A stretch of 35,504 nt of DNA from Clostridia bacterium (GTDB lineage: Bacteria; Bacillota; Clostridia; Oscillospirales; Acutalibacteraceae), in the NCBI GenBank assembly GCA_017631955.1, contig JAGBSJ010000002.1, forward strand, positions 1 through 35,504, given 5' to 3'. Position numbers and translations under genes: made by a program. Below are positions 1 through 35,504 of this stretch, piece after piece. The notes under the pieces were generated by a model. That model had not been told where the DNA came from, ran no database searches, and saw nothing but the letters and a program-made list of their open reading frames with translations. Position 1 is the stretch's first letter; every line of letters begins with the position of its first letter.

Positions 1-323
1 ATGAAGGCAAATCTGCAATCTGCTATGTTGTTGCAGATACACCTGACGGCCCATATTTTGAACCCGATGACAACAAAATTTCCGTTGCAAGCGTAGCCCT
101 TGAGGGTAATTGCACATATAAAATCCTAAAAGAAAATAAATATGTTTTGATTGCAGACCAATTCCGTAACGGTGGCTATTTTATGCAGGAAAGTGAAGAT
201 TTAATAAACTGGAAAGCAGTTGATAAATCAAAAATCTCACTTGACCACCTACGTCCCCGCCACGGCTCAATGCTACATATAACTGACGAAGAATATAATA
301 GATTGGTTGAATATTACGAATAG
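1..323 (+). CDS. C-terminal fragment of a beta-propeller glycosidase-like protein (GH43/GH32 clan)
   Basis: This is the 3' end of a gene that starts before the window. It reads in frame from base 3 and stops with TAG at 321-323, giving about 106 residues. The stretch FRNGGYFMQESEDLINWK has the 'aromatic-rich strand, SxDLxxWK' pattern of one blade of a five-bladed propeller. It is followed by RPRHGSMLHITDEEY, the type of closing blade seen at the end of GH43-like enzymes. The catalytic acids lie upstream and are not visible, so the substrate cannot be named. The ATG at base 1 is out of this frame. A terminator hairpin begins one base after the stop and is shared with the converging gene at 366-1661. 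The fold is moderately sure; activity is unknown. Confidence 0.5.
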   Translation, partial: EGKSAICYVVADTPDGPYFEPDDNKISVASVALEGNCTYKILKENKYVLIADQFRNGGYFMQESEDLINWKAVDKSKISLDHLRPRHGSMLHITDEEYNRLVEYYE

Positions 324-356
324 AAAAAGCTCGGTTTACACCGAGCTTTTTGTTTT
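324..356. terminator. Bidirectional terminator, copy 1 of a duplicated hairpin
   Basis: An 11-bp perfect stem (324-334 with 341-351, core GCTCGG/CCGAGC) with a 6-nt loop is flanked by A-runs on one side and T-runs on the other. It therefore has a U-tail in both directions. It ends the glycosidase-like gene (stop at 323) and the converging HTH gene (stop at 366). It is 32/33 identical to the hairpin at 1743-1775. Confidence 0.9.
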
Positions 357-365
357 GCACTATTA

Positions 366-1661
366 TTAAAATATTAATGAGTCCATCCATTCCCCTAACA
401 TTTCAAGTAAGTATTCAAAACCGAGACCAACTAACCCGATTACCAATTCTATCATAATTCCCCAAATGCTTAAAAGTGGCAAAATCTTAAATGCCCATTT
501 TTCTTTTTTGGGATTACTGATTTCTGTAATTGAATATACCAACCATACAATAACAATATTAAGTGCATAAGGCAGAAAATCCATATGGAAAGTAAAAACA
601 TACGGTGGAAACAATATGTACTCACTTACCTGTTCAATAATAAAAGCAAGTAACGCAGATACCGTTACAATTATCGCTATTGTCTTAAAGGACTTTCTTC
701 TTTCAGGATTTTGCTCAATTGCAATACCCATAAGCATAGACAATACTATAGTTATAAGCACTGTACCCATTAAAGAGAAAATCAAACTTACTGCACTAAT
801 AATCACTGTGTATACTACGCTTAAAAATCCATCAGGATTATCTCTCATAAAATCTGTAATTAACCCTATAACAAGCCCTGCGAAAGATGTTATTGCAGCT
901 GAAGCAGCAACAGGAATAGTAGCATATAAAAATCTATATCTATTAAAATCTCCGATGTATCCTGATTTTTCTGTCAGATATTTTCCAAGCAAGATGCATC
1001 CCACCGTAGCAGCAATCGGTGTTAGCAAAAATGAATAATCCATTACAAATGTTGAAGCTTGCTCTAAATCATATATATCTAAAATTACAGATAAAGCCAA
1101 TAGTATTCCACTGATTATGGAAGGTATTGCCCCAATGAGAGCAAGAATAATTTCATATATAAACGCTATTTTCAAAAAGTATTTCTTTGTTACTGTTTTT
1201 GATTTATAAACTGGCTTTGCAAAATTATTTTCTGGCAAATTATAAGCAACAACCAATTTGTTTGCTATTTCATCGGGCACAAGATATGAATCTTCAATGG
1301 TTTGCAACTCTTCTTCAGAAATGCCAATCTTTTCGGCAACATCTTTAAGATACAAACCCTGTTCAGCACGAAATTCACCTAATGTTTTGCCCATTCTTGC
1401 ATTTATAGGGTTAAGAATTATGCCTTCTTCTTTTGTTGGTGTGTTTTGCAAAGGCAAAGCCATATTAAGTAGTTCTTCTGTTGAAATTTCAAACACCTCT
1501 GCAAGTTTTATAAGTGTTTCTGTTTTTGGGATTGCCGTGCCTGTCTCCCACTTTGAAACAGCTTTATTTGAAACGCCAAGGATTGCACCAAGTTCTTTTT
1601 GCGACAACCCCTTTTGTGTTCTTAATTCATATATTCTGTTGGACAGTTCATAGTTTGCCAT
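366..1661 (-). CDS. Membrane-anchored XRE regulator with two HTH domains
   Basis: Predicted 431-aa integral-membrane regulator. Residues 4-65 form a classic Cro/C1-type HTH (QKGLSQKELGAILGVSNKAV then SKWETGTAIP). Residues 90-143 form a second, divergent HTH (GLYLKDVAEKIGISEEEL) ending in a VVAYNLPENNF segment. From about residue 162 there are seven or eight hydrophobic segments. This suggests a DNA-binding head on a membrane sensor or transporter-like domain; ligand and target are unknown. I chose the ATG at 1661 because GGAAG lies 7 nt upstream and a good promoter (1683-1711) lies just before it. A longer reading from 1760 would run through that promoter. The next gene (1780-2754) is a paralogue lacking the first HTH. 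Autoregulation of its own or the neighbour's promoter is plausible but unproven. Confidence 0.8.
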   Translation of the reverse strand: MANYELSNRIYELRTQKGLSQKELGAILGVSNKAVSKWETGTAIPKTETLIKLAEVFEISTEELLNMALPLQNTPTKEEGIILNPINARMGKTLGEFRAEQGLYLKDVAEKIGISEEELQTIEDSYLVPDEIANKLVVAYNLPENNFAKPVYKSKTVTKKYFLKIAFIYEIILALIGAIPSIISGILLALSVILDIYDLEQASTFVMDYSFLLTPIAATVGCILLGKYLTEKSGYIGDFNRYRFLYATIPVAASAAITSFAGLVIGLITDFMRDNPDGFLSVVYTVIISAVSLIFSLMGTVLITIVLSMLMGIAIEQNPERRKSFKTIAIIVTVSALLAFIIEQVSEYILFPPYVFTFHMDFLPYALNIVIVWLVYSITEISNPKKEKWAFKILPLLSIWGIMIELVIGLVGLGFEYLLEMLGEWMDSLIF

Positions 1662-1682
1662 AAGAATCTTCCTTTCATAAAA

Positions 1683-1711
1683 ATTGTAACACACAGGCGT
1701 TTTTATGGCAA
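1683..1711 (-). promoter_or_regulatory. Promoter of the two-HTH membrane regulator
   Basis: On the minus strand TTGCCA (1711-1706) is followed by a 17-bp spacer and TACAAT (1688-1683), with a TG one base before the -10 (extended -10). It lies 22 nt upstream of the chosen start at 1661 and inside the over-long reading frame, supporting the shorter start. Confidence 0.75.
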
Positions 1712-1742
1712 GAAATAAAAATCTAATATTGGTAGAACTTGA

Positions 1743-1775
1743 AAAAAGCTCGGTTTTCACCGAGCTTTTTGTTTT
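1743..1775. terminator. Terminator, copy 2 of the duplicated hairpin
   Basis: Stem 1743-1753 with 1760-1770 (core GCTCGG/CCGAGC), 6-nt loop, A-run and T-run on opposite sides. It sits 10 nt after the stop of the minus-strand gene 1780-2754 and upstream of the promoter of the next gene, so it separates the two paralogues. Only one loop base differs from copy 1 at 324-356. Confidence 0.88.
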
Positions 1776-1779
1776 TAAT

Positions 1780-2754
1780 TTATAAACTGATTAAACCAAA
1801 CAACAATGTATCAACAATGCTTATTATAGGTAGAATTTCAAACGCGAAACTTGTCTTAGTCTTATTGTTATCTTTTGAAAGATAAACAAGCCATGCAACT
1901 GCAATATAAATGCCATAAACAAATATTCTTCTGATTATTGCATCGTATGTTGGGTATGGCTCTAAAGTGTTTGCAAAAATAGCAATTGCAAAAGCCAACA
2001 CAGAAGATATTGTTACAATTATCGCCATTGTTTTATGTCTTTTTGCTTTAAAAGTTACATCTTCTATAATGGCAGTATTCAGAAGATGTGTCATTATAAA
2101 TGCCGCAATTACCATTAGAACTATAGAAATAACAAAGCTTATTCCGCCCGCAATAGCCATAAAATAATATTTTGACTCGTCTTCCAACGTTTCTTTTAAT
2201 GCCATAGTTGTAATAAGTGTTGAAAGTGCTGTTATAACTGCAGTAGCACCCGATGGAATAACCTCATATAAATATCTGTATTTATAAATATCTCCGCTAA
2301 GCCCTGTTTTCTTCATAATATGTTTAGCAAACAAATGACAATATACAAATATAGCAACAACTGTGAATACATCACTGATTATTCCATAAATTTCTTTATA
2401 TATATTTAACGCTCCAATTGTATTGGCGTTCATGTGAATAATAGGAGTTATAATACCGTCAATCCACATAGGAATACAAAGCACAAGAGAAAACACAAGA
2501 TACCAACCAAGTGATGCTTTGAAGAAATACGCTTTCAAATTCTTTATCGGCTTAACAGGATTTACCGCTATTTCTTCGGCAAAATAATCTTCGGGAAGAT
2601 TATATGCCACAATCAACTTTTGAGTGATGTAATCAGGTGTGTTGCCAGATGATTCTGCTTTTGAAAGTTCTTCTTCCGTAATGCCGATTGTTTCTGCAAC
2701 ATCTTTGAGATATAACCCTTTTTCTGCTCTAAAATCAATTAAAGTTTTTGCCAT
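1780..2754 (-). CDS. Membrane-anchored HTH protein, paralogue of the upstream-strand neighbour
   Basis: 324-aa protein. Residues 1-60 (MAKTLIDFRAEKGLYLKDVA, then ETIGITEEEL and LIVAYNLPEDYF) match the second HTH of the neighbouring gene 366-1661 almost residue for residue. The remainder has about seven hydrophobic segments laid out as in that neighbour, including similar RYLYEVIPSGATAVITA / RFLYATIPVAASAAITS blocks. It lacks the leading classic XRE domain. The start at 2754 has AGGAGG 8 nt upstream. It is transcribed from its own promoter (2783-2812) and ends at the duplicated hairpin. Function unknown; a membrane-tethered regulator is the simplest reading. The HTH is degenerate enough that it may bind protein rather than DNA. 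Confidence 0.75.
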   Translation of the reverse strand: MAKTLIDFRAEKGLYLKDVAETIGITEEELSKAESSGNTPDYITQKLIVAYNLPEDYFAEEIAVNPVKPIKNLKAYFFKASLGWYLVFSLVLCIPMWIDGIITPIIHMNANTIGALNIYKEIYGIISDVFTVVAIFVYCHLFAKHIMKKTGLSGDIYKYRYLYEVIPSGATAVITALSTLITTMALKETLEDESKYYFMAIAGGISFVISIVLMVIAAFIMTHLLNTAIIEDVTFKAKRHKTMAIIVTISSVLAFAIAIFANTLEPYPTYDAIIRRIFVYGIYIAVAWLVYLSKDNNKTKTSFAFEILPIISIVDTLLFGLISL

Positions 2755-2782
2755 AATAACCCTCCTTTATCTTTGTAACTTC

Positions 2783-2812
2783 AATATATCATATAAAGAT
2801 ACGAAATGTCAA
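2783..2812 (-). promoter_or_regulatory. Promoter of the single-HTH membrane protein
   Basis: Minus-strand TTGACA (2812-2807), 18-bp spacer, TATATT (2788-2783) preceded by TGA (extended -10). The ATG is 28 nt downstream at 2754. Confidence 0.75.
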
Positions 2813-2831
2813 TTGTGCATATTATAAGAAA

Positions 2832-2857
2832 AAGGACAACCATTTTTGGTTGTCCTT
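2832..2857 (-). terminator. Terminator of the antiporter operon
   Basis: Perfect 11-bp stem AAGGACAACCA (2832-2842) with TGGTTGTCCTT (2847-2857) and a 4-nt loop, starting 4 nt after the antiporter stop. On the minus strand the hairpin is followed by CTTTTTCTT. Confidence 0.88.
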
Positions 2858-2861
2858 ACAA

Positions 2862-4031
2862 CTATACCTTTTTAATTTCTCCTGCTTTTGTGAGTACAAT
2901 TTTTGTAAGAAGCGGTCCTACAAGTTCATACACAAGTGTTGCGCAAAGAATTACCGCTCTTATCTGTTCACCATAATCAGGCACAACAGTCAATGATAAC
3001 TGCGCCATACCAATAGCAACACCCGCTTGCGGTAAAAGAGTTATACCAAGATATTTTCTTACATTCTTTTCGGCTTTTGTGAAAACACATCCAAGCATTG
3101 CGCCAAAGTATTTACCTGCCGAGCGGAATACAAGATACAGAATTCCCGCAATGCCTACACTCTTAAGCACTTCAAAGTTGAAATGAGCACCTGAAATCAC
3201 GAAAAAGAGCATAAACACGGGTGGAGTCCAACGGTCTGTTCCCTCCATAACCGCATCTGTAACCTTTGAAAAGTTTGCAAGTGCGGCGCCGATTGCCATA
3301 CAGAATAGAAGTGAAGAAAATCCGAGAAGTTCTGATAATCCCACGCCTAAAAACACCGCCGTAACAACAAGTGACATTCTGTTTGCACGAGAAAGGAAGA
3401 CTTTTGTAGCAATCGCCAATACAAATCCCACCGCAAAGCCAACAATTAATGAGCCCGCAATTTCAATTAACGGCTTTACAATAGTTTCATAAAAACTGAA
3501 CTCGCCCTTTGCTCCTAACGCTTTTGCCACACTTGATAAAATTGAGAAAAGCATAAGACAAACTGCATCATCAATAGCAACTACAGGCAAAAGAGTTGAT
3601 GTAACAGGCCCCCTTGCTTTATACTGACGCACAACCATCAAGGTTGCCGCAGGAGCTGTTGCAGATGCAATTGCGCCCAATACAAGTGCCAACTGTGGAT
3701 TAAATCCCGTAAGTATTAATACTGTTGATACAAGAGCGCTTGCCCCCACCGCTTCTAAAAGAGTAATTACAAAGATTTTTGCACCTAATTGTTTAAGTGC
3801 AGAGAATTTGAACTCACCACCAATTGAAAATGCGATAAATCCAAGTGCTGCCTCAGTAATTATTGAAAGCCCTTCAATGTTTTCGTGGTTAAAAATACCA
3901 AGACAGTAAGGCCCTACAATAAGCCCTGCTATAAGATACCCAGTAACATTGGGCAGATTGATTTTTTTCATTATTCTTGTCATGAGAAGACCTACAATCA
4001 TTCCCAATGACAACGCTAAAAGTGTATTCAC
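2862..4031 (-). CDS. CPA2-family cation:proton antiporter, membrane domain only
   Basis: 389-aa, very hydrophobic protein with about 12 membrane segments, of the CPA2 (NapA/KefB-like) sodium/hydrogen exchanger family. The N-terminus (LPNVTGYLIAGLIVGP) is the family's first-helix signature. VVAIDDAVCLMLFS (about residues 150-163) carries the paired Asp residues that bind the ion in electrogenic CPA2 members. TAPAATLMVVRQY (about 126-138) is the crossing unwound helix. There is no C-terminal TrkA-N/RCK domain, so regulation must come from elsewhere. The gene follows a PII-like gene by 16 nt in the same operon, which could supply that control. Likely role: sodium or potassium efflux and pH homeostasis at the cytoplasmic membrane. 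The ion is not decided by the sequence. Confidence 0.85.
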   Translation of the reverse strand: MNTLLALSLGMIVGLLMTRIMKKINLPNVTGYLIAGLIVGPYCLGIFNHENIEGLSIITEAALGFIAFSIGGEFKFSALKQLGAKIFVITLLEAVGASALVSTVLILTGFNPQLALVLGAIASATAPAATLMVVRQYKARGPVTSTLLPVVAIDDAVCLMLFSILSSVAKALGAKGEFSFYETIVKPLIEIAGSLIVGFAVGFVLAIATKVFLSRANRMSLVVTAVFLGVGLSELLGFSSLLFCMAIGAALANFSKVTDAVMEGTDRWTPPVFMLFFVISGAHFNFEVLKSVGIAGILYLVFRSAGKYFGAMLGCVFTKAEKNVRKYLGITLLPQAGVAIGMAQLSLTVVPDYGEQIRAVILCATLVYELVGPLLTKIVLTKAGEIKKV

Positions 4032-4047
4032 TTAAAAAGTCCCCCGA

Positions 4048-4389
4048 TTATTTAATGCCCTCAACTGTAATTCCGGGAACAGTGATAATAATTCCCGTAT
4101 TTTCTTTATCAATACCGCCTGTAACCTCGCGTACAATTTCTTTTGCACGTACAATATGGTCTTCACTTAATGCAGAAATAAGCATTTTGTTGGTGCTACC
4201 TCTTTCAGGATTAAGATATTGACGAAGTGAGCCGAAAATTGGTGGTGGCTCAACAGAAGTATGGCTCATTGCCTGCAAAACACCCTCACAGTCAACAAGA
4301 GAACCGCCACCGATACCCTCTGCCATAAATTCTGCAAGGACTTTGTCCATATGTCTTGAATTGTGTAAAATCAAAATAAAAAGCTGCAT
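4048..4389 (-). CDS. PII-like small protein paired with the antiporter
   Basis: 113-aa protein with the beta-alpha-beta/beta-alpha-beta layout of the GlnB/PII superfamily. MQLFILILHNSRHMDKVLAE then GIGGGSLVDCEGVL resembles PII beta1-alpha1-beta2. NKMLISALSEDHIVRAKEIV followed by a glycine-rich turn and IIITVP resembles beta3-alpha2-beta4. The T-loop position holds an unusual proline-rich segment (SVEPPPIFGSLRQYLNPERG) and lacks the canonical uridylylated Tyr context. It is not a classic nitrogen PII protein. A GGAGG lies 9 nt before the ATG and a promoter at 4419-4446. Being the first gene of a two-gene operon with an RCK-less antiporter, it is probably a nucleotide-sensing regulator of that transporter. 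That role is inference. Confidence 0.6.
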   Translation of the reverse strand: MQLFILILHNSRHMDKVLAEFMAEGIGGGSLVDCEGVLQAMSHTSVEPPPIFGSLRQYLNPERGSTNKMLISALSEDHIVRAKEIVREVTGGIDKENTGIIITVPGITVEGIK

Positions 4390-4418
4390 AAAACACCCTC
4401 CATAAAATTTCTGTTTCT

Positions 4419-4446
4419 ATTATACTCTTTTTGTGTTATAATTCAA
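4419..4446 (-). promoter_or_regulatory. Promoter of the PII-like/antiporter operon
   Basis: Minus-strand TTGAAT (4446-4441), 16-bp spacer, consensus TATAAT (4424-4419). The ATG at 4389 follows after 29 nt. It overlaps the divergent -10 at 4437-4442, so the two transcription units probably compete for polymerase. Confidence 0.65.
4434..4442 (+). promoter_or_regulatory. Extended -10 promoter of the rluA-type gene
   Basis: TGTTATAAT on the plus strand is a TGnTATAAT extended -10 with consensus hexamer at 4437-4442. No convincing -35 is present. It lies 33 nt before the ATG at 4476 and inside the -35/spacer of the divergent promoter. Confidence 0.5.
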
Positions 4447-4475
4447 TTATAAAAACTGACGAAAGGTGAAGTCTT

Positions 4476-5360
4476 ATGAATATAAAAAGGCGTATAGATT
4501 TCACAATTGAAGAAAAGTATGACGGCAAACAAGTCTTTGATTTTTTGCGAAACAGAGCAAAAGTTTCGGCTCGTCTTATTCCTAAGCTCAAGCATGACCC
4601 TGAGGGAATCATGATTAACGGAGTTCACGCAAGAACTATTGATTTGCTCAAAACTGGTGATGTTTTATCAATTACTGTTCCTGCCGACAAAGAAGAAAAA
4701 GTCAAAGCAGTTGCACCATTAGATTATAAACTCAAGGTTTTATATGAGGATGACGACATTCTTATTATCGACAAACCCGCAGGACTCCCCTTGCACCCAT
4801 CACACAATCATCAAGGTGACACAGTAGCGAATGCGGTGGCGTATCATCTTGAAAGTCAGGGAAAATCTGCAGTTTTCCGTTCAATAGGTCGTCTTGACCG
4901 TGGTACTTCTGGTATAATTGTCTGTGCCCTTAACAGATTTATTGCAGGTGTGCTCAATGGTAAAATATATAAAGAATATATGGCAGTTTGTGAAGGTGTT
5001 TATGAAGGCGAAGGTGTAATTGACAGACCAATCTATCGACCTGACCCAATAAAGACTTACCGCACAGTTGACGAGCGTGGTGAAGTTGCAATTACAAACT
5101 GGAAAGCACTTTCACACCACAATGGTCGCACTCTTTTGCGTATTCACCTGCTTACAGGCAGAACTCATCAAATTCGTGTGCATTTTTCTTCACTTGGCAC
5201 TCCCCTTACAGGCGACACAATGTACGGTACCCCTCGTGACGATATTTCTCGTCAGGCACTTCATTGTTGTTATTGTAAATTTACACATCCTATTACAAAA
5301 GAATTAATCGAAATTGAAAGCGAGTTGCCTCCAGATATTGCACAATTCATTTCCAAATAA
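4476..5360 (+). CDS. RluA-family RNA pseudouridine synthase
   Basis: 294-aa enzyme converting specific uridines in rRNA or tRNA to pseudouridine. Residues 1-75 form an S4-like RNA-binding domain (DFLRNRAKVSARLIPKLK, GDVLSI). The catalytic domain follows. GRLDRGTSGI holds the catalytic Asp at residue 141, and LLTGRTHQIRVHFSSLGTPL with GDTMYG is the conserved RluA C-terminal signature. The length fits the RluD/YlyB-type group. The start at 4476 has AAAGGTGAAG upstream. It stands alone between a divergent operon and the acyltransferase pair, whose own promoter begins 6 nt after its stop. The exact target uridine cannot be told from the sequence, so no symbol is given. Confidence 0.92.
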   Translation: MNIKRRIDFTIEEKYDGKQVFDFLRNRAKVSARLIPKLKHDPEGIMINGVHARTIDLLKTGDVLSITVPADKEEKVKAVAPLDYKLKVLYEDDDILIIDKPAGLPLHPSHNHQGDTVANAVAYHLESQGKSAVFRSIGRLDRGTSGIIVCALNRFIAGVLNGKIYKEYMAVCEGVYEGEGVIDRPIYRPDPIKTYRTVDERGEVAITNWKALSHHNGRTLLRIHLLTGRTHQIRVHFSSLGTPLTGDTMYGTPRDDISRQALHCCYCKFTHPITKELIEIESELPPDIAQFISK

Positions 5361-5366
5361 ACACTA

Positions 5367-5395
5367 TTGAATATTTTTGTTGTTTATGGTAAAAT
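5367..5395 (+). promoter_or_regulatory. Promoter of the acyltransferase pair
   Basis: TTGAAT (5367-5372), 17-bp spacer, TAAAAT (5390-5395) with TG one base before the -10. The predicted transcript starts near 5402, before the ATG at 5427. This excludes the longer in-frame reading that would start at 5367. Confidence 0.75.
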
Positions 5396-5426
5396 AGTTA
5401 CAAATCGGTTACAATTGGGTGATTTT

Positions 5427-6722
5427 ATGAATGAGATTTTGGATTATATCGTATATCCTGAAAATATAGAAATTAATGTACCCCCTATTATGCCTAAAAG
5501 ACAAAACGACTTTTACGCAGGGCTTGTATATAACATTTCACGCTTTATTCTTAAATTTATTGTCCGTGGTGGCACTAAACTTGAAAAAATTGGCGATGTA
5601 GAAAACCTTAAACCGCCTTACATTGTTCTTTGCAATCATAACCAATTTGTAGATTTCTTTACATGTTACAAGGCATTACATCCCCATAAAATCAATAATA
5701 TTGCTACTCTTGACGGATTTATCGGCTTTGAAAAAGTTATGACAGAGTTAGGTTGTGCTTGCCACAGAAAATACACAACAGATTTAGGGCTTGTTCGCGC
5801 TTGTCATAAAGTGCTTCACGAATATGGTGACATTCTTTGTATGTACCCTGAAGCACGCTACTCAAATGTTGGTACAACTGCAATAATTCCTGATGTTGTG
5901 GGCAAACTTGTTAAAAAGAATAAAGTACCTGTTGTGGTAATTCTTAATCACGGTCATTATCTTAATGCACCGTTCTGGGATTTCCGTCAATACAGAAAAG
6001 TTCCATTCTATTCTACTATGAAGCAAATCCTTACAGTAGAACAGATTGAAGAAATGACCGCGGAAGAAATCAACGAATTAATTCGCGAAGAAATGTATTA
6101 CGACGACCACGCTTGGCAGAAAGAAAACAATATTAAGATTACAGAAAATTTCCGTGCAGACGGACTTAATAAAGTCCTTTACAAATGCCCACATTGTATG
6201 GCAGAGGGCAAAACTGTTGGTAAGGGTATTCACCTTACTTGTGAAGAATGCGGTAAAGTGTGGGAATATACTGAACTTGGCGAATTAAAAGCCCTTGATG
6301 GTGAAACTGAATTCTCACATATTCCTGATTGGTATGAGTGGGAGCGTGAATGTGTACGCCAAGAAATTCTTGATGGTACTTACTATTATGAAGAAACACT
6401 TCCTGTGCAGTCAATGCCGGGACTCGAATTTATTCCTATTGGCGAAGCAAAAGTTACTCATGATTTAGAAAACGGATTTGTAATTGAGGGTCATTATAAC
6501 GGCCACGATTACAGAATTCAACGACAGACAAAATCGCTTTATACATTACATAACGAATTTGCATTCAAAAAGCTTGGTAAAGTTGATTGCTTTGACGTTT
6601 CAGTTAAAGACAATTCTTTCTATTGTATACCAAAACAGAAAGATGTTGTAACCAAGCTTATGCTTGCAACTGAAGAAATGTATAAAATCGTCAGCGAGAA
6701 AAAGGAAAAAACTACGGTTTAA
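5427..6722 (+). CDS. PlsC-type acyltransferase with zinc ribbon and C-terminal extension (copy A)
   Basis: 431 aa. The first 230 residues resemble 1-acyl-sn-glycerol-3-phosphate acyltransferases. NHNQFVD holds the HX4D catalytic pair (His71, Asp76), and YPEARYS (140-146) replaces the usual FPEGTRS acceptor motif. Then comes a four-Cys zinc ribbon, CPHC at 254-257 and CEEC at 272-275. After it lies a conserved region of about 150 residues (ETEFSHIPDWYEWER, KVTHDLENGFVIEGHYN) that I cannot assign. Ordinary PlsC proteins are about 200-250 aa, so this is a long, fused form. The start at 5427 has GGGTGAT upstream and follows the promoter. The paralogue at 6731 begins 8 nt after the stop, so both are probably co-transcribed. 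Likely a membrane-associated lipid acyltransferase; its acceptor is unknown. Confidence 0.75.
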   Translation: MNEILDYIVYPENIEINVPPIMPKRQNDFYAGLVYNISRFILKFIVRGGTKLEKIGDVENLKPPYIVLCNHNQFVDFFTCYKALHPHKINNIATLDGFIGFEKVMTELGCACHRKYTTDLGLVRACHKVLHEYGDILCMYPEARYSNVGTTAIIPDVVGKLVKKNKVPVVVILNHGHYLNAPFWDFRQYRKVPFYSTMKQILTVEQIEEMTAEEINELIREEMYYDDHAWQKENNIKITENFRADGLNKVLYKCPHCMAEGKTVGKGIHLTCEECGKVWEYTELGELKALDGETEFSHIPDWYEWERECVRQEILDGTYYYEETLPVQSMPGLEFIPIGEAKVTHDLENGFVIEGHYNGHDYRIQRQTKSLYTLHNEFAFKKLGKVDCFDVSVKDNSFYCIPKQKDVVTKLMLATEEMYKIVSEKKEKTTV

Positions 6723-6730
6723 TTACTACT

Positions 6731-8011
6731 ATGAATGAAAACAGAGAATTTTTGACAGAAATTATTTATCCTGATAATGTTGAGAGATATAATTCCGCGA
6801 AATCTCCGTTAAAACAATCGGACTTAGTAACAAAACTTGCTTACTTTGTTTCAAGCGTTATTCTATCTCTTGTGCGAAAGGGATACAAAATCGAAAAATT
6901 TAATATGGATGACTTAAAGCCACCTTATGTTTTACTTATCAACCATATGCAATCCCTTGATTTTTGTACTATGTTTAAGGCAACTTATCCTAATAAGGTA
7001 AATACAGTTGCCACATTCCACACATACTACACAGTTTCGGGAATTATGGAAAAACTAGGTTGTATTTGCACTCGCAAATTTACAACAGATTTAAGTCTTG
7101 TTCGTGCTTGTAAAAAGGTGCTGCACGAATATGGTGACATTTTTTGTATGTTCCCAGAAGCAAGATACACTCCCGACGGAACACTTTGTATTTTACCGCC
7201 TGCAGTAGGCAAACTTGCTAAAAAGAATAATGTTCCTATTGTGGTAATGCTTAATCACGGAAATTATCTTAATCTTCCGTTCTGGACAAATTTCAAATTC
7301 CGCAAAACACCTATTCGTGTTGAAATGAAACAAATTTTAACTGCCGAAGAAGTTGCAGAAAAAAGCGTTGATGAAATTAATGAGATTATTCGCAAGGAAA
7401 TGGAATATGACGAATATAAGTGGCAGAAAGACAATAATATTCGCATAAAAGAAAAATACCGTGCCGAAGGTCTTAATAAAATTCTTTATCAATGCCCAAA
7501 TTGCAAAACCGAGCACAAAATGATTTCAAAGGGTATTCACTTGTGGTGTGAGGAATGCGGTAAAAAATGGGAAATGACCGAACTTGGTGAAATGAAAGCA
7601 CTTCAAGGCGAAACTGAGTTTTCTCACATTCCTGATTGGTATAAGTGGGAGCGTGAAAATGTTCGCCAACAACTTCTTGACGGAACTTATCACTACGAAG
7701 AGGAACTTCAAGTTTACTCCACCCCCGGCGTTAATGAATATATCAACTTAGGTACAGCAAAGGTTACTCACGACTTGCAGAATGGTTTTGTTATTGAAGG
7801 TCATTATAACGACAACAATTACAGAATTCAACGACCAACCAAGGGTATTTATGGGTTACACGTTGAATATCAATTTAAGCAGTTAAAATATTTAGATTGC
7901 TTTGAAATTTCAACTACAAACGACTCGTTCTACTGTATGACAAAGAAAAAAGATATAGTTACAAAACTTGCCCTTGCAACAGAAGAAGCATTCAAAATTG
8001 CAAATGAATAA
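6731..8011 (+). CDS. PlsC-type acyltransferase with zinc ribbon and C-terminal extension (copy B)
   Basis: 426-aa tandem paralogue of copy A with the same architecture. HMQSLD (His72, Asp77) is the HX4D motif and FPEARYT (141-147) the second acyltransferase motif. A zinc ribbon follows (CPNC 255-258, CEEC 273-276). The C-terminal region holds the same blocks as copy A (ETEFSHIPDWYKWER, AKVTHDLQNGFVIEGHYN). All motif residues are kept, so both copies should be active rather than one being decayed. No clear ribosome site precedes the ATG. With an 8-nt gap, translation is probably coupled to copy A. A strong convergent terminator follows at 8016. Two different substrates or a heterodimer would explain keeping both copies; this is inference. 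Confidence 0.72.
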   Translation: MNENREFLTEIIYPDNVERYNSAKSPLKQSDLVTKLAYFVSSVILSLVRKGYKIEKFNMDDLKPPYVLLINHMQSLDFCTMFKATYPNKVNTVATFHTYYTVSGIMEKLGCICTRKFTTDLSLVRACKKVLHEYGDIFCMFPEARYTPDGTLCILPPAVGKLAKKNNVPIVVMLNHGNYLNLPFWTNFKFRKTPIRVEMKQILTAEEVAEKSVDEINEIIRKEMEYDEYKWQKDNNIRIKEKYRAEGLNKILYQCPNCKTEHKMISKGIHLWCEECGKKWEMTELGEMKALQGETEFSHIPDWYKWERENVRQQLLDGTYHYEEELQVYSTPGVNEYINLGTAKVTHDLQNGFVIEGHYNDNNYRIQRPTKGIYGLHVEYQFKQLKYLDCFEISTTNDSFYCMTKKKDIVTKLALATEEAFKIANE

Positions 8012-8015
8012 AAAT

Positions 8016-8048
8016 AAGGACTCAACAACAAGTTGAGTCCTTTATTTA
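8016..8048. terminator. Bidirectional terminator between the acyltransferase pair and proS
   Basis: 11-bp stem 8016-8026 with 8032-8042 (core GGACTCAAC/GTTGAGTCC), 5-nt loop, TTTATTTATTT after it on the plus strand and an A/T run on the other side. It serves converging genes ending at 8011 and 8063. Confidence 0.85.
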
Positions 8049-8062
8049 TTTCATTCTGCACT

Positions 8063-9499
8063 TTAATACGCCTTGCCCCAATAGAGCATTTTGTCGGCTG
8101 GTTTGCCACAGCAAACACAAGTGCCACCAATTTTTTCCTGAGTAAATGGAATGCAACGAGATGTAACGCCTGCTTGCTCTTTAAGAGCATCTTCACATTC
8201 ACGGTCGCCACACCACATTGCCTTGATAAAGCCCGGCTTATTTTCAGCAATGTCAACCATTTCGTCCATATTGTGTGCAACATAAGTCATATTGCTTCTG
8301 CGCTCAAGTGCTGCGTTGTAAAGACCATCGTGAACTAACTGAATCAGTTCAGGAATCTTTGTTTCAAGCTCATCAAGAGATACAAAATATTTTTCTCTTG
8401 TATCACGACGAACAACAACACACTGATTGTTTTCAATATCACGTGGGCCAAGCTCAAGACGAAGTGGAACACCCTTCATTTCGTATTCAGCATATTTCCA
8501 ACCTGGTGAATTGTCGCTCAAATCAATCTTTGCACGGCAAACTTTCTTAAGGTTTTCATAAACTTCAGTTGCCTTTTCTTTAACGCCCGGCTTATGAGAT
8601 GCAACAGGAATAACAACAACCTGAATTGGTGCGATTTTAGGTGGTAAAACAAGACCGTTATCGTCACCGTGAGTCATAATAAGTGCACCGATAAGACGAG
8701 TTGTGCAACCCCATGATGTCTGGAACGGATGCTTTAACTTGTTGTCTTTATCTTGGAACTGAATTCCAAAAGCATGTGCAAATCCGTCACCAAAATAGTG
8801 GCTTGTTGCAGACTGCAATGCCTTACCGTCGTGCATAAGTGCTTCGATTGTATATGTATCTTCTGCACCTGCAAATCTTTCTTTTGCAGTTTTTACGCCC
8901 TTAACAACAGGCATTGCAAGGTAGTTTTCACAGAAGTCAGCATAAACATTAAGCATTCTGATTGTTTCTTCCTGTGCCTCTTCTGCGGTAGCGTGAATTG
9001 TGTGACCTTCTTGCCATAAAAATTCACGAGTACGAAGGAAAGGTCTTGTAGTCTTTTCCCAACGAACAACAGAAACCCACTGATTATAGAGTTTTGGCAA
9101 GTCGCGGTAAGACTGAATAATGTTAGCATAATGCTCACAGAAAAGTGTTTCAGAAGTAGGTCGAACACAAAGACGTTCTTCAAGTTTTTCACTACCACCA
9201 TGAGTTACCCAAGCAACTTCAGGTGCAAAACCTTCAACGTGGTCCTTTTCTTTATTAAGCAAGCTTTCAGGAATAAACATAGGCATACAAACATTTTCGT
9301 GCCCTGTTTCTTTGAACATTCCGTCAAGTGTTTTCTGAATATTTTCCCAAATAGCATAACCATAAGGGCGAATAACCATACAACCCTTTACGCTTGTATA
9401 TTCAACCAATTCTGCTTTTTTAACAACGTCGGTATACCATTTGGCAAAATCCACGTCCATTGAGGTAATTTCCTCAACCATCTTTTTTTGTTCAGCCAT
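8063..9499 (-). CDS. proS: Prolyl-tRNA synthetase (eukaryote/archaeal type)
   Basis: 478-aa class II aminoacyl-tRNA synthetase charging tRNA-Pro with proline. [20 protein letters not shown] and [20 protein letters not shown] are the class II/ProRS catalytic blocks. The protein is short and has no bacterial INS editing insert between motifs 2 and 3. It ends with a zinc-binding tail (CGDRECE, then CVCCGKPA and a terminal Tyr), as in archaeal/eukaryotic-type ProRS, a type common in Clostridia and some other Firmicutes. The start at 9499 has AAGGAAG upstream. It lies 26 nt after the acpP hairpin and has no room for a promoter or T-box, so it is probably fed by read-through from acpP. Confidence 0.95.
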
Positions 9500-9525
9500 T
9501 TTAATTCTTCCTTATCTAAAAAGTA

Positions 9526-9552
9526 CAGGGACGACGGTTAATTTCGTCCCTG
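9526..9552 (-). terminator. Hairpin after acpP (terminator or attenuator before proS)
   Basis: 9-bp stem CAGGGACGA/TCGTCCCTG (9526-9534 with 9544-9552) with a 9-nt loop. On the minus strand it is followed by TACTTTTTA, a weak U-tail, and then directly by the proS ribosome site. It probably lets part of the transcription pass. Confidence 0.6.
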
Positions 9553-9577
9553 CTATATAGTCAAAAATAATAATCAA

Positions 9578-9802
9578 TTAGTGTTCTTCGATAAATTTAA
9601 CAATATCGGAAACAGTTTTAATATTTTCAAGAGCTTCGTCAGAGATTTCCATATCAAACTCATCTTCGAAAGTCATAACAAGGTCAGCCAAATCAATGCT
9701 GTCTGCACCAAGGTCCTCGAGAAGAATAGCGTCCATAGTAACAACATCTTCATCTAATTCGAGTTGGTCGCAAATAATTTCACGAACTTTTTCAAATACC
9801 AT
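9578..9802 (-). CDS. acpP: Acyl carrier protein
   Basis: 74-aa acidic protein that carries growing fatty acyl chains on a phosphopantetheine arm. LGADSIDLADLVMTFEDEF contains the attachment Ser35; the usual DSL is DSI here. Acidic helices I and II/III are typical, and the length is normal (about 75-80). I chose the ATG at 9802, with AGGAGG 9 nt upstream; another ATG 5 nt upstream is in a different frame and stops after four codons. A strong promoter precedes it (9839-9867). No fab genes adjoin it, so this may be a housekeeping ACP coded away from the fab cluster, or a second ACP. The next gene in the transcript is proS. Confidence 0.93.
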   Translation of the reverse strand: MVFEKVREIICDQLELDEDVVTMDAILLEDLGADSIDLADLVMTFEDEFDMEISDEALENIKTVSDIVKFIEEH

Positions 9803-9838
9803 TCATAACACCTCCTGATTATTTTATTTACAACATAT

Positions 9839-9867
9839 ATACTAAAATTTTTTGACGCTTTTGTCAA
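9839..9867 (-). promoter_or_regulatory. Promoter of acpP with an inverted repeat over the -35
   Basis: Minus-strand TTGACA (9867-9862), 17-bp spacer, TAGTAT (9844-9839). The -35 is one arm of the palindrome TTGAC-N6-GTCAA (9852-9867), which could be an operator. Confidence 0.7.
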
Positions 9868-9875
9868 CAATTTTA

Positions 9876-11396
9876 TTATAAATTTATGAAATCTTTAACG
9901 GGTGTAAAGTCTATTCCCTTTACATTTTTTACTAAATCGTAAAACGCCTTGCAAATTTCAACACAACCGCCAGTCACATCACTTTCAGTATTGAAAGGCA
10001 TTACAGGGTCGTGAACAGAGAGTCGGAGTAAAAACCATCCTTTTTTGTTCTCATCTGCAAAAGATACGCGCACGCCCTCATAATTGTCAGGTGCTAAAAT
10101 CATATCTGCATCTTTTTCTGCAATCGTTTTGATTTCTTCAATAAGAGTTTCCCCGATTTCACGGAAATTCTCTGCAAGAATATTAAAGCGCAACTCTTTT
10201 TCTTCAAGTGGCTTTTTAAGGGACTTTATGCAGTCGCCAATCTTCTTACCCTCTTTACGAAGCACCGCTGCTTTAATAATGATTTTAGTGATAAGATAAG
10301 CACCGTCATCAAGATAATAATTCTCTTTGAACGCTGCATGACCTGATGTTTCAATAGCAAGCGGCGTATTCTCACCAAGATTTGTGCGACGAATTGCCTC
10401 GTCAATAACGTTTTTGTAACCACGTTTGAAACGAATATGCTTGCCACCAAGAGTATCTTCAATAAACTCACGAAGACCGTCACTTGTAACAGAGTCGGTA
10501 ACAATACTGCCACCCTCGTTACCCTCAAGTGCAATTACTGACGCTAATGCAACAATAGAATTTCGGTTGATTTCGTCGCCTTTTTCGTCAACACAAGATG
10601 CGCGGTCAACGTCAGTATCAAAAATCACACCCAAATCACAATTATTATTGATTGTAGCGTTACGGATATACTCCATAGCAACTTTATTTTCAGGATTTGG
10701 AATATGATTAGGGAACATTCCGTCCGGCTCTAAAAACTGACTGGCAGAAACATCGGCGCCAAGTGGCTCAAGCACCTTTGTAGCATAAAATCCACCAACG
10801 CCGTTACCTGCATCAACTGCGATTTTGAAATCTTTCAACGGATTTTCATAATCTTCAGCATTTACACCTTTTTTAATCATATTACGAAGAATCTCAGCGT
10901 ATTCAGAAATATAATCAATTTCTGTAACAGTGCCGTTTTTCTCTGCTTTATATTTTGGCTCATTTTCTGCATCTGCAAGGATTGATTTAAGCTCATCTCC
11001 TGAAAGTCCGCCATCGCGAGTAAAGAATTTAAGACCGTTTCTGTCAAAAGGATGATGACTTGCAGTAATCTGAATTGCACCGTCGCATTCTCTTGTGACA
11101 GTTGTCATAAACATTGCAGGAGTTGAACAGTATGAGCAATTCAAAATATTAACGCCCATTTCACTAACTGACTTAATTACCGCATTTCTTATTCTGTCGG
11201 CAGAAATTCTTGAATCGTGACCAACAGATACAAGCAACTCACTATACGCTTTGCCTGTTTTTTCACTTAAAAACTTTATAAATGATTTTGAAATGTATTT
11301 TACAACATCATCAGTTAACTGAATTTCGGGGTATTTTTCTGTTGCTACCGCAACACCACGCACATCAGTACCACTTTTAAGATGCATTAGTTTCAT
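9876..11396 (-). CDS. Phosphoglucomutase/phosphomannomutase family protein
   Basis: 506-aa alpha-D-phosphohexomutase, which moves phosphate between C1 and C6 of a hexose phosphate. Seen in order: SGTDVRG near the N-terminus; TASHHP with the phosphoserine Ser113 (His replaces the usual Asn); the magnesium loop DTDVDR (Asp260, 262, 264); the sugar-selecting ETSGH (349-353); and the C-terminal phosphate-binding loop RLSVHDP (458-464) in place of the common RxSGTEP/N type. It is the last gene of the operon and its start overlaps the stop of the previous gene by 4 nt (ATGA). With galK in the same operon it could interconvert glucose-6-P or mannose-6-P and the 1-phosphates. Substrate choice is open, given the two altered loops. 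Confidence 0.88.
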   Translation of the reverse strand: MKLMHLKSGTDVRGVAVATEKYPEIQLTDDVVKYISKSFIKFLSEKTGKAYSELLVSVGHDSRISADRIRNAVIKSVSEMGVNILNCSYCSTPAMFMTTVTRECDGAIQITASHHPFDRNGLKFFTRDGGLSGDELKSILADAENEPKYKAEKNGTVTEIDYISEYAEILRNMIKKGVNAEDYENPLKDFKIAVDAGNGVGGFYATKVLEPLGADVSASQFLEPDGMFPNHIPNPENKVAMEYIRNATINNNCDLGVIFDTDVDRASCVDEKGDEINRNSIVALASVIALEGNEGGSIVTDSVTSDGLREFIEDTLGGKHIRFKRGYKNVIDEAIRRTNLGENTPLAIETSGHAAFKENYYLDDGAYLITKIIIKAAVLRKEGKKIGDCIKSLKKPLEEKELRFNILAENFREIGETLIEEIKTIAEKDADMILAPDNYEGVRVSFADENKKGWFLLRLSVHDPVMPFNTESDVTGGCVEICKAFYDLVKNVKGIDFTPVKDFINL

Positions 11397-12664
11397 TTAA
11401 TCAAACCTCTTTTCAAAAGTTCTTCTGTTGCAAGCATTACGCCGATTTTACCGCTATGGAAGTTAAGTCCGCCTTGCATCCACACTGCAAATGGCTCGCG
11501 AAGTGGAGCATCTGCAGAAAGTTCAATTGATGAGCCGTTTGTAAATGCCCCTGCGGACATAATAACCTGATTATCATAGCCCGGCATATCCCATGGCTCA
11601 GGTGTCACATAAGAATCAACCGGCGCACCTTTTTGAAGACCTTGACAGAATGCAACAAGATTTTCGGCATTCTCAAGACAGATTGCCTGAATAATATCGT
11701 GGCGTGTTTCTTCTACGGTAGGAGTAACTTTAAAGCCAAGTTCAGTATAAACAGATGCGGCAAAAACTGCAGTTTTAAGTGCCTCGCCAACAACGTGAGG
11801 AGCATTGAAAAGCCCCATAAACACGCTTCTGTTCTGACCGAGTGTAGCACCAACCTCTGTTCCGAGTCCTGGAGTTGTAAGACGATAACCACAAAGTTCA
11901 ACCAAATCTTTTCTACCTGCAATATAACCACCACAAGCGGCAATTCCGCCACCCGCGTTTTTAATAAGTGAGCCCGCCATTAAATCTGCGCCAACTTCTG
12001 TTGGTTCTTTTTTCTCGGTAAATTCACCGTAACAGTTATCAACCATAACGATTGCTCTTTTATTGACTCTGTGCACGATTTCACAGACCTTTTCGATTTC
12101 AGCAACAGAAATTGTATGACGAAGTGAATAACCGCGTGAGCGTTGAATATAGACCATTCTAACTGCCTTATCGCTTGCACCTTCTTCAATTGCTTCGTAA
12201 TCAAGCTCGTCATCTTCTGTTAAATCAATCTGTTGATAGTGCACCCCAAAATCTGCAAGAGTGCCATCACCCATATTCTTGCCACCAAGACCAATTGTTG
12301 AATGAAGCGTATCATAAGGAGTGCCGCTCACGCAAAGCATTACATCGTTTGGACGAAGAACACCATAAAGACACACCGCAAGAGTATGAGTACCACTTGC
12401 CAATGCACCCGCACGAATTATTGCACTTTCTGCACCAAAAATGTCTGCAGTAAGCATATCAAGCTTTTCTCTGCCCTTGTCACCGTAACCATAACCGGTT
12501 GAATTGTTGAAATCGGTTTCGTCAACACGGTTTCTGATAAATGCAGAAAGCACTTTTTGTTGGTTATATTCTGTTAACTCGTCAATCCCTTTAAATACAG
12601 GGCTTGCCTTTTCGAGTGCAATCTTTGATAACTCTTTAATTCTGTCACTGATTTCAAAAAACAT
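11393..12664 (-). CDS. PLP-dependent methionine gamma-lyase-like protein (aluminium-resistance family)
   Basis: 423-aa fold-type I PLP enzyme of the family annotated 'methionine gamma-lyase family / aluminium resistance protein' (B. subtilis YnbB type). ASGTHTLAVCLYGVLRPND binds the cofactor phosphate region. MVDNCYGEFTE supplies the ring-stacking Asp region. SLIKNAGGGIA carries the Schiff-base Lys235. The C-terminus (MQGGLNFHSGKIGVMLATEE) is typical. The reaction is not established for this family; C-S lyase activity on sulfur amino acids is the usual guess. Only one base separates its ATG from the GNAT stop upstream, and its end overlaps the PGM start. It is thus embedded in the operon with two peptidases, fitting amino-acid breakdown. 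Confidence 0.85.
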   Translation of the reverse strand: MFFEISDRIKELSKIALEKASPVFKGIDELTEYNQQKVLSAFIRNRVDETDFNNSTGYGYGDKGREKLDMLTADIFGAESAIIRAGALASGTHTLAVCLYGVLRPNDVMLCVSGTPYDTLHSTIGLGGKNMGDGTLADFGVHYQQIDLTEDDELDYEAIEEGASDKAVRMVYIQRSRGYSLRHTISVAEIEKVCEIVHRVNKRAIVMVDNCYGEFTEKKEPTEVGADLMAGSLIKNAGGGIAACGGYIAGRKDLVELCGYRLTTPGLGTEVGATLGQNRSVFMGLFNAPHVVGEALKTAVFAASVYTELGFKVTPTVEETRHDIIQAICLENAENLVAFCQGLQKGAPVDSYVTPEPWDMPGYDNQVIMSAGAFTNGSSIELSADAPLREPFAVWMQGGLNFHSGKIGVMLATEELLKRGLIK

Positions 12665-12665
12665 T

Positions 12666-13367
12666 TTAATTTTCCTTTGTTGTGTATTCGTATATTTCTT
12701 GGGCTATTGTAAAACCCAGTTTTTCATAAAACTTCACATTATAATCTCTGGAGATTAAATAAACGTCTTTTCTTGGAGAAATCGCAAGTAGTTTTTTAAC
12801 TATTGCCTTTCCGTAACCCTGACCTCTGTACTTTTCTTTTGTAAAAATGTCGGAGATAAACGCTAAATCTTTATTAAAAGAGATAAATCCACCACTTACT
12901 GTATGTAACCCTTTTTCGATTACCGCACCCTCGCAGCAACCCTTTAAATTAAGAAACTTCTTTACATCGGTGTGTTCAGGCGTAAGTTTGTCATTTAACT
13001 TTTCAATTTTATTGTATTGAGTGTATTTTATTCCTTTTTCACCAATTATATTTTCTAATGAAATATGCATTAGATATTTTTTGTCTATTTGCTTATATGG
13101 GAGTTTGTCCGACGACAACACAGAACCATTTATCACAAATGAAAGTTCTTCAAAATCTGCATTTTCACTTGCAAAGGCAACACATTTTTCATTGTCACCC
13201 GAAATTACAGCGGTAATCTGATTTTCGTCGTTAAATTGCGCCCACAAAACACCGTCGTTTAACTCACAATCCATAAAAAATCCTGTTTGTGAAAGAAGTA
13301 TTGCAGAACGCTCTTTTTCTAAATAGTTAAAAATTAACTTATCGAGAAAATTTATTGATTTAACCAT
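12666..13367 (-). CDS. GNAT-family N-acetyltransferase
   Basis: 233-aa protein. Its C-terminal part is a GNAT domain: FISDIFTKEKYRGQGYGKAI holds acetyl-CoA motif A (R-G-Q-G-Y-G, 181-186) and YNVKFYEKLGF is motif B. The first 130 residues are poorly conserved to my eye and may be a second, degenerate GNAT half. I chose the ATG at 13367 because AGAGGAG lies 7 nt upstream; a TTG two codons earlier sits too close to that site. It overlaps the end of the upstream M42 gene by 8 nt. The acceptor is unknown. Its place among aminopeptidases suggests an amino acid, peptide or small amine, which is inference. Confidence 0.8.
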   Translation of the reverse strand: MVKSINFLDKLIFNYLEKERSAILLSQTGFFMDCELNDGVLWAQFNDENQITAVISGDNEKCVAFASENADFEELSFVINGSVLSSDKLPYKQIDKKYLMHISLENIIGEKGIKYTQYNKIEKLNDKLTPEHTDVKKFLNLKGCCEGAVIEKGLHTVSGGFISFNKDLAFISDIFTKEKYRGQGYGKAIVKKLLAISPRKDVYLISRDYNVKFYEKLGFTIAQEIYEYTTKEN

Positions 13368-14376
13368 TTGCAAACTCCTCTAAAAGTGCTTTTGTAAGAG
13401 ATTTCACACTTTCCATATCTGCTTTACTGCCCACAGAAGATGCGGAATGAATATATCTGCAAGGGAGCGACACCGCAACAGTTTTAATGCCACCTGCAGA
13501 TTTGTGAATTGCAGATGCATCGTTTCCGCCTGCCACAACGGTTTTGGTCTGATTTGCAATACCATTTTTATCTGCAATTTCCCGTGCCTTTTTATATAAA
13601 TCTTTGTTGTAGATAGTGCCTCTGTCCATAAATGAAACTACTGCACCTTTACCCACCTTGCAAACCTTTTTGTTTTCAGGCGTGTCAGGAATATCTGATG
13701 CGGTTGTTGTTTCAATTACAATTGCATAATCGGGCTTAACTGTGTATGCAGAAACAGTAGCACCACGAGTGCCAACTTCTTCTTGCACTGTAAAAACACA
13801 AGTATAGTTAATTTTTGACTTTTCTTGTAAGAGTTCAAGCATAATAGCACAACCAAGACGGTCGTCAAGGGCTTTTGACTTAATCATGTCGTTGCCAAAC
13901 TCAACAAAATCTGATTTGAAATAGCCAAAATCCCCAAGCGAAATATATTTTTCTGCTTCTTCTCGACTTTCAAAGCCGAAATCCACAGAAACATCTGTAA
14001 TTTCAGGAATTTTCTTTGCCTCATCACTACTGCATTGGTGAATTGCTTTTGCACCTGCAACACCAATACAATTGTTTATAATTAATTTTTTACCAAAGAG
14101 TGCAGAGTTATCAATTCCGCCTACATTTGTAACATTTACAAAGCCATTATCAGTAATATATGTTACGATAAAGCCCACTTCGTCCATATGTGCAAAAAGT
14201 ACAACTTTATTTTTTGGCTCAATTTCACCTTTTTTGTTGACAATAAGATTACCTAAAGCATCAACTATATAATCGCAATCTTCAGGGAGTTTTGAAATTA
14301 TGAAATCTCGCACATTTTTTTCGTCCCCTGATGTGCCATTAAGCAAACAAAGTTTTTTCAAAAGTTCAAAATTCAT
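13360..14376 (-). CDS. M42-family metallo-aminopeptidase (copy 1)
   Basis: 338-aa cytoplasmic aminopeptidase of the PepA/FrvX/YsdC group, which forms large tetrahedral assemblies and trims peptides. Metal and catalytic residues seen: AHMDEVG (His63, Asp65), KALDDRLGC (bridging Asp171 region), VQEEVGTRGA (catalytic Glu199/Glu200), an Asp/Glu region near AIVIETTTASD, and the closing SLPCRYIHS His. The length is normal. It is 4 nt downstream of a second M42 gene and overlaps the GNAT gene. M42 enzymes with different specificities often form mixed assemblies, so the two copies may work together. Substrate specificity is not readable. Confidence 0.93.
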   Translation of the reverse strand: MNFELLKKLCLLNGTSGDEKNVRDFIISKLPEDCDYIVDALGNLIVNKKGEIEPKNKVVLFAHMDEVGFIVTYITDNGFVNVTNVGGIDNSALFGKKLIINNCIGVAGAKAIHQCSSDEAKKIPEITDVSVDFGFESREEAEKYISLGDFGYFKSDFVEFGNDMIKSKALDDRLGCAIMLELLQEKSKINYTCVFTVQEEVGTRGATVSAYTVKPDYAIVIETTTASDIPDTPENKKVCKVGKGAVVSFMDRGTIYNKDLYKKAREIADKNGIANQTKTVVAGGNDASAIHKSAGGIKTVAVSLPCRYIHSASSVGSKADMESVKSLTKALLEEFANG

Positions 14377-14380
14377 AATC

Positions 14381-15373
14381 TCACACCCTTTCTAAAAACT
14401 CCGCAATTAATTTAGCACAGTTTTCAATATCTCGAATGTCTACCATTTCAACAGGTGTGTGCATATATCTCTGAGGTAATGACACAAGTGCAGATGGCAC
14501 CCCACCTTTTGAAATAGTAATATGGTCTGCATTTGTACCGGTGCGACCATTCATTATTTCTTTCTGGCATGGAATATTCTTTTCTTTTGCAATTTCTACA
14601 AGCAAGTCTGAATACTCTCGACTTAAAATCGGTGAATAACCAATCATTGGTCCCCTGTTCATTTTTCCGTATTCTTTTTCGCTGCTATCAGGAGTAGTTG
14701 CAAAACTTACATCAACTGAAAGTGATAAATCCGCATTCACATTAAATGATGCACAAGTAGCACCCGCGCCCCCTGTTTCTTCTTGTGCGGAGCAAACAAG
14801 AGTGATTTCGTTTTTAGAATTTGTATATTCAAGAGCTTTAAGAAGTACCGCAATTCCGCCACGGTCATCAATATAAGTAGCAGAAATTCTGTTTTCGCCT
14901 AACTTTTCAAAAGATGCTTTAAAACTTGCTTTGTCACATTCGCGGATAATCTTTTCTGCATCTTCTTTGTTCATTCCTACATCTGCAACACAAGTGCCGT
15001 CAGTTGAGACCTTACTTTCACCATTTGAAAGATGTGGTGGCACAGTACAAACAACCGCGTAAACATCTTTTTTGCCGTGAATTGTAAGTTCCATACCCTC
15101 CACAGTGCGCATATCAACTCCGCCGACTTTAGTGAGTCGCACAAAACCGTCATCTGTAATACCTGTTACAACAAAACCGATAGTATCAAGATGCGCATCA
15201 AGTAAAATATGCTTACCTTTGCCGTTTCTATGAATAATAATGTTACCTGTATCGTCACAAGAAACATCACCATACAGTGAAAAAAGCCCCTTGAGTGCTT
15301 CAAAGGAGCTATTTTCTTCCCCCGCAACACCTGCGGGAGAAGTTAATTTTTCTAAAAGTTCAATAGTTGTCAT
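14381..15373 (-). CDS. M42-family metallo-aminopeptidase (copy 2)
   Basis: 330-aa paralogue of copy 1 with the same ligand set: DAHLDTIG (His61, Asp63), TYIDDRGG (Asp169/170), AQEETGGAGA (Glu198/199), SVDVSFA, and SLPQRYMHT. Differences around the catalytic Glu (ETGGAGA against EVGTRGA) and in the His loop suggest a different specificity. I chose the ATG at 15373, preceded by AAGGTTG and 16 nt after the galK stop. The longer reading (from 15409) would overlap galK and has no ribosome site. It sits between galK and copy 1 in the operon. Confidence 0.92.
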   Translation of the reverse strand: MTTIELLEKLTSPAGVAGEENSSFEALKGLFSLYGDVSCDDTGNIIIHRNGKGKHILLDAHLDTIGFVVTGITDDGFVRLTKVGGVDMRTVEGMELTIHGKKDVYAVVCTVPPHLSNGESKVSTDGTCVADVGMNKEDAEKIIRECDKASFKASFEKLGENRISATYIDDRGGIAVLLKALEYTNSKNEITLVCSAQEETGGAGATCASFNVNADLSLSVDVSFATTPDSSEKEYGKMNRGPMIGYSPILSREYSDLLVEIAKEKNIPCQKEIMNGRTGTNADHITISKGGVPSALVSLPQRYMHTPVEMVDIRDIENCAKLIAEFLERV

Positions 15374-15389
15374 TAAAATCAACCTTAAT

Positions 15390-16670
15390 TTAGATTTCTG
15401 CGCCACCAACTGGGCGAATAATTAAAACGTAACAAGAGTCATCTCCAAATACGCTTTCAATAGCATTCTTGTAATCTTCAAGGATTTCATTTGGAACGAA
15501 TGCCTGAATTGTACCTGCAAATCCGCCACCGTGAACACGCCAAGCACCTTTGCCTTTAAGAATGCTTTCACTTAACGCAAGTGCTAATGAAACTGGTTGT
15601 TCAAGTGGTTTTTTAACAGAAAATACATTCTGATTATACTTGTATGATGAGTCGCCACTTTCAAGTATGTATGATTTGAATGTTTCAAAGTCGCCGTTTT
15701 TAAGAGCGTCAACCTCTTTTAATACTCTTTCGTTATCTGCGAAGAAGTGCATTGCACGAATAACCGCTCTGTCGCCAACCTTTTCGCGAATCATAGGAAT
15801 ATTCTTCTTGAATTCGTCTTCTGAGACTTCGCGAAGAACATTTTTGCCGAAGCAACCTGCAACGCCTTCCATTTCACTACGGATTGCTGCATAATCATCA
15901 GTCAAATCTGAGTGGCTACCCTTTGTATCAACAATGCAAAGTGAGTGACCTGAAGATGCAAAATCGTACTTAACTTCATTAACGATTGGCTCTGATGGGT
16001 TGTTGAAATCGATTGTAACAAAGCTACCAACTGAACAAGCCATCTGGTCCATAAGTCCGCAAGGTTTGTCAAAGTAAACGTTTTCTGCATACTGTGCAAT
16101 TTTTGCGATTGTGATTGGGTCAACTTTGCCATCATTGTAAAGGTAGTTGAGCATTGTACCAACAAGCACCTCGTAAGCTGCTGAGCTGGAAAGACCTGAG
16201 CCAGAAAGTACGCTTGACATTGTTACTGCATCAAAACCACCGATTTTATAACCGTATTTAATGAAGCCCGCACACATACCTCTAACAAGTGCAGGAGAAT
16301 GACCTTTTTCGTTTTCTTTAATTTCAAGGTCTGTAATATCGCAAACGTCCATATTGTAACCGCGTGATTTTACACGAACAATGTTTTCGTCATTTTTTGA
16401 TGCAACTGCAATAGCATCAAGGTTAATACTTGCCGCAAGAACTCTACCATGATTGTGGTCTGTGTGGTTACCGCCAACTTCTGTTCTACCCGGTGCAGAG
16501 AAAAGACGAACATCACGGTCTTCACTAAAAATCTCTGCAAAATCATTTGCAAGAGATACATATCTTTCGTGTTGTTCTTTAACTGCTTCTTCAGTAACAT
16601 AAACACGTCTGAATCTTTCATCATAAGCGCCATTTAATATTTCATTCTTCAATACATTGAGTTGTGCCAT
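15390..16670 (-). CDS. galK: Galactokinase
   Basis: 426-aa GHMP-family kinase that phosphorylates galactose at C1 in the Leloir pathway. The galactokinase signature APGRTEVGGNHTDHNHG is present (the usual GEHTDY is GNHTDH here). The ATP loop is SGSGLSSSAAYE. KPCGLMDQMACSVG carries the catalytic Asp. The third GHMP motif is WRVHGGGFAGTIQAF. An N-terminal extension of about 50 residues precedes the signature, making it longer than the usual 390. The start at 16670 has GGAG 9 nt upstream and overlaps the previous gene by 29 nt. No galT or galE is in the window. The altered signature and long N-terminus leave room for another sugar such as N-acetylgalactosamine. Confidence 0.88.
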   Translation of the reverse strand: MAQLNVLKNEILNGAYDERFRRVYVTEEAVKEQHERYVSLANDFAEIFSEDRDVRLFSAPGRTEVGGNHTDHNHGRVLAASINLDAIAVASKNDENIVRVKSRGYNMDVCDITDLEIKENEKGHSPALVRGMCAGFIKYGYKIGGFDAVTMSSVLSGSGLSSSAAYEVLVGTMLNYLYNDGKVDPITIAKIAQYAENVYFDKPCGLMDQMACSVGSFVTIDFNNPSEPIVNEVKYDFASSGHSLCIVDTKGSHSDLTDDYAAIRSEMEGVAGCFGKNVLREVSEDEFKKNIPMIREKVGDRAVIRAMHFFADNERVLKEVDALKNGDFETFKSYILESGDSSYKYNQNVFSVKKPLEQPVSLALALSESILKGKGAWRVHGGGFAGTIQAFVPNEILEDYKNAIESVFGDDSCYVLIIRPVGGAEI

Positions 16671-17388
16671 CTTTATTTTCTCCTTTTCTTTTCTCCAATG
16701 CTATATTTGTAATTAAAACAGCCACACCTGAAATAATCAAAAGAATTATTACAGGAGCCATAAAATGCCAAGTGAATGGTTGTGCTATATTTCCGCCCAT
16801 TACTGAGTAAGTCCAGAGTTTAATGAAGTACCCCGCAACCGATGCAATCATAAATTTGCCGAATGGGAATTTGATTCCACCGTAAAACTGACTCGCCATA
16901 TTTATAGGTACTGACGGAATAAGTCGTATAAGAAATAGTACGCCTAATTTTGTCTTGCCCGCGTGTTTTAGCATTTCGCTTACATTTTCATATTTTCTTA
17001 GCTTATGAAGTGCAACACCTTCGTCAAATCGTCTGCCGTACCAATAAACAATTGAAAGTGTTATTGAAAATCCCGCCACATTGAGTGGGACTGCAAGTGC
17101 GGGCTCAAACATAACACCTGTCATAATCATAATAAAAGGGAATGGAATAGGCACAACAGATTTAAGAGCATAAACCCCAAGAATTGCAAGGCCAATAAGC
17201 CATCTGTTTTCAAGCGATTGAATAAAATCCTGCAGTTTACCGAGAGCCCACAAAAATTCTGCCCATCCGCCTTCGGCAACTTTCGTGCTCATAACAAGCG
17301 TGATTACAGTAAGCAGAATTGCCACCGCAAAAAGTCCGATTGCGCTAAGATTCATAGCGCCTTTTCTGTCAAGATTTCGTTTTTCCAT
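16642..17388 (-). CDS. TVP38/TMEM64 (VTT-domain) membrane protein
   Basis: 248-aa integral membrane protein. After a short basic N-terminus there is a hydrophobic helix (AIGLFAVAILLTVITLVM). A VTT/DedA-like domain follows, with ALKSVVPIPFPFIMIMTGVM, the central GVLFLIRLIPSVPINMASQF segment and GYFIKLWTYSVMGG. A last helix leads to a charged tail. VTT proteins are linked to lipid scrambling/flipping in other systems; the bacterial role is unsettled. I chose the ATG at 17388, 6 nt after AAAGGGG; the ATG two codons earlier abuts that site. It is the first gene of the seven-gene operon, with its own promoter at 17437-17465. Confidence 0.82.
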   Translation of the reverse strand: MEKRNLDRKGAMNLSAIGLFAVAILLTVITLVMSTKVAEGGWAEFLWALGKLQDFIQSLENRWLIGLAILGVYALKSVVPIPFPFIMIMTGVMFEPALAVPLNVAGFSITLSIVYWYGRRFDEGVALHKLRKYENVSEMLKHAGKTKLGVLFLIRLIPSVPINMASQFYGGIKFPFGKFMIASVAGYFIKLWTYSVMGGNIAQPFTWHFMAPVIILLIISGVAVLITNIALEKRKGENKDGTTQCIEE

Positions 17389-17436
17389 CTGCATCCCCTT
17401 TCTTTAAGATTTTTATGCACATAAATATACATTATA

Positions 17437-17465
17437 ATTTTATAATATTTATGGCAAAAGGTCAA
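17437..17465 (-). promoter_or_regulatory. Promoter of the TVP38-galK-peptidase operon
   Basis: Minus-strand TTGACC (17465-17460), 17-bp spacer, TAAAAT (17442-17437). It lies back to back with the plus-strand promoter at 17475-17503, separated by only about 10 bp between the two -35 boxes. Confidence 0.72.
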
Positions 17466-17474
17466 TATTTTTTA

Positions 17475-17503
17475 TTGTTATATTAAGTAATATATGGTAG
17501 AAT
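17475..17503 (+). promoter_or_regulatory. Promoter of the hydroxyacid dehydrogenase-PHP unit
   Basis: TTGTTA (17475-17480), 17-bp spacer, TAGAAT (17498-17503) with TG one base before the -10. Transcription would start near 17510, ahead of the Shine-Dalgarno at 17524-17533. Confidence 0.7.
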
Positions 17504-17537
17504 ATATACACTAAATTACCGTTAAGGCGTGATTATT

Positions 17538-18497
17538 TTGAAAATAGTAGTGCTTGACTCTTACGCTCTTAATCCTGGAGATTTATCTTGGGATTGGCTT
17601 GAATGTTTAGGTGAATGTGAAATCCATCATCGCACACCTGGAGAAAAGATTTTAGAAAGATGCAAAGGTGCAGAGATTATTCTTACAAACAAAACTCCGC
17701 TTACCGCAGAAACTCTTGAAAAATTACCTGACCTTAAATATATTGCCCTGCTCTCAACAGGTTATAACATTGTTGATTGTGATTGTGCAAAGGGTCGAGG
17801 AATTCCTGTTTCGAACATTCCCGCTTACTCAACAAATGCAGTTGCACAACTTACTTTTTCATTGATTTTAGAGATTACAAATGCAGTCGGTCTTCACAGT
17901 GAAAGCGTAAAGAATGGTGATTGGAGTGCCTGTCCCGATTTCTGTTACTGGAAAACTCCACTTACAGAATTGTGCGGTAAAACTCTTGGCATTGTGGGCT
18001 TTGGCCAAATTGGTCAGGCGGTCGCCGATATTGCAGAAGCATTCAAAATGAATGTGGTTGCAGTTTCAGGCCACGAAACCGACCAGAGTCATCGCAAGAA
18101 TTTCAAGTGGGTTGATATGGAAACACTAGCAAGTGAAAGTGATATTGTTTCTTTCCATTGTCCGCTTACAGAAAAAACAACAGGTCTTGTAAACAAAGAT
18201 TTTATCGACAAATGCAAAGATGGTGCAATCATTATAAATACAAGTCGCGGTCCGGTTGTAAACGATAAAGATTTAGCAGACGCCTTAAACAACGGAAAAC
18301 TCCGCGGTGCAGGTCTTGATGTGCTTACAGTTGAGCCACCAAAAGCAGATAATCCATTGCTTAAAGCTAAGAATTGTTTCATCACTCCGCATATTGCTTG
18401 GGCGGGCTTTGAAACAAGAGAGCGCCTTATGAATATTCTTAAAGAAAATGTTACTGCATATCTTAATGGTACTCCGCAGAATATAGTAAATAAATGA
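17538..18497 (+). CDS. D-2-hydroxyacid dehydrogenase (glycerate dehydrogenase-like)
   Basis: 319-aa NAD-dependent oxidoreductase of the D-isomer 2-hydroxyacid family. The cofactor loop GIVGFGQIGQAVA is followed by the catalytic triad: Arg in NTSRGPVVND, Glu in DVLTVEPP and His in TPHIAWAG. It resembles hydroxypyruvate/glycerate dehydrogenases (HprA group) and lacks the ACT domain of long SerA. The start is judged to be TTG at 17538, because AAGGCGTGAT (17524-17533) matches the 16S tail and is well spaced for that codon; the GTG at 17529 lies inside it. The product begins MKIVVLDSYALN. A PHP gene follows by 10 nt. The actual 2-keto acid is unknown. Confidence 0.85.
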   Translation: MKIVVLDSYALNPGDLSWDWLECLGECEIHHRTPGEKILERCKGAEIILTNKTPLTAETLEKLPDLKYIALLSTGYNIVDCDCAKGRGIPVSNIPAYSTNAVAQLTFSLILEITNAVGLHSESVKNGDWSACPDFCYWKTPLTELCGKTLGIVGFGQIGQAVADIAEAFKMNVVAVSGHETDQSHRKNFKWVDMETLASESDIVSFHCPLTEKTTGLVNKDFIDKCKDGAIIINTSRGPVVNDKDLADALNNGKLRGAGLDVLTVEPPKADNPLLKAKNCFITPHIAWAGFETRERLMNILKENVTAYLNGTPQNIVNK

Positions 18498-18507
18498 GGT
18501 AATTATT

Positions 18508-19782
18508 ATGGCAAAATATAAAATTACAAACCCTTATGAAAGCGTAACCCACTTACTCGGCAATATGGAGCATCACTATAAAACAAACTTACATACACAT
18601 TCAACTTATAGTGATGCGAATGATACTATGACTGATATGATTATGGGATTTTATGACAATGATTTTGACATTGTTGCTTTTGCAGAACATGGAATTTTAG
18701 GTAAGTACTGGAATGAAAAGCCAACTCATATTCCATTCTTTAATTTCCAATATTTATGGCACGGTAAACGTAGTTATTTAACTGAAGAACAATATAAAGC
18801 AATCAAATCTGGTACATATAAAACAGAAAAGAACACACGAACAAAAACTCGCGGTCTTAACGATGTACCAAACGCTATCGAGTGCAACATGTTTACAATT
18901 ATGAAAAACCACGTAAATGGTTATTTCACAGATAATGCTTATGAGGGCGTTCAGGGTCTTGAATACGACTACGAAATCCCAATGGAACTTATTGAAAAAA
19001 GTGGCGGTATTTCTCACATTAATCATCCAACAGATTTGTTGCAGGCGAAGAAAAATCCTGATTGTTGCAAAGACCCGAAAAATGTTGCATTCTTTGCAAA
19101 TCTTATTATGAAATACCCATCATGTATGGGTATAGAAGTTCTTAATATGTATGATATTCCAAATCGTAGCGACAGAATTTTGTGGGATGAACTTTTGAAA
19201 CTTCTTACACCTTATGGCCGTAAAATATTTGGATTTTCAAACAGCGACGCTCATCAGGTTGACCAGATTGACACCGCATTTATGGATTTCATTCTCCCTG
19301 AATATTCACTTGATACACTCCGCAACGCTATGGAAACAGGCACATTCTTCTCAATCGCACGCTACGCTAAAAACGAGTTAGGCGAAGATTTCAAAGGTGA
19401 AGGTGTTTGCCCACGAGTTACTGAAATTATTGTTGATAACAATAACGATACAATCACACTTACAGGTGTTAACTGCAAAGAAATCGACTGGATTGCAGAC
19501 GGTGAAATTATTAAAACAGAAACAATTGAAGCAGACGGCGATTTGACAACTGTAATTAATCTCTCTGATTATTCTGACAAAATCAGTTGTTATGTGCGCG
19601 CACAACTTAAAGGTCAGGGCGGAATTTGCTTAACTCAGGCATTTATTCTTGATGATGGCAATATAGAATCACTTAAAAAACCGATTCTTAAAGAAGTTAT
19701 GACAAAAGAGCAAAAGAAGAAACGCAAATTCTACTCAAAGAAACTCGGTGTTATTTACGGAAAACTTACAAAGAAAATATAA
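18508..19782 (+). CDS. PHP-domain metal-dependent phosphoesterase-like protein
   Basis: 424-aa protein of the polymerase-and-histidinol-phosphatase superfamily. Metal ligands seen: LHTHSTYSD (His29, His31, Asp36), AEHG (Glu60, His61), SHINHP (His170, His173) and SNSDAHQ (Asp247, His249). Between the second and third motifs is an insert of about 100 residues rich in Lys and aromatic residues. After the PHP core, residues about 310-385 form a beta-rich domain like that of CehA/McbA-type PHP proteins, followed by a basic tail (KEQKKKRKFYSKK). It is in one unit with the hydroxyacid dehydrogenase, 10 nt downstream of it. Substrate unknown; a phosphate ester linked to 3-carbon acids would fit the neighbour, but that is a guess. 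Confidence 0.75.
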   Translation: MAKYKITNPYESVTHLLGNMEHHYKTNLHTHSTYSDANDTMTDMIMGFYDNDFDIVAFAEHGILGKYWNEKPTHIPFFNFQYLWHGKRSYLTEEQYKAIKSGTYKTEKNTRTKTRGLNDVPNAIECNMFTIMKNHVNGYFTDNAYEGVQGLEYDYEIPMELIEKSGGISHINHPTDLLQAKKNPDCCKDPKNVAFFANLIMKYPSCMGIEVLNMYDIPNRSDRILWDELLKLLTPYGRKIFGFSNSDAHQVDQIDTAFMDFILPEYSLDTLRNAMETGTFFSIARYAKNELGEDFKGEGVCPRVTEIIVDNNNDTITLTGVNCKEIDWIADGEIIKTETIEADGDLTTVINLSDYSDKISCYVRAQLKGQGGICLTQAFILDDGNIESLKKPILKEVMTKEQKKKRKFYSKKLGVIYGKLTKKI

Positions 19783-19795
19783 GACAACGTGGTGA

Positions 19796-19849
19796 AGGTG
19801 AAGCTGTATAACGATACCGCGAGCCGAAAGCAAGGAAGCATTGTAAAAA
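19796..19849 (+). repeat. 54-bp direct repeat, copy 1
   Basis: Begins AGGTGAAGCTGTATAACGAT and ends GGAAGCATTGTAAAAA. It matches 19901-19954 at 53 of 54 positions (C at 19818 against T at 19923). It contains the small hairpin GC-T-GTAT-aacg-ATAC-C-GC. Confidence 0.95.
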
Positions 19850-19900
19850 TATACACTCTCATAATTTTTGAGCAGATTTTTTTGCAAGGCAATCTTGCTG

Positions 19901-19954
19901 AGGTGAAGCTGTATAACGATACTGCGAGCCGAAAGCAAGGAAGCATTGTAAAAA
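19901..19954 (+). repeat. 54-bp direct repeat, copy 2
   Basis: Second copy, starting 105 bp after copy 1 and ending 16 bp before the rpsU -35 box. CTTGCT just upstream (19894-19899) can pair either back with GCAAG (19885-19889) or forward with AGCAAG inside this copy (19934-19939), so two RNA folds compete. Confidence 0.95.
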
Positions 19955-19970
19955 ATATGCCAAAAATATG

Positions 19971-19999
19971 TTGACAGTTGACTTTTGGTGTTGTATAAT
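19971..19999 (+). promoter_or_regulatory. Perfect-consensus promoter of rpsU
   Basis: TTGACA (19971-19976), exactly 17 bp, TATAAT (19994-19999): full sigma-70/sigma-A consensus in both boxes. Expected start near 20006, 30 nt before the ATG. Confidence 0.93.
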
Positions 20000-20035
20000 A
20001 CACACTGTATCCCAGTGTAAAGGGAGGGATTTTTA

Positions 20036-20212
20036 ATGAGTCAGGTAAAAGTTAAAGAAAACGAGTCCTTAGAAAGCGCTCTCAGAAGATTTAAGAGACA
20101 GACTTCTCGTGACGGTGTCATTCAGGAAGTTAGAAAAAGAGAGCATTACGAAAAACCTTCTGTAAAAAGAAAGAAGAAGTCTGAGGCAGCCCGTAAGCGT
20201 AAGTTCAAATAA
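20036..20212 (+). CDS. rpsU: 30S ribosomal protein S21
   Basis: 58-aa very basic protein, beginning [20 protein letters not shown] and ending in the Lys/Arg-rich tail [13 protein letters not shown], the normal form and length of bacterial S21. S21 sits on the 30S platform near the 16S 3' end and helps translation initiation. AGGGAGGG lies 6 nt before the ATG. It is driven by a perfect-consensus promoter and followed by a terminator that lies only about 20 nt before yqeG. It is too short for ordinary ORF filters. Confidence 0.96.
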
Positions 20213-20244
20213 TCTTATGCTTTTTTAGGCGTGTTCAAAAGAAA

Positions 20245-20282
20245 AGCGGGTAATCCCTCAGCGGAATACCCGTTATTTTTTA
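20245..20282 (+). terminator. Terminator after rpsU
   Basis: Stem AGCGGGTA (20245-20252) with TACCCGTT (20267-20274), 8 bp including one G-U pair and a 14-nt loop, followed by ATTTTTTATTT. The yqeG ribosome site begins a few bases later, so leakage through it probably supplies yqeG. Confidence 0.75.
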
Positions 20283-20299
20283 TTTCAGGAGAATTTATT

Positions 20300-20818
20300 A
20301 TGGTTTCACCTATGCCAAAATACCGTTACAAGAGTGTTCTTGATATTTCAGTTGAAGATTTACATAAAATGGGTGCAAAAGCAGTTGCCCTTGATATTGA
20401 TAACACAATTTGTAACGACGGAAAACAAAATTGCATTAACGGTCTTGAAGAATGGATTGAAAATGTACAGAATGCAGGTGTTCGCGTTATGATATTATCT
20501 AACGCTATGCCACGACGTCCTAAAAACATTGCAAAACGATTAGGTCTTTCATATCTAGCTATGGCAAGAAAGCCCAAATCCCATAAACTTCTTAAAGCCG
20601 CAGAAATGATGAATATCAATATAAGTGAGCTCGCTATGGTGGGTGACCAGCTTTTTGCAGATGTAATGGCTGCAAATGATTGCGGTGCTATTGCAATCCG
20701 CGTTGAGCCACTTGAAGGTGAAACTCGTTTTAAGAAATTTTACGAAAGACGTCAAGCAAAAGAAACTCCCGTTTTGAAAGAATTTGAAAAATTACACGGA
20801 TTTGGTTACTATGATTAA
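20300..20818 (+). CDS. yqeG: YqeG-family HAD phosphatase
   Basis: 172-aa HAD superfamily, subfamily IIIA phosphatase of the YqeG group found widely in Firmicutes. VALDIDNTIC gives the nucleophile Asp32 and acid/base Asp34; VMILSNAM is motif II; ARKPKSHK carries the motif III Lys; MVGDQLFADVMAAN supplies the Mg-binding Asp. I chose the ATG at 20300 with AGGAG 9 nt upstream. A longer GTG reading from 20231 would run through the rpsU terminator. The 3' end overlaps the next gene by 8 nt. The plant relative dephosphorylates phosphatidylglycerol phosphate; whether this one does is unproven. Confidence 0.88.
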   Translation: MVSPMPKYRYKSVLDISVEDLHKMGAKAVALDIDNTICNDGKQNCINGLEEWIENVQNAGVRVMILSNAMPRRPKNIAKRLGLSYLAMARKPKSHKLLKAAEMMNINISELAMVGDQLFADVMAANDCGAIAIRVEPLEGETRFKKFYERRQAKETPVLKEFEKLHGFGYYD

Positions 20819-21878
20819 AGATTTACAGAAATTATTACGCGAACAACAAAGTGGTACTTGCGCTTTGATTGTCTCCCCTGAAAACAGAAAATATTTTACT
20901 GGATTTGAGTCATCTGACGGCTTTTTGCTTGCAAGCGTTGACCGCGCAGTATTTATTACTGACGGCAGATACATTGAAGCCGCAGAAAAACAGATTTCAA
21001 ACTGTGAAGTGCGACTTCTCGGCAAAACATTCCCACAAATTGCAGAAATCCTTAAAGAAATGAATTGTAGCAGATTACTTGTTGAATCAACACGAATGAC
21101 TGTTTCTACATACAATTCACTTAAAGGCGTGCTTAAAAAAATCCCAGTATCAACCGACACTACTCTTGATGCTCTTATCAACACACTTCGCTCAATCAAA
21201 ACCGAAGCAGAAGTTGAAAGCATTGTTAAAGCGCAAAGAATTGCAGAAGATGCATTTGAACATATTCTTAAATTCATCAAAGTGGGCGTTACTGAAAAAG
21301 AAATTGCACTTGAATTGGACTTTTATATGCTTCGTCACGGTGGCAAGGGACTTTCTTTTGAAACTATTGCAGTAAGCGGTAAAAATTCATCAATGCCTCA
21401 CGGTGTACCAAGTGATAAGAAAATCGAAAATGGTGATTTTATCACTATGGATTTCGGCACAATCATTAACAGTTACCACAGTGATATGACAAGAACAATC
21501 GCGGTAGGTTTTGCTACTGACGAAATGAAAAATGTGTATGACGCTGTACTTCGTGCACAACAAAATTGCCTCAGCAATATTAAAGCCGGCATCAGTTGTA
21601 AAGATGGTGACGAATTTGCCCGCTCTGTTTTACGTGATGCAGGTTTAGGTCAGTATTTTACACATTCAACAGGTCATGGCGTAGGTGTTGAAATTCACGA
21701 ATTCCCTAACCTTTCACCCGCATCTGACAGCGTTTTACAAACAGGCAACATTGTAACTGTTGAACCAGGAATTTATATTCCTGAAAAATTCGGTGTAAGA
21801 ATTGAAGATATGGCTCTAATTACAGAAAATGGTTGTAGGAATCTTACAAACGCGCCAAAAGAATTGATTATTTTATAA
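20811..21878 (+). CDS. M24 Xaa-Pro aminopeptidase/dipeptidase
   Basis: 355-aa metallopeptidase of the M24B (YqhT/PepP/PepQ-like) group that cuts peptides before or after proline. N-terminal domain residues 1-125 (creatinase-like), then the pita-bread catalytic domain with all five ligands: MDFGT (Asp214), SDMTRT (Asp225), STGHGVG (His289), VEPG (Glu318) and IEDM (Glu332). The length is typical. I chose the ATG at 20811, which overlaps the yqeG stop by 8 nt and implies coupling; a TTG at 20784 would lengthen it by nine residues. In many Firmicutes this peptidase adjoins efp, which is not seen here. Its 3' end overlaps the converging small gene by 11 bp. Confidence 0.92.
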   Translation: MIKDLQKLLREQQSGTCALIVSPENRKYFTGFESSDGFLLASVDRAVFITDGRYIEAAEKQISNCEVRLLGKTFPQIAEILKEMNCSRLLVESTRMTVSTYNSLKGVLKKIPVSTDTTLDALINTLRSIKTEAEVESIVKAQRIAEDAFEHILKFIKVGVTEKEIALELDFYMLRHGGKGLSFETIAVSGKNSSMPHGVPSDKKIENGDFITMDFGTIINSYHSDMTRTIAVGFATDEMKNVYDAVLRAQQNCLSNIKAGISCKDGDEFARSVLRDAGLGQYFTHSTGHGVGVEIHEFPNLSPASDSVLQTGNIVTVEPGIYIPEKFGVRIEDMALITENGCRNLTNAPKELIIL

Positions 21879-22131
21879 AAAACGCAGTGATTATTGCCCC
21901 TACCCCTGCCGACGTGAGCAATTCAGCAATAAAAAACGCTTTGCTTTTGATTTTTTGTTTGCGAGTTTTTGGCACACCGGCAGACTTTTTTATACTTTTC
22001 AAGGCATTGCCTTTTAATTTACTTTCACTTTCGGCGGAATATTCGGGACGAACAAAAAACAGGGCCTTTTCAAAATATTCGCACCCTGTTTCATGAATTT
22101 CAAGCACTTGACGGTTAACACCCTTGACCAT
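21868..22131 (-). CDS. Small conserved hypothetical protein with C-terminal membrane helix
   Basis: 87-aa protein beginning MVKGVNRQVLEIHETGCEYF. The first half is soluble, with a YFEKALFFVRPEY segment. A basic linker (KTRKQKIKSKAF) leads to one hydrophobic helix at the end (AELLTSAGVGAIITAFF). It therefore probably points into the cytoplasm, tail-anchored. I recall similar small proteins of unknown function in Ruminococcaceae and related Clostridia but know no experimental role. GAGGA lies 8 nt before the ATG. Its last 11 bp overlap the end of the M24 gene on the other strand, with no terminator in between. Confidence 0.65.
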   Translation of the reverse strand: MVKGVNRQVLEIHETGCEYFEKALFFVRPEYSAESESKLKGNALKSIKKSAGVPKTRKQKIKSKAFFIAELLTSAGVGAIITAFFIK

Positions 22132-22207
22132 AGTAAAAATCCTCGCAATTCGCTTTTGTTATATTCACAGATATTGTTGGATTTTTAGTAATTTTTATAC
22201 TAATCTT

Positions 22208-22223
22208 TGTGAACTTTTTCACA
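22208..22223. promoter_or_regulatory. CRP/FNR-like palindrome
   Basis: TGTGAACTTTTTCACA equals TGTGA-N6-TCACA, the classic CRP half-site arrangement, and is a perfect 6-bp inverted repeat with a 4-nt centre. It lies about 77 bp upstream of the minus-strand gene starting at 22131. Confidence 0.4.
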
Positions 22224-22294
22224 GAAAAATTTGTCAATATGGGATTTTAACCAAAAATTATTACAATAAAATTTATACAAATAGTATAAAGTAC

Positions 22295-22328
22295 TTTTCA
22301 ACGAAATTGTTGAAAACTCTGTTGAAAA
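22295..22328. promoter_or_regulatory. Three GTTGAAAA half-sites
   Basis: An 8-bp inverted repeat TTTTCAAC (22295-22302) / GTTGAAAA (22309-22316) with 6-bp spacing, followed 4 bp later by a further direct copy GTTGAAAA (22321-22328). It looks like an operator for a dimeric regulator. Confidence 0.4.
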
Positions 22329-22564
22329 TGTTTATAACTCCCGCGAAAATCAATAGTTCATCGCGATTTTTTCCATTTTTCGACAATTCAATAAAAAGTT
22401 TGTTAAAAATATGTCAAATACAAATTGTTGTAAACACTTGACAATTTATACAGAATGGAACACACCTGTGTTATAAATTATCTAAAATTTTTGTGCATTT
22501 TCACATTAGTATTATTTAATAGAATTTTCATAAAATTTTGTCTATTTTGCAAAGGATTTTTCTT

Positions 22565-23365
22565 ATGAAAAACAACTTTATTATTCCCCTACCCAAAACT
22601 TTTAACCTTGCACTTTGTCTTGACTGCGGCCAGGCATTTCGTTGGCACAACGACGGTTCAAAATGGTGCGGTGTAGCATACGGAAAATACATTACAATTG
22701 AACAGACAGAGACAGAACTGATTTTTCACAACTGTACAGAAGAAGATTTTAATTCAATCTGGAAAAACTATTTCGACCTTGACTGTGATTATGAAAAAAT
22801 AGTGTCAGAATATGACGACAACTACTTAAAACAAGCGGTCAAAGAGTACAACGGAATAAGAATTCTTCGTCAGGACCCGTGGGAAGCACTTTGTTCGTTT
22901 ATTATTTCGCAAAACAATAATATTCCGCGAATTAAAGGTATTATCGAGCGTCTTTGTGAAGAGTTTGGCGACGGCGAAACAAGGCAGAAAACATTCCCTT
23001 CTGCCGAAAAACTTGCCACTCTTACGGTTGAGGACTTAGCGCCACTCCGCGCGGGTTTTCGTGCAAAATACATTATAGATGCGGCACAGAAAGTAGCAAA
23101 CGGAGAAATTGATTTCCAGAAAATCAAAAACGAGCCAATTGAATTTGGCCGTGAAGAATTGCAGAAAATCAAAGGCGTAGGGGCAAAGGTTGCAGAGTGT
23201 ACTCTTCTTTACGGATTTCACAAAATTGAGGCATTCCCCATTGACGTATGGGTAAAGCGAATTATGGCAGAGATGTACCCTGACGGATTGCCTGAATGCA
23301 CAAAAGGCACTGAAGGTATTGCACAACAATATTTATTCCATTGGCGAAGAATGCAGAACAAATGA
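22565..23365 (+). CDS. 8-oxoguanine DNA glycosylase (OGG1-type HhH-GPD)
   Basis: 266-aa base-excision repair glycosylase/AP lyase of the OGG1-like group. The N-terminal OGG domain (LDCGQAFRW, about 19-27) is followed by DPWEALCSFIISQNNNIPRI and the helix-hairpin-helix KIKGVGAKVAECTLLYG, which carries the lyase Lys208. FPIDVWVKRIM supplies the catalytic Asp227. This Lys plus Asp pair separates it from AlkA, which has no Lys. The length fits bacterial Ogg enzymes. I chose the ATG at 22565, with AAAGGA about 9 nt upstream; the longer TTG reading has no site. It appears to be a single-gene unit before the small-RNA candidate. Confidence 0.9.
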   Translation: MKNNFIIPLPKTFNLALCLDCGQAFRWHNDGSKWCGVAYGKYITIEQTETELIFHNCTEEDFNSIWKNYFDLDCDYEKIVSEYDDNYLKQAVKEYNGIRILRQDPWEALCSFIISQNNNIPRIKGIIERLCEEFGDGETRQKTFPSAEKLATLTVEDLAPLRAGFRAKYIIDAAQKVANGEIDFQKIKNEPIEFGREELQKIKGVGAKVAECTLLYGFHKIEAFPIDVWVKRIMAEMYPDGLPECTKGTEGIAQQYLFHWRRMQNK

Positions 23366-23383
23366 CAATTATTGTCTAAACCC

Positions 23384-23412
23384 TTGACTTTAAGCCGTTT
23401 CTTTGATATTAT
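23384..23412 (+). promoter_or_regulatory. Promoter of a candidate small RNA
   Basis: TTGACT (23384-23389), 17-bp spacer, TATTAT (23407-23412). There is no gene downstream on this strand before a strong terminator at 23463-23500, so it should drive a transcript of about 80 nt. Confidence 0.7.
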
Positions 23413-23418
23413 CTAGTA

Positions 23419-23500
23419 AATCAAATATGGTTATATCTCGTCACCTTGACGAGTGAAAAAGGAACCCCATCACAATTTTGTGATGGGGTTTTGGGTTTTT
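23419..23500 (+). ncRNA. Candidate small RNA of about 80 nt
   Basis: Bounded by a good promoter (23384-23412) and a perfect terminator. The predicted RNA has a first hairpin CTCGTCA/TGACGAG (23437-23443 with 23447-23453), a single-stranded purine stretch GTGAAAAAGGAA, and the 12-bp terminator stem. It also contains a nine-codon frame ATG...TGA at 23427-23456 (MVISRHLDE) without a ribosome site. I do not recognise it as a known RNA family. It lies next to, and points toward, the 3' end of the two-TM gene at 23507. It could be a trans-acting sRNA or, if read-through occurs, antisense to that gene. Confidence 0.5.
23463..23500. terminator. Strong bidirectional terminator
   Basis: Perfect 12-bp stem AACCCCATCACA (23463-23474) with TGTGATGGGGTT (23479-23490), 4-nt loop, TTGGGTTTTT after it on the plus strand and CCTTTTTC after it on the minus strand. 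It ends both the candidate RNA and the minus-strand operon whose last gene stops at 23507. Confidence 0.92.
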
Positions 23501-23506
23501 ATTAAG

Positions 23507-24043
23507 TTATTTTAAGGCATCATAAGTGCCAAGAATCATACACTCTTTTTTATCGTCTTCTAATCGTTGCAACGCTTTTTCTCTTGCTCTTTTTGCATTT
23601 TTAATTCTCTTGATTGTGGTATATGCAAATATAAAGCTCAACGCTGGCAAAATCATAAGTGCCGCCGCGCTTACACCGCCACTTAATCTCAAAAGTGGCT
23701 CTATTCCAACATTGTGACAGACAGTATTTATAGCAACTGTCAAAACATAAAGCAAAACAACAATCAAAATATACAATGGAATATATTTTTTTGCATCGCG
23801 AATTTCTTGTTTTGTATTTTCTTCGATTTTTATAACGCTTTTGTTATACATTGAACGAGTCAGCACAATATGGTCTGTGTTGGGCGTTAACTCGCCGTGA
23901 TGAACTGCATCAAAATATTCACGACCTAAAGGTTTTTCTTCTTCAAAAATAACATTCTGGTCAAACATTCTATTCGCAAGATGAGAAATATCTTCTTTTT
24001 CTCCAGTAGATTCAAGTGAATCTACTCTTAATTTTTCATCCAT
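23507..24043 (-). CDS. Two-TM paralogue family, member 1
   Basis: 178-aa membrane protein of unknown function. N-terminal soluble region begins MDEKLRVDSLESTGEKEDIS and contains RMFDQN. A helical stretch with an LTR motif follows (LTRSMYNKSVIKIEENTKQE). Two hydrophobic segments come next (YIPLYILIVVLLYVLTVAI; VSAAALMILPALSFIFAY). A charged coiled tail ends in ECMILGTYDALK. The same N-terminus and tail recur in the next gene, and the tail in the third. I chose the ATG at 24043, with AGGTGAG upstream and 4 nt after the previous stop; a longer reading from 24064 would overlap that gene. It is the last gene of the malic-enzyme unit. No family name can be given from sight. Confidence 0.7.
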   Translation of the reverse strand: MDEKLRVDSLESTGEKEDISHLANRMFDQNVIFEEEKPLGREYFDAVHHGELTPNTDHIVLTRSMYNKSVIKIEENTKQEIRDAKKYIPLYILIVVLLYVLTVAINTVCHNVGIEPLLRLSGGVSAAALMILPALSFIFAYTTIKRIKNAKRAREKALQRLEDDKKECMILGTYDALK

Positions 24044-24047
24044 TCGC

Positions 24048-24653
24048 TCACCTGCTTGCATCATAAAGTCCTAAAAGCATTTGTTCGCGTTTGTTTTCTT
24101 CAATAATTTCAAGTGCTCTTTCTCGTTTCTTTTTGTATTGTTTAATGTTCTTAATTGTGCTATACACAAAAACGCCAAACACCGTTACATTTATAACAAG
24201 TACCATCCAACCTATTCCAAAGAACAATCCGCCCATAGCCCAATAGGCACGAACAAATTTTTTCTCTACGAACTCATTAAAAGATAGCTCATATACTTCC
24301 TCATACTTGTCAAAGCTATCTGCTGAAAGTCCAAAAGAAATAATAGCAAATATTACCAATACCAAGAAAATTGCCGTTACAACAACAATTTTTTTCTTTT
24401 CGTCTTTTATGCTTTTAGTGAATCTCTGCTCAACCTTTTCTCGCATTTCATAATGCTTTGTTCTTGTAAGACGGACTTCCTTGTTAAGAAAGTCCATACT
24501 TTCGCCAAAAATGTCATACAGATAATCTCGATTCATAGTTTCGCCTTTGTCAAAAGTTGCTGTGTTTTGGTCAAACATTGAATTGGGAATATGCGAAATG
24601 TCTTCTTTGTCTCCAGTTGTTTCGAGTATATCTACTCTTAATTTTTCGTCCAT
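24048..24653 (-). CDS. Two-TM paralogue family, member 2
   Basis: 201-aa paralogue of member 1. Its first 30 residues are nearly the same (MDEKLRVDILETTGDKEDIS, then NSMFDQN). An LTR-type helix (LTRTKHYEMREKVEQRF) precedes the first membrane helix (VVVTAIFLVLVIFAIISFGL). About 30 residues of acidic extracytoplasmic loop (DKYEEVYELSFNEFVEKKF) are followed by a second helix (GGLFFGIGWMVLVINVTVFG). The charged tail ends with QMLLGLYDASR. The larger loop between the two helices is the main difference from member 1. It starts 7 nt after the member 3 stop, with AGGTAG before the ATG. Both ends are probably cytoplasmic. Confidence 0.7.
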   Translation of the reverse strand: MDEKLRVDILETTGDKEDISHIPNSMFDQNTATFDKGETMNRDYLYDIFGESMDFLNKEVRLTRTKHYEMREKVEQRFTKSIKDEKKKIVVVTAIFLVLVIFAIISFGLSADSFDKYEEVYELSFNEFVEKKFVRAYWAMGGLFFGIGWMVLVINVTVFGVFVYSTIKNIKQYKKKRERALEIIEENKREQMLLGLYDASR

Positions 24654-24660
24654 AAACTAC

Positions 24661-25062
24661 CTATTTTTCAGCATCATAAGTGCCAAAATCCATACAAATC
24701 TTTTTTCTGTTTTCTAAATCATCAAGGCGCTCTTGCTCTTTCTTTTTTATCTGTTTCGTGCGAATTATAAGACTTCCTAAAGGAAATGAGAGGACACAAG
24801 GCGCCGACAACATAATTACAGCTAATGTTCTTTCGCGATAATTGATAAAGGGGTCATCTAAAATAATGGGAATTAAAACAATCACCATTACAATTTCAAC
24901 TATTACATTCACAATCGAAAGAGCAAGAAAAAACGGAAATGTCTTTTTTATTCTCGCCTTTTCTTCATCAAAATATGTTGTAATATCGTGATATTCGGCA
25001 ATATATTCACTGCGAGTCATTGTGGGGAGTCCGCTATTGTTTGAATAAAGTCCATTACTCAT
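24661..25062 (-). CDS. Two-TM paralogue family, member 3 (short form)
   Basis: 133-aa member lacking the DEKLRVD N-terminus but keeping the rest: a helix after MTR (MTRSEYIAEYHDITTYFDEE), two hydrophobic segments (FFLALSIVNVIVEIVMVIVL; LAVIMLSAPCVLSFPLGSLI), and a charged tail QERLDDLENRKKICMDFGTY ending DAEK. Its ATG overlaps the malic-enzyme stop (ATGA), so its translation is coupled to that enzyme. It is the first of the three paralogues in the transcript. Function unknown; a membrane complex made of the three is possible. Confidence 0.7.
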   Translation of the reverse strand: MSNGLYSNNSGLPTMTRSEYIAEYHDITTYFDEEKARIKKTFPFFLALSIVNVIVEIVMVIVLIPIILDDPFINYRERTLAVIMLSAPCVLSFPLGSLIIRTKQIKKKEQERLDDLENRKKICMDFGTYDAEK

Positions 25063-26231
25063 ATTCTTGCCACTCCGCTTTTTTCTGCTGCTTTTGCTAC
25101 TGCCTTCGCAACAGTTGTGCCTACACGCTCGTCAAATGCTTTCGGCAAAATATAATCTTCATTTAAGTCGTCATCAGAGACAAGCGATGCAATCGCCTCA
25201 GCGGCGGCAAGCTTCATATCTTCGTTAATGTCACTTGCTCTGCAATCAAGTGTGCCACGGAAAATACCAGGGAATGCAAGCACATTGTTAATTTGATTTG
25301 GGTAGTCGCTTCTACCTGTGCCAACAACTTTAGCCCCTGCATTTTTTGCTTTTTCAGGCATAATTTCAGGCACAGGATTTGCCATTGGAAACACAACAGC
25401 ATTTTCCGCCATTGATTTAATCATTTCTTCTGTAACAATGTTCGGTCCAGAAACACCAATAAAAATATCTGCCCCTTTAAGAGCATCTTTGAGTGTGCCT
25501 TTAAGGTTGTTTTTATTTGTTATTTCTGCCATTTGTGCTTGTGCAGGATTCATCCATTCTTCGCCAATACACAGGATTCCCATTTTGTCGCACATTATAA
25601 TGTTGCCTGCGCCCATTTTATGTATAAGTTTTGCAATTGCGATTCCCGCCGCACCTGCACCACTGAAAACTACAGTGCAATCTTCAATATTTTTATTCAC
25701 AACGCGAAGTGCATTTTTAACCGCTGCACCTACTACAACTGCGGTGCCGTGCTGGTCATCGTGAAATACAGGAATATCTAGTTTTTCTTTTAACTTTCTT
25801 TCGATTTCAAAGCATCGAGGAGCAGAAATATCTTCAAGATTTATTCCGCCAAAACTACCCGCAAGAAGTGAAATGCAATTTACAAATTCGTCAACATCTT
25901 TACTACGGACACAAAGAGGAATAGCATCAACTCCGCCGAATTCCTTGAAAAGTACACACTTACCCTCCATAACAGGCATACCTGCCTCAGGACCAATGTC
26001 CCCTAGTCCTAAAACCGCGGTGCCATCTGTTACAACCGCAACGGTATTCCAACGGCGAGTAAGCTCATAAGATTTATTTATGTCTTTCTGAATTTCAAGG
26101 CAAGGGGTAGCCACACCGGGAGTATAAGCCAACGATAGTGCTTCTTTATCGTTAACCTTTGCTCTTGCGGTAACTTCAATTTTTCCTTGCCACTCATAGT
26201 GGAGTTTCAAACTTTCTTTTGCGTAGTCCAT
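25059..26231 (-). CDS. Malic enzyme (short bacterial form)
   Basis: 390-aa oxidative decarboxylase turning malate into pyruvate and CO2 with reduction of NAD(P). Seen: the Tyr of LSLAYTPGVATPC, TDGTAVLGLGDIGPEAGMPV, the catalytic Lys in MEGKCVLFKEFGG, the metal-binding HDDQHGTA, the nucleotide loop FSGAGAAGIAIAKL, and FPMANPVPE. The length matches the single-domain bacterial type; there is no phosphotransacetylase domain as in MaeB. The start at 26231 has AGAGGCAAAG upstream. It heads the unit with the three two-TM paralogues, the first overlapping its stop. Cofactor preference cannot be told with certainty. Confidence 0.94.
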   Translation of the reverse strand: MDYAKESLKLHYEWQGKIEVTARAKVNDKEALSLAYTPGVATPCLEIQKDINKSYELTRRWNTVAVVTDGTAVLGLGDIGPEAGMPVMEGKCVLFKEFGGVDAIPLCVRSKDVDEFVNCISLLAGSFGGINLEDISAPRCFEIERKLKEKLDIPVFHDDQHGTAVVVGAAVKNALRVVNKNIEDCTVVFSGAGAAGIAIAKLIHKMGAGNIIMCDKMGILCIGEEWMNPAQAQMAEITNKNNLKGTLKDALKGADIFIGVSGPNIVTEEMIKSMAENAVVFPMANPVPEIMPEKAKNAGAKVVGTGRSDYPNQINNVLAFPGIFRGTLDCRASDINEDMKLAAAEAIASLVSDDDLNEDYILPKAFDERVGTTVAKAVAKAAEKSGVARI

Positions 26232-26261
26232 TTGCTTTGCCTCTTGTCTTTATATATCTAT

Positions 26262-26288
26262 GGCGGGAGTGTTTTTCTCCCGCCCTTT
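26262..26288. terminator. GC-rich hairpin between the small nuclease-like gene and malic enzyme
   Basis: 8-bp stem GGCGGGAG (26262-26269) with CTCCCGCC (26277-26284) and a 7-nt T-rich loop, 5 nt after the stop of the minus-strand gene 26290-26565. On the minus strand no U-tail follows (ATAGATATATA), so it may be an RNA-end protector or partial terminator instead. Confidence 0.5.
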
Positions 26289-26289
26289 T

Positions 26290-26565
26290 CTACTGTCGCT
26301 CAAAATACTCATCGTCAGCAATATAATATGTGCGAATAAAACCTTCTTCGGACACAAACACGATTTCACCTGTCTGAGATAGATAATAAACCTTATCGTT
26401 GTCGCCCTCGTCAGTTTCAACCTTCACTTTTACCTGCGAATTATTAATAACCGCATTTGCTTTGATAAGATATTCTTCTGCCGTTTCGCAACCCGTCGCC
26501 TCTTTATGCTCATAAAAATGACTCATAAGTTTTTCAGGAGTGCGAAAGGTTAATATTTTAGCCAT
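26290..26565 (-). CDS. Small protein resembling a stand-alone BECR-fold (barnase/EndoU/RelE-like) domain
   Basis: 91-aa protein. The N-terminal helix pair (EKLMSHFYEHKEATGCETAE, EYLIKANAVIN) followed by four strands (VKVKV, KVYYLSQTGEIVFVSEEGFI, RTYYIAD, EYF) resembles the 'HFxKHxxxxxxxSxEEYLxxA ... GxIxTxF' pattern of phage- and toxin-associated RNase domains of the BECR fold. His16, His20, Arg78 and Thr79 are the matching candidate active residues. There is no secretion leader and no obvious immunity or antitoxin gene. Its ATG overlaps the glpK stop by one base (TAATG), so it is translated with glycerol kinase. Assignment is by pattern only; it could be a non-catalytic relative. Confidence 0.45.
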   Translation of the reverse strand: MAKILTFRTPEKLMSHFYEHKEATGCETAEEYLIKANAVINNSQVKVKVETDEGDNDKVYYLSQTGEIVFVSEEGFIRTYYIADDEYFERQ

Positions 26566-28073
26566 TAGTGCTCAACCCAATCTCTTGAACGTTCAACAGC
26601 ACGAAGCCATCCACGATATCTCTTTTCGCGTTTTTCTATATCCATTTTTGGTTCGAAAACCTTATCTATTTCACGGATTTTTTCGATTTCTGCAGTATCT
26701 TTCCAGAAACCAACCGCAAGACCTGCAAGATAAGCCGCACCAATTGCAGTTGTTTCAACCATTTTTGGTCTGTTAACGTTTGTTCTAATCATATCCGACT
26801 GAATCTGCATCATAATATCACTTACAGATGCGCCACCGTCAACACGAAGTTCAGAAAGATTTATATCTGAATCTTGTTTCATTGCTTCAAGCAGGTCTGT
26901 CATCTGATATGCGATTGCCTCAAGAACACTTCGGCAGATATGAGCAGATGTTGCACCGCGAGTAAGGCCTACAATTGTGCCACGAGCATACATATCCCAG
27001 TAAGGTGCGCCAAGTCCTGTAAACGCAGGAACAAAATACACACCATTTGCATTAGGAACGCTTTCTGCCAACTCGTCACAACGACGTGCAGACGGAATTA
27101 ACTGCAAATCGTCGCGAAGCCACTTAATAACTGAGCCCGCATTGAAAGCAGAACCCTCAATAGCATAAGTAACCTTATCGCCGATACCCCAAGCAACACC
27201 TGTAACAAGATTATTCTTTGACTCAACGCGCTTATCGCCTGTATTCATAAGCAAGAAACATCCTGTGCCGTATGTATTCTTCGCCTGACCTTTTTCGAAA
27301 CAACCCTGACCGAAAAGTGCTGCGGGCTGGTCGCCGATTGCGCCTGAAATTGGTACGCCTGCCAACTCCTCAACACCCATAACGCTCTTTGCAACTGTAC
27401 CATAAACTTTACTTGATGGTACTGCTTCAGGCAACATAGCCATAGGAACACCGATTTTTTCGCAAAGATATTCGTCCCAACAAAGTTTATCAACATCAAA
27501 AAGCATTGTTCTTGAAGCGTTTGAGTAGTCAGTAATATGTACCGCACCGCCTGTTAAGTTCCAAATAAGCCATGTTTCAACTGTACCGAAAAGAAGTTGA
27601 CCTTGTTCTGCCAATTCTTTTGCACCATCAACATTTTCAAGAATCCACTTGATTTTTGTTGCAGAGAAATAAGCGTCAACAACAAGACCTGTATGGTCTT
27701 TAATGTGTTGTGTAAGTTCTGCATCTTCTTTGATTTTTTCACACATATCTGCAGTTCTTCTACACTGCCACACAATAGCATTATAAATGGGTTTACCTGT
27801 TGATTTGTCCCAAACTATTGTTGTTTCACGCTGATTTGTAATACCGATTGCGGCAATATCGTTAGCGTTTGCTTTGCTTTCTGCTAATACTTCCATAACA
27901 GATTGAAGTTGGGAGAAAAGAATTTCCATTGGATTGTGTTCAACCCAACCTGTGTGAGGGTAAATCTGTGTAAACTCGTGTTGTGCTTTGTAACAGATAT
28001 TACCTTTTTTATCAAAAAGAATTGCACGTGAACTTGTTGTTCCTTGGTCTAATGCCAATACATATTTTTTCAT
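26565..28073 (-). CDS. glpK: Glycerol kinase
   Basis: 502-aa FGGY-family kinase making sn-glycerol 3-phosphate from glycerol and ATP. YVLALDQGTTSSRAILFD is the N-terminal phosphate-binding motif. TNQRETTIVWDKSTGKPIYN and QCRRTADMC are substrate-site blocks typical of GlpK. GAIGDQPAALFGQGCFEKGQ holds the catalytic Asp. ELRVDGGASVSDIMMQIQSD is the second ATP loop. Length is normal. I chose the ATG at 28073, preceded by GAGGTG at 7 nt. It follows the GH20 gene by 25 nt in one unit and is coupled to the small nuclease-like gene. No glpF, glpD or glpP is in the window. Confidence 0.97.
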   Translation of the reverse strand: MKKYVLALDQGTTSSRAILFDKKGNICYKAQHEFTQIYPHTGWVEHNPMEILFSQLQSVMEVLAESKANANDIAAIGITNQRETTIVWDKSTGKPIYNAIVWQCRRTADMCEKIKEDAELTQHIKDHTGLVVDAYFSATKIKWILENVDGAKELAEQGQLLFGTVETWLIWNLTGGAVHITDYSNASRTMLFDVDKLCWDEYLCEKIGVPMAMLPEAVPSSKVYGTVAKSVMGVEELAGVPISGAIGDQPAALFGQGCFEKGQAKNTYGTGCFLLMNTGDKRVESKNNLVTGVAWGIGDKVTYAIEGSAFNAGSVIKWLRDDLQLIPSARRCDELAESVPNANGVYFVPAFTGLGAPYWDMYARGTIVGLTRGATSAHICRSVLEAIAYQMTDLLEAMKQDSDINLSELRVDGGASVSDIMMQIQSDMIRTNVNRPKMVETTAIGAAYLAGLAVGFWKDTAEIEKIREIDKVFEPKMDIEKREKRYRGWLRAVERSRDWVEH

Positions 28074-28098
28074 TGTATAACACCTCAAAAAATTTTTA

Positions 28099-29688
28099 TT
28101 ATTTATTTAATCCCTTTTTTATTTTTTCAGCTTCTTTTATTGCTTTTTTATCATCTATCAGGTTGTGTAAACCTTCCCAATGGAATACACGACGCTTAAA
28201 CCAGATTGATGACGCGTGTTTATAAACAAATGACGGACACGCCTTTTTAATGGGTGCATAACCAACTTTATAAACATCAAGAAGTTTGAAATAATCACTT
28301 GATTTATGTAAAAATGTTGCGAAAGACCCATACCCTTTCTCTGCCCATGCATTTTCTGCCATCGCGCCAAGTCGTGGGAATGTAAGGAATTCAAGTCGTT
28401 TCATATTCGGCACATATTCTGTCCACATCTGTGCTTCTATTCCTAAAGTTTCTTCATCATTTTCAGTTAACGCTCCGTCATCTTCACAAACCATTTTAAG
28501 AGTGTTCCAACCATACGGAAAATCAAAATAATATGGGTAACAGTGTGTATTTATTAGCTTTCTTCCGCGTTTTATTTCGTTTTCAACCAATGCTTTATCG
28601 TCACCCATACCGCAAACTGTCCATGCAATATCAGGGCTTAAGTTTTCAGAGTTTTCTATTCTATCATAACTCCACATAACTGACGAAAATCCCTTTGATT
28701 TCAAATATTCATTAACCTTTCCCATAAAGAACATCTGCAAATCATCTTCATTTTTAAGTCCATTATCTTTAATGGCTTTCTGACAATGCGGACAATGTTT
28801 CCATCGCATTTTAACTGCCTCGTCGCCACCTATATGAATAATCTTATCAGGGAACAACTCCATTAACTCATCAAGCACATCAAAAACGAACTGATATGTT
28901 GACTCTTTACCCGCACAAAGAATATCATGCTTTACGCCCCAATGAGTAGCCACTTCTAAATCGCGGTCAAGACAAGAAAGATATGGGTAACAAGAAATAG
29001 CCGAAACACTGTGTCCCGGAATATCATATTCAGGAATTACCTTGATTTTTCTCTCGTGACAATAAGCGACAATTTCTTTCACATCGTCTTGTGTATAATA
29101 ACCACCGTGTGGCTTATGATTGAAATTTGTATGACTTCGCATTGAGCCCTTTTCAGTAAGTAAAGGGTATTTCTTGATTTCAACTCGCCAACCCTGGTCT
29201 TCTGTAAGATGCCAATGAAGTACATTGAGCTTGTGAAGTGCCATAAGGTCAACGATACGCTTGATTTCATCAACTGTATAAAAATATCTGCCACAGTCAA
29301 GCATATAACCACGATAAGAAAAACGCGGGTAGTCAACTATTTCTGTATATGGAATTTTACCATCTGTCTGCAAAAGCAATTGTTTAAGAGTCTGCAACCC
29401 ATAAAACAAGCCCGACTCTGTTTTTGCAGTAATAAAAACTCGCCTGTTTTCACATTTAAGAGTGTAGCCCTCTTCTTGCTCGACAGAATCGTCAAGTTTC
29501 AAAATAATTGACCTTTCTTCGCCTGTATCTTCATGCACACGAACTTTTTTGTTGAATTTTTTTCGTACAAATGAGATAAAATCGTCAGTAAAAGAAAAAG
29601 GTGAAATTGTTGTCCCTGCGTGAAGAGTAAAGCCCTTTTTATCTTTATTAAGAAGAATACTGACAGGTTGAGGTAATATGTTAAACAT
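28099..29688 (-). CDS. GH20 beta-N-acetylhexosaminidase
   Basis: 529-aa glycosidase removing terminal N-acetyl-glucosamine or -galactosamine. Residues 1-120 match the GH20 N-terminal domain; the barrel follows (RGYMLDCGRYFYTVDEIKRI, HWHLTEDQGWRVEIKKYP). The catalytic pair is Asp289-Glu290 in HIGGDEA, with substrate-assisted chemistry expected. There is no signal peptide, so it should work in the cytoplasm on imported oligosaccharides. I chose the ATG at 29688 because GGAGG is 8 nt upstream; a longer TTG reading starts inside that site. Promoter at 29722-29750. It is the first gene of the unit with glpK. Confidence 0.93.
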   Translation of the reverse strand: MFNILPQPVSILLNKDKKGFTLHAGTTISPFSFTDDFISFVRKKFNKKVRVHEDTGEERSIILKLDDSVEQEEGYTLKCENRRVFITAKTESGLFYGLQTLKQLLLQTDGKIPYTEIVDYPRFSYRGYMLDCGRYFYTVDEIKRIVDLMALHKLNVLHWHLTEDQGWRVEIKKYPLLTEKGSMRSHTNFNHKPHGGYYTQDDVKEIVAYCHERKIKVIPEYDIPGHSVSAISCYPYLSCLDRDLEVATHWGVKHDILCAGKESTYQFVFDVLDELMELFPDKIIHIGGDEAVKMRWKHCPHCQKAIKDNGLKNEDDLQMFFMGKVNEYLKSKGFSSVMWSYDRIENSENLSPDIAWTVCGMGDDKALVENEIKRGRKLINTHCYPYYFDFPYGWNTLKMVCEDDGALTENDEETLGIEAQMWTEYVPNMKRLEFLTFPRLGAMAENAWAEKGYGSFATFLHKSSDYFKLLDVYKVGYAPIKKACPSFVYKHASSIWFKRRVFHWEGLHNLIDDKKAIKEAEKIKKGLNK

Positions 29689-29721
29689 CCCATTTTCCTC
29701 CAAATATAATTATACAGATAT

Positions 29722-29750
29722 ATTTTATCACAAAAGAACTTCAACTACAA
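29722..29750 (-). promoter_or_regulatory. Promoter of the GH20-glpK unit
   Basis: Minus-strand TTGTAG (29750-29745), 17-bp spacer, TAAAAT (29727-29722) with an extended-10 TG. It is divergent from the SRP RNA promoter at 29774-29802. Confidence 0.68.
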
Positions 29751-29773
29751 TAAAAATAGTGTATATTTTCCTC

Positions 29774-29802
29774 TTGAAATTACTGCATATATATAGTATA
29801 AT
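29774..29802 (+). promoter_or_regulatory. Promoter of the SRP RNA and probably dnaX
   Basis: TTGAAA (29774-29779), 17-bp spacer, consensus TATAAT (29797-29802). Start expected near 29809-29811, just before the RNA's closing stem. Confidence 0.88.
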
Positions 29803-29809
29803 AATTTGA

Positions 29810-29965
29810 CTAGATAAGATGCCTTAATTCAGTCGTGTGCCGTGTGGGTCCTGTGCGGCGGGGCGCTGTGAACCATGTCAGGCGGGGAACCGAGCAGCAT
29901 TAAGCGGTTTGCACCGGGCGCCACAGTCTGCCTGCACGACACATGACTGAGTTAAGGCGTTTTTT
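29810..29965 (+). ncRNA. ffs: Signal recognition particle RNA
   Basis: RNA core of the signal recognition particle, which with Ffh targets membrane proteins. The conserved apical domain is present: ATGTCAGG on one side and GAACCGAGCAGC on the other of the asymmetric loop, closed by GGCGC.../...GGGCGCC. The ends pair over 14 positions (29821-29834 with 29945-29958), and this closing stem followed by T6 (29960-29965) doubles as the terminator. It looks like a small-to-medium form without a clear Alu domain. It lies directly before dnaX, the same order as scr-dnaX in Bacillus. Ends are predicted, not mapped. Confidence 0.92.
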
Positions 29966-29986
29966 AGCATAGGAGGAAATTTTTGT

Positions 29987-31648
29987 ATGTATCGTGCGTT
30001 TTATAGAAAATACAGACCGTCAACTTTCACTGATGTTGTTGGTCAACAGCACATTACAACCACACTTGAAAATGCCGTAAAAACAGGCAAAACAAGTCAC
30101 GCTTACCTTTTTACCGGTTCTCGTGGTACAGGTAAAACCTCTTGTGCAAAAATTCTTTCTAAAGCAGTTAACTGTTTAGAGCCACAAAATGGAAATCCTT
30201 GTAACGAATGTGAAATCTGTAAGGGTATTGACAACGGCTCTATTCTTGATATTATCGAAATCGACGCAGCTTCAAACAATGGTGTTGATAATATTCGTGA
30301 TTTGCGAGAAGAAGCAAATTTCACTCCCGCAAATGCAAAATATAGAGTTTACATTATTGACGAAGTTCACATGCTTTCAATCGGAGCATTTAACGCTCTT
30401 CTTAAAACTCTTGAAGAGCCACCTGCTCACGTAATCTTTATTCTTGCAACTACTGAAGTCCACAAATTGCCGTCAACTATTCTTTCACGTTGTCAGCGTT
30501 TTGATTTCAAGCGTATTCCACCTGAAGATATGGCGGTCCGCCTTAAAGAAGTTGCAAAAAAAGAAAACCTTAAACTCAGCGAGGATGGCGCTATGCTTAT
30601 TGCGCGTATTGCAGACGGTGCAATGCGAGATGCTCTTTCACTTCTTGACCGTTGTTCTTCTTATGAAGGAATTATTGACTCTGCCGCAGTTGCAAGTAGT
30701 GCAGGTCTTGCTGGTCGCGAATACATTTTTGAACTTTGTGATTGCATTATCAATAAAGACTCTGCAAATGCACTTAAGGTTATTGACAAGCTTTATAACG
30801 ATTCTTGCGATATGGAGCGTCTTATTACCGAACTTACAAGTCACTTCAGAAATCTTATGGTTTCAAAAGCCGTTAAGAATTTCGAAGATATGATTATCTG
30901 TTCACAAGGCGAAATCGAGATTATTCGTGAACAAAGTGCAAAAACAACTCTTGCAACTATTATGTCTTGCATCGATATTCTCACCGCATCTGCATCTACA
31001 ATGAAGCAAGGTGCAAACAGAAGAACAAGCGCGGAACTTTGCATTATTCGTCTTTGCACACCATCGCTTGATAGCGATATTAATGCACTTCTTCGCAGAA
31101 TCAGTGAACTTGAAACCGTTATCGCATCCGGCAATATTACAGTTACTCAACCTACCCCCGCGCCTGTAAAAGCAGAGCCAAAACCCGAGCCAAAACAAGA
31201 AGTTGAACCAATAAAAGAAGAAGTTAAAGAAACTCCAAAAACAACCGAGCCAGAAGCAAAAGAAGAAATTCCATTGCCTGAGCCACCTCCTGCACCTGTG
31301 CAAGAACCAACTCAACCACAGAATATGGGAACAGTCCCATTCGATAAATGGCCTGAAGTTACAGAAAAGCTCTTTGCAAAAGACCCAAGTCTTATTGCAA
31401 TGCTTACCGGCTCAACCGCTTTTATTCATCAGAATAAATTCTTATTGATGAAGGGCTCACCTGTGTTGGAACTTTACCTTAAAACAGGCGATTATTCAAA
31501 AGTTATAAGAGAAACTGTTGCAGAAGTAACAGGTAAATCATATACCCTTGGTGTTTATAACACCCCACAAGAAGAAAAACCGAACAACCCTCTTTCTGAC
31601 CTTATGGAAAAAGCAAGAAATATGGGTGTACAAGTTGAGGAGGAATAA
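29987..31648 (+). CDS. dnaX: DNA polymerase III subunits gamma/tau
   Basis: 553-aa clamp-loader ATPase. Walker A GSRGTGKTS (44-52); zinc module C63, C72, C75, C78; Walker B with IIDEVHML; sensor/arginine finger ILSRCQRFDF. Domain III lies around 230-360. A long Pro/Glu/Lys-rich linker (about 385-445) and a C-terminal domain follow. AGGAGG lies 11 nt before the ATG at 29987. Only about 20 nt separate it from the SRP RNA terminator, so it must rely on read-through or a promoter inside that RNA. It is followed by ybaB at 3 nt, the usual dnaX-ybaB-recR order. Confidence 0.97.
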   Translation: MYRAFYRKYRPSTFTDVVGQQHITTTLENAVKTGKTSHAYLFTGSRGTGKTSCAKILSKAVNCLEPQNGNPCNECEICKGIDNGSILDIIEIDAASNNGVDNIRDLREEANFTPANAKYRVYIIDEVHMLSIGAFNALLKTLEEPPAHVIFILATTEVHKLPSTILSRCQRFDFKRIPPEDMAVRLKEVAKKENLKLSEDGAMLIARIADGAMRDALSLLDRCSSYEGIIDSAAVASSAGLAGREYIFELCDCIINKDSANALKVIDKLYNDSCDMERLITELTSHFRNLMVSKAVKNFEDMIICSQGEIEIIREQSAKTTLATIMSCIDILTASASTMKQGANRRTSAELCIIRLCTPSLDSDINALLRRISELETVIASGNITVTQPTPAPVKAEPKPEPKQEVEPIKEEVKETPKTTEPEAKEEIPLPEPPPAPVQEPTQPQNMGTVPFDKWPEVTEKLFAKDPSLIAMLTGSTAFIHQNKFLLMKGSPVLELYLKTGDYSKVIRETVAEVTGKSYTLGVYNTPQEEKPNNPLSDLMEKARNMGVQVEEE

Positions 31649-31651
31649 TAA

Positions 31652-31987
31652 ATGAAAGCAAGAATCCCAAATCAAGGCGGTCAGGCAAATATGATGAAGC
31701 GTCTTCAGCAAATGCAAGACGATATGGCTCGCGTACAGAAAGAATGCGAAGAAGCAGAATACTCTGCCTCTGCAGGTGGCGGAGCAATCGACGTAACAGT
31801 AAACGGCTCACATCAAGTTGTTTCTGTTAAAATCCAGCCAGACGTTGTTGACCCTGAAGATGTAGAAATGCTTGAAGATTTACTTGTTGCAGCAGTTAAT
31901 GAAGCAATGAGAAAAGCAGACGAAACTATGGAAAGAGAAATGGGTAAAATCACAGGCGGAATGAATATTCCGGGTCTTGGATTCTGA
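31652..31987 (+). CDS. ybaB: YbaB/EbfC nucleoid-associated protein
   Basis: 111-aa small dimeric DNA-binding protein of the YbaB/EbfC family. The helical N-terminus (MMKRLQQMQDDMARVQKECE) is followed by the strand pair carrying GGGAIDVTVNGSHQVVSVKI and then VDPEDVEMLEDLLVAAVNEA, all typical. Its ribosome site (GAGGAGGAATAATAA) overlaps the end of dnaX, 3 nt away, so translation is coupled. A Met/Gly-rich C-terminus (GKITGGMNIPGLGF) is normal for the family. It is thought to bind DNA around replication/repair sites. Confidence 0.95.
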   Translation: MKARIPNQGGQANMMKRLQQMQDDMARVQKECEEAEYSASAGGGAIDVTVNGSHQVVSVKIQPDVVDPEDVEMLEDLLVAAVNEAMRKADETMEREMGKITGGMNIPGLGF

Positions 31988-32015
31988 TTTTACCAATAAT
32001 ATTGGAGCATAATTT

Positions 32016-32609
32016 ATGGCAATCGTATCACTCGAGAAATTAATTGAAGAATTTCGCAAAATGCCCTCTGTCGGTGTAAAATCGGCGGAGCGTATGGCGT
32101 ATTATATTCTCGGGCTTGACGATAATGAAACAAAAAGTTTGGTAGATGCCATAAATAATGCCCATAATAATATACATACTTGTAATGTATGTTGTAATCT
32201 TACCGAAGGTGAAAAATGCGGAATTTGCAGTAATCCAAAACGAGATAATTCTGTAATCTGTGTAGTTGAAAACCCAAGAGATGTTACTGCTTTCGAGCGT
32301 ACACACGAATACAAAGGTACATACCATGTGTTGCACGGAGTAATCTCCCCAATGAATGGTATTGGTCCTGATAACATTCGCATTAAAGAGTTAGTTAGCC
32401 GTTTGGCAGATGACTCTGTAAACGAGGTTATTATGGCTACAAACCCCACTGCAGAGGGCGAAGCAACAGCTATGTATATTGCACGACTCTTAAAACCAAT
32501 GGGCATAAAAGTAAGCCGTCTTGCTTACGGTATTCCTGTTGGTAGCGACCTTGAATATGCAGACGAGGTAACACTTTCCAGAGCACTTCAAGGTAGAAAT
32601 TTGTTATAA
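32016..32609 (+). CDS. recR: Recombination protein RecR
   Basis: 197-aa protein acting with RecF/RecO in gap repair. Helix-hairpin-helix region FRKMPSVGVKSAERMAYYIL; zinc finger C56, C59, C68, C71 (CNVCCNLTEGEKCGIC); Toprim domain VICVVENPRDVTAFE and VIMATNPTAEGEATAMYIAR; conserved C-terminal SRLAYGIPVGSDLEYADEVT. Length is normal (about 198). GGAG lies 8 nt before the ATG; 28 nt separate it from ybaB. Its stop codon lies within the -10 of a probable promoter for smpB-ssrA. Confidence 0.97.
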   Translation: MAIVSLEKLIEEFRKMPSVGVKSAERMAYYILGLDDNETKSLVDAINNAHNNIHTCNVCCNLTEGEKCGICSNPKRDNSVICVVENPRDVTAFERTHEYKGTYHVLHGVISPMNGIGPDNIRIKELVSRLADDSVNEVIMATNPTAEGEATAMYIARLLKPMGIKVSRLAYGIPVGSDLEYADEVTLSRALQGRNLL

Positions 32610-32610
32610 T
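32602..32610 (+). promoter_or_regulatory. Extended -10 promoter overlapping the recR stop
   Basis: TGTTATAAT (32602-32610) is a TGnTATAAT extended -10; the recR stop TAA (32607-32609) is inside it. No good -35 is seen. Transcription would start near 32617, at the foot of the hairpin 32615-32638. Confidence 0.5.
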
Positions 32611-32614
32611 TGGA

Positions 32615-32638
32615 ATGGCGGGGTCTAAACTCCGCCAT
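32615..32638 (+). promoter_or_regulatory. Hairpin in the smpB leader
   Basis: 7-bp stem ATGGCGG/CCGCCAT (32615-32621 with 32632-32638), 10-nt loop. It is not followed by a T-run, so it is not a terminator. It sits at the expected 5' end of the smpB message and 13 nt before GGAGG, where it could stabilise the RNA. Confidence 0.5.
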
Positions 32639-32662
32639 AAAACTCAAAAAGGAGGAATAGTT

Positions 32663-33130
32663 GTGGCAGAGAAAAAAGAAAATACTACAATTGCACAAAA
32701 CAAAAAAGCTCTCCACGATTATTTCGTAATCGAGAGTTTTGAAGCAGGCATTGAACTTGTTGGTACAGAAGTTAAATCCTTAAGACAAGGCAAATGCAAT
32801 CTTAAAGATGCTTGGTGTAGTATTGTTGAAGGCGAATTGTTCGTCAATGGTATGCACATTAGTCCTTATGACCACGGCAATATTTTCAACCGTGACCCAT
32901 TAAGAGTCCGCAAATTACTTATGCACAAAAAAGAAATTATGCGACTTTTAGGTACAACAAAACAAGATGGACTTACACTTATTCCATTGTCTGTCTATTT
33001 CAAAAAAGGTAGAGCGAAGGTGCAAGTGGGACTCTGTAAAGGTAAAAAACTTTACGACAAGCGTGATGTTGCCGCTAAAAAAGAAGCACAAAGAACTATC
33101 GAACGTTCAATCAAAGAACAAATGAGATAA
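32663..33130 (+). CDS. smpB: SsrA-binding protein SmpB
   Basis: 155-aa partner of tmRNA in rescuing stalled ribosomes. The OB-fold core shows FEAGIELVGTEVKSLRQGKC, and HISPYDHGNIFNRDPLRVRK and LIPLSVYFKKGRAKVQVGLC are standard. The basic C-terminal tail (KKLYDKRDVAAKKEAQRTIE) enters the decoding channel. I chose the GTG at 32663, 7 nt after GGAGG (32651-32655); this gives the usual SmpB length. The frame stays open upstream but runs through the leader hairpin. The tmRNA gene lies 87 nt downstream. Confidence 0.97.
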   Translation: MAEKKENTTIAQNKKALHDYFVIESFEAGIELVGTEVKSLRQGKCNLKDAWCSIVEGELFVNGMHISPYDHGNIFNRDPLRVRKLLMHKKEIMRLLGTTKQDGLTLIPLSVYFKKGRAKVQVGLCKGKKLYDKRDVAAKKEAQRTIERSIKEQMR

Positions 33131-33217
33131 TCTATAAATCGGATGCATCAGCATCCACTTAATTCTTCAATTTTCATCATTCATTCTTCACTCTTCATTA
33201 GAGCAAAGCGAAATATA
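33131..33217 (+). repeat. smpB-ssrA spacer with hairpin and ATTCTTCA-type repeats
   Basis: A small perfect hairpin GGATGC-ATCA-GCATCC (33141-33156) is followed by an imperfect tandem array of ATTCTTCA/ATTTTCATC units at about 33161-33199. No strong terminator or promoter is seen, so smpB and ssrA may share a transcript, with the 5' end of tmRNA made by RNase P. Confidence 0.5.
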
Positions 33218-33571
33218 TGGGGATGAAAGGATTTCGACGGGGATTTTGAACTGCGATAAGCGAGTAGTGGAGTCTGACCACTATAAAACGGACGGTTTAT
33301 CAAAAATAAACGACAAAAACGAAAAAGTACTTCTTGCTGCTTAATTAGCGGCGAGCATTCCCCCGGGAGAACTGCGGCCCGGTACGGAGTGTCATTTAGC
33401 AGTAAATGTGAACGGATAACCGCCTTGTAGTCCGTCACACATCACAGGGCTACTGAAAGGAATGCCTGTTTGTCGGCTGTCCCGTAGGGAATGACAATAG
33501 ATAAACTACACTCGTAGAAAGTTTCAGGAATAGATTTTCGGACGCGGTTTCGATTACCGCCATCTCCACCA
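33218..33571 (+). ncRNA. ssrA: Transfer-messenger RNA
   Basis: 354-nt one-piece tmRNA. The 5' end GGGGATG pairs with CATCTCC before the encoded ACCA end. The D-like block GAAAGGATTTCGACGGGG and the T-arm GCGGT-TTCGATT-ACCGC are present. The tag reads from 33306 to the TAA at 33342 as I-NDKNEKVLLAA. The tag body and LLAA end are normal proteolysis signals, but the first (resume) codon is ATA where GCN is usual. Between tag and T-arm there is the GC-rich pseudoknot region (CCCCCGGGAG...GCGGCCCGG). It is directly downstream of smpB. Confidence 0.97.
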
Positions 33572-33575
33572 AAAA

Positions 33576-33606
33576 ACAAAGACCTCTTTTGAGGTCTTTG
33601 TTTTTA
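33576..33606 (+). terminator. Terminator of ssrA
   Basis: 11-bp stem ACAAAGACCTC (33576-33586) with GAGGTCTTTGT (33591-33601), TTTT loop, then TTTT. It starts 5 nt after the CCA end of tmRNA. Confidence 0.93.
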
Positions 33607-33654
33607 TCCAAGCCGAAGGATTGCTATGTAACCGCTAAGCGCATGTAATTCTTA

Positions 33655-33683
33655 TTGAAATCCACACAAAAATATGATAACAT
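33655..33683 (+). promoter_or_regulatory. Promoter of the FAD-dependent oxidoreductase
   Basis: TTGAAA (33655-33660), 17-bp spacer, TAACAT (33678-33683) with TG one base before the -10. It excludes the longer in-frame reading that begins at 33655. Confidence 0.72.
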
Positions 33684-33717
33684 TAAATCGTACAATTCTT
33701 ATAAAGGGGATTTATTT

Positions 33718-35046
33718 ATGGGAAAGAAAATCATTGTTGCAGGTGGTGGCCACGGTGGTATTGCCGCTGCTATGCTTTTGGCTCAACGTGGCTATGATGT
33801 TACCGTTTATGAGCGTAATGCAAAAACAAAGATGGGCTATGACTGGACTGATATTTTTGACAGAAAAGGTCTTTTAGCAATCGGTCTTCCAATTCCAGAT
33901 AACAGTCTTTATAACCTTAAAAATGATGTTACTTTCTATGGTCCTGCTATGGAAACGGCACTTACTCAGAACACTGAGGACGATAAGAAAGAAATCCAGA
34001 TGGAGCGTCGCGAAATCTACAAATATCTTATCTCTTACGCAGTTAAAGCAGGAGTTAAGTTTGAATATAAGCACAATGTTGAAGAGCCACTTTTCTTTGG
34101 CAACAGAGTTGTAGGCATTAAAACAGACAAGGGCGAATACTACGCTGACCTTGTTATTGATGCTTGTGGACTTAACTCCCCTCTTCGTCAGAAAATGCCA
34201 TCTTCAACTGGTATTCAGAATAACCCTATTGAATACGAACAGTTTTATGTATATCGTGCATTCTTCAACAAAACCGCAGAGGTTAAAGATGATGAAAAAT
34301 TCAAGATTATTATGCTTCCTAACAACGAGTTAGGCATTTCTTGGGTTGCGACTGAAGAAGACCATACCGACGTGCTGATTGGTCGTTTCCACAAATTTGA
34401 CCTTGATTATGCAATTGAGCAAATCGACTTAATGCGACCAACAAATCCAAGCATTGGCACTGAAATTATTCGCGCTGGCGACTTTGCAAATATTCCTGTC
34501 CGTCAACCACTTGGTGTTATGGTTGCTGACGGCTATGCTGCAATCGGCGACTCTGCGTTTATGACTGTGCCGATTATCGGTTCAGGTATTGCAAACGCTC
34601 TTAAGGCCGCAAAAATCCTTGCAGACGCCGTTTCAAGTGATTACAGCAACTCATTCAGTGCTGAAACTCTTTGGGAATATCAGAAGAATTATTTCAAGGC
34701 AATAGGCGCATCAATGGCACCTATGGCTTGTGTAAAGCTCCTTCTTACTCGTCTTGAGGGTAGTGAACTTGACTACATATTCGCAAAAGGCATTCTTAAC
34801 GCAGAAGATATGACAATTGACGCAGATTCTTCAAGCTTAGGTGCAATGCTTAGTGGTATGAGCCCTGCCGATATTAAGATTAAAGTGCAAGGGCTCATTA
34901 ACAACAAAGCAATCCTTAAAAAAGTTGTTAATATGGGCTTGCAACTCGGCAAAGCAACTGCAGTTACAGCAGCTATGCCACAAAAATACAACCGCAAAGC
35001 AATTCTTAAATGGGTTGAACAGTATAACAAGTGCTTTAAGCATTAA
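33718..35046 (+). CDS. NAD(P)/FAD-dependent oxidoreductase (geranylgeranyl-reductase/monooxygenase-like)
   Basis: 442-aa flavoprotein. Rossmann FAD loop IIVAGGGHGGIAAAMLLAQR at residues 5-24, then VTVYER ending in the ribose-binding Glu. Further features are a second conserved region at MERREIYKYLISYAVKAGVK, YYADLVIDACGLNSPLRQKM, and the FAD-closing motif DGYAAIGDSAFMTVPIIGSG, which is typical of the p-hydroxybenzoate hydroxylase/geranylgeranyl reductase group. The last 130 residues are helical and not assigned. The ATG at 33718 is 7 nt after AAAGGGG. It is a single-gene unit with its own promoter and terminator. Substrate unknown; isoprenoid or quinone-type lipid reduction is one option. Confidence 0.8.
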   Translation: MGKKIIVAGGGHGGIAAAMLLAQRGYDVTVYERNAKTKMGYDWTDIFDRKGLLAIGLPIPDNSLYNLKNDVTFYGPAMETALTQNTEDDKKEIQMERREIYKYLISYAVKAGVKFEYKHNVEEPLFFGNRVVGIKTDKGEYYADLVIDACGLNSPLRQKMPSSTGIQNNPIEYEQFYVYRAFFNKTAEVKDDEKFKIIMLPNNELGISWVATEEDHTDVLIGRFHKFDLDYAIEQIDLMRPTNPSIGTEIIRAGDFANIPVRQPLGVMVADGYAAIGDSAFMTVPIIGSGIANALKAAKILADAVSSDYSNSFSAETLWEYQKNYFKAIGASMAPMACVKLLLTRLEGSELDYIFAKGILNAEDMTIDADSSSLGAMLSGMSPADIKIKVQGLINNKAILKKVVNMGLQLGKATAVTAAMPQKYNRKAILKWVEQYNKCFKH

Positions 35047-35059
35047 AAATAGCAAACAA

Positions 35060-35092
35060 AAAGACGGAGTGTAAAAACTCCGTCTTTTTTTA
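35060..35092. terminator. Bidirectional terminator after the oxidoreductase
   Basis: 11-bp stem AAAGACGGAGT (35060-35070) with ACTCCGTCTTT (35077-35087), 6-nt loop, TTTTTAT after it; A-rich on the other side, giving a U-tail for the converging gene ending at 35114. Confidence 0.92.
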
Positions 35093-35113
35093 TATTTGTT
35101 TATTTAGCTTTAA

Positions 35114-35504
35114 TTATTTGCTTGCTTCTTCAACAGCAACTGCACATGCAACTGTTGCGCCTACCATTGGGTTGTTACCCATACCGATAAGACCCATCAT
35201 TTCAACGTGAGCAGGAACTGATGATGAACCAGCGAACTGAGCGTCGCCGTGCATTCTACCCATTGTGTCTGTAAGACCATAAGAAGCAGGACCTGCAGCC
35301 ATGTTATCTGGGTGAAGTGTACGACCTGTACCGCCACCTGATGCAACTGAGAAGTAGTTTACGCCATTTTCCATAGCCCACTTCTTGTATGTGCCTGCAA
35401 CTGGGTGCTGGAAGCGAGTTGGGTTAGTTGAGTTACCTGTGATAGAAACGTCAACACCCTCTTTCTTCATGATAGCAACGCCTTCAAGAACATCGTTTGC
35501 GACA
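35114..35504 (-). CDS. GGGtGRT-family protein, 3' part
   Basis: The C-terminal 129 residues of a gene running out of the window (no start seen; the frame is open to the last base). It contains the family-naming motif in FSVASGGGTGRTLHPDNMAA. Nearby conserved stretches are GNSTNPTRFQHPVAGTYKKW, YGLTDTMGRMHGDAQFAGSS and MGLIGMGNNPMVGATVACAV. GGGtGRT proteins are about 330 aa, occur mainly in anaerobic Firmicutes and have no proven function that I know of. The small, Gly/Ala/Met-rich composition and abundant, regular codons suggest high expression. An internal ATG at 35470 is not a likely start because the conserved frame continues upstream of it. Confidence 0.85.
   Translation of the reverse strand, partial: VANDVLEGVAIMKKEGVDVSITGNSTNPTRFQHPVAGTYKKWAMENGVNYFSVASGGGTGRTLHPDNMAAGPASYGLTDTMGRMHGDAQFAGSSSVPAHVEMMGLIGMGNNPMVGATVACAVAVEEASK

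Follow-up and report, generated by a model that had tools for sequence, protein, structure and literature searches.

The three tandem genes that close a glycerol kinase/malic enzyme gene group in the window, by which we mean the whole 35,504-nucleotide stretch of Clostridia DNA analyzed here, belong to a lineage-restricted family of gut-bacterial membrane proteins that is located at the tail of a group of metabolic genes, is duplicated and apparently often lost, and is nearly invariant at its ends. We tentatively read these proteins, at somewhat less than an even chance, as genus-restricted accessory hairpins with both termini inside, whose cytosolic tip and N-terminal motif would hold a conserved cytosolic partner at the membrane, with the copies oligomerizing.

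Table 1. Positions of the three paralogues (A, B, and C) and of the elements adjoining them in the window
Feature	Position	Strand	Description
Terminator-like hairpin	23461..23492	both	just 3' of gene C
Gene C	23507..24043	minus	178 aa, two-TM paralogue; N-terminus almost equal to that of B
Gene B	24048..24653	minus	201 aa, two-TM paralogue with a long inter-helix loop
Gene A	24661..25062	minus	133 aa, short two-TM paralogue without the NRDYL segment; start overlaps the stop of malic enzyme by ATGA
Malic enzyme	25059..26231	minus	PF00390, PF03949; adjoins gene A on its upstream side
91-aa protein	26290..26565	minus	no match in Pfam; flanked by glycerol kinase and malic enzyme
Glycerol kinase	26565..28088	minus	FGGY_N, FGGY_C; name assigned from sequence

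An earlier note on this DNA had placed the three tandem genes correctly in coordinates, strand, and order (Table 1), and the overlap it described is present at 25059-25062, where the ATG of gene A overlaps the TGA of malic enzyme. Gaps of 7 nt and 4 nt separate A from B and B from C, respectively; for gene C we chose the start at 24043, which has AGGTGAG ahead of it, the ORF list placing it at 24064 for a product of 185 aa. Upstream on the same strand lie the genes for the 91-aa protein, glycerol kinase, and a GH20 hexosaminidase, and glycerol kinase is also the upstream neighbor in the other genomes carrying the family whose contig extends that far. A, B, and C are probably expressed from the tail of this glycerol kinase/malic enzyme gene group. 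Terminator-like sites number 10 across the region, versus 4.5 in shuffles.

Several other elements of the window deserve a record in their own right. A G+C-rich hairpin (26262-26284) between the 91-aa gene and malic enzyme looks like a terminator in the plus-strand direction alone and may therefore affect the message when transcribed with the operon. The sequence of the 91-aa protein (26290-26565) is also found as the C-terminal portion of longer proteins, among them L094:7193-7777, which starts with a zf_Tbcl treble-clef domain. Farther away, two tandem paralogues on the plus strand (5367-8011) match the Pfam Acyltransferase model barely over its cutoff and carry behind it, by eye, a zinc-ribbon-like C-x2-C ... 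C-x2-C segment. On the minus strand, two adjoining genes (366-2754) that look related by eye encode proteins with several membrane helices, the first with an HTH_3 domain and the second with no Pfam match at E 0.001. An 87-aa protein (21868-22131, minus strand) lacks a Pfam match, probably has a single membrane segment as judged by eye, and is 68-74% identical to its versions in three relatives.

The three genes are true paralogues, with similarity beyond chance. A profile built from 21 family copies from other genomes detected A, B, and C at E = 6e-17, 1e-53, and 2e-33, respectively, against a best E of ~0.02 among 606 background ORFs and 500 shuffles, bearing out the paralogy proposed earlier. 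B and C have MDEKLRVDxLExTGxKEDIS and MFDQN in common, and at the nucleotide level they are 82% identical over the first 90 nt and 61% over the remainder. The N-terminus shared by two of the genes is thus that of B and C; as a refinement, gene A also has the N-terminal [FY]-[DSEQ]-x-N motif, in the form LYSNN. B and C display every hallmark of the family, namely [FY]-[DSEQ]-x-N, T-R, two TMs, and the tail K-x-E-x-M-x-x-G-x-Y-D, and gene A does so except for the tail E, which is replaced by I.

Across genomes we counted 24 copies, including one that is prematurely stopped, and left out a 25th, which is frameshifted. As had been described for the three window genes, A, B, and C each contain two hydrophobic segments; two segments are called in 22 of the 24 copies, one copy having a single call and one having three. 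The 15 residues on each TM flank away from the loop include 3-8 K/R, which supports, as a prediction, the proposed cytoplasmic location of both ends; the topology is probably N-in/C-in. Conservation of the ends holds across the family: the N-terminal [FY]-[DSEQ]-x-N motif and T/S-R are present in 24/24 copies each, the tail Y in all 23 copies that reach it, and the exact K-x-E-x-M-x-x-G-x-Y-D tail in 18 of the 23 complete tails, the others (G029_8745, G027_9907, G012_9112, G032, and window A) departing at one or few positions. Three A-type proteins (G003, G004, and G031) have long N-termini, with a second exact YDVFSEN in two of them and a near copy, YDMFAEN, in one.

The chance that two rows of the alignment agree, averaged over columns, is 0.55 in the tail, 0.47 from NRDYL to TR, 0.22 in each of TM1 and TM2, and 0.20 in the loop. 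The earlier statement that divergence is greatest in the loop holds for length, as only one of the 23 other rows has a loop as long as that of B (22 differ); in sequence, the two TMs diverge about as much as the loop does. The stretch from T-R to TM1 shows no net indel in any of the 24 rows, and that from TM2 to the end differs in length in only two (one premature stop and one shorter by one residue); within TM1, five rows differ by 1-3 residues. In B numbering, T63-R64 lies ~25 residues before TM1 and K188-M192 ~25-29 after TM2. Helical periodicity in these stalk stretches was not significant (permutation p 0.13-0.47).

In the genomes searched, the family is restricted to one genus. The profile gave a match at E <=0.01 in 20 of the 39 genus genomes, several of which are incomplete; 13 of these are carriers, with a best E of 3.5e-33 or better in each. 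Matches in the other seven (E 7.6e-4 to 0.009) were counted as chance, the best matches of six of the seven having been read as sequence (L047, L048, L049, L050, L052, and L053). Beyond the genus, samples of the family (300 genomes), the order (394), and the class (391) yielded no real match; these samples overlap, each include the window's genome, and in the case of family and order include other genus members; at most 11 or 8 first-look candidates per genome were scored. Eight weak family-level matches (E 4e-5 to 8e-4, L064 and L067 included) all lack the end motifs and were rejected. A scan of 84,980 species genomes with [MI]NRDYLxxI[YF] returned 11 loci, all from carriers and all identical to them in the family proteins; such a single pattern can miss copies without it, and the window's genome and G032 were not returned. 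One carrier is Candidatus Fimenecus excrementavium (genus Candidatus Fimenecus). The literature on Fimenecus and on malic-enzyme operons with two-transmembrane proteins held nothing on these genes among the matches listed.

Carriers hold one copy in four cases (G001, G023, G032, and G036), two in seven, and three in two (G000 and G026). The earlier note had suggested a hetero-oligomeric membrane complex; an obligatory one of three parts is not supported, since 4/13 carriers have a single copy and only 2/13 have all three, and the putative hetero-oligomerization of the copies is not obligatory. In G004, one of the two copies has a premature stop. G012 has an extra, gene-A-like copy (L027:8700-9120) that is frameshifted near a run of T, which could be decay, sequencing error, or phase variation; both lesions could also be assembly errors.

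The family tree, in which many forks are weak and A and C form long branches, suggests repeated lineage-specific duplication. In the malic-enzyme tree, carriers are scattered among non-carriers within a weakly supported group of 25 species, and the glycerol-kinase tree (26 rows) places G001 and G036 with non-carriers outside that group. One gain followed by several losses is the simplest reading of this history, for which transfer or recombination could also account. A clean empty site occurs in G017, a near relative of carrier G018: its flanks are 86-88% identical, and the interval from the malic-enzyme stop codon to the region of the last stop contains no family gene. Separately, the second copies of G003, G004, and G031 (L032:8537-9905; L030, L033) conflict with malic-enzyme kinship: B of G004 is 73% identical to that of G031 and 65% to that of G003, yet the malic enzyme of G004 is closer to that of G003, a hint of recombination at the locus. 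We also compared A and B types within the same genome against mismatched pairs in eight genomes, which gave 0.51 vs 0.46 for the N-termini (p 0.06) and 0.36 vs 0.34 for the bodies (p 0.02). The N-termini of window B and C resemble each other strikingly, as do those of the two G027 copies; over the whole set, within-genome likeness of A- and B-type N-termini is only a trend, and the comparison does not prove concerted evolution.

From these features the proposed hairpin can be laid out in order. It would begin with the [FY]-[DSEQ]-x-N motif as an N-terminal docking element, usually followed by the NRDYL segment, and continue through the 26-residue T-R-to-TM1 stretch, TM1, a variable outer loop, and TM2 into a second stretch of similar length and the K-x-E-x-M-x-x-G-x-Y-D tail. 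The fixed length of both cytosolic stretches would put the T-R end and the tail at about equal depth, where they could form one conserved tip ~25 residues below the membrane; if both stretches are helical, the two conserved spots would meet at the end of the stalk. The tip and the N-terminal motif would together tether a single conserved partner from the cytosol to the membrane, and the copies may form homo- or hetero-oligomers via TM and stalk contacts. The strongest constraint falls on the predicted cytosolic parts, the loop and membrane parts being freer, as would fit an adaptor that contacts a conserved partner through its inner tip. Purifying selection and the steady place behind malic enzyme also favor this reading. 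Window gene A, which has neither the NRDYL segment nor the tail E, speaks against it, as do the non-significant helical periodicity of the stalks and the mere trend in N-terminal likeness.

Candidate partners would be malic enzyme (by position), glycerol kinase, or something encoded outside this locus. Motif sharing pointed to none: N-terminal and tail profiles, run separately over the 39 genus genomes, found no convincing other protein with either end domain, the only matches beyond the family and the G012 remnant being five at E 0.04-0.09. The family is absent from 26 of these 39 genomes, some of them incomplete, and any partner therefore does without it there. If the tip binds a metabolic enzyme, the family would illustrate how attachment to the membrane is added to a housekeeping pathway within one lineage.

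An alternative that we consider unlikely makes the proteins dedicated partners of malic enzyme, acting as its membrane anchor or regulator, perhaps beside a malate/pyruvate carrier, and co-translated with it for that reason. The co-occurrence with malic enzyme in our genome survey of copy number and neighbors, which found 1-3 copies per carrier, is real. A family gene stands directly downstream of malic enzyme in 12 of the 13 carriers (the G027 contig ends inside malic enzyme, and in G012 the broken copy stands first behind it), and the genes beyond the family vary, being of at least six kinds by eye; in G029, a galT-like gene (GalP_UDP_transf) separates the two family copies. The ATGA overlap with the malic stop recurs at 4 of the 12 malic loci (G000, G026, G018, and G012, where it leads into the frameshifted copy), with first copies elsewhere starting 16-65 nt from the stop, or 138 nt in G029.

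Against this reading, the linkage proposed in the earlier note is not strict and does not extend to every carrier. The sole copy of G032 lies ~266 nt behind trpA (Trp_syntA), or 179 nt counted from the first start of its ORF, and the malic locus of that genome is on another contig without a family copy. A malic-enzyme match is present in 37/39 genus genomes; in 12 the family follows it, and in the other 25, among them G032, it does not, the absence at 4-5 of these 25 loci being judged by profile search only. The non-carriers with such a match thus number 24. No malic-enzyme residue clearly separates the 12 carriers from 13 others of the clade, G032 being counted among the latter (best Fisher p 0.03 among 686 tests). 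Malic enzyme is disfavored as an obligatory partner by these three findings: the copy of G032, the 24 non-carriers with a malic-enzyme match, and the failure of any malic residue to mark carriers clearly. The family also evolves far faster than malic enzyme, and the linkage may be merely an inherited position.

Rates of change bear as well on a further alternative, namely that these are conflict or immunity proteins, serving in phage defense or in immunity to membrane-active peptides, whose duplication, divergence, and quick loss reflect an arms race. On balance we find this doubtful, and treat it as a serious rival because of rate and patchiness. G012 and G026 share 93% identity in malic enzyme and 97% in glycerol kinase, versus 47% in A and 61% in B; between G000 and G026, the figures are 91% for malic enzyme, 32% for A, and 33% for B. 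The family thus changes far faster than either enzyme. Tandem duplication, a patchy distribution that includes the clean empty site of a sister species, two genomes with damaged copies, and weak PADLOC matches to KwaA (E 0.0008) and a 2TM effector model (E 0.002), each by one member, likewise point toward conflict.

However, the PADLOC matches of 22 members have E-values of 0.0008 at best and involve at most 4/22 of them, and no relative was found in phages and plasmids with gene B as the query or in viral contigs with a B-type alignment. Reading the neighbors by eye, we saw no adjacent nuclease, toxin, or signaling gene. Positive selection left no sign in a crude whole-gene test, dN/dS being <0.5 wherever defined: in the closest pair, G003/G004, it is 0.19 for A and 0.25 for B (the G004 B being the prematurely stopped copy), over five closer pairs 0.13-0.30, values that are rough in several of these pairs because dS is 1.7-2.3, and in pairs with G000 0.39-0.46 (one undefined). 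Malic enzyme and glycerol kinase, where defined, give 0.02-0.05. These values indicate that the family genes are coding and constrained, though loosely. Were the proteins immunity proteins after all, their genes would flag a site of conflict in an uncultured genus.

A more elaborate version, in which the family is new, arose within the genus, and forms mixed rings or clusters of stalk hairpins that hold malic enzyme or glycerol kinase, encoded on the same message, at the membrane, with the variable outer loops tuning the paralogues to different outside signals, strikes us as quite improbable. That these are orphan genes without selected function riding on an operon, as the patchy distribution (most simply repeated loss) and the one frameshifted and one prematurely stopped copy might suggest, is very improbable and already disfavored by conservation, given the dN/dS of the closer pairs, the near-invariant end residues across carriers, and the fixed stalk length.

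Among known families, the earlier note had recognized none with this signature, a view that our library searches uphold. A, B, and C score far below the curated cutoffs for the whole protein in Pfam and NCBIfam. The member-set scans (Pfam, NCBIfam, and PADLOC) took 22 members, the copy of G032 and the G004 copy with a premature stop being left out; their best values were E 6e-5 in Pfam (Acyl_transf_3, one member, among 25 of 77 families listed) and E 5e-5 in NCBIfam (glyco_rpt_poly, two members, among 25 of 57 families listed). In PHROGs, the best match (phrog_944, E 0.001) covers gene B residues 90-187 and is not convincing for the whole protein. Among PDB sequences, 20 had E <=1; the best, the HBC599 membrane protein binder (E 6e-5), and those after it, mostly GPCR constructs and many of them cytochrome b562 fusions, were set aside as chance helix matches.

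SLATT domains have two TMs with flanking cytosolic helices; in contrast to the general resemblance this implies, no SLATT model was listed for A, B, or C at E up to 1, and none was among the 25 of 77 Pfam families listed for the 22 members. KwaA (NCBIfam NF041622/PADLOC KwaA), the model matched by the single member mentioned above, is likewise a membrane protein and weakly matches gene C residues 87-170 (E 0.008), but gene C scores only 16 bits against a cutoff of 100. KwaA is accompanied by a KwaB gene beside it, whereas no KwaB-like gene was noticed beside the family when neighbors were read by eye. DUF6377 (PF19904), the top Pfam match of B (E 4e-4), which also matches 5/22 members, aligns around T-R and TM1 but spans B residues 53-116 only, at 20.4 bits against a cutoff of 36.7. 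MAG1210 (NCBIfam NF046000) and MAG0920 (NCBIfam NF045996) weakly match 11/22 members (best E 1e-4) and 4/22 members (best E 2e-4), respectively, over the TMs and flanking charged stretches; the window proteins reach 12-16 bits against a cutoff of 275 for the former and, with A and B only among those listed, 17-19 bits against 43 for the latter, most likely through shared composition. We read the weak Pfam, NCBIfam, and PADLOC matches in general as likeness of membrane segments and composition and, with only weak, partial matches across Pfam, NCBIfam, PHROGs, PADLOC, and PDB sequences, regard the family, as judged by these sequence comparisons, as new to the libraries searched.
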